Part shown: piece by piece, positions 1 to 51,188 of the stretch
Position numbering within the stretch: position 1 is the stretch's first letter
How the letters are laid out: each line of letters starts with the position of its first letter
Assembly: GCA_946623785.1 (NCBI GenBank)
Contig: CAMORM010000004.1
Location: forward strand, 1 to 51,188
Source: an uncultured Verrucomicrobiota bacterium
GTDB taxonomy: Bacteria > Verrucomicrobiota > Kiritimatiellia > RFP12 > UBA1067
DNA: 51,188 bases
Direction: 5' to 3'
Notes under the pieces: generated by a model
The model's input: the letters and a program-made list of their open reading frames with translations, nothing else
What the model was told of the DNA's origin: nothing
Databases searched by the model: none
Translations under genes and position numbers: made by a program

Positions 1-83
1 GGTGGTTGGGTGGTTAGGTGGTTGGGTGGTTAGGTGGTTGGGTGGTTGGGTGGTGGGTGGTTGGGTGGTTGGGTGGTGGGTGG
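1..83. repeat. G-rich octamer tandem repeat (GGTGGTTG/GGTGGTTA/GGTGGTGG), truncated by window edge
   Basis: Direct reading: about ten 8-nt units GGTGGTTR with minor variants; runs to base 1. Confidence 0.9.
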
Positions 84-1185
84 AGAGGATTGAGGAGATG
101 CGGGAAAGGGATGCGTCGTCAAGGCCTGCGCCGGACGGCAGGCAGATCCCGCGGTTGAAGAAGTCCCGGGAAACGCCTGTGCCGACGAACGGAGCATCCG
201 CGAACACGGGCTGCAGGTGCATCGGCTTCCATACGGGGCGGGACTCTACGTTGTCGGACGCGAGCCTTGCGGCGGCTTCGTCGCGCGACTTCGCGTCGGG
301 GTACAGGAACACCGACAGCCAGTTGTTTGCGCGCGTGCCGGGGTCGCGCGGAAACGGGACCACGTCCGACCCGGAGAAGACCTTCATGTAGAACTCGCGT
401 ATAGCCTTCTTGCGCGCGAGTATGTCGGGGAGGGCGTTGAGCTGCGCGATTCCGAATGCGCCGAGGATGTTGGAGAGCCGGAAGTTGCGCCCGAGCTCCC
501 TGTGCTCGTACCATTCGCATTTCTCGCGGCTCTGCTGGCTGCGCCAGCGCGCGCGGCGCACGACCTCGGGGTCGCGCGAGAGAACTGCGCCCCCTCCCGA
601 GGTGGTGACGATCTTGTTGCCGTTGAACGAGTATACCGCCGCGGTGCCTGCCGAGCCGGCCGGGCGGTCCTTCCAGAACGCGCCGACGGATTCCGCGGCG
701 TCGACTATCAGCGTAGCGTCGTATCGCGCGGCGATCGACTCCAGTGCGTCGTAGTCGCAGCACTGCCCGTACAGGTCGACTGCGACAATCACGAACCGCG
801 TGCCGGCCTCGCGTGTGCGGGCGTGTTCGGAGATGGCGGCTTCGAGGAGCGCGAGGTCGATGTTGCCTGTGAGCGGCGACGAGTCCACGAGTACGATTCC
901 GGCGCCAGTCCGGGCGAAGGGCGACACTGACGCGACGAACGTGAGGTCGGACGCGAACACGACGTCGCGGGGGGAGATGCGCAGGTCGTCGGCGAGAAGG
1001 GTGAGCGCGGCCGTTCCGCTCGACACCGCGGCTGCCTCTGGAACGCCAGCGAGCGAAGCCAGACGGCGCTCGAACTCGTCCACCTGCGGGCCGCAGGGGG
1101 CGAGGTATCCAGAGTCGAACGCGGCCTCCACGGCGGCGCGTTCCGCCTTTCCGGCGAACGGGGGGGAGAGGAATATCCTTTTCAC
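1..1185 (-). CDS. DegT/DnrJ/EryC1/StrS family PLP aminotransferase (runs off window edge through the octamer repeat)
   Basis: Manual reverse translation: VKRIFLSPPFAGKAERAAVEAAFDSGYLAPCGPQVDEFERRLAS...SSGTAALTLL...VIVAVDLYGQCCDYDAL...ATLIVDAAESVG...YSFNGNKIVTTSGGGAVLS...; GTG start overlaps upstream stop (GTGA). Not in supplied ORF track because no stop occurs before the edge. Confidence 0.85.
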   Translation of the reverse strand, partial: MKRIFLSPPFAGKAERAAVEAAFDSGYLAPCGPQVDEFERRLASLAGVPEAAAVSSGTAALTLLADDLRISPRDVVFASDLTFVASVSPFARTGAGIVLVDSSPLTGNIDLALLEAAISEHARTREAGTRFVIVAVDLYGQCCDYDALESIAARYDATLIVDAAESVGAFWKDRPAGSAGTAAVYSFNGNKIVTTSGGGAVLSRDPEVVRRARWRSQQSREKCEWYEHRELGRNFRLSNILGAFGIAQLNALPDILARKKAIREFYMKVFSGSDVVPFPRDPGTRANNWLSVFLYPDAKSRDEAAARLASDNVESRPVWKPMHLQPVFADAPFVGTGVSRDFFNRGICLPSGAGLDDASLSRISSILSTHHPTTQPPTTQPPNHLTTQPPNHPTT

Positions 1186-3863
1186 GGCGTGTCGAACTTG
1201 CGGCCGAAGCGGGCGATTGCGTCCTGCAGTTCGGCGATTGTGTAGGGCTTGGCGAGGAAGCCTTCGTAGGGGTTGTCGGCGAACTGCTCCTTCAGCTTCT
1301 CGGGGGCTGAGCCGGACGAGACGATCACCGGCACCTGCGGTGAGATGTTGCGGAACGAGCCGATGAGCTGCGCAGAGTCGACGCCGTCGATGTTGGCGTC
1401 GAGGATAACGCAGGTGAGGGACTGCGCGTAGTTGCGGAATGCCGCGAGGGCCTCGGATCGGTTGGACGCTGCGTGGACCGTGACCTTGATCGTCTTGAGG
1501 AGGATCGCGGTCGTGCGGAGGATCGCTGGGTCGTCGTCCACGAGCAGCACTTCGCCCTCTCGCCCGAGCACCTGCAGCCTGCGGGTGATCTCCCCAACGG
1601 CCTTGGACTCCGGGAGGAATATGCGGAACGTCGTGCCCTCGCCGATTTCGGAGACGACGTGCACTCCGCCGTTGTGGGCGGATATGACGGCCAGCACTGT
1701 GGCGAGGCCGAGCCCGCGCCCCTGCGCCTTGGTGGACACGTACGGATCGAAGATGCGGCGGAGAAGCTCGGGCGGGATCCCCGGGCCCGTGTCGGAGAAC
1801 TGGAACAGCACGCCCTTTTCGCCCGGCTTCAGCGGCGATGCCGACGAGAAGAGCTCCGGGTCGCCGGGCTTCACGGTGTACTTGCGGGTCGACACGGACA
1901 CTTCGCCTACGCGGTCGCCTATCGCCTCCGCCGCGTTCTTGATGAGGTTGAAGAACACCTTCCAGATCTGGTTCGGGTCCGCGTCAACCGGCGGAAGCAT
2001 TGCGGGGAGGTCGTAGGAGATGGTTACGTTCGTCTTCGACCCGAGGATTCCCTGTGCTAGGCGCTGCGCCTCCTTGACCAGGTCGGAGGGGTCGGACCGC
2101 TTGAGCGAGGGCTTGGTCTCGCCGGCGAACGTCATCAGCTCGCGGGCCATCGAGGAGCCGCGCTTCACGGCGTCGCGGATCGTTGCGAGCGCCAGCCTGA
2201 CGTTCTGGTCGGCGCTGTCGTTCCACGTGATTTCCGCGGTGTTCAGGATGACGGCGAGCACGTTGTTGACGTCGTGGGCGATTCCGGCGGCGAGGGCCGT
2301 GAGGGACTCCTGCTTCTGCGTCTGGTGGAGGCGCGATTCCGCGGCGAGCCTCTGCGCGTGCTCGGTGACCTCGGCCGTTATGTCGCGGAAGGAGGCGAGG
2401 GCGAAATGCTCGTCCATCTTAGAGATGCGCACCTCGAGGCACCTTGGCGGCGCGTCCCTGCGCACGGCGCTGAGGCGGAGGTTCTGTAGCACGCCGTTCT
2501 TCGCGATTGTGGCGAGCGCGTTGTCGAACGCCTGCGCTCCCCGCTGCCCGTACACGGCAGGGTCCGCGCCGGACCCGGTCTCTAGGCCGGGAAGCGGGTC
2601 CACGCCTTCCGGCTGCTTTGTTATCGTAACGAGCGTGCGCCTGCTGAGTTCGAACACGGCAAGGCCGTCAGGCAGGCCGTCGATGAGCGCGCGCTGGCGG
2701 GACTCGATCTGCGCAACGGCGAGGGAGCGGCGGGAGAGGGTCTCGAGCATTTCGTTCACCGAGATTGCGAGAAGGGCGAATTCGTCCTTGCTGTGCCACT
2801 CGAGCCTGGGGCAGTCCGTGTCGTTGTGGTGCATGCACACGTCGCGCATGCGCTTCGTCATCTCGGTGATCGGGTTCAGGAGCACGCGCCCCTGCAGCCA
2901 GAACAGCGGTATCACGAGGAAGATGCCGCCCAGGGTGATGAAGAACGTGAGCCTGCCGAGAGCTATGCTCGTGACGGACGAAAACGACTTGGGCAGCGAC
3001 ACGGCGATCATGGACACGGCGTGTCCCGCTATGTCGCGTATGGCGAACACGGCCTCGAAGGGGTTGGAGTTCAGGTTCCAGAACCCGCCGGAGTAGAAGT
3101 CGATGGCCTCGTCGAGCATAGGGACGACCCCGAACTTCTGCGGCGTATGGCCCTTGCCTCCGCCGGCCGGCGAGGCGTTCTTCGCGGATATCTCGGCCCT
3201 GCGGTTCGATATCTTTATGTCCAGTCCGGCGAAGCTCTCGTTGACCTGGGAGGTGAACACGTTGGAGTCGAAGTCCTGTCCGAGGATCAGGAAGCCGTCT
3301 TCCGCCTCGCCCGCGAACCGCGTCGCCGCCACGTAGCGCGACACGCCGCGCACGCGCACGATTCCGACGCTGTTCGCGTTGCCTGCGTTCGTAAGCGACC
3401 TCATCCAGCCCGCTATGTGCTTGGAATAGACGGAGAAGTCGCTTGCGGAAAGGGCCTCGCATCCCTCGGAAGTCAGGGCCGCGCCCTCGGCGAACGTGCC
3501 GTCCGAGAGGAACCTTGCCGCGAGCGTGACGCGCGGGGACCCTCCCAGCAGGGATGCAATCTGCGGGCTGCTGCCCTTGCGCGCGGCCTCGCCGTATTCG
3601 GACGCCATCGAGACCGCGGTCAGGCGCACCTTGTCGGCGTTGCGGTACGCTAGCGAGCGGATGTCCGTGCCGATTTCCTTCACCTGGTTTTCGGCGTCCC
3701 TCACGAGGTGGATTAGCACGATGCGTCCGCCTACGTAGAACATGCCGAGGACCATCAGCAGGAACGCGGCCGTCATGAGCGAATAGCGCGTGCGGATGGA
3801 GTTGATGGCGCGCGAGAACGCGCTCTGGTGCATGGGGTCCTGTTGCTCTTTCTTTGTGCTCAT
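1182..3863 (-). CDS. membrane hybrid sensor histidine kinase/response regulator
   Basis: MSTKKEQQDPMHQSAFSRAINSIRTRYSLMTAAFLLMVLG; H-box AAGIAHDVNNVLAVILN; HATPase FFNLIKNAAEAIG / DTGPGIPPELLRRIFDPYVSTKAQGRGLGLA; C-terminal receiver EVLLVDDDPAILR..VILDANIDG..LAKPYT. Start moved from track start. Confidence 0.9.
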   Translation of the reverse strand: MSTKKEQQDPMHQSAFSRAINSIRTRYSLMTAAFLLMVLGMFYVGGRIVLIHLVRDAENQVKEIGTDIRSLAYRNADKVRLTAVSMASEYGEAARKGSSPQIASLLGGSPRVTLAARFLSDGTFAEGAALTSEGCEALSASDFSVYSKHIAGWMRSLTNAGNANSVGIVRVRGVSRYVAATRFAGEAEDGFLILGQDFDSNVFTSQVNESFAGLDIKISNRRAEISAKNASPAGGGKGHTPQKFGVVPMLDEAIDFYSGGFWNLNSNPFEAVFAIRDIAGHAVSMIAVSLPKSFSSVTSIALGRLTFFITLGGIFLVIPLFWLQGRVLLNPITEMTKRMRDVCMHHNDTDCPRLEWHSKDEFALLAISVNEMLETLSRRSLAVAQIESRQRALIDGLPDGLAVFELSRRTLVTITKQPEGVDPLPGLETGSGADPAVYGQRGAQAFDNALATIAKNGVLQNLRLSAVRRDAPPRCLEVRISKMDEHFALASFRDITAEVTEHAQRLAAESRLHQTQKQESLTALAAGIAHDVNNVLAVILNTAEITWNDSADQNVRLALATIRDAVKRGSSMARELMTFAGETKPSLKRSDPSDLVKEAQRLAQGILGSKTNVTISYDLPAMLPPVDADPNQIWKVFFNLIKNAAEAIGDRVGEVSVSTRKYTVKPGDPELFSSASPLKPGEKGVLFQFSDTGPGIPPELLRRIFDPYVSTKAQGRGLGLATVLAVISAHNGGVHVVSEIGEGTTFRIFLPESKAVGEITRRLQVLGREGEVLLVDDDPAILRTTAILLKTIKVTVHAASNRSEALAAFRNYAQSLTCVILDANIDGVDSAQLIGSFRNISPQVPVIVSSGSAPEKLKEQFADNPYEGFLAKPYTIAELQDAIARFGRKFDTP

Positions 3864-4213
3864 GTCCTGTCGGTCTTTTGGGTTTCGCCTTTCCGCTGCG
3901 CGATCCACGCGAGGACTAGCGCGAGCACAAGGCACGCGCACACGCCCAGCCTGGCGCGCCTGAACGCCGCGCCGGCGTCGATCGGCGGAGGATGCCGCGG
4001 TTGCGCCGCAACCAGGGCCGCCGCCTCGGAGCCCGGGGAGGCGTCTATCTGGAGGTCCTGTTCGGCGGCGGGGCCTTCTGGCAGGCTTGGCCTGCCTTCG
4101 GTGTCCGAACCGGCCGGCCTCCTGATGCCGCGCTCGGCGAACTCGTGCGACTTGATCACGTCGTACGAGCGCTGCGAGTGGACGAGCTCTGGATCTTCGT
4201 TTGATTCGACCAT
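3860..4213 (-). CDS. hypothetical protein with single C-terminal transmembrane segment
   Basis: MVESNEDPELVHSQRSYDVIKSHEF...LGVCACLVLALVLAWIAQRKG; ATGA overlap with the kinase; position within operon. Confidence 0.6.
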   Translation of the reverse strand: MVESNEDPELVHSQRSYDVIKSHEFAERGIRRPAGSDTEGRPSLPEGPAAEQDLQIDASPGSEAAALVAAQPRHPPPIDAGAAFRRARLGVCACLVLALVLAWIAQRKGETQKTDRT

Positions 4214-4218
4214 GTCTT

Positions 4219-6120
4219 TCAGTCGCCTTCCGAGCCTTCGCCTGGCTCGATGTTCTCTGAGTCGGGGACCTCCTGCCACGCAACCGTCGCCGGAGGGTTG
4301 TCGCTCGACCGCGCAAGGCCGGCCGAGTCGTTGTCTACAGTCTCGGCGGAGCCGGAGTACAGGCGGTAGTCCCAGTTGATGTGGAGGTTGCCGGAGTACT
4401 TTATGCCCTCGTTCCTGCACACGAGGGACCCGTTGATCGAGCAGCTGCCGATGACGCCGAACGTGCCGTGGTTGTTGTACAGGATGGCGTCGATCTGCGT
4501 TATCGTGGAGAGGTTCTCGGAGATGACCCTGTTGTCGCAGACGGTGTCGTAGTAGTGCCTGTTGTACTTGTTGTGGTACACGGGAACGGTCTCCGTGTCG
4601 TGCACCTGCACGGTCTCGTAGCCGATGAACCTCCCCCTGCTGTTGTACACCGGCCTCTGCTCGGGGTGGGTGGTCGGCAGCTCGCGCGTCTCGTACGTGA
4701 GGGTCGTCTTCAGGCCGCCGTCGAGCGCGGCATAGCTCCCGCCGAACTGCGAGGGGTAGCCGATGTCCGCGTCGGACGCGTCGCAGCTGTACCTCTGGAC
4801 GTACGGCGACTTCGTTATGTACGTGTTGATGCTGCTGAGCCAGCTTGACGACGTGCAGTCCCCGAGTACTATGTTCCCCTTTGCCATGAGGCCGAGCATG
4901 TCCTTCGTGGAGTTGTCGGCGTTCTCCGCCTTGTTCCTCCACTCCGGTGGGTTGACGTACTGTATGTTCCCGACGATGTGTATGTTGCGGCCCGAGTAGA
5001 TGGTGCCCTGCCCCTTGACGTATCCCTTGATGATGACGTCGGAATCGACGACCACCGGGCCGTTGATGACGATCGGCTTGGACTGCGTGCCGATGAGCAC
5101 GAGCGCGCCGTTGTCGGCGTTGGATGCGTCGCCGGAGGGGCCTGGCCCGGAATACTGGCATGTCGCCACCCGCTCCGAGCCAAGGCTCAGCGTGCCCTGC
5201 GACGGGTTCTTTTCGTTGAGTTCCTGCGACCACTCCACGTATTCCGAGAGGTCGCCGATGAACGGCATTTCGATGGTCAGCGGCTCGTTGGCGTGGAGCC
5301 TGTTCCTGTAGTCCGTCGTCGAGACCGTCGCCGGGGCGTCGTACTTGCCGCCTTCCTTCCCCTTCGGGCGTGCCCTGTTCGCCGTGCCGTACGTGGTGCT
5401 CAGGTACGTGCTCTCCTTGTCCATCTTGCCGTAGTTGGTTATGTCGCCGTTCACGTCCAGCTCCGGGTTTGCGGCGGCATAGACGTGCCCGTTGACCGTG
5501 CATCCCGAGTCGAGGTACATGTCGCCGTTGGCGCGGACGTCGCCGTTCGCAGTCACCGAAGCCCCCTGGAACCACCCGTAGTTGTTCACGAAGTAGGCGT
5601 TGTTGAAGACCTTGGACCTCGCGATCGCGAAGCGCACGCGCTCCTCGATCGTGGAAGAGCTTTTCGACCCGCCCGGGTTCGTGCGCACCGCGGTGGCGAT
5701 GATCGTGACCTCCGCCGAGCTTTTCCCGGCCTCGTGCACCACGCGGCGGAATCGCACGCGCACCGTGCACCCGTTGACGTTCGTGGAGGCCGGGAGGGTC
5801 ACCGTGTTCGGGGCCTGCCCGAGCGTGCGGGACGGCGTAGAGCTGTTCCCGAACCATTCGAAGCTGTCGCTGTTCGAGAACCCGACGCGGCGCGCCGACT
5901 TTCCGATGGAGTTCATGAACGCGCTGTACACGTCGCTCTTGCAGGACTCAATCGACGACTGGGCCGCGAGCCTGCACACGGACTTGCCTGCCATGATGTT
6001 TGTCAGGCGCGTCGCGTGCGAGGTGTACGCTATCGCGCCGCCTACCAGTATCATGGCCGCCCCCATCAGCACCACGGCCGTGGCGAGGACGAATCCCGAT
6101 TTTTCGCTGGTTTTTCCCAT
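4219..6120 (-). CDS. PilX-like pilus assembly protein with bactofilin/polymer-forming-like repeats
   Basis: N-terminal SGFVLATAVVLMGAAMILVGGAIAY hydrophobic segment; internal 'NGDVRANGDMYLDSGCTVNGHVYAA...DVNGDITNYG' and 'VVVDSDVIIKGYVKGQGTIYSGRNIHIVGNI'. Confidence 0.65.
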   Translation of the reverse strand: MGKTSEKSGFVLATAVVLMGAAMILVGGAIAYTSHATRLTNIMAGKSVCRLAAQSSIESCKSDVYSAFMNSIGKSARRVGFSNSDSFEWFGNSSTPSRTLGQAPNTVTLPASTNVNGCTVRVRFRRVVHEAGKSSAEVTIIATAVRTNPGGSKSSSTIEERVRFAIARSKVFNNAYFVNNYGWFQGASVTANGDVRANGDMYLDSGCTVNGHVYAAANPELDVNGDITNYGKMDKESTYLSTTYGTANRARPKGKEGGKYDAPATVSTTDYRNRLHANEPLTIEMPFIGDLSEYVEWSQELNEKNPSQGTLSLGSERVATCQYSGPGPSGDASNADNGALVLIGTQSKPIVINGPVVVDSDVIIKGYVKGQGTIYSGRNIHIVGNIQYVNPPEWRNKAENADNSTKDMLGLMAKGNIVLGDCTSSSWLSSINTYITKSPYVQRYSCDASDADIGYPSQFGGSYAALDGGLKTTLTYETRELPTTHPEQRPVYNSRGRFIGYETVQVHDTETVPVYHNKYNRHYYDTVCDNRVISENLSTITQIDAILYNNHGTFGVIGSCSINGSLVCRNEGIKYSGNLHINWDYRLYSGSAETVDNDSAGLARSSDNPPATVAWQEVPDSENIEPGEGSEGD

Positions 6121-6122
6121 GG

Positions 6123-6731
6123 CTAGTCCCTCGAGGTGTCGGTCGGCTGCACTTTGCCGAACAGCGGGACCGTTATCCGCTCGGCACGGGTTAGGACGGC
6201 TCGCCCGCCAAGCGGGCGCCGCAGGGTGATGGAAAGGGGGAGGTCAACGTAGAAGCGGTTCTTCGTGTCGAGGTCGGTCGTGTCGATCAGGTTGTCCCAG
6301 TCGGTGTTGACCCACGTGACCCCCGGGTCCAGCCACTTCGAGCTAACGCGCGTGGCGTCCTCGAACAGGTGCCTGCCGCTCCCGGCGCCGCTGAGAATGA
6401 GCCGCAGGCGCCTGCTCCCGCGCGTGCCGGAGTCCGCCACCGTCTCGCAGTCCATGTTGAGGGCAACGCTGTCTATGTGGACGGACGTCCCGCTCAGCAG
6501 CCCGGTGTGGAACACGCCGTTGTGGGGGGCGACTTCGTGGAAGAGTATCTTGTCGCGCAGCTCGCGCCCGCGCAGCGAAAGCTCTGTGTCGGCCATCATC
6601 GACTCGTAGAACTGGTAGCAGGCGCTTGCGCCCGAGCAGACGGCGATGGCGATGACGGCGGAGATCGCGGAGGCGAACATCACCTCGACGAGCGTGAATC
6701 CCCGGCGGGTTCTGGAGGCGGGCGCCTTCAC
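6123..6731 (-). CDS. prepilin-type N-terminal methylation domain protein (minor pseudopilin)
   Basis: VKAPASRTRRGFTLVEVMFASAISAVIAIAV; GTG start overlapping upstream stop. Confidence 0.85.
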   Translation of the reverse strand: MKAPASRTRRGFTLVEVMFASAISAVIAIAVCSGASACYQFYESMMADTELSLRGRELRDKILFHEVAPHNGVFHTGLLSGTSVHIDSVALNMDCETVADSGTRGSRRLRLILSGAGSGRHLFEDATRVSSKWLDPGVTWVNTDWDNLIDTTDLDTKNRFYVDLPLSITLRRPLGGRAVLTRAERITVPLFGKVQPTDTSRD

Positions 6732-7168
6732 TGCTCCCCCCTCTCCACGTGGCTCTTGTAGACCTCCGTGCGGTGGTACGAGTTCAGGTGCCTGCGGTGG
6801 CCTGCGGCCCCCCATTCGACGTCGACCGCGATCATCTTCCCGGGCCCCGCGTTCGTAACGGTTACGTAGCACTTGGCCTTTGGCCACCCGGCCAGCGATA
6901 TCGCGGGCGCGGCGTTTGACGAGATGTCGTACGCCTGGTTCCTGAGGGTCTGCATCCTGTCGAAGGACTCGTTGCAGTGCCGCCAGGCCACGTCGAAGGC
7001 ATACGCGTCCGCCGCGAGCAGCTGGCTGTTCTCCCTCGCGATGCGCGCGCCGAATATGAGGGCCTCGAGGAGCACGAGCACCATCAGCGCGGAAATGGAG
7101 GCCGCGAGCATGACCTCGATCAAGGTCAGGCCCCGTTTCCTCGTGCCGCAGCTGACTTTCGCAGTCAT
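6728..7168 (-). CDS. prepilin-type N-terminal methylation domain protein (GspI/PilV-like)
   Basis: MTAKVSCGTRKRGLTLIEVMLAASISALMVLVLLEAL. Confidence 0.85.
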   Translation of the reverse strand: MTAKVSCGTRKRGLTLIEVMLAASISALMVLVLLEALIFGARIARENSQLLAADAYAFDVAWRHCNESFDRMQTLRNQAYDISSNAAPAISLAGWPKAKCYVTVTNAGPGKMIAVDVEWGAAGHRRHLNSYHRTEVYKSHVERGEQ

Positions 7169-7217
7169 TCCAGCATCTCCTTTCGGTTGTCTCCGGCCGG
7201 GCGCTTCCGGCCCGCCG

Positions 7218-8054
7218 TCACTTCTGCCCCTGCTCCTGCGGGGCTGCGTATATCTTCTCGAGCACGGGCTCTACCGCGCTGGGAGGGCACAGGAAGAACC
7301 TGCACTGCCTTCCCGACGCCTGCTCCACCTTCCGGCGGAGCTTGTCGTCCGCCGGATTGACAAGGGCCACGAGCAGCACGTCCCCGAGCTCCCCGAACGG
7401 CACTGCGCCCCTTACCCTCACGAGGGCCTCGGGGAGCGTGTCCGCGAGCTTCTTCGTTATCTCGAACGCCCCCAGCGGCACGGGCGGGCAGCCTGTGCTG
7501 TCCGCAAGGTGCGCCGCGCATTCCTCGGCGAGCGCCGGGTTCTCCTTGTCGAGGAACGCGAGCGCCGACACAAGGAAGGGGATCGAGCTTTCGGGAAGGC
7601 CGTCCAGGTGCCTGCCGAGTGCCTCGGCGGACTTGTCGTCCAGTGCGCGGCGCGAGAGGAGGTTCGTCACGAGCTCCGCCTCGGCGGCCTTCGCCTCGCG
7701 TATCGCCATCACGGTGTTGTCCGCCGCGATCGTCTCCTCCGAAGGCATCTCCGGCGTGAGCGCCGGAGCGGGCGCGGCCGCGGCCCTGACCTTCAGGGCC
7801 GTTATCTTCGCGAGGTCGTCGTCGAAAGCCTCCAGCCGCTCCGCGATCCGCTGCGCCGACTCTAAGTCGCCCTCCTTCAGCAGGACCTTCGCAAGCGATA
7901 TCAGCGCGTCGCGGCACTTGTCCTGCTCCCCGGCCTGCGCGTAGGCCACGGATAGGAACTCAAGCGTGGTGCGGTCCTCGGGCATCGCCTGCAGCATCTG
8001 TTCGAAGTAGGCTATGCCCTCCGCCAGCTTCTGGTCTATCTGCTTTTCCGCCAT
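7218..8054 (-). CDS. TPR protein with C-terminal MshEN/GspE-N-like domain
   Basis: TPR-like N-term (AEGIAYFEQMLQAMPEDRTTLEFLSVAYAQAGEQDKCRDAL); C-term IPFLVSALAFLDKENP..PPVPLGAFEITKKLADTLPEALVRVRGAVPFGELGDVLLVALVNPADDKLRRKVEQASG resembles the GspE N-terminal domain. Confidence 0.65.
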   Translation of the reverse strand: MAEKQIDQKLAEGIAYFEQMLQAMPEDRTTLEFLSVAYAQAGEQDKCRDALISLAKVLLKEGDLESAQRIAERLEAFDDDLAKITALKVRAAAAPAPALTPEMPSEETIAADNTVMAIREAKAAEAELVTNLLSRRALDDKSAEALGRHLDGLPESSIPFLVSALAFLDKENPALAEECAAHLADSTGCPPVPLGAFEITKKLADTLPEALVRVRGAVPFGELGDVLLVALVNPADDKLRRKVEQASGRQCRFFLCPPSAVEPVLEKIYAAPQEQGQK

Positions 8055-8079
8055 TGGTATGGTCCTCTTTGTCCGTATT

Positions 8080-8088
8080 AGTATACCA
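8080..8088 (-). promoter_or_regulatory. extended -10 TGG-TATACT upstream of the TPR/MshEN gene
   Basis: Reverse strand TGGTATACT, 25 nt before ATG. Confidence 0.5.
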
Positions 8089-8133
8089 CATTTCCCCCTT
8101 GTCTTCATCCTGCAACTTTTTATATTTTGGCCC

Positions 8134-8162
8134 TTGCGCCGGGCGCGGGGAAATGATAAAAT
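8134..8162 (+). promoter_or_regulatory. promoter TTGCGC-N17-TAAAAT (TGA-extended) for tRNA-Arg
   Basis: Spacing counted directly; 18 nt upstream of the tRNA. Confidence 0.65.
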
Positions 8163-8180
8163 ATCCGCCGTTTTCCGATT

Positions 8181-8257
8181 GGGGCTGTAGCTCAACTGGA
8201 TAGAGCATCAGACTACGAATCTGAGGGTTGTGGGTTCGACTCCCGCCAGCCCCGCCA
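8181..8257 (+). tRNA. tRNA-Arg (anticodon ACG), CCA encoded
   Basis: GGGGCTG..CAGCCCC acceptor, loop CTACGAA, T-loop TTCGACT, GCCA end. Confidence 0.95.
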
Positions 8258-8273
8258 GTGGAAGACGCCAGAT

Positions 8274-8350
<77 letters not shown>

Positions 8351-8360
8351 TTTCCAGGAA

Positions 8361-8394
8361 AGGGACGTCCGAACGGACGCCTCTTTTCTTTTTG
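8361..8394 (+). terminator. Rho-independent terminator after tRNA-fMet
   Basis: AGG(GA)CGTCCGAACGGACGCCT hairpin followed by CTTTTCTTTTT. Confidence 0.65.
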
Positions 8395-8422
8395 CAATTT
8401 GGGCTCCGCCCCGCCGTTTTTG

Positions 8423-8431
8423 TGATATAAT
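8423..8431 (+). promoter_or_regulatory. extended -10 TGA-TATAAT for grpE
   Basis: TGATATAAT 20 nt before ATG; no convincing -35. Confidence 0.55.
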
Positions 8432-8451
8432 ACACTGTTCAGGAAAGAGGC

Positions 8452-9132
8452 ATGACAGCTATGAAAGACAAAGAAGAAGAAAAGGAAGCCGCCGCGAAGG
8501 CGGAAGATATGGAAGCCGCAGGGGATGCCGCCGCGGAGGCGGCCGCAGGCGCCTCGCAGGCGCAGGATGGTGCTGCGGAAGGGGATGCGCCCGCGGAAGG
8601 CGAAGTTGCCGAGGCAAAGGAAGGCGAAGCGGCCGGGGAGGCCGGCGAAGGCGAGCCCGGCGGAGGCGAGGCGGACGCGGCGAAGTCCGATGCGCAGAAG
8701 CCCGCGGGCCCAGACTGGAAGGAGCTCTACGCGCGCACGCTCGCCGACTTCGAGAACTTCAGGAAGCGCACCGAGCGCGACCGCGAGGACCTGGCGAAGT
8801 TCGCCGCGAAGGAGATACTCAAGGACCTTCTCGCCACGGCGGACAACCTAGCCCTCGCGCTCGAGAAGGCCAAGGACAAGGACGAGCCGTTCGTCAAGGG
8901 AGTGCAGCTCGTGTACGACGGCTTCCTCAAGGTGCTTGCGGACCACGGCGCGACTCCGCTCGACTCCGTCGGCGAGCCTTTCGACACGGCGTTCCACGAG
9001 GCGCTCACGCAGCAGCCGAGCGACACGGTCCCCGAAGGGCACGTCGTGGCCGAGTTCAAGCGCGGCTGGCTCCTCAACGGGAAGCTGCTCCGCGCGGCGC
9101 AGGTTGTCGTGAGCAGCGGAAAGCCCGAGTGA
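8452..9132 (+). CDS. grpE: nucleotide exchange factor GrpE
   Basis: [53 protein letters not shown] may instead be at 8461; Ala/Glu-rich N-terminus. Confidence 0.95.
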
Positions 9133-9154
9133 GCAAGGAAGGTCGGATAGCGAA

Positions 9155-10336
9155 ATGGCAGGCAAGAGAGACTACTACGAGGTCCTGGGGGTCGCGAAGA
9201 ACGCCTCCGCGGACGAGATAAAGAAGGCGTACCGCAAGCTCGCCCTGCAGTACCACCCTGACCGCAACCCCGGCAACAAGGAGGCCGAGGAGAAGTTCAA
9301 GGAGGCGGCCGAGGCGTATGGAGTGCTCAGCGACCCGCAGCGGCGCCAGCAGTACGACCAGTTCGGCTTCGAGGGCATGAACGGCGGCGGCGTCGGCGGA
9401 TTCGGCAGCGGCGGGATGAGCATGGACGACATCTTCTCCATGTTTGGCGACGTGTTCGGCGGGCGCGGCGGCGGCTTCGGCGGGTTCGAGGACCTCTTCG
9501 GCGGCGGACGCAGGCGCGGACGGCCAGACCCGAACGCCCCGGAGCGCGGCTCAGACATGGAGATGGAGCTCGACATAGACTTCGACGAGGCGATCTTCGG
9601 GTCAAAGCGCACGATCGACCTCGACTGCCCCGACGCATGCCCGGCCTGCCACGGAAGCGGCGCGGCCGAGGGCTCCAAGCGTGTCACCTGCCCGACATGC
9701 CACGGCCAGGGCGCGATAGTCGGCGGAAGCGGGTTCTTCCAGATACGCCAGACATGCCCCAAGTGCAACGGCTCCGGTTCCGTGATAGAGAAGCCGTGCC
9801 GCACGTGCGGCGGCTCCGGACGCGTGCGCGGGCGCCACAAGGTCGAACTCAGGATCCCGCGCGGCGTGGGCGACGGAACGCGCCTGCGCCTCGGCGGAAA
9901 GGGCGGCGGCGGACTCCGCGGCGGCGAGCCCGGCGATCTGTACGTCGTGCTCCGCGTAAAGGACAGCGACACCTTCGAGCGCGACGGTCTCGACCTTTTC
10001 GTCGACGTTCCCGTTTCGCTCGCCACAGCGGCTCTCGGCGGCTCGGTCGAGGTGCCTACGCCCGACGGCGTGGCGACTCTCAAGATTCCCGCTGGCACGC
10101 CCAACGGCCGCGTCATGCGGCTCAAGGGGAAGGGCGTTCCATCGCTGCGCGGAGGCTCGCCAGGCGATCTCACGGTCCGCATCTCGGTGGAGGTCCCGCA
10201 GAGGATCTCCGGAGACCAGCGCCGCGCGCTCGAGACGTTCGCGGCGGCCTTCAAGGACGCCAACTATCCGCTCAAGCAGGACTTCGACGCCCGCGTGAAG
10301 ACGTTCCTCTCCCACAAGAAGAAGCTCGAGGGCTGA
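9155..10336 (+). CDS. dnaJ: chaperone protein DnaJ
   Basis: J-domain [44 protein letters not shown]; four CxxCxGxG zinc motifs. Confidence 0.98.
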
Positions 10337-10345
10337 CGGGGGAAC

Positions 10346-11095
10346 ATGCACAGGCTGCTTGCAGATGGCGCGCTGCTCGAATCGGAGAGCCCGTCGCTTC
10401 CGCGCGACGCGGAACGCCACCTCAAGGTGCTGCGCGTGAAGGAGGGCGAGCGGGTCGAGCTGTTTGACGGCGCAGGCCGCACGCGCCTCTACTCCGTTGC
10501 TAAGTCGGGCGCGCTCGTGGCTGCGGGACCTGCGGCCGCTCATCGGCGCAGGGCCGACTCCATTGCGCTTTTCGCGTGCGTCACGAAGGGCTCGCGCTGG
10601 GACTGGACGATCGAGAAGGCCACCGAGCTTGGCGTCTCCCGGATCGTGCCCGTCATAAGCGAGCGGACCATTGTGCGGCTCCGCGACGACGAGAAGGCCG
10701 CGAAGGCGGAGCGCTGGAGGCGCGTCGCCGAAGACGCAGCGCGCCAGAGCGACGCCGTGTGGCTGCCGGAGGTCGTCGCGCCGGTTTCGTTCGCCGAGTC
10801 GCTTGCGCTTGTGCGGGAGTGCGCCGCGTGCTTCGTGGGCGCGCTGGCGGAACCTCCCCCGAAGCCGATGCTTGCGGCCGTGGAGGAGTCGCTCCGCGCA
10901 GGCGGGGCGCACGGGATCCATGCGGTGTACGTGGGGCCGGAAGGCGACTTCACGCCGGACGAGCTCGCCTCGCTTCTCGAGATGGCCACGCCGGTCTCGC
11001 TCGGCCCCACGGTGCTTCGCGCCGAGACCGCGGCGATCTACGCGTGCACCGTCCTTGCTGCGGCGCTCGAGGCGCGCGAATACCACAACGGCTGA
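10346..11095 (+). CDS. rsmE: 16S rRNA (uracil(1498)-N(3))-methyltransferase
   Basis: RDAERHLKVLRVKEGERVELFDGAG; KATELGVSRIVPV; VGPEGDFTPDE; LGPTVLRAETAAIYA. Confidence 0.93.
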   Translation: MHRLLADGALLESESPSLPRDAERHLKVLRVKEGERVELFDGAGRTRLYSVAKSGALVAAGPAAAHRRRADSIALFACVTKGSRWDWTIEKATELGVSRIVPVISERTIVRLRDDEKAAKAERWRRVAEDAARQSDAVWLPEVVAPVSFAESLALVRECAACFVGALAEPPPKPMLAAVEESLRAGGAHGIHAVYVGPEGDFTPDELASLLEMATPVSLGPTVLRAETAAIYACTVLAAALEAREYHNG

Positions 11096-11116
11096 ACCAG
11101 GATCTTGGAGGCAGAG

Positions 11117-12277
11117 ATGAACGACGATTTGAGCAGGATGACGCCTTTCTACGTGATGGAAGTGCTTGAGCGCGCCAAGAAGATGGAGGCGAAGGGCATA
11201 GACATCGTGCACCTTGAGGTGGGCGAGCCCGATGTGGAAGTGCACCCGCTCGTGGAGGCCGCGGTGCGAAGGGCCTACGCCGAGAAGCACACGCACTACA
11301 CGGATGCGTCGGGCGACCCGGAGCTGCGAGAGGCCATCTGCAGGCTCTACAAGGCGGAGTACGGCGTGGACGTTTCCCCTGACCGCGTGATCGTTACTTC
11401 GGGGTCCTCGCCGGCGATACTTATGGCCGTGCAGGCGGTGTGCGGCGTGGGCGAGGAGGTCCTCGTCACCAACCCTGGCTATCCTTGCTACCGCAACTTC
11501 GCGCTTGCCGCGCATGCGGTGCCCGTGGATGTGCCGGTAAGCGCGGAGAACGGGTTCCAGCTCGATCCAGCCGACGTGGAGAAGGCCATGAACCCTCTCC
11601 TCACGCGCGCCGTGTTCGTGAACTCTCCGATGAACCCCGCCGGGACGCTCGCCGAGCCCGACGTCATGAAGAAGATCGCCGAGGGCCCGCTCACCGTCTT
11701 TTCCGATGAGATCTACCACGGCCTTGTGTACAACGGCAGGAAGGCGCACTCGATCCTGGAGTACACCGACAACGCGTTTGTCTTCAACGGGTTCTCCAAG
11801 CGCTTCGCGATGACCGGCCTGAGGCTCGGCTACATGATCGTGCCCAAGAAATACGCGAAGCTCCTCCATGTGGCGATGCAGAACCTCTTCATCTGCGCCG
11901 GCTCCACTGTGCAGAGGGCCGGCCTTGCCGCAATCCAGCTTCAGCTCGGCGAAGCGAAGGGGAGCGAGGACTTCATCGCCTCGCAGCAGGCGATGGTGTC
12001 CGAATACGACCGCCGCCGCCGCTTCATCCTCGAGAAGATCCGCGGGATGGGGATGAAGGTGCAGGTCGAGCCCGAGGGCGCGTTTTACGTGTTCGCGGAC
12101 GCGCGGTGCTACACGAACGACTCGCTCAAGTTCGCATACGACGTGCTCGAGCGCGCGCATGTCGGCATTACGCCTGGAACCGACTTCGGCACGCGAGGCC
12201 AGGGCTTCGTCCGCTTCGCGTACGCCAACTCGATACCGCGCATCCGCGAGGCGTTCAACAGAATGGCGGAGTTCTAG
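11117..12277 (+). CDS. class I/II PLP-dependent aminotransferase
   Basis: LEVGEPDVEVH; VTSGSSPAILM; NSPMNPAGT; FSDEIYHGLVY; NGFSKRFAMTGLRLGY. Confidence 0.93.
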   Translation: MNDDLSRMTPFYVMEVLERAKKMEAKGIDIVHLEVGEPDVEVHPLVEAAVRRAYAEKHTHYTDASGDPELREAICRLYKAEYGVDVSPDRVIVTSGSSPAILMAVQAVCGVGEEVLVTNPGYPCYRNFALAAHAVPVDVPVSAENGFQLDPADVEKAMNPLLTRAVFVNSPMNPAGTLAEPDVMKKIAEGPLTVFSDEIYHGLVYNGRKAHSILEYTDNAFVFNGFSKRFAMTGLRLGYMIVPKKYAKLLHVAMQNLFICAGSTVQRAGLAAIQLQLGEAKGSEDFIASQQAMVSEYDRRRRFILEKIRGMGMKVQVEPEGAFYVFADARCYTNDSLKFAYDVLERAHVGITPGTDFGTRGQGFVRFAYANSIPRIREAFNRMAEF

Positions 12278-12282
12278 TTCAC

Positions 12283-12314
12283 AGTTTGAAGTTTAAAGTT
12301 CGATGTTTGAAGTT
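12283..12314. repeat. heptad repeat AGTTTGA/AGTTTAA/AGTTCGA/TGTTTGA
   Basis: Direct reading, about 4.5 units of period 7. Confidence 0.7.
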
Positions 12315-12344
12315 GCTGGTGTGACGTCTAGAGGTTTGAGGTTG

Positions 12345-14954
12345 ATGAGGGGAAAAAGGATAGCGGCGGTTGCGGCGGTGGTGCTGGCCGTGGCGAACGC
12401 ATGGGCGGCGAAGCCGTTCGTCGTGGTCGAGTCGACTGCGACGAACGTCGTTGTCTCCGAGAAGTTCAGGGTCACGGCGAGTGTGTTCGTGCCGCCGCTC
12501 AGCGGCGAATACGCGGAAACCGAGCCTCTTGTCCCAGGCCGCCCGCCGCACTTGACCATCCCGTACCTGGAGAGTGACTGGAAGAGCCCCCGCGTCAAGC
12601 CGGTGGACCTCGAGCCGTTCCTCAAGGGCATCTTCTCCAACCGCCACCGCACCGGATGGAACCTCAACGCGTACAGGAGCGCCGATCCGTTCGCGAACAT
12701 GCCCGACCCGTTCGGGATGTTCGGCGACACGCCCTTCGGCTCGCGCCAGTACCTGTTCCACCTGCCTTCGTCCCGCGTCGAGATCGGCGGCGCGAAGTGG
12801 TGGAGGTTCGACTTCGTGTCGCCTGAATACACGGCCGCGACCCCTGGCGAAATCGCGTTCGGCCCGGTTGGCGTCGAGTTCCCGCAGGTGATAAGCGTCG
12901 ATGCCCGCGGACGCGTGCAGTTCAGGGATGTGAAGATGACTGCTTCCGCGCTGAGGGTGCTTGTCCTGGATGCACCGGCTGAAAACCGCCCGAAGTCGTA
13001 CATCGGCGCTATGGGGCGCGGCGTGTCTGTCGCCGCGTCGCTCGACGCGAGCAAGTGCAAGGCTGGCGACCCGCTTTCCCTGACGGTTGAGGTGTCGGGC
13101 GACGCGGACCTCTCGCTTGCCCATCCGCCGCGGCTCGCCGACCAGGTCGGCTCGGCGGCGCGCGGGCAGCCGGTGTTCCGGCTTGACGACGACTCCGTGA
13201 AGACCGAGACCCTCGCCTCCGCGCGGCGGTTCGTCTACCGCGTGCGCCCGCTCCGCGCCGGGACGTTCGAGTTCCCCTCGCTTGAGTTCGCCTACTTCGA
13301 CCTCGGGAAGCGCGAGTACGTGGTGCTCAGGACGGCCCCGATACCGATCCAGGTGTCCGCCGCGGCGCAGGCGGCCCTTTCCGGCGACGAGCTTGCCGCG
13401 TCCGCCGGGATGCCGATGCCGGACGGCTTCGAGCTCGACCCCGAATGGGCGCGCGCGCGCCCGCTGTTCCCGTCGCTTGCGTCCCTCCTTCCCTCGGGGC
13501 GGCGCGCCGAAAACACATTCACCTGGGAGCGCGCGGCTTCCATGGCGGCGCGGGCAAAGGACGAAAAGGGGTTTTCCGCGCTTGCGGACGTCTACTCGTC
13601 ACTCGTTGAGGAGGGCGTCGAAAACGGGCCGGTGTACATGAACCTCGGCACGGCGCTTCTCATGGCGGGCAAGCCCTACGACGCGCTCCGCGCCTATTCG
13701 AGGGCCGAGCGCTGGACGGGCGCGACGCCGGCCTCGATCCGCGGCGTGCGCGCTGCGTACGCAAGGATCTACGACACGTCAGACCCCGGGCTTCCGCCTG
13801 AGCGCATGATATTCCGCGCATTCGCGTACCTCACGTGGGACCAGTGGATGCTGGTGGCACTGCTGCTCGCCGCGCTTGCCGCCGCGGCTGTGGCGACAGC
13901 CGTGGTCGTCCGAAGGATCGCCCGCTCGCGTCGCGCAAGGGCGGCTGCGTCCGGGGCGCTGATGCTCGCGTTCGCGTTCGGGGCCGCGTCCCACGCGTGC
14001 GCCGACTCGATCTCCATCTCCCCGAAACGGCCTGTCGTGGGGGCGCAGTGCTACATTGCGCTCGAGGTCGAGGCGCCCGAGGGGCGGACGCTCGAGCAGC
14101 TGCAGATCGACGGCCTCCCGAACGCCGACGTCGACCCGGTGCAGTACGGCGAAACGGAGACGCTTTCGGACAGGCGGGACGCCGCAGGCAAGAAGACGTA
14201 CAAGCGCTTCCGCATACCGGTGCGTTTCCTCGAGCCCTTTACGAACAGGTGCCAGGTCGTCATGCGCGGCATGTCCGTGTACAGGGTGTCGTCAGGAGGC
14301 TTCACGTCCCAGTCCATGCGCAACTTCGCCACGGTTCTCGGCACGGTGGACATCAGGGTCGCGCCGCTGCCGGAGGAAGGCCGCCCCGCGTCGTTCGAAG
14401 GCGCGGTAGGGTCGCGGTTCAGGCTTTCGCAGAGAGTGTCGGCCGACAAGGTGCGCCCTGGGGACCTCGTGACGGCGACGTACCGCCTCGAGTTCGACGG
14501 GTACGTGCCGTCGAACGCGGTGGTGAAGGCGGAGGGCATCTCGCGCGACTTCAAGGCGTACGACGTGAAGGAGGCCGGCCGCGACTCCGGGAGGATCGTG
14601 TGGACGCAGGTGCTCATACCGAAGGCGACGAGCGCCACGAACACCGCGTGCGCCACGTTCGCGTACTACAACTGCGACGCCGGCCGCTACGAGGTCGCCA
14701 TGGCCAAGCCGCTGAAGCTTACGTTCGTCTCCGACACGGCGGCGAGCGTCACGAACGTTGCGGTGGCGGTCGATTCGCCCGTGCGCGGGAAGCCGGGCAC
14801 GGCCGGAGGAGAGGCTACGCTCGAGCTCAGGGTCGGGCCTGGAGACGAGTCGCCCGTCGTGGCCAGGGTGCCTGCGGCGGAATGCCGCGAGGTGTCGAGA
14901 AGGGGGGCGTGGAGGCGCATGGAGTCGCCTTCCGCGGCCGGGTGGACGAAATGA
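12345..14954 (+). CDS. BatD-like / TPR / BatD-like / SH3b multidomain protein (BatD-BatE fusion-like)
   Basis: Signal peptide; GDPLSLTVEVSGDADLSLAHPPRL..YRVRPLRAGTFEFPSLEFAYFD; TPR-like PVYMNLGTALLMAGKPYDALRAYSRAER; TM ~WMLVALLLAALAAAAVATAVVV; second Ig/BatD-like half; C-term SH3b-like LELRVGPGDESPVVARVPAAECREVSRRGAWRRM..GW. Alternate start 12303. Confidence 0.65.
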   Translation: MRGKRIAAVAAVVLAVANAWAAKPFVVVESTATNVVVSEKFRVTASVFVPPLSGEYAETEPLVPGRPPHLTIPYLESDWKSPRVKPVDLEPFLKGIFSNRHRTGWNLNAYRSADPFANMPDPFGMFGDTPFGSRQYLFHLPSSRVEIGGAKWWRFDFVSPEYTAATPGEIAFGPVGVEFPQVISVDARGRVQFRDVKMTASALRVLVLDAPAENRPKSYIGAMGRGVSVAASLDASKCKAGDPLSLTVEVSGDADLSLAHPPRLADQVGSAARGQPVFRLDDDSVKTETLASARRFVYRVRPLRAGTFEFPSLEFAYFDLGKREYVVLRTAPIPIQVSAAAQAALSGDELAASAGMPMPDGFELDPEWARARPLFPSLASLLPSGRRAENTFTWERAASMAARAKDEKGFSALADVYSSLVEEGVENGPVYMNLGTALLMAGKPYDALRAYSRAERWTGATPASIRGVRAAYARIYDTSDPGLPPERMIFRAFAYLTWDQWMLVALLLAALAAAAVATAVVVRRIARSRRARAAASGALMLAFAFGAASHACADSISISPKRPVVGAQCYIALEVEAPEGRTLEQLQIDGLPNADVDPVQYGETETLSDRRDAAGKKTYKRFRIPVRFLEPFTNRCQVVMRGMSVYRVSSGGFTSQSMRNFATVLGTVDIRVAPLPEEGRPASFEGAVGSRFRLSQRVSADKVRPGDLVTATYRLEFDGYVPSNAVVKAEGISRDFKAYDVKEAGRDSGRIVWTQVLIPKATSATNTACATFAYYNCDAGRYEVAMAKPLKLTFVSDTAASVTNVAVAVDSPVRGKPGTAGGEATLELRVGPGDESPVVARVPAAECREVSRRGAWRRMESPSAAGWTK

Positions 14955-14970
14955 CCGGAGGGGACGCTAC

Positions 14971-15852
14971 ATGGGCTTGATCGGCTGTGGCATAGGCGCT
15001 TTTCTCGGATCGCTGACGCGCTTCCCGTTCGGCGGCATCATTGGCGCCATCATCGGCGCGGTGATCGAGGAGAAGCTCAAGTACTCCACGGGAAGGCGCG
15101 ACGGCGATGAGGCCTACGAGCGCATGCGGCGCACGCGCGAGGCGAGGAACGCACGCACGCGCACCGCGCAGACGAGCGAGGAGCGCAGGCGGCGCGAGAT
15201 CGTGTTCCTCACCGCCGCTTCCGCGATGTTCGCGAAGATGGCGAAGGCTGACGGGCGGGTGACGGCTGACGAGATCGCGTGCGTCGAGGAGGCCTTCATG
15301 CGCCTCGGGTTCACGGGCGAGAAGAGGGACTTCTGCATCAGTGTGTTCAGGAAGGCCAAGGACGACGGCCTTACGATCTACGCCTATGCCGCGGAGTTCG
15401 CCTCGTGCGAACCGCAGGCCGCGGTGCGCGAGACGCTGTACTCGATGCTGTGGGACCTTGCCTGCGCGGATGGAGACGTCTCTGCCGCGGAGCTCTCGAT
15501 CCTCAGGAACATCACGATGCACCTCGGTGTGCGGAGCATGCTCTTCGAGTACGAGTCGGAGCGCAGGCTCGGCTCGCGCCGTTCGCGCGAGGGGTCGCGC
15601 CGCCGTTCGTCGGGGCGCAGCGGCCAGGAATCCGGCGCGCCGTCGCTTCGCGATGCGTACGTGACGCTCGGCTGCACCTCGTCCGCCACCGACGCCGAGC
15701 TGAAGCAGGCCTACCGCGAGATGGCGAAGCAGAACCATCCTGACGCCCTCCGCGCGCGCGGCGTCCCCGAGGAGCTCGTGAAGAAGGCAAACGAGCGCAT
15801 GGCCCGCGTCAACGCCGCATGGGCGGAGGTCAAGCGCGCACGCGGCCTTTGA
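14971..15852 (+). CDS. DjlA-like co-chaperone (TerB-like + J-domain)
   Basis: MFAKMAKADGRVTADEIACVEEAFMRLGF; WDLACADGDVSAAELSIL; C-terminal J-domain DAYVTLGCTSSATDAELKQAYREMAKQNHPD. Confidence 0.88.
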   Translation: MGLIGCGIGAFLGSLTRFPFGGIIGAIIGAVIEEKLKYSTGRRDGDEAYERMRRTREARNARTRTAQTSEERRRREIVFLTAASAMFAKMAKADGRVTADEIACVEEAFMRLGFTGEKRDFCISVFRKAKDDGLTIYAYAAEFASCEPQAAVRETLYSMLWDLACADGDVSAAELSILRNITMHLGVRSMLFEYESERRLGSRRSREGSRRRSSGRSGQESGAPSLRDAYVTLGCTSSATDAELKQAYREMAKQNHPDALRARGVPEELVKKANERMARVNAAWAEVKRARGL

Positions 15853-15856
15853 CGCC

Positions 15857-15881
15857 GTGCCCGATCGGGCACGTTTTTCTT
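15857..15881 (+). terminator. Rho-independent terminator
   Basis: GTGCCCGATCGGGCAC hairpin then GTTTTTCTT. Confidence 0.8.
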
Positions 15882-15893
15882 ACCCGATGGGGA

Positions 15894-15922
15894 TTTCGCT
15901 GCGGGCTGGGAAATGGTATAAT
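15894..15922 (+). promoter_or_regulatory. promoter TTTCGC-N17-TATAAT (TGG-extended)
   Basis: Spacing counted directly; ATG at 15951. Confidence 0.6.
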
Positions 15923-15950
15923 CGCCCTCGTAAAGATACTGGGAGTTGCC

Positions 15951-17123
15951 ATGCAGATAGAAAAGTCTGTTGTTTCGCTGCTGCTTGCGGCTTGCGCCGC
16001 GGCTTCGTCCGCGGCTGTCAAGGTCGTGCCGTATGGGTCTGACCCCCAGCAGGTCGGAGACCTGTTCCTCCCGGAGGCTGTCTCGCCAGATGCGCCGGTC
16101 GTGCTCAACATCCACGGCGGCGGCTGGGGTGCCATGTCGAGGAAGGACGCTGCCGGGATATCCAGGTTCCTGGTCGAGAGGGGGTGTGCCGTCTATTCGA
16201 TCGACTACCGTCTGGCCGGGGCAGAGAATCCATGGCCCGCCTGCGGCAAAGACTGCCTGAAGGCGGCTGACTTCATGCTCGGCGGAGGGCTTGCCGCGCA
16301 CGGCGTGAAACCCGCACGCATCTGGATCATCGGAGCGTCGGCGGGAGGTCACCTTGCGCTTTGGACGGGCCTCAGCATGAAGCCCGAATCGGTCGCCGGC
16401 ATAATCTCCGTGTCTGGGATCGCCGATCCGCTCCCCGACGCCAAGGAGCATCCGAAGCGCTACCAGAACCTCTTCGGCGGACGCGAGCCTGCCGCGGCTG
16501 ACTTCGATTCGATGAGCATCATGAGGCTGGTCAGGAAGAACGGGCCGCGCATCCTCCTCACGCACGCGAAGGAGGACACCATCGTCCCGTTCTCCAGCGC
16601 AGTCAACTTCTACAACGCGTACAACGACACGGGGAGCGACATCACGTTCAGGCAGTATTCTACGAAGGACGAGGCCAACTACGGCGGACACTGCATCTGG
16701 CGGAAGAGCTTGCCGATACGCGAAAGGCTCCTGTGCCTCATCGAGGACGAGGTGTCGCACTTCATGCGGCTGCCCGGGATTGACGTATATTCGTTTGCGG
16801 GCGAGGACTTCGGGCGCATGTTCGCGGGAGACGGCTGGCAGGCCGCGTTCCTCAACAACGGGCCCAAGTTCGGCCACCGCCGTCCGCCCGAGCGCCACAT
16901 GCGGTCCGACGAGCTCTTCGTCCTCCTCCAGGGCGAGGCTACGCTCTTCATTGGCGAGGAAGGGCGCGAGGTCAAGATGGAGAAGGGCAGGCTGTACAAC
17001 GTCCGCCGCGGCACATGGCACCAGATCGTCGCCGAGAAGGAGTCTCGGGTCCTGGTTGTCGAGAACACAGGCGACATAGGCACAGAGCAGTGGGATGACT
17101 GCGTAAAGAAAGGGCAGAAGTGA
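15951..17123 (+). CDS. secreted alpha/beta hydrolase (esterase-like) fused to C-terminal cupin domain
   Basis: Signal peptide; oxyanion HGGGWG; GASAGGH nucleophile elbow; cupin-like ERHMRSDELFVLLQGEATLFI..RRGTWHQI. Confidence 0.85.
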   Translation: MQIEKSVVSLLLAACAAASSAAVKVVPYGSDPQQVGDLFLPEAVSPDAPVVLNIHGGGWGAMSRKDAAGISRFLVERGCAVYSIDYRLAGAENPWPACGKDCLKAADFMLGGGLAAHGVKPARIWIIGASAGGHLALWTGLSMKPESVAGIISVSGIADPLPDAKEHPKRYQNLFGGREPAAADFDSMSIMRLVRKNGPRILLTHAKEDTIVPFSSAVNFYNAYNDTGSDITFRQYSTKDEANYGGHCIWRKSLPIRERLLCLIEDEVSHFMRLPGIDVYSFAGEDFGRMFAGDGWQAAFLNNGPKFGHRRPPERHMRSDELFVLLQGEATLFIGEEGREVKMEKGRLYNVRRGTWHQIVAEKESRVLVVENTGDIGTEQWDDCVKKGQK

Positions 17124-18682
17124 TGGTCAGCGTCAAGCATGCAGGTGTTGCCGCGGTTTTCGCGGCGTGTGCGGCTACAGCCGCGGCGGAGGCGCCGCGG
17201 ATCAACGGTCCGACGATCTACGGCGTGAGGCCGGGCTCTCCGATCATCTACCGTCTTCCGGTGACGGGCACTCGTCCGCTGGAGCTCTCCGCGGAGGGCC
17301 TTCCGGCCGGCGTGACCTTCGACGCCGAGAAGGGCATACTCGGCGGGTCGACAATGGCGCGCGGCACGAACGTGGTCGAGTTCACGGCCAGGAACGCGGA
17401 CGGCGTCGCGACGAAGCGGTTCCGCCTCGTCGTGGGCGACACGATCTCGCTCACCCCGCCGATGGGGTTCAACACGTTCGGCGGACTCGGCGGAGGCGAG
17501 ATGATGAACGAGGCGAACGTCAGGAAGTCGTTCCGCGCGCTCATCGACAAGGGGCTTGTGGACCACGGCTACGCGTTCTGCAACCTCGACGACGGCTGGC
17601 AGGGGCTCAGGGGCGGCCCGCTCAACGCCATCCAGCCGAACAAGAAGTTCGGCGACATGAAGAAGCTCTTCGACGAAATGCACGCCGAGGGGCTAAAGGC
17701 CGGCATCTACTCGACGCCGTGGGGCACGAGCTACCAGTACCTCCAGGGCGGATCGTCCGACTCGCCGGACGGAAAGTGGGACGGAGACGTTTCGCGCAAG
17801 ACCGGCTGGCGCGTGAAGAAGTACATCTTCGACGCGCAGGACGTCAAACAGGTCGTTGACTGGGGGTGCGACTACTTCAAGTACGACTGGACGATGTGCG
17901 AGAAGCCCCACCAGCCGGGCCTCCCCAACGTGGTCTACGCCGCGCGCATCACGGCGGCGTTCGCGTCGCAGAAGCGCGACGTCGTAGTCGAGCTCTCCAA
18001 TGCGGCGCCGTTCGACGAGGCGTGGAACTTCACCGAGTTCGGCACGATGACGCGCACAGGCTCCGACCTTGTCGACATCTGGAGCCACGACGGCTACTCC
18101 GGGACGAGCAAGATCGCGGTGTGGGCGATGGGCGTTCTGGACACGATGGTCAAGATGCGCCGCTGGCAGCCGTTCAACCGCCCGGGGCACTGGAACATGC
18201 CGTGCCCCACGCGCGTCGGCATGCTCGGCGGATGGGACGAGAAGCCGCTCGCACCCACGCGCCTCACGAAGGACGAGCAGGTCACTCACATCTCGCTCTG
18301 GTGCCTCTGGAGCTCGCCGATCATCATCGGCTGCCCGATCGACCTCCTCGACGACTGGACGCTCAAGCTCCTCACGAACGACGAGATGATCGAGCTCGAC
18401 CAGGATCCGCTCGGAATCCAGGCCGTCGACAAGGAAGTGCCCGGCGGAAGGGCGCTCGTGAAGCCGCTCGAGAACGGAGACGTCGCGGTCGGGTTCGTGA
18501 ACGTCGGCGACGAAGGGCCGAAGGACATCACGGTCTCCTGGGCGGCGGCGGGCCTTTCCGGCAAGTGCGCGGCGCGCGACTGCTGGGCGGGTCGCGACCT
18601 CGGCGAGTTCGAGGGCTCTTTCACGGCGAAGGCGGTGCCGCAGCACGGCACGGTCGTCGTGCGCTTCTCCAGAAGGCCGTAG
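17123..18682 (+). CDS. GH27-family alpha-galactosidase with N-terminal putative Ig domain
   Basis: TPPMGFNTFGG; CNLDDGWQG; CDYFKYDWTMCE; WSSPIIIGCPIDLLDD; TGATG overlap with upstream gene. Confidence 0.9.
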   Translation: MVSVKHAGVAAVFAACAATAAAEAPRINGPTIYGVRPGSPIIYRLPVTGTRPLELSAEGLPAGVTFDAEKGILGGSTMARGTNVVEFTARNADGVATKRFRLVVGDTISLTPPMGFNTFGGLGGGEMMNEANVRKSFRALIDKGLVDHGYAFCNLDDGWQGLRGGPLNAIQPNKKFGDMKKLFDEMHAEGLKAGIYSTPWGTSYQYLQGGSSDSPDGKWDGDVSRKTGWRVKKYIFDAQDVKQVVDWGCDYFKYDWTMCEKPHQPGLPNVVYAARITAAFASQKRDVVVELSNAAPFDEAWNFTEFGTMTRTGSDLVDIWSHDGYSGTSKIAVWAMGVLDTMVKMRRWQPFNRPGHWNMPCPTRVGMLGGWDEKPLAPTRLTKDEQVTHISLWCLWSSPIIIGCPIDLLDDWTLKLLTNDEMIELDQDPLGIQAVDKEVPGGRALVKPLENGDVAVGFVNVGDEGPKDITVSWAAAGLSGKCAARDCWAGRDLGEFEGSFTAKAVPQHGTVVVRFSRRP

Positions 18683-18702
18683 GCGGCTGAAGCGGTATAC
18701 AG

Positions 18703-19923
18703 ATGGTGTTCCACTTGCTATTTGTCGGATATCCGCTGGCGGGATGGCTTATAGCCGTCTGCACGTTCGTTACGCCGCTGAGGGTTCGTCCTTGGATCAA
18801 GGTCGCGATATCCATGCTCCTGCTCGCGGGCGCGCTCAAGTTCGTGTTCTACTCCGGAATCGGCGGGAACATGTTCACGCCGATGATCTCGCGCCCCGTG
18901 TTCGTGGTGTGGTCGTTCGCGTTCTCCGCCGTGATGCTCCTTTCCGGGTTCGCCATGGCCTTGTGGGTTTCCCGCTGGACGCGGAGGTCAATTAGGCGGA
19001 TGGTAGGGCGGCGTGCCCCCACGCCGCCGCGGCGCGTTGATGGCAACGCCCCCTGCCAGAACAACGCGTGTGGCTGGGACAACTGCGGCTGGGAGTGGCC
19101 GTGCGCTTCGCGGCGCGAGTTCGTTTCGGGCGCGTTTGCCGTTGCCGCCACGGGGATTGCCGCGCACGGGATGCACGAGGGGCTGCGGATTCCGGGCGTG
19201 GTGCGCGTCGAGCTCGCGTTCCCGGACCTTCCTCCGGAGTTCGACGGCTACAGGATAGTCCAGATCTCCGACACGCATGTTTCGTCCGCCCTGCCCAGGA
19301 GCAGGACGAAGGAGGTCGTGGACATAGTCAACTCGCTGAAGGGCGACCTCGTGTGCGTGACGGGCGACATAGTGGACGGAACGGTCGAGGACCGGCTTGC
19401 GGACGTGAGACCGCTTGCGGAAATCAAGTCCGCAGACGGCGTGTTCGGCTGCTCTGGGAACCACGAATACTACTCGGGATACGATTCGTGGCGGCCGCGG
19501 TTCGAGGAGTTCGGGATCAGGATGCTGGACAATGCCTCGGTGCAGATCAGGCGCGGCGGGGGCGAAATCACGCTTGGCGGAGTCGTCGACCCCGTTAGCG
19601 GGAACTGCGATCCGGTGAAGGCCTTCGGCAATGCGCCGCATGGCGGGTTCAGGGTGCTGCTGATGCATCGCCCGACCTGCACGCGCGCGAACGCGTCGGT
19701 CGGCGTGAGGCTCCAGCTTTCCGGGCATACGCATGGCGGTGGCCTCAACTTCTTCCGTCCGCTTGTCGCCCCGCACAACGAAGGCCACATCCGTGGTCTA
19801 TACGAGGAGCACGGGATGAAGCTCTACGTGAACGCCGGGACCGGGCAGTGGGCCGGATTCCCGATGCGGCTCGGGAACCCTTCGGAGATAACCGAGATCA
19901 CGCTTAGGAGGGGGCGTGCATGA
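18703..19923 (+). CDS. membrane-anchored metallophosphoesterase (YkuE-like)
   Basis: N-terminal TM helices, SRREFVSGAFAV; IVQISDTHVS; VTGDIVDG; GCSGNHEYY; LSGHTHGG. Confidence 0.88.
   Translation: MVFHLLFVGYPLAGWLIAVCTFVTPLRVRPWIKVAISMLLLAGALKFVFYSGIGGNMFTPMISRPVFVVWSFAFSAVMLLSGFAMALWVSRWTRRSIRRMVGRRAPTPPRRVDGNAPCQNNACGWDNCGWEWPCASRREFVSGAFAVAATGIAAHGMHEGLRIPGVVRVELAFPDLPPEFDGYRIVQISDTHVSSALPRSRTKEVVDIVNSLKGDLVCVTGDIVDGTVEDRLADVRPLAEIKSADGVFGCSGNHEYYSGYDSWRPRFEEFGIRMLDNASVQIRRGGGEITLGGVVDPVSGNCDPVKAFGNAPHGGFRVLLMHRPTCTRANASVGVRLQLSGHTHGGGLNFFRPLVAPHNEGHIRGLYEEHGMKLYVNAGTGQWAGFPMRLGNPSEITEITLRRGRA
19007..19028. repeat. GC-rich palindrome GGCGGCGTG-CCCC-CACGCCGCC inside the coding region
   Basis: Perfect 9-bp stem, 4-nt loop. 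Confidence 0.75.
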
Positions 19924-20008
19924 TCCCTCGCGGAAATTTTCCAATGTGTCCGTAAGATTCCGCGTCCCTGGACGCTATGGCCTTATGGAAAGACGAAAGG
20001 AGTTTTAG

Positions 20009-21262
20009 ATGGCAACGTGGCTGGTAGTGTGCATTGCGGCCGCCTGCGCGGCGGCAGCGGCGGCCGTGGTTTTCGCGGCGATGTTCGCGAAGGTCGCCTC
20101 GGCAAGGGCGGAGTCCGCCGCGCGCGCGGCGGAGCTCGCGGCCGTGAGGGAGCAGATGGAGATGCAGAAGGTTCACTACGAGTCCGTTATGGCTGGCTCG
20201 GAGAAGACTTTCCGCGACCTTGCGCAGAAGGTCCTGGAGGAGCGAAGCGAGAAGCTCAGGAAGGAGGGCGGCGAGCAGCTGAAGGGCGTCGTAGATCCGC
20301 TTCTCAAGGACATACAGGAGTTTCGCCGGAAGATGGAGGCGCTGAACAGCGAGGCGGCGGAGCGCGGCGGGAAGCTGGACGAGAGGATCAAGTCGCTCAC
20401 CGAGAAGACAGCCACCGTCACCGCCGAGGCGAAGGAGCTTGCGGAGGCGATACGCGGCGATTCGCAGGTCATAGGCGAATGGGGCGAGATACAGCTCAGG
20501 CGGGTCCTCGAGATATCGGGGCTCCAGGAGAACACGGACTACACGTACCAGGACACGCTCAGTTCCGCGGATTCGTCGAGGAAGAACCTGCGCACGGACG
20601 TGCAGGTGAAGATGCCGGACGGACGCGTGCTTGTGATAGACTCGAAGAACACGGTGGAGTCGTACGTCGAGTTCGCCAACGCCGAGGGCGAGAGCAGGGA
20701 GGCGCTGCGCGAGAAGATCGTCGCGGCGGTGAAGGGGCACGTAGACGAGCTTGCGCGCGCAGACTATGCGCGCAATGTGAAGAACGCCTGCGAATGGACG
20801 CTCATGTACATCCCGTTCGAGGAGGTGTACCTCATTGCGATGAAGGGGACGGTGAAGGTCGGCGGAGAGCGCCGTCTGCTCCGCGACTATGCTCGCGAGC
20901 GCTCGATAGTGTTCGTGAACTCCACGAGCCTCGTGCCTGTACTGCGCCTCGTGGAGCTAGCGTGGCAGAAGAAGGATTCCGACAAGAAGACGGAGAAGAT
21001 CGCGCAGGAATGCGCCGCGCTCTGCAAGAAGGCGGAGACTTTCCTCAGGAGCTACGCCGAAGTCGGCAAGACGATACGGAAGCTCTCCGACGCATACAAC
21101 ACCGGTCTCGGCCAGCTCTCCACCGGCCCCGGCAACCTCGTGAAGAAGCTCGGCGAAATCGGCAGCCTCGCCCCGAAGCAGATCGCTGCGCTGCCAACGG
21201 ACGAGGACTATTCCTCCGCCAACGCGCTACCTGACAGTGTCCCGTCCTCCGCCTCGATGTAG
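20009..21262 (+). CDS. rmuC: DNA recombination protein RmuC
   Basis: GEWGEIQLRRVLEISGL; NLRTDVQVKMPDGRVLVIDSKN; MYIPFEEVYLIAM; long coiled-coil after N-terminal TM. Confidence 0.93.
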   Translation: MATWLVVCIAAACAAAAAAVVFAAMFAKVASARAESAARAAELAAVREQMEMQKVHYESVMAGSEKTFRDLAQKVLEERSEKLRKEGGEQLKGVVDPLLKDIQEFRRKMEALNSEAAERGGKLDERIKSLTEKTATVTAEAKELAEAIRGDSQVIGEWGEIQLRRVLEISGLQENTDYTYQDTLSSADSSRKNLRTDVQVKMPDGRVLVIDSKNTVESYVEFANAEGESREALREKIVAAVKGHVDELARADYARNVKNACEWTLMYIPFEEVYLIAMKGTVKVGGERRLLRDYARERSIVFVNSTSLVPVLRLVELAWQKKDSDKKTEKIAQECAALCKKAETFLRSYAEVGKTIRKLSDAYNTGLGQLSTGPGNLVKKLGEIGSLAPKQIAALPTDEDYSSANALPDSVPSSASM

Positions 21263-21290
21263 CGTTTGTGTCCCGCCGTCGCGCCTAGCA

Positions 21291-21311
21291 GAACGGGCAG
21301 CCTGCCCGTTC
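21291..21311 (+). repeat. palindrome GAACGGGCAG-C-CTGCCCGTTC (possible terminator hairpin of rmuC)
   Basis: 10-bp perfect arms; no T-tract. Confidence 0.5.
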
Positions 21312-21362
21312 CGATTCGTCTCCCTGCCAGTCTTTGAATTCAACTCCGATGGCTCGCAAAGG

Positions 21363-21620
21363 GGCTCCACTACCGTTCCGCCTTTCGCTTCGCACCGCCG
21401 AGCCACGAATAAATTCCCATTTCCCGTTTCCCGGCTTTTGCCTGCGGCGCCCAAACACGGAGTTTTTGAGTCACAGAGTCACAGAGGGTGCTTTGGAGTT
21501 GGCTCGCTTCGCTCGCTCTCCGTAGAGCAATGGACACCGCGGCGAAGCCGCCTATAAAACAAACCTAGGAAATTGATTGCGCTTCAAGCGTGCGAAGCTA
21601 GGCGGAGCGGTAGTGGAGCC
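21363..21620. repeat. 258-bp segment bounded by ~31-33-nt imperfect inverted repeats
   Basis: GGCTCCACTACCGTTCCGCCTTTCGCTTCGCAC (21363-21395) versus reverse complement of 21590-21620 (GGCTCCACTACCGCTCCGCCTAGCTTCGCAC). Confidence 0.75.
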
Positions 21621-21736
21621 AATTTTGTGAAGCGTCGGAGTTTGCTGAGAAGGCAGCGTCCAAGAGGCGGAGAGAGCGGCACTCCATCTCGCCTCGCCAG
21701 AAACTCAAAAATGGGTAAACTCCAGGCGCGTGGCTA

Positions 21737-21765
21737 TTGCCATTTCGGCGGGGTCGTGATATCAT
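21737..21765 (+). promoter_or_regulatory. promoter TTGCCA-N17-TATCAT (TGA-extended) for addB-addA
   Basis: Spacing counted directly; ATG at 21805. Confidence 0.65.
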
Positions 21766-21804
21766 AGGGGTGTTTCGAAGTGTGATTCCAATGGCTGACA
21801 GTGT

Positions 21805-24468
21805 ATGATGTTTGATAGAATTTTCACGGACCCAAAGCGGAAGTTCGTAGACGAGGCGGCGGACTGGCTTGCGGCAAGGGTGCGCACGGACGGCGCTGGC
21901 GCGAAGTCGCTTGCGCACATAATGGTCGTCGTGCCGACGGCGCAGTCGGGGAGGCGCCTGCGCTATGCGCTCGCCAGAAGGTTCGAGGGCGGGCTTGTGC
22001 CGCCAGTCGTGCGCATGCCCGCGCACTTCGCGCATCCCGCGGACGAGTCCGCGGTTGCAACGCGCGCCGAGCAGCTTCTCGCCCTCTGGGAGGCGCGCGG
22101 CTCGAAGGGCTCGCTCGACGTCGCCGCTCAGCTCGCCGACATCCGCCGCATCCTCGGCGCGAACGCGCTTTCGTTCGCCGACGTCGCAGAGCGCGTGGGC
22201 GGCATAGTGAAGGGCGATCTCGCCGATGTCGAGATCGAGCGCTGGAAGGAGCTCGCCAATCTCGAGAGCCGCTACTGCGAGGCGCTTGCGAAGCGCGGCA
22301 AGGAAGATGCCGTCGCAGCGGCGAAGCGGGCCGTCGCTTCGCCCGTGAAGCCGGAGGGCGTGGAACTTGTCGTTGTTGCCGGCGTTCTGGACCCGCTGCC
22401 GTTGATGCGCACCGCGCTCGAGAACCTCGGCGCAGATGTGGTGGAGCTTCTGCCTCGCCTCGCGGAGGACGGCTTCTCGCCGCTAGCATCGGAGCAGATA
22501 CGCGCATGCGGCACGGCCGCGAGCGAGTGCTGGCGCATAGCGGATTTTTTCTCCAAGGTGAAGAAGGACGAGGCGCTGCCGGCGCTCTGCCTTGCCGACT
22601 CCGACATCTACCCAGAGATGCAGGGTGCGATGCAGGCGAAGGGACTAAGCGTGCACAACCCTTCCTCGACGCGCCTTGTCACGTCGTCGCTCGGGCATCT
22701 CGTCGCGCAGCTCGCCGCGATGAAGCGGACTTCGTCCTACCGCGTGTTCTCTGCGTTCGTGCGCGGCGGCGACGCGCGCCGCTGGATATGCTCGGAGCTC
22801 GGGCTTTCGTCCGCCGAACTCACCGACGCGCTTGAGGAGCTCGACAGGCGTCAGGCGGAGTACCTTCCAGACAAGATGGAGGACATCGGCCCGAAGCTCA
22901 AGGGCGCGATCCGCGCCGTGTACGAGCTTGTGTCCGCGCAGCTCAGGAAGAAGGGCGTGCGCGAGCTCCTCCAGGCGATCTTCAAAGAGCGCATCCTCGA
23001 CGAGCGCGACGCGGATGCGCGCGAGTTCGCCGCGGCCGCGGAGGCGGTGAACGAGGTGATAGACGAATGCCGCGCGGCCAACGCGCCGGAGACGGTCGCG
23101 ATGGAGCTCTTCGAGCGCCGCCTCGAGGAGGCGACCTATTCGCTTGAGCCCGACGAAGGTGACGCGGTGCTTACGGACGGCTGGCTCGAGCTTCCGTACC
23201 TCGATGCCGACGAAGTGGTGATAGCGGGCTTCCAGGAAGGCTGCGTGCCGGAGTCCGTTGTGGGGCATGCGTTCCTCCCCGACTCGCTGCGCCGCGGGCT
23301 TGGCCTTCCCGACAACGACTCGCGCGCGCGGCGCGACCTCGCCATACTCAATATGGCGCTTGCCTGCCGCGGCAGGGAGGCCGTGCGGATATCGTTCCAC
23401 GGAGTCGACGCCAATGGTGACGTGCTCAAGCCGTCGCGGCTCCTCTTCGCCTGCTCCGGCGACGCGGAGCTCGCCTCGCGCGTCAAGCGGTTCTACGCGC
23501 AGAAGGCCGGCACGGAAGAGACGCCTGCCGCGGACATGCCGAACGCGTGGAAGCTGAAGCTCCCCGTGCCGCCCGAGCACTGCGACCTGGAGTTCTCGTC
23601 GCCTTCCGGCCTCGGGAACTACCTCGCATGCCCGTTCATGTACTACATCGGAAAACTGTTCGGCGAGCGGATGGACGACAGGGCGGAGGAGCTCGACCCA
23701 TCGGAGTTCGGCAACCTCGCGCACAATGCGCTGGAAGCGTGGGCGAACGGACCGCTGCGCGACTCCGACGATGCCGATGCGATCGCGTCCGACCTCGCCG
23801 GGCGCGTAGACGCGCTTCTGCAGGAGCGCTTCGGGGCGGATGTTCCGGCGATCGTGTCGCTCCAGGGCGAGAGCGTGAAGAGGCGTCTCGCCCACTTCGC
23901 CTCCGCGCAGGCGGAGCGCCGGCGCGATGGCTGGCGGATAGCAGCCTCCGAGCGGAAGCTGCAGGTGAAGTACGGCCATACGCTCATCAAGGGGCGCTGC
24001 GACCGCGTGGACTACAACGACCGGACGGGCAAGTGGTGCGTGATCGACTACAAGACGTGGGACAATCCCGAGAGGGCGAAATGCTACGACGCGAAGAGCG
24101 ACACGTGGACCAGCCTCCAGCTGCCGCTCTACTGCGCGATGCTGGACGTCGACGACGATCCGCTCTTCAAGGACGCGCATCTCGAGAACATAACGTCGGC
24201 GTACTGCCTGCTCGCGAAGACCGCCGAGGCGACCGGTTTCACCGAGCCGATGCGCGGCGACCTCGTGCCGGGCGCGGAGCGCGTTGCTCGCGCGCTCATA
24301 GAGCGCATCGAGCGCGGGATATTCTGGCCGCCGTCCGGCGCGATGGCGTGGAGGTACGACTTCGGGCAGTGGTTCCAGGGCTCGCCCGCAGACGGAGTGG
24401 ACGAGGCGTGGATCGGAGACCAGATGCGCCGCATCGAGGCGGCCGGCGGAGAGGAGGCGGCGAAATGA
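21805..24468 (+). CDS. AddB-like PD-(D/E)XK nuclease/inactivated helicase
   Basis: VVVPTAQSGRRLRYAL; VVIAGFQEGCVPE; SPSGLGNYLACPFMYYIGKLFG; GRCDRVDYNDRTGKWCVIDYKTWDN. Confidence 0.85.
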   Translation: MMFDRIFTDPKRKFVDEAADWLAARVRTDGAGAKSLAHIMVVVPTAQSGRRLRYALARRFEGGLVPPVVRMPAHFAHPADESAVATRAEQLLALWEARGSKGSLDVAAQLADIRRILGANALSFADVAERVGGIVKGDLADVEIERWKELANLESRYCEALAKRGKEDAVAAAKRAVASPVKPEGVELVVVAGVLDPLPLMRTALENLGADVVELLPRLAEDGFSPLASEQIRACGTAASECWRIADFFSKVKKDEALPALCLADSDIYPEMQGAMQAKGLSVHNPSSTRLVTSSLGHLVAQLAAMKRTSSYRVFSAFVRGGDARRWICSELGLSSAELTDALEELDRRQAEYLPDKMEDIGPKLKGAIRAVYELVSAQLRKKGVRELLQAIFKERILDERDADAREFAAAAEAVNEVIDECRAANAPETVAMELFERRLEEATYSLEPDEGDAVLTDGWLELPYLDADEVVIAGFQEGCVPESVVGHAFLPDSLRRGLGLPDNDSRARRDLAILNMALACRGREAVRISFHGVDANGDVLKPSRLLFACSGDAELASRVKRFYAQKAGTEETPAADMPNAWKLKLPVPPEHCDLEFSSPSGLGNYLACPFMYYIGKLFGERMDDRAEELDPSEFGNLAHNALEAWANGPLRDSDDADAIASDLAGRVDALLQERFGADVPAIVSLQGESVKRRLAHFASAQAERRRDGWRIAASERKLQVKYGHTLIKGRCDRVDYNDRTGKWCVIDYKTWDNPERAKCYDAKSDTWTSLQLPLYCAMLDVDDDPLFKDAHLENITSAYCLLAKTAEATGFTEPMRGDLVPGAERVARALIERIERGIFWPPSGAMAWRYDFGQWFQGSPADGVDEAWIGDQMRRIEAAGGEEAAK

Positions 24469-27383
24469 ACGAGAACCTCCTCATAGAGGCTTCCGCAGGG
24501 ACGGGCAAGACGCACGCGCTCGCGACGCGGCTCATCGATCTCCTGCGCCTTGGCGTGGAGCCGCGCGAGATCGTGGCGCTCACGTTTTCGCGCGCGGCCG
24601 CGGGCGAGATATTCGAGCGTTTCGTCTCGATGCTTGCGGACAGCGCCGGCACGAACGCGGAGGACGCGAGGCTCCTCAGGAAGGTAGTGTCGACGCAGCA
24701 CCTCTCGCAGATAGGCACGCTCGACAGCTTCCTCATGCGCATCGTGAGAAGCTTCCCGCTCGAGCTCGGGCTGGACGGCGAGCTCGAGATAATGGACGAC
24801 TACCGCGCGGGGTGCGAGCGCGCGAAGACGTCGTTCGCCATCCTGCGCCGCACCGACGGCAGGACGAAGCGCGCGTTCGCGGATGCGTTCGCGCTCGCGA
24901 TGAACCGCGAGGACGTGCGAAGCTTCGTCGAATCGTACCGCGAATTCATCAAGAACTGGCATGAGCTGGTCCTCTCGCATCCTGCGGCGACGGCATGGGG
25001 CGATCCGTCCGCGATATGGCGTGTCCCGCCGGCTGGCGTTTTCGCGACCGGAGCGGATCTCGCTGCGGCGGCGGAACGCATAGAGGCCGCAACGTCCGAC
25101 GCGCGAGTGGCGGAGTTCGCCGAGTGGGTGCGGTCCTTCCGCGGGACGTTCACCGGCGTGAAGGGGCTTGCGAAGAAGATACTCGAGGTCGAGTCGATAT
25201 TCGGCCTCGACTCGATATCCGTGACGTTCAACAAGAAGGAGTATCTCTTCACGGGACGCCTTGCGGACGCCGTGAAGGACGCGCTGCACGCAGTGTACGG
25301 ATACGTGCTGCGGCAGAAGTTCGAGCTCGCGAAGGGCGTGTACACGCTCATATCGTCGTACGAGGCGGAGTACGCGAAGAAGGTGCGCGGAAAGGGACGG
25401 CTTGTCTTCGCCGACGTTCCGCGGCTCATTGCGCGGCTGGGCGAGGCGGAGCGAATGGCGCTCGAATACAGGATGGACGCGAAGATCGGGGCGTGGGCGC
25501 TTGACGAGTTCCAGGACACGAGCCGCGAGCAGTGGAAGGCGCTTTCGCCGCTCATAGAGGAGGCGAAGCAGTCCAACGGCGACAAGTCGCTTTTCGTCGT
25601 CGGAGACCGCAAGCAGGCGATCTACGGCTGGCGCAACGGCGACGTGGGGATATTCACGCGCGAGCGCGAGAGCGGCGCGTACAAGACCGACGAGCTGAAG
25701 AAGACGTACAGGTCGGGTCCCGCTGTGGTGGAGGCGGTCAACAGGGTGTTCGTGGACGGTCCGCTGAAGACAGAGTTCCCGACATGGGAGGCGCCTGTGC
25801 ACGAGACTGCGAAGCCGGAGCTCGGCGGATTCGTGCAGACCGTTGAGGCGGGCGGCACGGGCAAGGAGGACTTCGTCGAGCCGGTCTTCAACGCGCTTTC
25901 GGCAGTCGACCCGGTGGCGCGCGGAATATCCGCGGCCGTGCTCGTAAGGTCGAACGGCTTAGGCGAGATGCTCGTGGCGATGCTTAAGGCAAAGGGCCTG
26001 AAGGGGATCGTGTGGGAAGGCGAGAGCGCGATACTCGACACACCCGCGCTGCGGGGATTCCTCGATCTCGTGGCGCTTGCGGACCATCCGGGCGACGTGC
26101 AGTCGTACAGGCATTTCGCGACCACGCCGCTTGCCGCCGCGAAGTTCCCAGGCGGAGTCCCGTCCGCGCAGGAGGTTTCCGCATGGGCGGCCCTGGAGTT
26201 CACGGCGCGCGGGCTTGTGCGCACGTTCCGCGAGCTTCGTGCGCTGCTGCCGGAGAAGCCGGAGGAGGCGTGGAGCGAATTCACCGAGGCGAGGTTCACC
26301 GACATGCTCAGGGCGGCGGCGGAGTTCGAGCTTTCGATGGAGCCGGGCGTAAGGCTTTCGGACTTCGAGGGCTTCATCGCCGCGAAGACGAAGCGCAACC
26401 TTGCGGAGCCGGGCAAGATCAAGGTGATGACGATCCACAGGTCGAAGGGTCTCGGGTTCGACTATGTGGTGCTTCCGCTCTACGAACGCCGTGCGCTCAA
26501 CGTGGAGCCGGGAGGGCCGCTTGTGGATGACGACTGGGTGTTGCCCGATCCGGGACCGCGCGTGGTCAAGGCGGTGGAAGGACTGAGCGACGCCTACAGG
26601 CTGCGGAGGGACCGCGAGGAGCAGGAGGCGCTGTGCGCGTACTACGTGGCGATGACGCGCGCGAAGAGGGCGATGACGATAGTCGTCCAGCCGCCGCCTG
26701 CAAAAGACACGGGGTCCCGCAGGATGTCGGACTTCGTGCGCATGTCCCTGCCTGCCGAGATCGGCGACCGCGAGTGGCACCTGAAGTTCGTGCCCGAAAA
26801 GGGAAACGCATTGGCCGAGTGCGAGATGCCCGCGCCGAAGCGCGGCCCGAGGAGCCTGGTCTCCAGGCGTCTGCCGTCGCAGTCGTTCCACCCGGGGATG
26901 TCTGCCGGGGCGCTTTTCCTGTCCGACGGCTCTAGGAAGGCGGCGATGGAGCGCGGCACCGCTGTCCACGCGGCGCTCGAGGGGATCGAGTGGGTCGACC
27001 CTTCCGCGCCGCGCGACGACCTGGAGCGCCGGATACTCGCCACGGAGATGGCCGCGGCGTTCACGCGTCCCGCCGGCCTTGCGGGGCTTTGGCGCGAGAG
27101 GTTGTTCGAGATCGTCTCGGGCGGGAGATGGACATCCGGCCAGTTCGACCGCGTGGTGTTCACGGGAAGCGGCGAAGGCCGGAGGGCCGCGATATACGAC
27201 TTCAAGACGAACAGGAAGCGCAGGGGCGAACCGGACGCAGACTTCGCGCAGCGGATGCGCGAGACGTACTCGGGACAGATGGCGGCATACCGCGAGGCGG
27301 TGCGCTCGCTTACGGGCATTCCGCCCGAGAACATCTCCGCCGCGCTGCTCCTTGTCGAGACCGGCAAGGCGGTGCCCTGCTGA
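24465..27383 (+). CDS. AddA-like UvrD/Rep helicase with C-terminal PD-(D/E)XK nuclease
   Basis: IEASAGTGKTHAL; LDEFQDTSREQW; VGDRKQAIYGWRNGD; KVMTIHRSKGLGFD; YVAMTRAKRAM; AAIYDFKTNRK; ATGA overlap. Track ORF start at 23547 is spurious extension. Confidence 0.9.
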   Translation: MNENLLIEASAGTGKTHALATRLIDLLRLGVEPREIVALTFSRAAAGEIFERFVSMLADSAGTNAEDARLLRKVVSTQHLSQIGTLDSFLMRIVRSFPLELGLDGELEIMDDYRAGCERAKTSFAILRRTDGRTKRAFADAFALAMNREDVRSFVESYREFIKNWHELVLSHPAATAWGDPSAIWRVPPAGVFATGADLAAAAERIEAATSDARVAEFAEWVRSFRGTFTGVKGLAKKILEVESIFGLDSISVTFNKKEYLFTGRLADAVKDALHAVYGYVLRQKFELAKGVYTLISSYEAEYAKKVRGKGRLVFADVPRLIARLGEAERMALEYRMDAKIGAWALDEFQDTSREQWKALSPLIEEAKQSNGDKSLFVVGDRKQAIYGWRNGDVGIFTRERESGAYKTDELKKTYRSGPAVVEAVNRVFVDGPLKTEFPTWEAPVHETAKPELGGFVQTVEAGGTGKEDFVEPVFNALSAVDPVARGISAAVLVRSNGLGEMLVAMLKAKGLKGIVWEGESAILDTPALRGFLDLVALADHPGDVQSYRHFATTPLAAAKFPGGVPSAQEVSAWAALEFTARGLVRTFRELRALLPEKPEEAWSEFTEARFTDMLRAAAEFELSMEPGVRLSDFEGFIAAKTKRNLAEPGKIKVMTIHRSKGLGFDYVVLPLYERRALNVEPGGPLVDDDWVLPDPGPRVVKAVEGLSDAYRLRRDREEQEALCAYYVAMTRAKRAMTIVVQPPPAKDTGSRRMSDFVRMSLPAEIGDREWHLKFVPEKGNALAECEMPAPKRGPRSLVSRRLPSQSFHPGMSAGALFLSDGSRKAAMERGTAVHAALEGIEWVDPSAPRDDLERRILATEMAAAFTRPAGLAGLWRERLFEIVSGGRWTSGQFDRVVFTGSGEGRRAAIYDFKTNRKRRGEPDADFAQRMRETYSGQMAAYREAVRSLTGIPPENISAALLLVETGKAVPC

Positions 27384-27406
27384 TGCAGCGGCGTCGTCTC
27401 GGGCTA

Positions 27407-27435
27407 TTGCCATTCATGCGCTTTAATGGTACAAT
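27407..27435 (+). promoter_or_regulatory. promoter TTGCCA-N17-TACAAT (TGG-extended) for amino-sugar operon
   Basis: Spacing counted directly. Confidence 0.65.
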
Positions 27436-27491
27436 ACTTGCGTTGTTATGATATGTAGTCGTTGGGTTGTACAACAGGAGGAGACTTGTCT

Positions 27492-28412
27492 ATGCAGGCG
27501 AATGAAGTGAAGCCGACGCTGCTGGTGCTGGCGGCAGGAATGGGATCGCGCTATGGCGGACTGAAGCAGGTAGACCCTGTTGGGCCGGGTGGGGAGGCTA
27601 TACTCGACTACTCCGTCTTTGACGCGCACCGCGCCGGGTTCGGCAAGGTCGTGTTCGTGATCCGCAAGTCCTTCGAGGCGGAGTTCCGCGAGAAGGTGGG
27701 CGCGAAGTACGCGGGCATCCTCCCGGTCGAGTACAGCTACCAGGACATCGCGGACCTCCCCGCGCCGTTCACCGTGCCGGAGGGGCGCGAGAAGCCGTGG
27801 GGGACGGCCCATGCGATCCGCTCGGCGCGCGGCATCGTGAAGGAGCCGTTCGCCGCCATCAACGCCGACGACTTCTACGGGCGCGACGCGTTCGCGCGGC
27901 TCGCCGGATTCCTCAAGACGCCGCGCGATGGCGGCAAGCTCCACTTCGCGATGGTCGGATACAACCTCGGCCTCACGCTTTCAGAGAACGGCTCCGTGGC
28001 GCGCGGCGTGTGCACGATCGACGACGGCGGCTACCTTGCCGGCGTGAAGGAGATGACGAAGCTAGTCCGCGCCGGCGACAAGGCGCGCAACGAGGAGGAC
28101 CCCGCGAACCCCGTGGAGGTTCCGCTGGACGCTCGCGTCTCGATGAACCTCTGGGGGTTCACGCCGGAGCTCTTCGACGAGCTCGAGAAGCGCTTCCCGG
28201 CGTGGCTCGAGGCGAACGGCAGGGCCGTCAAGAGCGAGTGGTACATCCCGTTCGTCGTCGACGAGATGATCAAGGACGGCACGGCGGACGCGAAGGTGCT
28301 TCCGACCGAATCGTCCTGGTTCGGCGTCACGTACCGCGACGACAAGCCGTTCGTGATGGAGTCGATCAAGCGTCTCGTGGAGGCGGGCGAGTATCCCGCG
28401 AAGCTGTTCTAG
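27492..28412 (+). CDS. sugar-phosphate nucleotidyltransferase family protein
   Basis: LVLAAGMGSRYGGLKQVDPVGPGGEAILDYSVFDA; PWGTAHAIR; INADDFYGRDAF; RBS AGGAGG 9 nt before ATG. Confidence 0.88.
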   Translation: MQANEVKPTLLVLAAGMGSRYGGLKQVDPVGPGGEAILDYSVFDAHRAGFGKVVFVIRKSFEAEFREKVGAKYAGILPVEYSYQDIADLPAPFTVPEGREKPWGTAHAIRSARGIVKEPFAAINADDFYGRDAFARLAGFLKTPRDGGKLHFAMVGYNLGLTLSENGSVARGVCTIDDGGYLAGVKEMTKLVRAGDKARNEEDPANPVEVPLDARVSMNLWGFTPELFDELEKRFPAWLEANGRAVKSEWYIPFVVDEMIKDGTADAKVLPTESSWFGVTYRDDKPFVMESIKRLVEAGEYPAKLF

Positions 28413-28439
28413 CCGTCGGCAAAAGGAAGGGGAAGGCAA

Positions 28440-29489
28440 GTGTCAAACAGGACCTACACGAAGGAAGAGCTCTTCGCCGCGATGGCGTCGCTAGGTGTCA
28501 AGGACGTCGTTTCCGCCGAGCGCTACGGCTCGGGGCACATAAACGACACGTTCAGGGTGGTGGACGCGAAGGGCGTGCAGTACATCCTCCAGCGCATCAA
28601 CACCGACATCTTCCCGGATCCGGACGCGATGATGGACAACATCACGCGCGTGACGGCGCACATCCGCTCGAAGGGCGGGCGCTCGCTGGAGGTTCTCGGC
28701 TATGTCAGGCCGTGGCGCCTCTATGCGTTCATCACGGGGGCGCGCACGGTTGACCTCATAACCGACGCGAGACAGGCGTACCTTGCCGCGAACGCGTTCG
28801 CGAAGTTCCAGGACGCCCTTGCGGACCTCCCGCAGCCGCGTCTCAACGAGATTCTCCCGAAGTTCCACAACACGCTCTCGCGCCTTGAGCTCCTCGACGC
28901 CGCCGCTAAGGCGGACGTGAAGGGCCGCCGCGCGCTCGTGTCGCGCGAGCTCGACTTCGTGGACGCGCATCGCGCCGAGGCGGGCAGGATCGTAGAGGCG
29001 ATGGCCTCGGGCGAGATCCCGGAGCGGATCACCCACAACGACACGAAGATCAACAACGTGATGCTCGACGACGTAACGCAGGAGGGCGTGGCGGTGATCG
29101 ACCTCGACACCACGATGCCGGGATCCGCGCTCTACGACTTCGGCGACATGGTGCGCACCTCCACTGCGGCCGCGGCGGAGGACGAGAAGGACCTCTCGAA
29201 GGTGTTCTCGCGCGAGGAGTACTTCGAGGCCCTGGTGAAGGGCTATCTCGCCGGCGCGAAGTTCCTGAACGACGCCGAGCTGGACGCGCTTGCGTTCTCG
29301 GGGCGCCTCATAACCTTCACCATCGGAGTCAGGTTCCTCACCGACTACCTCGCGGGGGACACGTACTTCCGCACGGCCTACGAAGGCCACAACCTCGTGC
29401 GCTGCCGCACTCAGTTCAAGATGGTCGAGTCGATGGAGGCGCAGCGCGGCCGCTACGAGCAGATCGTGCGCGAGAACTTAGGAAGGTAG
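28440..29489 (+). CDS. phosphotransferase-family sugar kinase, N-acetylhexosamine 1-kinase (NahK)-like
   Basis: YGSGHINDTFRVVDAKGVQYILQRINTDIFPDPDAMMDNI; ITHNDTKINNVMLDD; AVIDLDTTMPGSALYDFGDMVR; GTG start. Confidence 0.85.
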   Translation: MSNRTYTKEELFAAMASLGVKDVVSAERYGSGHINDTFRVVDAKGVQYILQRINTDIFPDPDAMMDNITRVTAHIRSKGGRSLEVLGYVRPWRLYAFITGARTVDLITDARQAYLAANAFAKFQDALADLPQPRLNEILPKFHNTLSRLELLDAAAKADVKGRRALVSRELDFVDAHRAEAGRIVEAMASGEIPERITHNDTKINNVMLDDVTQEGVAVIDLDTTMPGSALYDFGDMVRTSTAAAAEDEKDLSKVFSREEYFEALVKGYLAGAKFLNDAELDALAFSGRLITFTIGVRFLTDYLAGDTYFRTAYEGHNLVRCRTQFKMVESMEAQRGRYEQIVRENLGR

Positions 29490-29525
29490 TCAACGGGCTT
29501 ACAAGTACAAAACAAGGAGACAGTC

Positions 29526-30302
29526 ATGGAAATCGTGATATGCAGGACTAAGGAAGAGGCAAGCCGCAAGGCGGCCGACATGGTGGCGGCGCTCGTGAAG
29601 AAGAACCCCAAGTGCGTGCTCGGCCTCGCAACTGGCTCGACCCCGGTGCTGATGTACAGCGAGCTCGCCAAGGACGTGAAGGCGAAGAAGATATCGTTCA
29701 AGAACGTCCGCTCGTGGAACCTTGACGAGTACTACGGCCTTGCGCCGACGCACGACCAGAGCTACCGCTACTTCATGAACGCCAACTTCTTCGACCGCAT
29801 CGACATCAAGAAGGCGAACACGCACGTCCTCAACGGCCTCGCGAAGGACTGGCGCAAGGAGTGCGCGGCCTACGAGAAGGCGATCAAGGCGGCCGGCGGA
29901 ATCGACCTCCAGGTGCTCGGCATCGGGTCGGACGGCCACATAGCGTTCAACGAGCCGGGAAGCTCGCTTGCGTCGCGCACGCGCCTCGTGTCGCTCACGC
30001 CCCAGACGATCAAGGACAACGCGCGCTTCTTCGCGAAGGCGTCGGACGTCCCGCGCCACGCGCTTTCGATGGGCGTGGGGACGATCTGCGAGGCGAAGAA
30101 GGTCGTGCTGCTCGCGTTCGGCGCGAACAAGGCCGATGCCGTGAAGGCGGCGGTCGAGGGCGGGATGAGCCAGTTCTGCACGGCGTCCGCGCTTCAGGCG
30201 CACAACGACGCGTGGTTCTTCTGCGACGCCGCCGCGGCCGCGAAGCTCAAGCTCCGCAAGTTCTACGCATGGCGTTCCGAGACGGTCCTCGCCTCGCTGT
30301 AG
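29526..30302 (+). CDS. nagB: glucosamine-6-phosphate deaminase
   Basis: LGLATGSTPVLMY; NLDEYYGLAPTHDQSYRYFMN; LGIGSDGHIAFNEPGSSLASRTR; LSMGVGTI. Confidence 0.95.
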   Translation: MEIVICRTKEEASRKAADMVAALVKKNPKCVLGLATGSTPVLMYSELAKDVKAKKISFKNVRSWNLDEYYGLAPTHDQSYRYFMNANFFDRIDIKKANTHVLNGLAKDWRKECAAYEKAIKAAGGIDLQVLGIGSDGHIAFNEPGSSLASRTRLVSLTPQTIKDNARFFAKASDVPRHALSMGVGTICEAKKVVLLAFGANKADAVKAAVEGGMSQFCTASALQAHNDAWFFCDAAAAAKLKLRKFYAWRSETVLASL

Positions 30303-30328
30303 TCGGTCCATAAGGAGGTTGCCCCGGT

Positions 30329-32347
30329 ATGTTGTGGTTCAAGGCGGTTCTGACGCTCGCGTTCCTCGCCGTGATGGTGGGGATCGGAGTCTACAGCAGG
30401 AAGCATTCAAGGACGGTCGACGGGTTCGTTCTCGGCGGGCGGAACGTGGGGGCGTGGCTCACGGCGTTCGCGTTCGGCACGAGCTACTTCTCCGCCGTGG
30501 TGTTCGTCGGCTACGCCGGGCAGTTCGGCTGGAAGTACGGCCTTTCGTCCACGTGGATCGGCATCGGAAACGCCGTGATAGGCTCGCTCCTGGCGTGGCT
30601 CGTGCTCGCCAGGCGCACGCGCCTGATGACGCAGCACCTCCAGAGCCGGACGATGCCGGACTTCTTCGGCACGCGCTTCGACTCCGAGGGGCTGCGCATC
30701 GTGGCGTCGGTCATCGCCTTCGTGTTCCTCATACCGTACACGGCGGGCGTGTACATGGGCATCTCCAAGCTCTTCGAGCTCGGGTTCGGCTCGGCCATCC
30801 CCTACGAGTTCTGGGCCGTGCTGATGGCAACCCTCACGGCGGGATACGTGATCCTCGGCGGATACAAGGCCACGGCGATCAACGACTTTGTCCAGGGCAT
30901 CGTGATGCTCGTGGGCATCTCGGCGGTCATCGCGCTTGTCATCCACCACCAGGGCGGGCTTTCCGCGGCGGTCGAGAAGCTTGCGGCCGTGTCGCCCAAC
31001 GCGGACGACCTCGCGCAGCGCGGCAAGGAGCTCTACGCGAACTTCAAGCCGGGCGACTTCGCGTCGTGCTTCGGCCCTGCGAAGATGAGCCTCCTCGGGG
31101 TTGTGGTGCTTACGTCGCTCGGGACGTGGGGCCTTCCGCAGATGGTCGGCAAGTTCTACTCGATCACGGACGAGAAGGCGATCCGCCGAGGGACGATCAT
31201 CTCCACGGTGTTCGCGTTCGTCGTCGCGGGAGGGTGTTACTTCCTCGGCGGCTTCGGGCGCCTTTTCGTTAAGACGGCCTTCGACGCCGGGAGCGGCAGG
31301 TTCGCGTTCGACTCGATCATCCCGCAGATGCTCTCGGGGCTTCCCGAGGCGCTCATGGCGCTCGTGATGCTGCTGGTGCTTTCGGCGTCGATGTCGACGC
31401 TAGCCTCGCTCGTGCTGACCTCGAGCTCCACGATGACGCTCGACATCATCTTCCGCGACAAGGTCTCGGGGTTCGACGAAGTCCCCTCGGGCCAGATCGA
31501 CGACAGCGTGGCCGCCAGGGTGGAGAGGCGCAAGGTCGTGGTGATGCGCGTGCTGATCGTGTTCTTCATCGTGCTCTCCCTGATGATCGCGCTGAAGCCG
31601 CCGCACTTCATCGCCCAGCTGATGGGCATCTCGTGGGGCGCGCTCGCGGGCGCGTTCCTCGCGCCGTTCCTGCTGGCGCTCTACTGGAAGGGCGTCACGC
31701 GCGCTGGCGTGTGGGCCTGCTTCGCGTGGGGAGTGGGCATAACCGTGGTGAACATGCTCTTCGGCAATCCGGTCAACCCGATAGACTGCGGCGCGATCGC
31801 GATGCTCGGCGGGTTCGTCGTGGTTCCGCTCGTGAGCTTCGTGACGCCGCACCTCCCCGCCAGGGCGCTCGACAAGGTCTTCGCCTGCTACAGCGACAGG
31901 CGCGAGGAACCCTACCGCGCCGAGAAGAAGACGTGCGGGTACTGCGCAGAGGGCGGGTACCTCGAGCCGTTCGGGATCAAGATCGGCGTGCTGCCGATGT
32001 CGAAGGTCTACCTCTTCAAGGAGCAGAGCCACAGGGGCCGCGTAATCGTGGCGTGCAAGCTCCACGTGAGCGAGATCACCGCGCTCACCTCCGACGAGCG
32101 CGACGCGTTCTTCAAGGACGTCGACCGCGTGGCGCGCGCCCTCCATTCCCTCTACCATCCCGAGAAGGTCAACTACGGCGCATACGGCGACACGGGCCAC
32201 CACCTGCACTTCCACCTCGTGCCCAAGTACAAGGACGACGAGTTCGAGTGGGGAACGGTCTTCGAGATGAACCCGAAGCGCAAGTTCCTCTCGGACAGGG
32301 AGTACGCGGAGATGGTCTCCGCCATAAAGGACGCCATCGGCATATAG
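30329..32347 (+). CDS. sodium:solute symporter (SSS family) fused to C-terminal HIT-family domain
   Basis: N-term SSS: GVYSRKHSRTVDGFVLGGRNVGAWLTAFAFGTSYFSAVVFVGYAGQFGWKYG; C-term from about residue 536: CGYC...LYLFKEQSHRGRVIV..GAYGDTGHHLHFHLVPKYKDDEFEWGTVFEMNP (HxHxHxx). Confidence 0.88.
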   Translation: MLWFKAVLTLAFLAVMVGIGVYSRKHSRTVDGFVLGGRNVGAWLTAFAFGTSYFSAVVFVGYAGQFGWKYGLSSTWIGIGNAVIGSLLAWLVLARRTRLMTQHLQSRTMPDFFGTRFDSEGLRIVASVIAFVFLIPYTAGVYMGISKLFELGFGSAIPYEFWAVLMATLTAGYVILGGYKATAINDFVQGIVMLVGISAVIALVIHHQGGLSAAVEKLAAVSPNADDLAQRGKELYANFKPGDFASCFGPAKMSLLGVVVLTSLGTWGLPQMVGKFYSITDEKAIRRGTIISTVFAFVVAGGCYFLGGFGRLFVKTAFDAGSGRFAFDSIIPQMLSGLPEALMALVMLLVLSASMSTLASLVLTSSSTMTLDIIFRDKVSGFDEVPSGQIDDSVAARVERRKVVVMRVLIVFFIVLSLMIALKPPHFIAQLMGISWGALAGAFLAPFLLALYWKGVTRAGVWACFAWGVGITVVNMLFGNPVNPIDCGAIAMLGGFVVVPLVSFVTPHLPARALDKVFACYSDRREEPYRAEKKTCGYCAEGGYLEPFGIKIGVLPMSKVYLFKEQSHRGRVIVACKLHVSEITALTSDERDAFFKDVDRVARALHSLYHPEKVNYGAYGDTGHHLHFHLVPKYKDDEFEWGTVFEMNPKRKFLSDREYAEMVSAIKDAIGI

Positions 32348-32378
32348 CCGGCGGCCGGCGAAAAACAGGAAAGGGACG

Positions 32379-32999
32379 ATGACGATGAATTTGAAACTCG
32401 CATTCAGGGCCGCGCTCGTGGCGCTTGCGATCTGCGCAGCGGCGGGCTGCGGGAAGACTTCTGTGGACGTCGCCGCGCAGGTCAAGCAGGAGATGCAGGA
32501 GGAGCTCGTCAAGAAGACCGGACTCAAGGGGCTGGTCGTGCAGGACGTGGTCCTCGTGAAGGAGCGCGCCGACGGAATCGACTATAAGGGCGTCGCGACA
32601 GGCAAGGTCGACGGCGAGGAGGTCAAGTTCGACGTCACATGCAAGTACGACGGCCACTCCCTGATCTGGAACGCGGAGCTTTCCGAGGGCTGCCTCGCGG
32701 TGCTCGCGGCAAAGGAGAAGGCGAAGGAGCTCTGCGCCAAGCTCAAGGGGACCTGGCCGCAGGTCAAGGAAAGCGTCAAGCAGGCTTCCGACGCCATGGT
32801 CAAGGCGGCGGCGGAGGCTGGAGACGCCATGGCGAAGACGACTGGCGAAACGTACGACGCAGCCAAGAAGAAGGCCGGCGAGCTCATCGACAAGGCCAAG
32901 ACGGTCGTCACGAACCTCGCCGGCGAGGCGAAGCAGAAGATTGCCGACGCCGCCGAGGCTGCCAAGGAGGCGCCCGTGGCGGAGGAGGGCGGCAAATGA
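32379..32999 (+). CDS. hypothetical lipoprotein with Ala/Lys-rich helical C-terminus
   Basis: Lipobox ALAICAAAGCGK; amphipathic repeats AKTTGETYDAAKKKAGELIDKAKTVV. Confidence 0.75.
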   Translation: MTMNLKLAFRAALVALAICAAAGCGKTSVDVAAQVKQEMQEELVKKTGLKGLVVQDVVLVKERADGIDYKGVATGKVDGEEVKFDVTCKYDGHSLIWNAELSEGCLAVLAAKEKAKELCAKLKGTWPQVKESVKQASDAMVKAAAEAGDAMAKTTGETYDAAKKKAGELIDKAKTVVTNLAGEAKQKIADAAEAAKEAPVAEEGGK

Positions 33000-33304
33000 A
33001 GAGGCTCGTGTTCGCCGCGTGCCTGTTCGCGGCCGCCGCTGCGTCGGCCGACACAACGCCAGTGATGTTCTCCCTCTTCACGCCCGTGCAGGCGCCGTCG
33101 AGGTCGTATGACGTGGCTGGCTTCCGCCTTTCCCTGCTCTACGGCGACTGCAAGGGCTTCGCCAGCGGCAGGGTGAGGGGCTGCCAGATAGGCCTTTTCA
33201 ACTACGCGGAGGAGATGGAGCGCGGCATGCAGATCGGCATCGTGAACGTGATTTCGCGCAACGGCTGGCTGCCGGTCCTGCCGATAGTCAACGGCCGCTT
33301 CTGA
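32996..33304 (+). CDS. small secreted protein with surface-repeat-like motif (LA_2272-like)
   Basis: Signal peptide MKRLVFAACLFAAAAASA; VAGFRLSLLYGDCKGFASGRVRGCQIGLFNYAEEMERGMQIGIVNVIS; ATGA overlap. Confidence 0.6.
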   Translation: MKRLVFAACLFAAAAASADTTPVMFSLFTPVQAPSRSYDVAGFRLSLLYGDCKGFASGRVRGCQIGLFNYAEEMERGMQIGIVNVISRNGWLPVLPIVNGRF

Positions 33305-33323
33305 GCTTCGCGGCCCGCCGCGT

Positions 33324-34043
33324 TCACTTCATGAACGCGATGCGGACGAGGTCGAAGAGCATGCGCGCGCCGTCGCTGATCACGTGAAGGGTGCTGCGCT
33401 TCCCGCCGTGCCACCTGACAGGCACTTCCGCGACGCGGAGCCCGGCCCTGCGCGCGCGGCGTATGAGCTCCACGTCGAAGGCGAAGCGCTCGGTGCGGAG
33501 CGCCTCGAACATCGGGCGCATGGCTGCCATCCTGAACAGCTTGAACCCGCATTGCGGGTCCCGGACGGGGCCTGTGCCGGCGCAGTGCGCGAGCGCGGCG
33601 AAGACCGCCGAGAGGATCCGCCTTGAAAGCGGCCTTCCGCCGCCGCGGGCGAGCCCCCTCCGCGATCCGCACACCATCGCGGCCCCGGGGTCGCGTTCGG
33701 CGGCCTTTGCGAGCTTCGTGAACTCCTCGAGCGGGGCGGACATGTCGCAGTCGCTCATGAGCACATACGCGCCCTTGGCGGCCAGTGCGCCCGTCTTCAC
33801 GGCGAAGCCCTTGCCGCGGTTTCCGCCGAGGCGCATCAGGCGCACGCCGTCGTCTTTCGCGCGCGACACGGCCTCTGCAATTTCATCGCCATTGGGGGAG
33901 CCGTCGTCAACCACGATGCAGCCCTCGAAGCGCCATCCGGCCGACTCGGCCGCGGCGCGAAAGCCGGGCAGCGCGCGCACGAGCGTCTCGGCGAGCGTAG
34001 CTGTCCTGTAGACTGGGACCATCAGGGTCACGGATTTGTCCAT
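33324..34043 (-). CDS. GT2 family glycosyltransferase (dolichyl-phosphate glucosyl/mannosyltransferase-like)
   Basis: MDKSVTLMVPVYRTATLAETLVRALP; CIVVDDGSPNGDEIAEAV; LGGNRGKGFAVKTGAL; VLMSDCDMSAP; RDPQCGFKLFR; start reassigned. Confidence 0.88.
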   Translation of the reverse strand: MDKSVTLMVPVYRTATLAETLVRALPGFRAAAESAGWRFEGCIVVDDGSPNGDEIAEAVSRAKDDGVRLMRLGGNRGKGFAVKTGALAAKGAYVLMSDCDMSAPLEEFTKLAKAAERDPGAAMVCGSRRGLARGGGRPLSRRILSAVFAALAHCAGTGPVRDPQCGFKLFRMAAMRPMFEALRTERFAFDVELIRRARRAGLRVAEVPVRWHGGKRSTLHVISDGARMLFDLVRIAFMK

Positions 34044-34050
34044 CGCCTTG

Positions 34051-34059
34051 ATTATACCA
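34051..34059 (-). promoter_or_regulatory. extended -10 TGG-TATAAT directly upstream of GT2 ATG
   Basis: Reverse strand TGGTATAATCAAGGCGATG; 7 nt between hexamer and ATG. Confidence 0.55.
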
Positions 34060-34071
34060 AACATTGCGGTA

Positions 34072-34100
34072 TTGTGCGCGGACGAATTTCGTGATATAAT
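34072..34100 (+). promoter_or_regulatory. promoter TTGTGC-N17-TATAAT (TGA-extended)
   Basis: Spacing counted directly; divergent to the GT2 promoter. Confidence 0.6.
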
Positions 34101-34183
34101 CATTGCATAATTTCTACTAGCGTCCGTTTTATCCCGGATGGCGGGCGCCGAAACTCCAGGAACGCGGGAAAAGGAGAAACGGT

Positions 34184-35602
34184 ATGTCGGAAAAAGTGTC
34201 TAGACGCGAGTTCATCGGCGCAGGCAGCGCCGCGGTTGGGGCTGGCATGCTCGCAGGGTGCGCAACGGGTACGGACGGGATTCTCGCTGAGGGCAAGGCG
34301 CCTTCGCTGTACGTCCTCGGGGCGAACGAGCGCGTGCGCGTGGCGTGCGTCGGGTATTCCGACCGCTTCCGCGGATCTCTTTTCCCGGCGTTCAACGCCG
34401 TGAAGGACGAGCTCAACTTCGACATGGTGGCCGTGGCGGACCTCTGGAAGAAGCGCCTGCACGAGAACGCCGTGCCGGAGATCGAGAAGAAGCTCGGGCA
34501 CAAGGTGGATGCGTTCCCGAGCGACGTTGCGCTCTACGAGGCGAAGGACAGGCTAGACCTCGACGCGGTGATAATCTCCACGGCCGACTTCCAGCACGCT
34601 CAGCACGCGGCGCACGCGGTGAACGCCGGCCTCGACGCGTACTGCGAGAAGCCGCTCGCCGAGGACATGTACTCCGCGAACATGATCCTCGACGCGGTCA
34701 AGGCGAAGCGCAAGGCCGGAATGGTCCCCGGCGCGGTACTCCAGATCGGCTCGCAGCGCCGCAGCGGAAAGGCGTACGCCGCCGCCAAGGAGTACATCAA
34801 CTCCGGCAAGTTCGGCGACATCTGCTACGTGAACCTCACCTGGAACGTGAACCAGCCTCGCCGCTGGCGCCGCAGCGAGCAGCTCATAGCCTCGCTCCTC
34901 GAGAAGGACACCGACTGGAAGACCTGGCTCCTCGACCGCCCGTACGTGAAGTTCGACCCGCGCAAGTTCCTCGAGTTCCGCCTCTTCTGGCCGTACTCGA
35001 GCGGCGTCACGGGCCAGTGGATGTGCCACCAGATCGACACTGTCGCGTGGTTCACCGGCATGAACTATCCCACGAGCGCGGTCTCGTCCGGCGGGCTCTA
35101 CCAGTGGCTCGACGGCCGCGAGAACCCCGACACCTTCACCACGATCCTCGAGTACGGCAAGAGCGGCGAGAAGGGCAAGGGCTTCCAGGTGATGTTCCAG
35201 AGCCACCAGACGAACTGCGCGCCGGGGCGCAAGCCCAACAACGAGTCCGGGCAGGAGGAGTACTTCTCCACGCAGGGCGCGATCGACCTCGTGAACGGGA
35301 CGGTGAGCAACCGCGGCGTCGAAGGCGCAAAGGAATTCAAGCAGGAGAACCTCCCAGCTCCGAAGGAGACGGTCGTCACGAGCGCGAACACCGGGGCGGA
35401 CAAGCTCACGAGCGCGCATGTCCGCAACTGGATGGAGTGCGTGCGCTCCCGCAAGGACCCGAACGCGCCGGTCGAGGCGGGCTACTACCACTCGATCGCG
35501 CTTATCATGTCGAACGCCGCGTTCCGCACCGGCAGCAAGGCAACGTTCGACCCCGTGCGCCGCGAGGTCCTCGCGGGCGGCAAGGTGTTCAAGGGGTACT
35601 GA
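34184..35602 (+). CDS. Gfo/Idh/MocA family oxidoreductase with Tat/lipoprotein-type signal
   Basis: SRREFIGAGSAAVGAGMLAGC; RVRVACVGYSDR; DAVIISTADFQHAQHAAHAVNAGLDAYCEKPLAEDMYSA; QIGSQRRSG. Confidence 0.92.
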   Translation: MSEKVSRREFIGAGSAAVGAGMLAGCATGTDGILAEGKAPSLYVLGANERVRVACVGYSDRFRGSLFPAFNAVKDELNFDMVAVADLWKKRLHENAVPEIEKKLGHKVDAFPSDVALYEAKDRLDLDAVIISTADFQHAQHAAHAVNAGLDAYCEKPLAEDMYSANMILDAVKAKRKAGMVPGAVLQIGSQRRSGKAYAAAKEYINSGKFGDICYVNLTWNVNQPRRWRRSEQLIASLLEKDTDWKTWLLDRPYVKFDPRKFLEFRLFWPYSSGVTGQWMCHQIDTVAWFTGMNYPTSAVSSGGLYQWLDGRENPDTFTTILEYGKSGEKGKGFQVMFQSHQTNCAPGRKPNNESGQEEYFSTQGAIDLVNGTVSNRGVEGAKEFKQENLPAPKETVVTSANTGADKLTSAHVRNWMECVRSRKDPNAPVEAGYYHSIALIMSNAAFRTGSKATFDPVRREVLAGGKVFKGY

Positions 35603-35613
35603 GGGAGGTTCGC

Positions 35614-36510
35614 ATGGTCTCCAGAAGAGATTTCGTGGGAATGGCGGCTGGCGCGTTCGCGGCCGCCGCGGGAACGGGGTGTTCGTCGCTGTGCTGCGGA
35701 GGCGAGCCGGCTAAGACTTTCCTGTTCGGGGCGTGCAGGCCCGTGTCGGACTCGCAGGTCCTCAAGGAGCTTGGCTACGACTTCGTAGAGCAGAGCGTGG
35801 CCAACCTCCTGAAGCCGACAATGTCCGACTCCGAATACGAGGCGAAGGTCCTCCCCGAGTCGAGGCAGTGCGCGCTCCCCATCCGCTCCTGCAACGGTTT
35901 CCTCCCCTGGGGCATGAAGATATCTGGTCCAGAGGACAAGCTCCAGTGGGACGCCGCGTTCAAGTTCGCGGATGTCGCGTTCCGTCGCGCGGACGAGCTC
36001 GGGATCAAGTACATCGTGCTTGGTTCCGCTGGCGCGCGCAAGGCGCCGGACGGCTTTTCGAAGGACAAGGCGCGCGAGCAGTTCGTCGAGTTCTGCAAGC
36101 GCCTGGCCGACCGCATGGAGAAGGGCAAGGTCCGCGTGACGGTCGTCCTCGAGCCCCTTCGCGCGGCCGAGTGCAACATCTTCAACTACGTGGGCCAGGG
36201 GATCGACTTCGTCGACCGCATCGGCAGCCCGCATGTGCAGCTTCTCGCCGACATATACCACATGTGCTCCGGCAACGAGCAGCCTGATGTGTTCGCCAAG
36301 GCCGGCAAGCGCATCCTCCACTGCCACATCGCGACCCGTGCGCACCGCAGGGCGCCTGGCCTGGAAGAGGACAACCTCTCGGCATACCTCAAGGCGCTTG
36401 CCGCAACGGGGTACCGCGGAGGCGTGTCGATCGAGGGCGACTGGAAGGGCAAGGACTTCCGCGAGGCAGCAGCCTCCGCGCTTGAGCTGATGCGCGAGTG
36501 GTCCGCCTGA
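35614..36510 (+). CDS. sugar phosphate isomerase/epimerase (xylose isomerase-like TIM barrel), Tat/lipoprotein signal
   Basis: SRRDFVGMAAGAFAAAAGTGCSS; VVLEPLRAAECNIFNYVGQGIDFVDRIGSPHVQLLADIYHM; HCHIATRAHR. Confidence 0.85.
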   Translation: MVSRRDFVGMAAGAFAAAAGTGCSSLCCGGEPAKTFLFGACRPVSDSQVLKELGYDFVEQSVANLLKPTMSDSEYEAKVLPESRQCALPIRSCNGFLPWGMKISGPEDKLQWDAAFKFADVAFRRADELGIKYIVLGSAGARKAPDGFSKDKAREQFVEFCKRLADRMEKGKVRVTVVLEPLRAAECNIFNYVGQGIDFVDRIGSPHVQLLADIYHMCSGNEQPDVFAKAGKRILHCHIATRAHRRAPGLEEDNLSAYLKALAATGYRGGVSIEGDWKGKDFREAAASALELMREWSA

Positions 36511-36581
36511 CGCCCATCCCGGGAGGCCGCGGTCAAGGCCCGTGCCTGAACCTTCCGGCCTCCTGCTGCGTTTAAAGTTTG

Positions 36582-37502
36582 ATGACATTCAGGAATTCCA
36601 ACGCCCAGCAAGGGTTCACGCTTGTCGAACTCCTGGCGGTTGTGTCGATTTTAGCCGTTTTGGCGGTGTTCGTGGCTGGACGCTTCGAACGCCTTACCAG
36701 CACGGCGCGCATAACCGTTGCCGAGTCCGACTTGAAGACCATACGCGACGCCTTTATGGATCCTGACATCGGATATATCGCGGATATGAGCGGAATTCCG
36801 GGTTTTTCCGTTGGATATCTTAGGCTCGGCAATCTTATGGTGTCTACAAACCTGTATGGTACCATTGCAGTCGGAACGGACAGGACGCGCGGCATCAGGG
36901 TGGACGACCTCAGCGAATCGGCCGCGCTTTCGTACGGGTGCGCAAAGGCGTCGGCGTTCACCTCGTGGAACGAGGAAAGCGGCCGCGGATGGCGCGGGCC
37001 ATACGTCCGCACCGGGTCCGCTGCGGTTGCGGCGGTCTTTCCGGGCGAGAGGGACATTAGGTTCGACGAAGACTCCACGTTCGGCGACCGAGGGTTCTAC
37101 CCTGACGTTTCGAACATTGAGCTTCCGGACGACATTGTCGTCCGATTGAACGACTGCTCGGCCTATGGCTTTCCCGGCGAGCCCACGATCATGGATCCGT
37201 GGGGAAATCCGTATGTCCTGCAGATTCCGCCGATCCAGGCGTTCAGGGGGGCGACGAACGTTACGGACGAAGCGCGCTTCTCGTATGCGCGCGTCGTCTC
37301 CGCCGGGCCAAACGGGATACTTGAGGCGCCATGCTATTCCCAGAACGCCACGAACCGCCTCGGCACCACGTGGAACGAGCGGACAAGGCGCCTCGTCCGG
37401 CAGGCCGGTCTCATAGACGGCGACGACAGGTCCTCGCGCGGCGACGACCTGGTGCTGTTCCTTACCCGCGGAGACATCGACGAAGGGGAGGACATCTGGT
37501 GA
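36582..37502 (+). CDS. GspG-like pseudopilin (prepilin-type N-terminal methylation)
   Basis: QQGFTLVELLAVVSILAVLAVFVAGRF; MDPWGNPYVLQIPP; GPNGILEA. Confidence 0.88.
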   Translation: MTFRNSNAQQGFTLVELLAVVSILAVLAVFVAGRFERLTSTARITVAESDLKTIRDAFMDPDIGYIADMSGIPGFSVGYLRLGNLMVSTNLYGTIAVGTDRTRGIRVDDLSESAALSYGCAKASAFTSWNEESGRGWRGPYVRTGSAAVAAVFPGERDIRFDEDSTFGDRGFYPDVSNIELPDDIVVRLNDCSAYGFPGEPTIMDPWGNPYVLQIPPIQAFRGATNVTDEARFSYARVVSAGPNGILEAPCYSQNATNRLGTTWNERTRRLVRQAGLIDGDDRSSRGDDLVLFLTRGDIDEGEDIW

Positions 37503-38386
37503 GGGGCCGTAGCGCATTTACGCTGATAGAGCTGGTCGTCGTCCTTGTGGTGATGGCCGTGCTCACGCACCTTGCCGTGCGCGAGATATCGCAGGTGCGA
37601 GCGGCGCAGCTGCGCAAGGTGGCGGACAGGCAGCTTGAGACCCTTCGCGAATGCGTGTGGCACGTCTCGCAGTTCGGCGACCCGGAGGGATTCCTTTCCG
37701 ACATGGGCCGCCTGCCGCGTCTTGTGTCGCAGACGAACTCTCAGGGCACGTCAGTAGGGACGCTTTCCGAGCTTTGGCGCCGTCCGGCGTCGGCCCGCCA
37801 GTTCGCGCTACTGTCCGCGGCAAACAGCTCGCTGTACGTCCATGGGGCGGACGCAGGTTCTCTTGCCTCGATGGGCGCAGGCGTCTTGGTGCCGACCGGC
37901 TGGCGCGGCCCGTACCTCAGGATGCCGTTTGGCAAGGACCGCCTGTTCGACCCATGGGGCAACGCGATCGAGTCGGTTGACGAAGCTGGCTTTACGCGCA
38001 TAGTCGTGTCCAACGGGTTCGCGTCCGCCGTTTCGCATCTAGGCTCGGACGCGCGGCCGGACGACAAGTTCGCGCCGGGGTCCGTGGCCGCGGGAGACAT
38101 GACGCTTTCGCTGCTGCCGGATGGCGGGGCTACGAGCCGCCTCGTGCTCAGGGCGGAGGTGACGAACGGGTCGACTTTCGCGGGCGAGATAACCTGGGCG
38201 TGGTATGGCCCGGCGGACGGGCTGATAACGGGCGGCGTGAAGCGGGTCTCGTATCCCGTGGCGGCCGAGTTCAGCGGACTCACGCCTGGGCTGAAGATAG
38301 TGAAGGACTCCCTTTCGGGTGTGCCGCGGAGCGTGTTCGTGCGCCCAGGCGACAATCTCGTGCAGATCAGGATTGCAGTGCCGTAA
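37499..38386 (+). CDS. pseudopilin, prepilin-type N-terminal segment
   Basis: VRGRSAFTLIELVVVLVVMAVLTHLAVREI; LFDPWGNAIES; GTGA overlap. Confidence 0.82.
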   Translation: MRGRSAFTLIELVVVLVVMAVLTHLAVREISQVRAAQLRKVADRQLETLRECVWHVSQFGDPEGFLSDMGRLPRLVSQTNSQGTSVGTLSELWRRPASARQFALLSAANSSLYVHGADAGSLASMGAGVLVPTGWRGPYLRMPFGKDRLFDPWGNAIESVDEAGFTRIVVSNGFASAVSHLGSDARPDDKFAPGSVAAGDMTLSLLPDGGATSRLVLRAEVTNGSTFAGEITWAWYGPADGLITGGVKRVSYPVAAEFSGLTPGLKIVKDSLSGVPRSVFVRPGDNLVQIRIAVP

Positions 38387-38387
38387 C

Positions 38388-39167
38388 ATGAAGAAGAAGG
38401 ACAAAGATCGGGTTTGGGACGACCCCAAGGCGTTCCGCCAGCAGGTGCGGCTTGCGGCCGTGCAGGTCGCCGGGCTTTCGCCCGACGAGCTGGAGGTTGC
38501 GCTCGCGTACGAAGTGGAGCCGTTCAGCGCGATACCTGCCAAGGACGCCGAGCTCGTGTTCCGTCCGGTCGACGATCCGGACGCGACCGTGCGCGTGTTC
38601 GACGTCGCGGTTAGGCGCAGGCAGCAGAAGTCAGGCGGATCGTGCCTGCTGAACATCGTGCTAGGCGTCGTCGGCCTTGCGGCGATCGCGCTACTTGTGC
38701 TCGCGTGGCGCGACTACGAGCACATCAAGGCCGAGGAGGCTCGCCTTGCCGCCGAGACCACCAGGCGATCGGCGTTCGCCGGCGAGCTTGCGGCGCTGCA
38801 GAAGGCGGTCGACAAGAACCGCAACGAAACGAAGGCGCACCGCGACAACCGCGTTGGCATAACGCGCGGACGGCAGAACACGGAAGTGCTGCGCGACGTC
38901 TACAAGACGCTGCTCGCGACCGTGTCGGAGGCTTTCGGCAACGATGCCGTGCTGAAGCAGATCAAGTGCCCCAAGCCGTATTCCGCCGAGATAACCGCCA
39001 TGAGCCTGAACACGAAGGCCGCTTCGGCGACGCTTGTGCGCCTGAGCAGCGCGCTCGTGCCGAAGGGCTGGACGATCGAGCCGGGGCCGCTTACGTCGAA
39101 CGGATCCGGCGGGACCGTGGGGTTCTCCTGCACGGTGACCTTCGACGAAAGGGGGGAGTTCAGATGA
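38388..39167 (+). CDS. PilN/GspL-like pilus assembly protein
   Basis: Central TM LLNIVLGVVGLAAIALLVLAWRDY followed by coiled coil; operon position. Confidence 0.5.
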   Translation: MKKKDKDRVWDDPKAFRQQVRLAAVQVAGLSPDELEVALAYEVEPFSAIPAKDAELVFRPVDDPDATVRVFDVAVRRRQQKSGGSCLLNIVLGVVGLAAIALLVLAWRDYEHIKAEEARLAAETTRRSAFAGELAALQKAVDKNRNETKAHRDNRVGITRGRQNTEVLRDVYKTLLATVSEAFGNDAVLKQIKCPKPYSAEITAMSLNTKAASATLVRLSSALVPKGWTIEPGPLTSNGSGGTVGFSCTVTFDERGEFR

Positions 39168-39718
39168 CGGCCCTCCGCCTAAGGGACAAGCTTTTCGTGG
39201 TCGTCGTCATCCCGGCGGCGCTGCTGGGCTCGTACGTATACTACTGGCGCATTCCGCACGCCGAGAAGGTCAAGACCGCAAGCGAGGCCTGCGCCAAGCT
39301 GATCACCCCCGAGAAGCACGCGGAGGAGAAGGCGAAGCTCAAGAAGCTCGTTGCCGACACCGCCGCAGAGCTGGAGGCGGAGAAGAAGACGAACGTGCCG
39401 GAGTCGAAGATCGCAGCCGGAGCGGGCGACACGGTCGCCGCGCGGGAGCAGGCCGTTCTCGACGTTTTCCGCGACGCCGGGATTAGGGTCGTCTCGTCCG
39501 AGATAAACAACTCCGAGGACGGCGGTGCGCGCGGTGGTGCCGTGCTGCGCGCGACCGCGCTGCGTCCTTCGCCGCGCGGCCGCCTATACCGCCTTGAGGG
39601 AAGCTACTCCGAGGTGCTTCGCGCACTGTGCCTGGTCACGGAGCGCAAGCGCGCCGTGATAGCCGAGCGGCTTGAAATGACGGGGGGCGACAAGTGGTCG
39701 CTCCTCCTGTGGCTCTGA
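39164..39718 (+). CDS. PilO/GspM-like pilus assembly protein
   Basis: N-terminal TM, coiled coil, small ferredoxin-like C-term; ATGA overlap; operon position. Confidence 0.5.
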   Translation: MTALRLRDKLFVVVVIPAALLGSYVYYWRIPHAEKVKTASEACAKLITPEKHAEEKAKLKKLVADTAAELEAEKKTNVPESKIAAGAGDTVAAREQAVLDVFRDAGIRVVSSEINNSEDGGARGGAVLRATALRPSPRGRLYRLEGSYSEVLRALCLVTERKRAVIAERLEMTGGDKWSLLLWL

Positions 39719-39737
39719 ACCAGGGAGAACACGCCAG

Positions 39738-40859
39738 ATGGACGCACTTCTCGAAAGCCTCTTCGCCGCATGCGAGGAATCCAAGGCGAGCGACCTGCAT
39801 CTCGCCACCGGGCTCGCGCCGCGCTTCCGCGTGAGGGGCGCGCTCGTGGAGTTCGGGGGGTACCGCCCGTTCGACGCAAAGTCGGTCGACGCCGTTGCGA
39901 TGGAGCTCGGCCTCTCCACCCTGCCTCTCGGCACGCCGGACGGCACCGAGAAGGTACGCTACACGCTCGTGAAGGAAGGCTCGATCGACGGCGCGGTAAC
40001 GGCTCCGAGCGGCGTGCGATACCGCTTCAACCTCTTCCGCGAAATGGGCAAGACCGCAGTCGCGCTTCGCCGGCTCGACGCGGAGTTCCGCTCCTTCGAG
40101 CAGCTCGGGCTTCCGCGGAGGATCGCCGACTTCTGCATGGAGACGGACGGCCTGGTTGCCGTGACCGGGCCTACCGGGAGCGGCAAGACCACGACCCTCG
40201 GCACGATGCTCAACCGCATCAACGAGACGCGCGACGCCCACATAATCACGATAGAGGACCCGGTGGAGTACGTCCACACAACGAAGCGCTGCCTGGTGAA
40301 CCAGCGGCAGATCGGGCGCGACACGAAGAGCTTCAACGACGCCCTAGTGGAGGCGCTTCGCCAGGACCCAGACGTGATCCTCGTTGGCGAGATCCGCGAC
40401 CTCGGCACGGTGCGTACCGCGCTGCGCGCCGCCGAAACAGGCCACCTCGTGTTCACCACGCTCCACGCTGGCGACTGCGCTGGCGCGATAGAGCGCCTCA
40501 TATCTGTCTTCCCGGCGGACGAGCAGTCGAGCGCGCGCCACCAGCTCGCGCTCTCGCTGCGCGGAATCGTGGCGCAGCACCTCGTGAAGACGGCGGACGG
40601 CAAGGGGCGCGTGCCTGCGTGCGAGGTCCTGGTGAACAACACGGCGGTCGCGAACCTTATCGCCACCGGGCGCTCGGCGCAGATATACTCGATCCTCGAG
40701 ACCGGCACGGCGCTCGGGATGCGCACGCTCGACCAGTCGCTCTCCGAGCTCCTCGCCCAGGGGAAGATCAGCGAGGCGGTTGCGATGTCGCTTTCGAAGA
40801 ACCCGGACGCGCTGCGTGCGCGCGTGCGCCACGGAATGGGCGCGGGAGGTGCATCATGA
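39738..40859 (+). CDS. pilT: PilT-like retraction ATPase
   Basis: ASDLHLATGLAPRFRVRGAL; TGPTGSGKTTTLGTMLNRIN; IITIEDPVEYVH; RQDPDVILVGEIRD; TTLHAGDCAGAIERLISVFP. Confidence 0.92.
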   Translation: MDALLESLFAACEESKASDLHLATGLAPRFRVRGALVEFGGYRPFDAKSVDAVAMELGLSTLPLGTPDGTEKVRYTLVKEGSIDGAVTAPSGVRYRFNLFREMGKTAVALRRLDAEFRSFEQLGLPRRIADFCMETDGLVAVTGPTGSGKTTTLGTMLNRINETRDAHIITIEDPVEYVHTTKRCLVNQRQIGRDTKSFNDALVEALRQDPDVILVGEIRDLGTVRTALRAAETGHLVFTTLHAGDCAGAIERLISVFPADEQSSARHQLALSLRGIVAQHLVKTADGKGRVPACEVLVNNTAVANLIATGRSAQIYSILETGTALGMRTLDQSLSELLAQGKISEAVAMSLSKNPDALRARVRHGMGAGGAS

Positions 40860-41986
40860 TAAGCGCAAACGAACTCCTTTCGCGCGCCGAGCTGCTCACG
40901 GACCCCGTCCGGCTGACCGACCGCATACTGCGCGCAGGGCTTCTCATGCACGCCTCGGATGTCCATTTCGACCCGGATGCGACGTCCGTTCGCGTCCGTT
41001 TCCGCATCGACGGCGAGCTCGAGGAGGTGCTGCGCATACCTGGGACCATGCAGGCCGGCGTGACCGGACGGCTCAAGGTGCTGGCGTCGCTCGACATAGC
41101 GGAGCGGCGGGCGCCGCAGGACGGCGGGTTCACGTGGCGCATGCCAGACATGGGCGGCGGGCGGTTCTCGCCGCTAGACGTCCGCATGGCCACGCTTCCG
41201 GTGCGCCACGGCGAACGCGTCACGCTCCGTCTCCTGGAGACTGACGCCGAGCGGCTCACGCTCGACAACCTTGGCCTTTCCGACGCCGACCACGCCGTGT
41301 TTTCGGGCGTCCTTGCGCAGCCACACGGACTCGTGCTTCTCACCGGGCCGACGGGGAGCGGCAAGACGACCACCCTCTACGCCGCGATACAGCAGCTCCT
41401 CAAGGGGCGCCCGCTCAACATCCTCACGGTCGAGGATCCGATCGAGTACGAGATACAGGGCGTGAGCCAGGCGGAGGTGGACTCGTCGGACAAAGTGAAC
41501 TTCTCGAAGGCGCTCAAGTCGCTTCTCAGGCACGACCCGGACGTCATCATGATCGGCGAGATACGCGACGCCGATTCGCTCGACGCCGCCGTGAAGGCGG
41601 CCTTGACCGGGCATCTGGTGCTTTCGACACTTCACACGAACGACGCGAAGAGCTCGGTGACGCGTCTTGTCGACATGGGCCTTGCGCCGCACCTCGTCCC
41701 CGCCACGCTCCGGCTCGCCGTTGCGCAGCGCCTTGTTCGCCGCCTTTGCCCGAAGTGCAGGGTGAAGGGCGAGAACGGCTTCGAGGCCAAGGGGTGCCCT
41801 GAATGCGGCAGCCGCGGGTATTCGGGGCGCATCGGACTGTTCGAGCTGTACGACCCGTCGACTGAAAGGCTCACCTCGATGCGCGACGACGCCAAGGCGA
41901 AGATCGATGCCGGCGTCACTTCGTGGAGCGAGGTCGTGAGGGTCGTTGGCACGGCCGACCTCGGAATCACCGGAGGCAACTGCTGA
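40856..41986 (+). CDS. PilB/GspE-like assembly ATPase lacking an N-terminal MshEN domain
   Basis: ASDVHFDPDATSVRVRFRIDG; GPTGSGKTTTLYAAIQQL; VEDPIEYEIQGVSQAEVD; LSTLHTNDAKSSVTRL; CPKC..CPEC. Confidence 0.92.
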   Translation: MISANELLSRAELLTDPVRLTDRILRAGLLMHASDVHFDPDATSVRVRFRIDGELEEVLRIPGTMQAGVTGRLKVLASLDIAERRAPQDGGFTWRMPDMGGGRFSPLDVRMATLPVRHGERVTLRLLETDAERLTLDNLGLSDADHAVFSGVLAQPHGLVLLTGPTGSGKTTTLYAAIQQLLKGRPLNILTVEDPIEYEIQGVSQAEVDSSDKVNFSKALKSLLRHDPDVIMIGEIRDADSLDAAVKAALTGHLVLSTLHTNDAKSSVTRLVDMGLAPHLVPATLRLAVAQRLVRRLCPKCRVKGENGFEAKGCPECGSRGYSGRIGLFELYDPSTERLTSMRDDAKAKIDAGVTSWSEVVRVVGTADLGITGGNC

Positions 41987-43197
41987 TGGTCTTCTCCGCC
42001 ACGGCAAGGGACCCTGACGGAGTCCGCCGCACGGTCTCGCGCGAGGCGGATTCGCGGGAGGCGTTCGTGGCAATGCTCCGCGCCGAGCGCTACGTGGTGC
42101 TGTCGGTCGAGGAGGTGAAGAAGTCCGGCGCACTGCCCCCCAGGTGGCATCCGGCGTGGCTAAAGCCGATGACGGGCTTCGACGTCGAGATGGGACTCAG
42201 GCAGCTGGCGTCCATGCTGAAGAGCGGCGTCGCGCTGCTTGCCGCCCTCGACACGGTGGAGGAGCAGGCGCCATGCCCGCGCGCGGCGTCCGCATGGCGC
42301 AAGGTGCGCGAGTCCGTGTTTTCCGGAGGCTCGTTCGCCGGTTCGCTGGAGCGGCAGGTCAGGCGGTTCGGCGAGATAACGGTGCGGCTTGCGGACGTAG
42401 GCGAGAGGTCAGGCGAGCTCGAGCACGCGCTAACAAGGGCGGCGGACCAGATGGAGGCGAGGCGCGAGCTCAGGACGGCCGTAGTGAACGCGCTCGTGTA
42501 TCCGCTCGTGACTGTGGCGATGGCGGTCGGCGTGAGCACGTACCTCGTTGTCGCCGTCATCCCGAAGCTCGCCGAGTTCCTGCGCGAAGGAGGGGTCGAG
42601 CTCCCGGGCATGACGATGGCGCTTATGGACTTCGCCGACTTCGTGAAGGTCAACGGGTTCGCGATACTCGGGTGGATCGTAGCGGCGGTCGTCGCGTGGT
42701 TCGCCGCAAGGCGCTTCGAAGGCGCGCGCGAGCTCGAGGACGTGTTCCTGCTGAGGATACCCGTCACGGGGAGGATACTGCGCCTCTCCGGGACCGCTCT
42801 CTTCGCGAGGGCGATGCAGATAATGGTCGAGTCGGGAGTCACGCTCCTCGACGCGCTCGACGTCTCGTCCAGGCTCATGTCCAACACGCGCTACAAGCAC
42901 CGCATCAAGACGGCGCGCGACGGCGTGATGCACGGAGGGTCGCTGGCGGACTCGCTTCGTCCGGCGACCGAGTTCATGCCCATGCTCGCGCGCATGTCGG
43001 CCGTCGGCGAGGTGACGGGCTCGCTCGCGGAGTCGTTCGGCGAGGTCGCTCGCTTCCACGAGATGCTTCTAGCCATCGCCATAAAACGCTTCGGCATGCT
43101 CGTGGAGCCCGTGATGATCTGCGTCACGGGCGCGATAGTGGGCTTTGTGTACATCGCGTTCTTCATGGCGCTCTTCGCGATTGCCGGCGCCGCGTGA
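41986..43197 (+). CDS. PilC/GspF-like inner-membrane platform protein
   Basis: GLRQLASMLKSGVALLAALDTVEEQ; VNALVYPLVTVAMAVGVSTYLVVAVIPKLAEFL; second repeat LFARAMQIMVESGVTLLDALDVSSRL; TGATG overlap. Confidence 0.92.
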   Translation: MVFSATARDPDGVRRTVSREADSREAFVAMLRAERYVVLSVEEVKKSGALPPRWHPAWLKPMTGFDVEMGLRQLASMLKSGVALLAALDTVEEQAPCPRAASAWRKVRESVFSGGSFAGSLERQVRRFGEITVRLADVGERSGELEHALTRAADQMEARRELRTAVVNALVYPLVTVAMAVGVSTYLVVAVIPKLAEFLREGGVELPGMTMALMDFADFVKVNGFAILGWIVAAVVAWFAARRFEGARELEDVFLLRIPVTGRILRLSGTALFARAMQIMVESGVTLLDALDVSSRLMSNTRYKHRIKTARDGVMHGGSLADSLRPATEFMPMLARMSAVGEVTGSLAESFGEVARFHEMLLAIAIKRFGMLVEPVMICVTGAIVGFVYIAFFMALFAIAGAA

Positions 43198-43223
43198 CTC
43201 CGCACGCCCGGCAAAATGCGGAA

Positions 43224-43252
43224 TTGCGCAACGGCGTGGAGTTTGGTATCAT
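43224..43252 (+). promoter_or_regulatory. promoter TTGCGC-N17-TATCAT (TGG-extended) for tRNA-Thr
   Basis: Spacing counted directly; 11 nt from tRNA 5' end. Confidence 0.7.
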
Positions 43253-43263
43253 ACGCGCACCTG

Positions 43264-43339
43264 GCCGGTGTAGCTCAGTTGGTAGAGCTACTGATTTGTA
43301 ATCAGTGGGTCGGGGGTCCGAGTCCCTCCGCCGGCTCCA
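43264..43339 (+). tRNA. tRNA-Thr (anticodon TGT), CCA encoded
   Basis: GCCGGTG acceptor, loop TTTGTAA, CGCCGGCTCCA 3' end. Confidence 0.93.
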
Positions 43340-43358
43340 GTACCTTTCGGAGCAAGAA

Positions 43359-43943
43359 ATGAGAACCGCAACCATAGAGCGCAACACGCGCGAGACGCAG
43401 ATAACGATTTCACTCGACCTGGACGGCTGCGGGAAGGCGGATGTCTCCACCGGAATCGGATTCTTCGACCACATGCTCGAGCTTCTCGCGAAGCACTCGC
43501 TCGTAGACCTTTCCGTGAAGGCGAAAGGCGACCTGCAGGTGGACTACCACCACACGGTCGAGGACGTGGGGCTTGCCCTCGGCAAGGCCCTCGACCAGGC
43601 TCTTGGCGACAGGGCCGGGATAGTGCGCTACGGCTTCGCGTCGATCCCTATGGACGAGGCGCTCTGCGAGACCTCGCTTGACCTAGGCGGCCGGCCGTTC
43701 CTCGTGTTCCAGTGCGCGATGAAGCACGCGATGGTCCGCGACTTCGAGGTGAAGCTCCTTGAGGAGTTCTTCCGTGCCGTCTCCGTGGAGGCCCGCGCAA
43801 ACATCCACCTGCGCGAGATATACGGCGACGAGGCTCACCACGTCTGCGAAGGCGTGTTCAAGAGCTTCGCGCGCGCGCTCAGGGCGGCCGTTGCGCACGA
43901 TCCGCGCGAGAAGGGCGTGCCCTCCTCCAAAGGGGTCATCTGA
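43359..43943 (+). CDS. hisB: imidazoleglycerol-phosphate dehydratase
   Basis: TRETQITISLDLDG; STGIGFFDHMLELLAKHSLVDL; DYHHTVEDVGLALG; EEFFRAVSVEARANIHL. Confidence 0.96.
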   Translation: MRTATIERNTRETQITISLDLDGCGKADVSTGIGFFDHMLELLAKHSLVDLSVKAKGDLQVDYHHTVEDVGLALGKALDQALGDRAGIVRYGFASIPMDEALCETSLDLGGRPFLVFQCAMKHAMVRDFEVKLLEEFFRAVSVEARANIHLREIYGDEAHHVCEGVFKSFARALRAAVAHDPREKGVPSSKGVI

Positions 43944-43944
43944 C

Positions 43945-44481
43945 ATGAAGTCGTACCTCGGTCCGCGCGAGTACCTGCGCGACACGTGGAGGCTCGCCCG
44001 GCGGATCATGGACAGCGGCTGGCGGCCGGACGCCCTGCTCGCCCTGTGGCGCGGCGGCGCCGCGCCAGGGGCGGCGATACACGAGTTCTACGCATACCAC
44101 GGGGTCGAGCTCAGGCACATGCCGGTGAAGTGCTCCTCGTACACCGGCATTGAGGCGAACGAGGGGAGCGTGGTGTTCTCGTGCGCGGACGAGGTCTTCT
44201 CCAGGCTCGCGCCTGGCACGAAGGTCCTCGTGGTGGATGACGTCTTCGACACCGGCAAGACGGCTGCCGCGATCAGGGAGAAGCTGGAGGGGCTTGGCGT
44301 GGAGATGCGGCTCGCGTGCGTCTACTGGAAGCCCGGCAAGAACACCACAAGCCTGTCGCCTGACTACTTCGCCAGGGAGCTTGACGACAGCTGGATAGTC
44401 TTCCCCCACGAGATGGTGGGCCTGACAAGAGAGGAGATCCGCGAGAAGGACGAGGTCCTCGCGGATCTCGTGCTCCGCTGA
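43945..44481 (+). CDS. purine phosphoribosyltransferase-like protein
   Basis: PRPP motif VLVVDDVFDTGKTAAAI; ALWRGGAAPG. Confidence 0.85.
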   Translation: MKSYLGPREYLRDTWRLARRIMDSGWRPDALLALWRGGAAPGAAIHEFYAYHGVELRHMPVKCSSYTGIEANEGSVVFSCADEVFSRLAPGTKVLVVDDVFDTGKTAAAIREKLEGLGVEMRLACVYWKPGKNTTSLSPDYFARELDDSWIVFPHEMVGLTREEIREKDEVLADLVLR

Positions 44482-44531
44482 GGAGTCCGGACCGTCGGCG
44501 CTCCCCGTGCTCCGGGTTGCCACGCGGGAGG

Positions 44532-44560
44532 TTTACCTCCGGGCCGTTTTTTGGTAAAAT
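44532..44560 (+). promoter_or_regulatory. promoter TTTACC-N17-TAAAAT (TGG-extended) for iorA
   Basis: Overlaps GGAGGTTTACCTCC hairpin and T6 tract. Confidence 0.6.
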
Positions 44561-44635
44561 CCACAAACATTCCCCCGCGGTGGGGGAAGATGGCCGGCGG
44601 CCGTTCAGGGCGCCGGCGGTTCTGCAAGGAGAGAG

Positions 44636-46411
44636 ATGAACAACGACAGCAAGAAACTGCTTTCCGCCAACGAGGCCGTCGCGGCCGGCGCAGCCCAGGC
44701 CGGGTGCGTGGTGGCGAGCGCGTATCCAGGAACGCCTTCCACGGAGATTCTCGAGAACATAGCGAAGTTCAAGGACACCGTGCGCTGCGAATGGGCGGTG
44801 AACGAGAAGGTCGCCATGGAGACGGCAGTGGGCGCATCGATGGCGGGCGCAAGGGCGTTGACCGCCATGAAGCACGTCGGGCTCAACGTCGCCATGGACC
44901 CGCTCATGACTTTCACCTACGTGGGCGCGACCGGCGGCATGGTCGTGGTTTCGGCGGACGACCCTGGGATGCACTCCTCGCAGAACGAGCAGGACAACCG
45001 CAACATCGCGAAGTTCGCGCGCATGCCGATGCTCGAGCCGTCCGACTCGCAGGAGGCCTACGACATGGTCCAGGCCGCGTTCGAGATCTCGGAGAAGTTC
45101 CGCGTGCCCTGCATGCTCCGCCTTACGACGCGCACGAGCCACTCGAGTTCGCTCGTCGACCTCGGGGACTTCAAGCCCGCCCCGCACCCGCTCATCCCGT
45201 ACGTGAAGGACATCACCAGGACGATTCCCGTGCCGATGTTCGCGCGCGGCCAGCGCCTCGCGGCGCAGAAGCGCGCCGCCGCGATGTCCGCGGCCGCCTC
45301 CGAAAGCCCGTTCAACAGGATCGAGAGGGGCGACGACTCCCTCGGCATCGTGACCTCCGGCATCGCGTACCAGCACGTCAAGGAGGTGTTCCCAGAGTTC
45401 TCCGTGCTCAAGCTGGGCTGGACGAATCCGCTTCCGAAGGAGCTTGTCGCGAAGTTCGCCTCCGGCGTGAAGAAGCTGCTTGTCGTTGAGGAGCTTGATC
45501 CGTTCCTCGAGGAGCAGATCCGGGCGATGGGCATCAAGGTCGTGGAGCACGAAACCGAGCTCAACATGCTCGAGATGAACCCGGACAGGCTCCAGAACCT
45601 CCGCCACGAGATACTGGGCGACGTAGGGCCGGCTAGAGCCGTCCGTTCCGACAGCTCTCTCCCCACGCGTCCGCCGGTGCTCTGCTCCGGATGCGGCCAC
45701 AGGAGCGTGTTCTACATCCTCCACAAGCTCGGCGCCACGGTGACTGGCGACATCGGGTGCTACACCCTCGGCGCGTTCCCTCCCCTCAACGCGATGGACT
45801 CCACGATCTGCATGGGGGCGTCGATCGGCAACGCGGCCGGCATGCGCAAGGCCGGCCTCAAGGGCCGCATCTGCGCGGTTCTCGGCGACTCCACGTTCTT
45901 CCACAGCGGCATCACCGGAATCCTCTCCGCGCACTACAACGGCACGCCGGTGACGACGGTTGTCCTCGACAACCGCATAACGGCGATGACGGGCCATCAG
46001 GACAACCCGGGCACGGGCAAGACGCTTGCCGGCGATCCCGCGCCGGTGACCGAGATCGCGGACATCGCCAAGGCGTGCGGATACAGGAAGGTCGTGAAGG
46101 TAAGCGCGGACGATCTCGCCGAGCTCGAGAAGGTGCTTGTGGACGCGATGGATGGCGACGAAGGCGCGCTCATAATCGCCTACGCCCCCTGCCGCATAGC
46201 GGCGAAGCTCACGAAGGAGGGGCTCTGCGAGGTCGACTCCGAGAAGTGCAAGGCGTGCGGCGCGTGCTTCAAGATGGGCTGCCCTGCGATGACGCGCGGC
46301 GCGGAGATACGCAAGGGCGCCTACCAGATGAAGATCGACCCGTCGCTCTGCGCGGGCTGCAAGCAGTGCTCGCAGGTGTGCAAGTTCGGGGCAATCAGGC
46401 GAATCAGGTAG
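44636..46411 (+). CDS. iorA: indolepyruvate:ferredoxin oxidoreductase, alpha subunit
   Basis: SAYPGTPSTEILENIA; VSADDPGMHSSQNEQDNR; CSGCGHRSVFYIL; GDIGCYTLGAFPP; C-terminal 2x4Fe-4S CKACGACFKMGCP / CAGCKQCSQVCKFGAI. Confidence 0.95.
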   Translation: MNNDSKKLLSANEAVAAGAAQAGCVVASAYPGTPSTEILENIAKFKDTVRCEWAVNEKVAMETAVGASMAGARALTAMKHVGLNVAMDPLMTFTYVGATGGMVVVSADDPGMHSSQNEQDNRNIAKFARMPMLEPSDSQEAYDMVQAAFEISEKFRVPCMLRLTTRTSHSSSLVDLGDFKPAPHPLIPYVKDITRTIPVPMFARGQRLAAQKRAAAMSAAASESPFNRIERGDDSLGIVTSGIAYQHVKEVFPEFSVLKLGWTNPLPKELVAKFASGVKKLLVVEELDPFLEEQIRAMGIKVVEHETELNMLEMNPDRLQNLRHEILGDVGPARAVRSDSSLPTRPPVLCSGCGHRSVFYILHKLGATVTGDIGCYTLGAFPPLNAMDSTICMGASIGNAAGMRKAGLKGRICAVLGDSTFFHSGITGILSAHYNGTPVTTVVLDNRITAMTGHQDNPGTGKTLAGDPAPVTEIADIAKACGYRKVVKVSADDLAELEKVLVDAMDGDEGALIIAYAPCRIAAKLTKEGLCEVDSEKCKACGACFKMGCPAMTRGAEIRKGAYQMKIDPSLCAGCKQCSQVCKFGAIRRIR

Positions 46412-48217
46412 GTGGGCGGCTTCGAATCCATATTCAGGCAGTTCCAGGAATGCCTGCGCGAACGCCCCGACGATGCGGCGTTCCTGATCACGTCGGGCGA
46501 CCGCTCGGTGCCGATCTCGTGGCGCCAGTTCACGCATGACATCGAACGCATCGCGTGGGGCGTCTCCAAGGTGATCCCCGGAGGAGCGGTCGGGCTCCTC
46601 GGCGAGAACAGCTACGAATGGATGGTCGCCCATGCCGGCGTGATGTTCGGCGGCGGCATAGTGGTGCCGATAGACCCGAACCTCAGCCCCGACGAGATGG
46701 CCGAGCGCCTCGCGTTCGTCGGGGCGAAGTCGCTTGTCTACTCCGCGCTGCACGCGCACAAGGCGCGCGAGGTCGCGAAGAAGCTCCCCGAACTCGTGGT
46801 GGCGGGCTTCGGAAGCAGGTCGGCGGACCTTTTCCTCGACAAGGCCGACAAGGCGTTCGCCAAGGGCGAGAAGGGCGTGTTTTCGCTTCTGCCGCCGGAC
46901 GAGAGGCGCGTTTCGATGATCGTCTTCACGTCCGGCACCACGTCCAGACCGCGAGGCGTGCAGCTCACGCTCCAGGGGCTTGCGGCATGGTGCAGGTTCG
47001 CCAACAGGCAGCTGTGCATACGCCCCGGGTCGCGTTCGCTGATGGTCCTCCCGCTCCACCACATCTTCGGCGTGTGCGCTGCGTACCTCATGGTCGGCGC
47101 GGGGTCGAGCGTGGGCGTGTGCCCGGACTTCCGCCGCCTCTACGACGCCGTTGAGCGGTTCAGGGCGGACTACATCTTCCTCGTTCCGGCGCTTGCGGAC
47201 CTGCTCTGCGCGAAGATCGCGCAGCGCGGCGATTCAGCGGAGGCGGCTCTCGGCTTTCCGATCGAGTGGATACTCGTCGGCGGGGCGCCGCTTTCCACGC
47301 GCATATACGAGCAGATGCTTTCGCTCGGCATCCAGCCGCTCGCGGGGTACGGGCTCACGGAGACGACCGCGCTCTACTCGATATCGCCGATAGGACGCCA
47401 CAGGCAGGGTTCGGCTGGGCAGGCGGACTTCGCGGAGTCCAAGGTCAAGGTCTCCGAGCGCGGCACGCTGATGATAAGCGGGCCTGCGGTGTTCAGGGGG
47501 TACTACGAGGAGCCGGAGAGGACGGACGAGGTCCTGAAGGACGGCTGGTTCGACACGGGCGACGTAGGCTACATCGACGACGACGGCTTTGTCTTCATAA
47601 CGGGAAGGGCGTCGCGCACCATAGTGCTTTCCTCGGGGAAGAAGATTGCGCCAGAGGAGATCGAGGACAAGCTTCTGTCGATCCCGGGCTTCCGCGAGAC
47701 GGTCGTTTCCGGCAACGGCGAGACGCGCGAGATCAAGGCGGAGATATACGCGGTGGTCTCGGAGGACACGGTGAAGTGCCAGGTCGAGCGCCTCAACCGC
47801 TCGCTGCCGGTATACAAGAGGATCAAGACTGTCATCGTGCGCGACGAGCCTTTCCCCAGGACGTCGAGCGGCAAGATACGCCTCCATTCGTCCGAGCCGA
47901 TCGCCGCGCCGGATGAACAGGCAAGCGAGCAGAACTCCTTCGGCGAGAAGGTCCACGGTACCGTGCAGGTCGTGAGGCGTCTGTGCGCAAAGCATCCGCA
48001 CCGCTGGCGCATGTCGTTCACCGCGCTGCTCGTCGCGATGGCCGTGCTCGTGTTCAACATCGTGCCCCGCCTCCTGGAGAACGCGGGAATCCCGCTGCCT
48101 TCGGTCATCGGCAAGGCGGTCGACTTCATCGGCGAGTGCGGCGAGATCCTCCTCGCGCTGCTCGTGATCCTCGGCTATTTCATCTCGCGCAAGCTCTTCC
48201 CGTCGGAAGAGGAATGA
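46412..48217 (+). CDS. AMP-forming acyl-CoA synthetase/ligase with C-terminal membrane anchor
   Basis: MIVFTSGTTSRPRGVQLT; GYGLTETTALYSI; DGWFDTGDVGYIDDDGFVFITGRASRTIVLSSGKKIAPEEIE; C-term two TM segments; GTG start directly after iorA stop. Confidence 0.88.
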   Translation: MGGFESIFRQFQECLRERPDDAAFLITSGDRSVPISWRQFTHDIERIAWGVSKVIPGGAVGLLGENSYEWMVAHAGVMFGGGIVVPIDPNLSPDEMAERLAFVGAKSLVYSALHAHKAREVAKKLPELVVAGFGSRSADLFLDKADKAFAKGEKGVFSLLPPDERRVSMIVFTSGTTSRPRGVQLTLQGLAAWCRFANRQLCIRPGSRSLMVLPLHHIFGVCAAYLMVGAGSSVGVCPDFRRLYDAVERFRADYIFLVPALADLLCAKIAQRGDSAEAALGFPIEWILVGGAPLSTRIYEQMLSLGIQPLAGYGLTETTALYSISPIGRHRQGSAGQADFAESKVKVSERGTLMISGPAVFRGYYEEPERTDEVLKDGWFDTGDVGYIDDDGFVFITGRASRTIVLSSGKKIAPEEIEDKLLSIPGFRETVVSGNGETREIKAEIYAVVSEDTVKCQVERLNRSLPVYKRIKTVIVRDEPFPRTSSGKIRLHSSEPIAAPDEQASEQNSFGEKVHGTVQVVRRLCAKHPHRWRMSFTALLVAMAVLVFNIVPRLLENAGIPLPSVIGKAVDFIGECGEILLALLVILGYFISRKLFPSEEE

Positions 48218-48245
48218 CGCGGCGTGCCGCCGCAGGCGGCCGAGG

Positions 48246-48274
48246 TTGCCAAAGCGCGGGGATAATGGTATAGT
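48246..48274 (+). promoter_or_regulatory. promoter TTGCCA-N17-TATAGT (TGG-extended)
   Basis: Spacing counted directly. Confidence 0.6.
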
Positions 48275-48331
48275 ATGGACGCGTTCGGCATGGGGCCGGG
48301 CGCGTTGTGACAGCGAAGTTGGAGACTTGCG

Positions 48332-50041
48332 ATGACGGCGTTGATGCTTGCGGTTGCGGCCGCGTTTTCGTTCGGACAGGTGAAGGTCGAGTGCGAGAAG
48401 CAGGGGGACTGGAAGGTTGGGCTCGTGCGCGAGGTGGCGCCGGACGGAGCCGAGGTCGCGAAGCTCACGCTCGACTCCGCCGAGGCGAAGGTCCCGCCGA
48501 AGACGACTCTCTCGCTCCTCGTGCCGCAGGTCGGCGCGGACTACGTGTGGAGCGTCAACCAGGGCGAATGCGGCCTGCGCGCCGACTGGGGCGGCTGGTC
48601 CACCACCGAGGTCGCGCAGGGCATGCCGGTGTTCGTGTACTTCGACGGCAACGACACTAGCCACTTCGCCGTGGCGGCGGAGGAGTGCGTAAGGCACCTC
48701 AGGTGCGGCGGCGGCATACGCGAGGAGGGAAGCTTCCTCAACGTGCGGATAGTCTACTTCGACGCGGTCGAGGCGCCGCTGACACACTACGAGACGCGCG
48801 TGCGCTTCGACCCGCGCCCCAAGTACTTCGGAGACGCCGTGCGGGAGTCCGTGGCGTGGGTTGAGAAGACCGCAGGCTACGTGCCGTGCAAGGTGCCGGA
48901 ATCCGCCTACGACCCGCTGTACTCCAGCTGGTACAACTTCCACCAGGACGTCCACGACAAGGACCTCGAGGCTGAGCTCGCGATCGCGGCGAAGCTCGGC
49001 ATGAAGACGTTCATCGTGGACGACGGATGGCAGACCGCCGACAACAACCGCGGCTACGCCTACTGCGGCGACTGGCAGATAGCGAAGAGCCGCTTCCCCG
49101 ACATGGCCGCACACGTGAAGCGCGTGCAGGACATGGGCATCAAGTACATGATGTGGTACTCCGTGCCGTTCATCGGAATCAAAAGCGCGAACTACGAGAA
49201 GTTCAAGGGCAAGTACGTCACGGAGAACGACCGCGGCCTTGGCGCGGGGACGCTAGACCCCCGCTTCCCGGAGGTGCGCAGGTTCATCGTGGACACCTAC
49301 GTCAAGGCGCTCAGGGACTGGAACATCGACGGCTTCAAGCTCGACTTCATCGACACCATCCAGTTCCGCGGCCCCGACCCGGCCGTGGCGGAGAACTACG
49401 CGGGGCGCGACATAAAGTCGCTGCCGCTCGCCGTCGACACGCTCATGACCGAGGTCAAGGCGGCGCTAACCGCCATCAAGCCCGACATCCTCGTAGAGTT
49501 CCGCCAGCAGTACGTCGGCCCGGCGATCCGCAAGTACGGCAACATGCTCCGCGTGGGCGACTGTCCCGGAAACATGAGCCGCAACCGCTTCGCGATGGCG
49601 AACCTGCGCCTCGCCTCCGGCGGCACGGCCGTCCATTCCGACATGCTCGAGTGGAACTTCGCCGAGACGCCCGAGCGCGCCGCTCTGTACGTCATCAACT
49701 CGATGTTCGGGACGGTGCAGTACTCGGTGATGCTGCGCAACGCGCCCAAGGAGCACCTCGCCATGATCGCGAAGTGGATCAAGTTCTCGCAGGACCATCG
49801 CGAGACGCTTCTGAAGGGCAGGTTCACGCCCCACCACCCGGAACTCCAGTATCCGGTGATCGAGGCGGAAGGCGAGAACGAGGTTGTGATCGGGCTCTAC
49901 GACGACGGACGCGTCGTCGATGTCCCCTCGAAGAAGAAGACCTTCGTGATGAACGCGTCCGGCAAGGACTCGTTCGTGATCCGCCGCGACGGCAGGCTCT
50001 CCGAGGTCGCCTGCAAGTCCGGCGACTGGATCGAGCTCTGA
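48332..50041 (+). CDS. GH36-like alpha-galactosidase
   Basis: SSWYNFHQDVHDKDLEAELAIAAKLGMKTFIVDDGWQT; DMGIKYMMWYSVPFIG; WNIDGFKLDFID; EFRQQYVGPAIRKYGNMLRVGDCPG. Confidence 0.85.
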   Translation: MTALMLAVAAAFSFGQVKVECEKQGDWKVGLVREVAPDGAEVAKLTLDSAEAKVPPKTTLSLLVPQVGADYVWSVNQGECGLRADWGGWSTTEVAQGMPVFVYFDGNDTSHFAVAAEECVRHLRCGGGIREEGSFLNVRIVYFDAVEAPLTHYETRVRFDPRPKYFGDAVRESVAWVEKTAGYVPCKVPESAYDPLYSSWYNFHQDVHDKDLEAELAIAAKLGMKTFIVDDGWQTADNNRGYAYCGDWQIAKSRFPDMAAHVKRVQDMGIKYMMWYSVPFIGIKSANYEKFKGKYVTENDRGLGAGTLDPRFPEVRRFIVDTYVKALRDWNIDGFKLDFIDTIQFRGPDPAVAENYAGRDIKSLPLAVDTLMTEVKAALTAIKPDILVEFRQQYVGPAIRKYGNMLRVGDCPGNMSRNRFAMANLRLASGGTAVHSDMLEWNFAETPERAALYVINSMFGTVQYSVMLRNAPKEHLAMIAKWIKFSQDHRETLLKGRFTPHHPELQYPVIEAEGENEVVIGLYDDGRVVDVPSKKKTFVMNASGKDSFVIRRDGRLSEVACKSGDWIEL

Positions 50042-50057
50042 GGCGGCAAGCCGATGT

Positions 50058-50080
50058 GGCGGCGGCGTCTCGCCGTCGCC
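50058..50080. terminator. GC-rich hairpin between convergent genes
   Basis: GGCGGCGGCG-TCT-CGCCGTCGCC, 10-bp stem with one G.T; no T-tract. Confidence 0.4.
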
Positions 50081-50083
50081 GCG

Positions 50084-50470
50084 CTAGGCGATCCCGAGTG
50101 CCTCGCACGCCGCGAGCACGCCGTTGCGGACGCAGTCTTCGCACGAGCACAGGACCTTGCCGGTGTCGATGCCCTTGATGTCGCGGCAGACCGTCGCGCC
50201 GCAGAGGCCCTTGAACCGCGGCATTATCGCAAGCGAGTTCTTCCTCGCTTCGCCGTCCGCAGAGAGGAGCGAAGACACCATGACCGCGCCAACCAGCGCG
50301 CCGCAGGTGCCCTCCATCGTGCCCATGCCCGAGCCGAACCCAGATCCGAGGCGCTTGAGCTGCTCCTCGCCGAGCCCGAGCTTGTCCGCGAACGCCACGA
50401 GAACCGCCTGGCAGCAGTTCATCTCGCGCTTCTTTGCCGCGCCCAGCTCCATTCGTTCTTTCAAGTCCAT
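50084..50470 (-). CDS. C_GCAxxG_C_C family (putative redox) protein
   Basis: MNCCQAVLVAFADKLGL; GSGFGSGMGTMEGTCGALVGAVMV; CGATVCRDIKG; CSCEDCVRNG. Confidence 0.88.
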   Translation of the reverse strand: MDLKERMELGAAKKREMNCCQAVLVAFADKLGLGEEQLKRLGSGFGSGMGTMEGTCGALVGAVMVSSLLSADGEARKNSLAIMPRFKGLCGATVCRDIKGIDTGKVLCSCEDCVRNGVLAACEALGIA

Positions 50471-50495
50471 GGTGAAATTCCTTTCGTCTGGGTCC

Positions 50496-50525
50496 ATTCT
50501 ACCAAATCGGCGTCGCATGCTGCAA
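50496..50525 (-). promoter_or_regulatory. promoter TTGCAG-N18-TAGAAT (TGG-extended), minus strand
   Basis: Reverse strand reading. Confidence 0.5.
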
Positions 50526-50554
50526 GCGAAAGCGTCCGGCGGGCAAGGGCGGTC

Positions 50555-50583
50555 TTGTCCGCAGGCGGCGGTTATGGTAAAAT
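50555..50583 (+). promoter_or_regulatory. promoter TTGTCC-N17-TAAAAT (TGG-extended) for tyrS
   Basis: Spacing counted directly. Confidence 0.6.
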
Positions 50584-50617
50584 CCGCAATCCAAAAGGCA
50601 AACAGGAATATCAGAAG

Positions 50618-51188
50618 ATGACGCTGTTCGAAGAATTAAAGGCGAGGGGACTCGTCGAGGCCGTTACAGACCCGGAAGTCGGGCGCATGCTTGAGAAGCC
50701 GATCACGGTGTACTGCGGCTTTGATCCGTCGGCACGCTCGCTCCAGGCCGGCAACCTTGTCTCGATCATGGTGCTCAGGCGCCTTCAGCTCGCGGGCCAC
50801 AGGGTGATAGCGCTCGTCGGCGGCGCGACAGGGCTCATAGGCGATCCGTCAGGCAAGAGCGCCGAGCGCAACATGCTCACCGTGGAGCAGGTGGAGGAGA
50901 ACAAGAAGGGCATCCGCGAGAACCTCTCGCGCATCCTCGACTTCGGCGGCCCGAACGCCGCGACAATGGTGGACAACTACGACTGGTACAAGGGCACCTC
51001 CGCCATCGAGTTCCTGCGCGACATCGCGATCAACTTCCGCGTGCCGCAGATGCTCGCGAAGGAGAGCGTGAAGAAGCGCCTCGAGGCCTCCGAGGGCGCG
51101 CTCACGTTCACGGAGTTCTCCTACCAGATCCTCCAGGGCAACGACTTCCTCCACCTCTTCGACAACTACGGCTGCGCGATGGAGGTGG
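50618..51188 (+). CDS. tyrS: tyrosyl-tRNA synthetase (partial, runs off window)
   Basis: YCGFDPSARSLQAGNLVSIMVLRRLQLAGHRVIALVGGATGLIGDPSGKSAERN; FTEFSYQILQGNDFLHL. Confidence 0.95.
   Translation, partial: MTLFEELKARGLVEAVTDPEVGRMLEKPITVYCGFDPSARSLQAGNLVSIMVLRRLQLAGHRVIALVGGATGLIGDPSGKSAERNMLTVEQVEENKKGIRENLSRILDFGGPNAATMVDNYDWYKGTSAIEFLRDIAINFRVPQMLAKESVKKRLEASEGALTFTEFSYQILQGNDFLHLFDNYGCAMEV

Follow-up and report, generated by a model that had tools for sequence, protein, structure and literature searches.

A sodium:solute symporter fused in frame to a histidine-triad domain in two Kiritimatiellae genomes

Can a sodium:solute symporter (SSS) and a histidine-triad (HIT) protein be made as one polypeptide and, if so, what might the second do at the end of the first? 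These questions arose from a single gene in the window, that is, the whole 51,188-nucleotide stretch of DNA analysed. The gene (30329..32347, + strand) is one open reading frame of 672 codons, read through without a stop. A preliminary description had claimed a true SSS-HIT fusion with both domains complete, and this was substantiated by Pfam searches. SSF (PF00474) matched residues 33-462 (E 2e-52) over positions 1-400 of the 406 in the profile, thus near full length, while HIT (PF01230) matched residues 573-635 (E 1.2e-5) and exceeded the curated cut-off. SSF and HIT were the only Pfam domains found in the protein.

One frame, two assemblies

The claim that the junction lacks an in-frame start codon could be extended, as TTG is missing along with ATG and GTG between codons 505 and 554 (i.e. 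506-553). A complete HIT protein can therefore not initiate separately inside the gene. When 115 genomes from the same family were searched, one further gene of like architecture turned up in genome G112 (L157:7658-9685, minus strand), encoding 675 aa with 77% identity to the window protein over the full length. It is likewise devoid of a start codon at the join, so that an internal start yielding a separate HIT protein was ruled out for both genes. G112 was assigned to a different genus from the window genome, and the neighbourhood of its fusion is unrelated. The window stems from a gut-type Kiritimatiellae bacterium whose genome was assembled from a metagenome (2.79 Mb in 257 contigs; completeness 78%), a provenance that would suit an indel or contig chimera merging two genes, but such an artefact is very unlikely given that G112 was assembled independently and shows the like architecture between different flanks, and that neither of the two other forward frames over the join contains a HIT-like or SSS-like reading mergeable by a single indel. 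An indel removing a stop near 31.9 kb, which had been named as a way in which the claim might fail, thus finds no fitting frame, and the other such case, that all relatives carry two separate genes, does not apply, since G112 is fused. Because two separate assemblies agree, we conclude that the fusion is genuine and has had time to diverge.

The symporter part, the HIT part and their join

The symporter part comprises residues 1-521 (30329..31891, +) and is 84% identical to L003, an unfused symporter from another Kiritimatiellae MAG. Hydropathy analysis indicated 13 hydrophobic segments, which were also helical in the AlphaFold model; the last one, TM13, spans residues 487-505 (31787..31843, +) and corresponds to a modelled helix at 484-505. 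The odd-numbered loops are rich in K/R, a positive-inside pattern that places the predicted C-terminus of the symporter, and hence the HIT domain, in the cytoplasm. Residues S356/T357 are invariant in the alignment and presumably fit the Na2-like site of PutP-type symporters. In the full-length AlphaFold model, the SSS part was good and the HIT part was of low confidence because only two alignment rows cover it; the model consequently gives no docking information.

Unfused SSS symporters from Kiritimatiellae and rumen Bacteroidales (L003, L004 and others) share 67-84% identity with the symporter part, but, unlike the fusion, they reach a stop codon a few residues past a shared CY motif. None of the best 80 symporter relatives in public genomes was fused to HIT, and tail extensions did not exceed 29 residues in any locus save the HIT fusions and the porin fusions discussed below. 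One apparent match to residues 2-636 (L052) proved to be an unfused symporter with a spurious extension. That homologous symporters from different phyla are so similar points to lateral transfer. In 69 of 77 cases (L003-L082), mostly from rumen Bacteroidales, the symporter locus also contains a Porin_O_P-like gene. Certain loci also hold PaaK-like and indolepyruvate oxidoreductase-like genes (named by eye from sequence), a hint at aryl-acid uptake.

The HIT domain occupies residues 536-672 (31934..32344, +) and features the CxxC pair C536/C539, H579 and the triad motif H625-L-H627-F-H629-L-V, in which HxHxHxx is present. The CxxC and triad residues are unchanging among 22 HIT homologues. An AlphaFold model of the domain (mean pLDDT 86) matched HIT proteins in the PDB from E 1.4e-9, with a TM-score of up to 0.83 on target length. 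Closest were the bacterial HITs 3i4s, 2oik and 3i24 from structural genomics, followed by Fhit and mycobacterial Ap4A phosphorylases. The sugar nucleotidyl transferase GalT, which had been considered as an option, gave no family match by profile and did not appear among the 50 fold matches listed, so that this option found no support. Standalone HITs of the same Kiritimatiellae family (e.g., in G033, G001 and G052) are 71-76% identical to the fused domain and share its CxxC, triad and N-terminal segment. They differ in being encoded by a gene of their own, with about 150 aa and their own ATG. In the loci examined, the standalone gene was not adjacent to this symporter, and the relatives' loci revealed no conserved neighbours of HIT genes that point to a function. 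No close standalone homologue of the fused HIT was found in the window genome or in G112, both of which are incomplete assemblies. HIT homologues from a sample of 15 Bacteroidales genomes were 42-47% identical, and none was fused.

The join (residues 522-535; 31892..31933, +) was delimited by alignment to standalone HITs starting MDTREEK or MDPRCE. Certain standalone HITs start M-D-T/P-R-E/C, and residues 522-535 match these N-terminal residues with the Met lost. The segment REEP-Y/F-xx-EKKTCGYC is kept in the fused proteins without the initiator Met, and the usual symporter end (CY plus a few residues) runs straight into the start of the HIT sequence. Unfused L003 ends TGC TAC GAC AGG TAG, compared with TGC TAC AGC GAC AGG CGC in the window. 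A microhomology join at GACAGG was considered, but is undercut by the linker of G112, which is 4 residues (4 codons) longer and renders the original join uncertain.

Genomic surroundings and history of the fusion

The SSS-HIT architecture was present in only two of the 346 genomes of the class, namely the window genome and G112; the other class genomes examined encode SSS and HIT apart. No third case emerged from the class-wide search or from a 388-genome sample of the phylum. A YacP-like NYN gene (L157:7140-7661, -) overlaps the end of the G112 fusion. G150 has a related, unfused symporter whose gene end is likewise overlapped by the directly following YacP-like NYN gene (L153:1028-1510, -), the product of which is 58% identical to its G112 counterpart. 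The HIT cassette of G112 is therefore located precisely between symporter and YacP-like neighbour. Convincing HIT remnants were not found behind the unfused symporters of sister species.

In the window, the fusion gene follows a nucleotidyltransferase-like gene (27495..28412, +; weak NTP_transf_3 match, adjoining the kinase in several relatives), an APH-family, NahK-like kinase gene (28440..29489, +; Pfam APH; 107 of the 112 genomes of the family had a match) and the glucosamine-6-phosphate deaminase gene nagB (29526..30302, +; NCBIfam PRK00443/nagB above cut-off), which ends 26 bp upstream of it. All four genes lie on one strand with short gaps. The gene order therefore agrees with the earlier placement of the fusion inside an amino-sugar salvage operon, but this holds for the window genome only: the nucleotidyltransferase-kinase-NagB unit (27495-30302) recurs in several Kiritimatiellae relatives, none of which has a copy of this symporter behind NagB, and the G112 fusion is located elsewhere. 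As far as tested, the link to amino-sugar salvage is private to the window genome, and the proposed tie of the fusion to amino-sugar chemistry found no support. Elsewhere in the window, two long genes (21805-27383) resemble an AddB/AddA (RecB-like) nuclease-helicase pair, and a cluster at 36579-41986, with pseudopilin-like N-termini and PilT- and PilB-like ATPases, resembles type II secretion/type IV pilus genes; both were read by eye.

The symporter tree placed the SSS part of the window protein as sister to unfused L003 (support 100/90), and a topology forcing the two fused SSS parts together was rejected (AU p = 3.8e-6). As the fused SSS parts are not sisters, three histories are possible: the fusion was formed independently in each lineage, it was formed once and then lost at least four times (our count on the tree), or its C-terminal cassette was passed on by partial recombination. 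The SSS tree ruled out that the whole fused gene moved from one lineage to the other. The HIT tree showed the fused domains as sisters or left them unresolved, with weak support (67-82), and they have just one residue in common that nine near standalone HITs all lack. Comparison of the window gene with that of G112 (NG86) gave dN/dS values of about 0.31 for the SSS part and about 0.38 for the HIT part; judged from these sequences, the HIT part is under purifying selection. The end branches of the fused HITs measured 0.23 and 0.29, compared with a median of 0.08 over all end branches, lengths that point to a change or partial relaxation of constraint. The standalone HITs L115 and L116 stray from the fixed residues of the group about as often as the fused HITs do.

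Possible roles and comparison with known systems

With somewhat better than even confidence, we favour the assumption that the gene encodes a membrane-tethered, active HIT nucleotide hydrolase on a working symporter, the gain being co-expression and membrane location. The product would be one bifunctional membrane protein whose N-terminal 521 residues form a sodium:solute symporter with a cytoplasmic C-terminus, so that a whole HIT enzyme, a separate 150-residue protein in relatives, would be anchored on the cytoplasmic side of the membrane. Most probably, the HIT part continues to act as a nucleotide hydrolase of the histidine-triad type with a metal site at CxxC, and its chemistry would be of the Ap3A/Ap4A or nucleoside-phosphoramidate type, proceeding through H627. 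The symporter would presumably still import its solute. Topology, catalytic activity, metal binding and transport are what we infer for this protein, and functional coupling of its two halves is possible. In the simplest case, a permissive symporter tail would have accepted a useful enzyme. This reading is favoured by the occurrence of the fusion in two genera with 77% identity throughout and no start codon at either join, by the low dN/dS of both parts, the invariant triad and CxxC and the lack of a close standalone HIT in either genome, as well as by the positive-inside pattern and the match of the HIT model to solved HIT hydrolases. Against it, the long fused-HIT branches could mean that the function is relaxed. 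Moreover, if the fusion arose twice between non-neighbours, coupling would be more likely than a neutral rider.

A related fusion illustrates how much the symporter tail may tolerate. At L059:4992-7868 (= L086) and L070:4971-7865 (= L154), symporters 74% identical to that of the window continue in frame into a porin-like protein of about 440 aa, the two ORFs being 82% identical to each other. An internal signal peptide blends into the last symporter residues, and the L059 join contains no ATG, GTG or TTG. L083 and L107 encode the porin as a gene of its own, downstream of the symporter. The fused ORF looks like a polyprotein of an inner-membrane symporter and an outer-membrane porin, possibly cut by signal peptidase. 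Its halves can hardly act as one protein, and fusion alone is hence no proof of cooperation. This fusion suggests that partners have been added to the tail of this symporter family more than once, and its presence in two other genomes indicates that the tail tolerates them without needing a working partnership.

The main rival to the tethered enzyme is a coupled, CbrA-like transceptor, in which HIT would regulate transport by binding or cleaving a nucleotide, be it an alarmone of the Ap4A type or one derived from the imported solute. We rate it as rather unlikely. In its favour, there is precedent for SSS domains that carry a signalling domain on the cytoplasmic side (PMC7918813, PMC13022988), and the SSS tree is at odds with one vertical origin restricted to the two fused genes; selection may therefore have favoured this pairing on two occasions. 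Yet the separate SSS and HIT genes are not adjacent in the relatives examined, the join is a short linker instead of a STAC-like domain, and no signalling gene was tied to this HIT. Somewhat less probable still is that this symporter subfamily and this HIT were fused independently in two lineages, even though the two genes lie apart elsewhere, because the HIT activity targets or governs the symporter's cargo. If true, the protein would be a transporter equipped with its own enzyme for metabolising or sensing nucleotides.

Two further explanations appear improbable. In the first, the tethered HIT would act as gatekeeper or detoxifier, cleaving nucleotide conjugates (phosphoramidates, Trojan-horse-type compounds or adenylated side products) as they come in or arise close to the importer. 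MccH and like HIT hydrolases confer resistance to peptide-nucleotide antibiotics (PMC7157772), and a HIT at the inner face of an importer would suit such a task. The fused HIT, however, retains HxHxH, whereas MccH has Lys in place of the third His (PMC7157772). No peptide-nucleotide gene cluster was seen nearby. We know of no SSS symporter that imports peptide-nucleotides, which also speaks against this role. In the second, to which we give similarly little credence, chance removed the stop codon and the HIT start, and one of the parts is on its way to being lost through drift. The rarity of the fusion in the class and the fused HIT branches, longer than most standalone ones, would be in line with neutral decay, but the active-site residues are intact, dN/dS is far under 1 in both parts and the frame was maintained despite 23% residue divergence.

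As the preliminary description had supposed, we did not find a published SSS-HIT protein in the open-licence literature; both kinds of component fusion, SSS with a soluble signalling domain and HIT with other proteins, are already known there, and it is the SSS-HIT pairing that appears new. The SSS/SLC5 sensor kinases CbrA and CrbS/MxtR display an SLC5-STAC-histidine kinase architecture (PMC7918813, PMC13022988). As in the SSS-HIT protein, a complete SSS domain is followed by a cytoplasmic soluble part in one polypeptide, but this part is STAC/PAS/HisKA in the CbrA type and a HIT enzyme here; STAC, HisKA and HATPase domains are absent after the SSS domain of the fused protein. On the HIT side, nitrilase-Fhit (NitFhit) joins a HIT hydrolase to an unrelated protein and figures as a textbook 'Rosetta stone' case (PMC9913352); its structure 1ems was among the fold matches of the HIT model. 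The partner in NitFhit is a soluble enzyme, whereas that in SSS-HIT is a 13-helix membrane transporter. The occurrence of SSS-HIT in two genomes with discordant history may serve as a Rosetta-stone hint at the target of this HIT subfamily or of the symporter. Most of the known SSS symporters that bear a fused soluble domain are sensor kinases; the partner here is a metabolic HIT enzyme.
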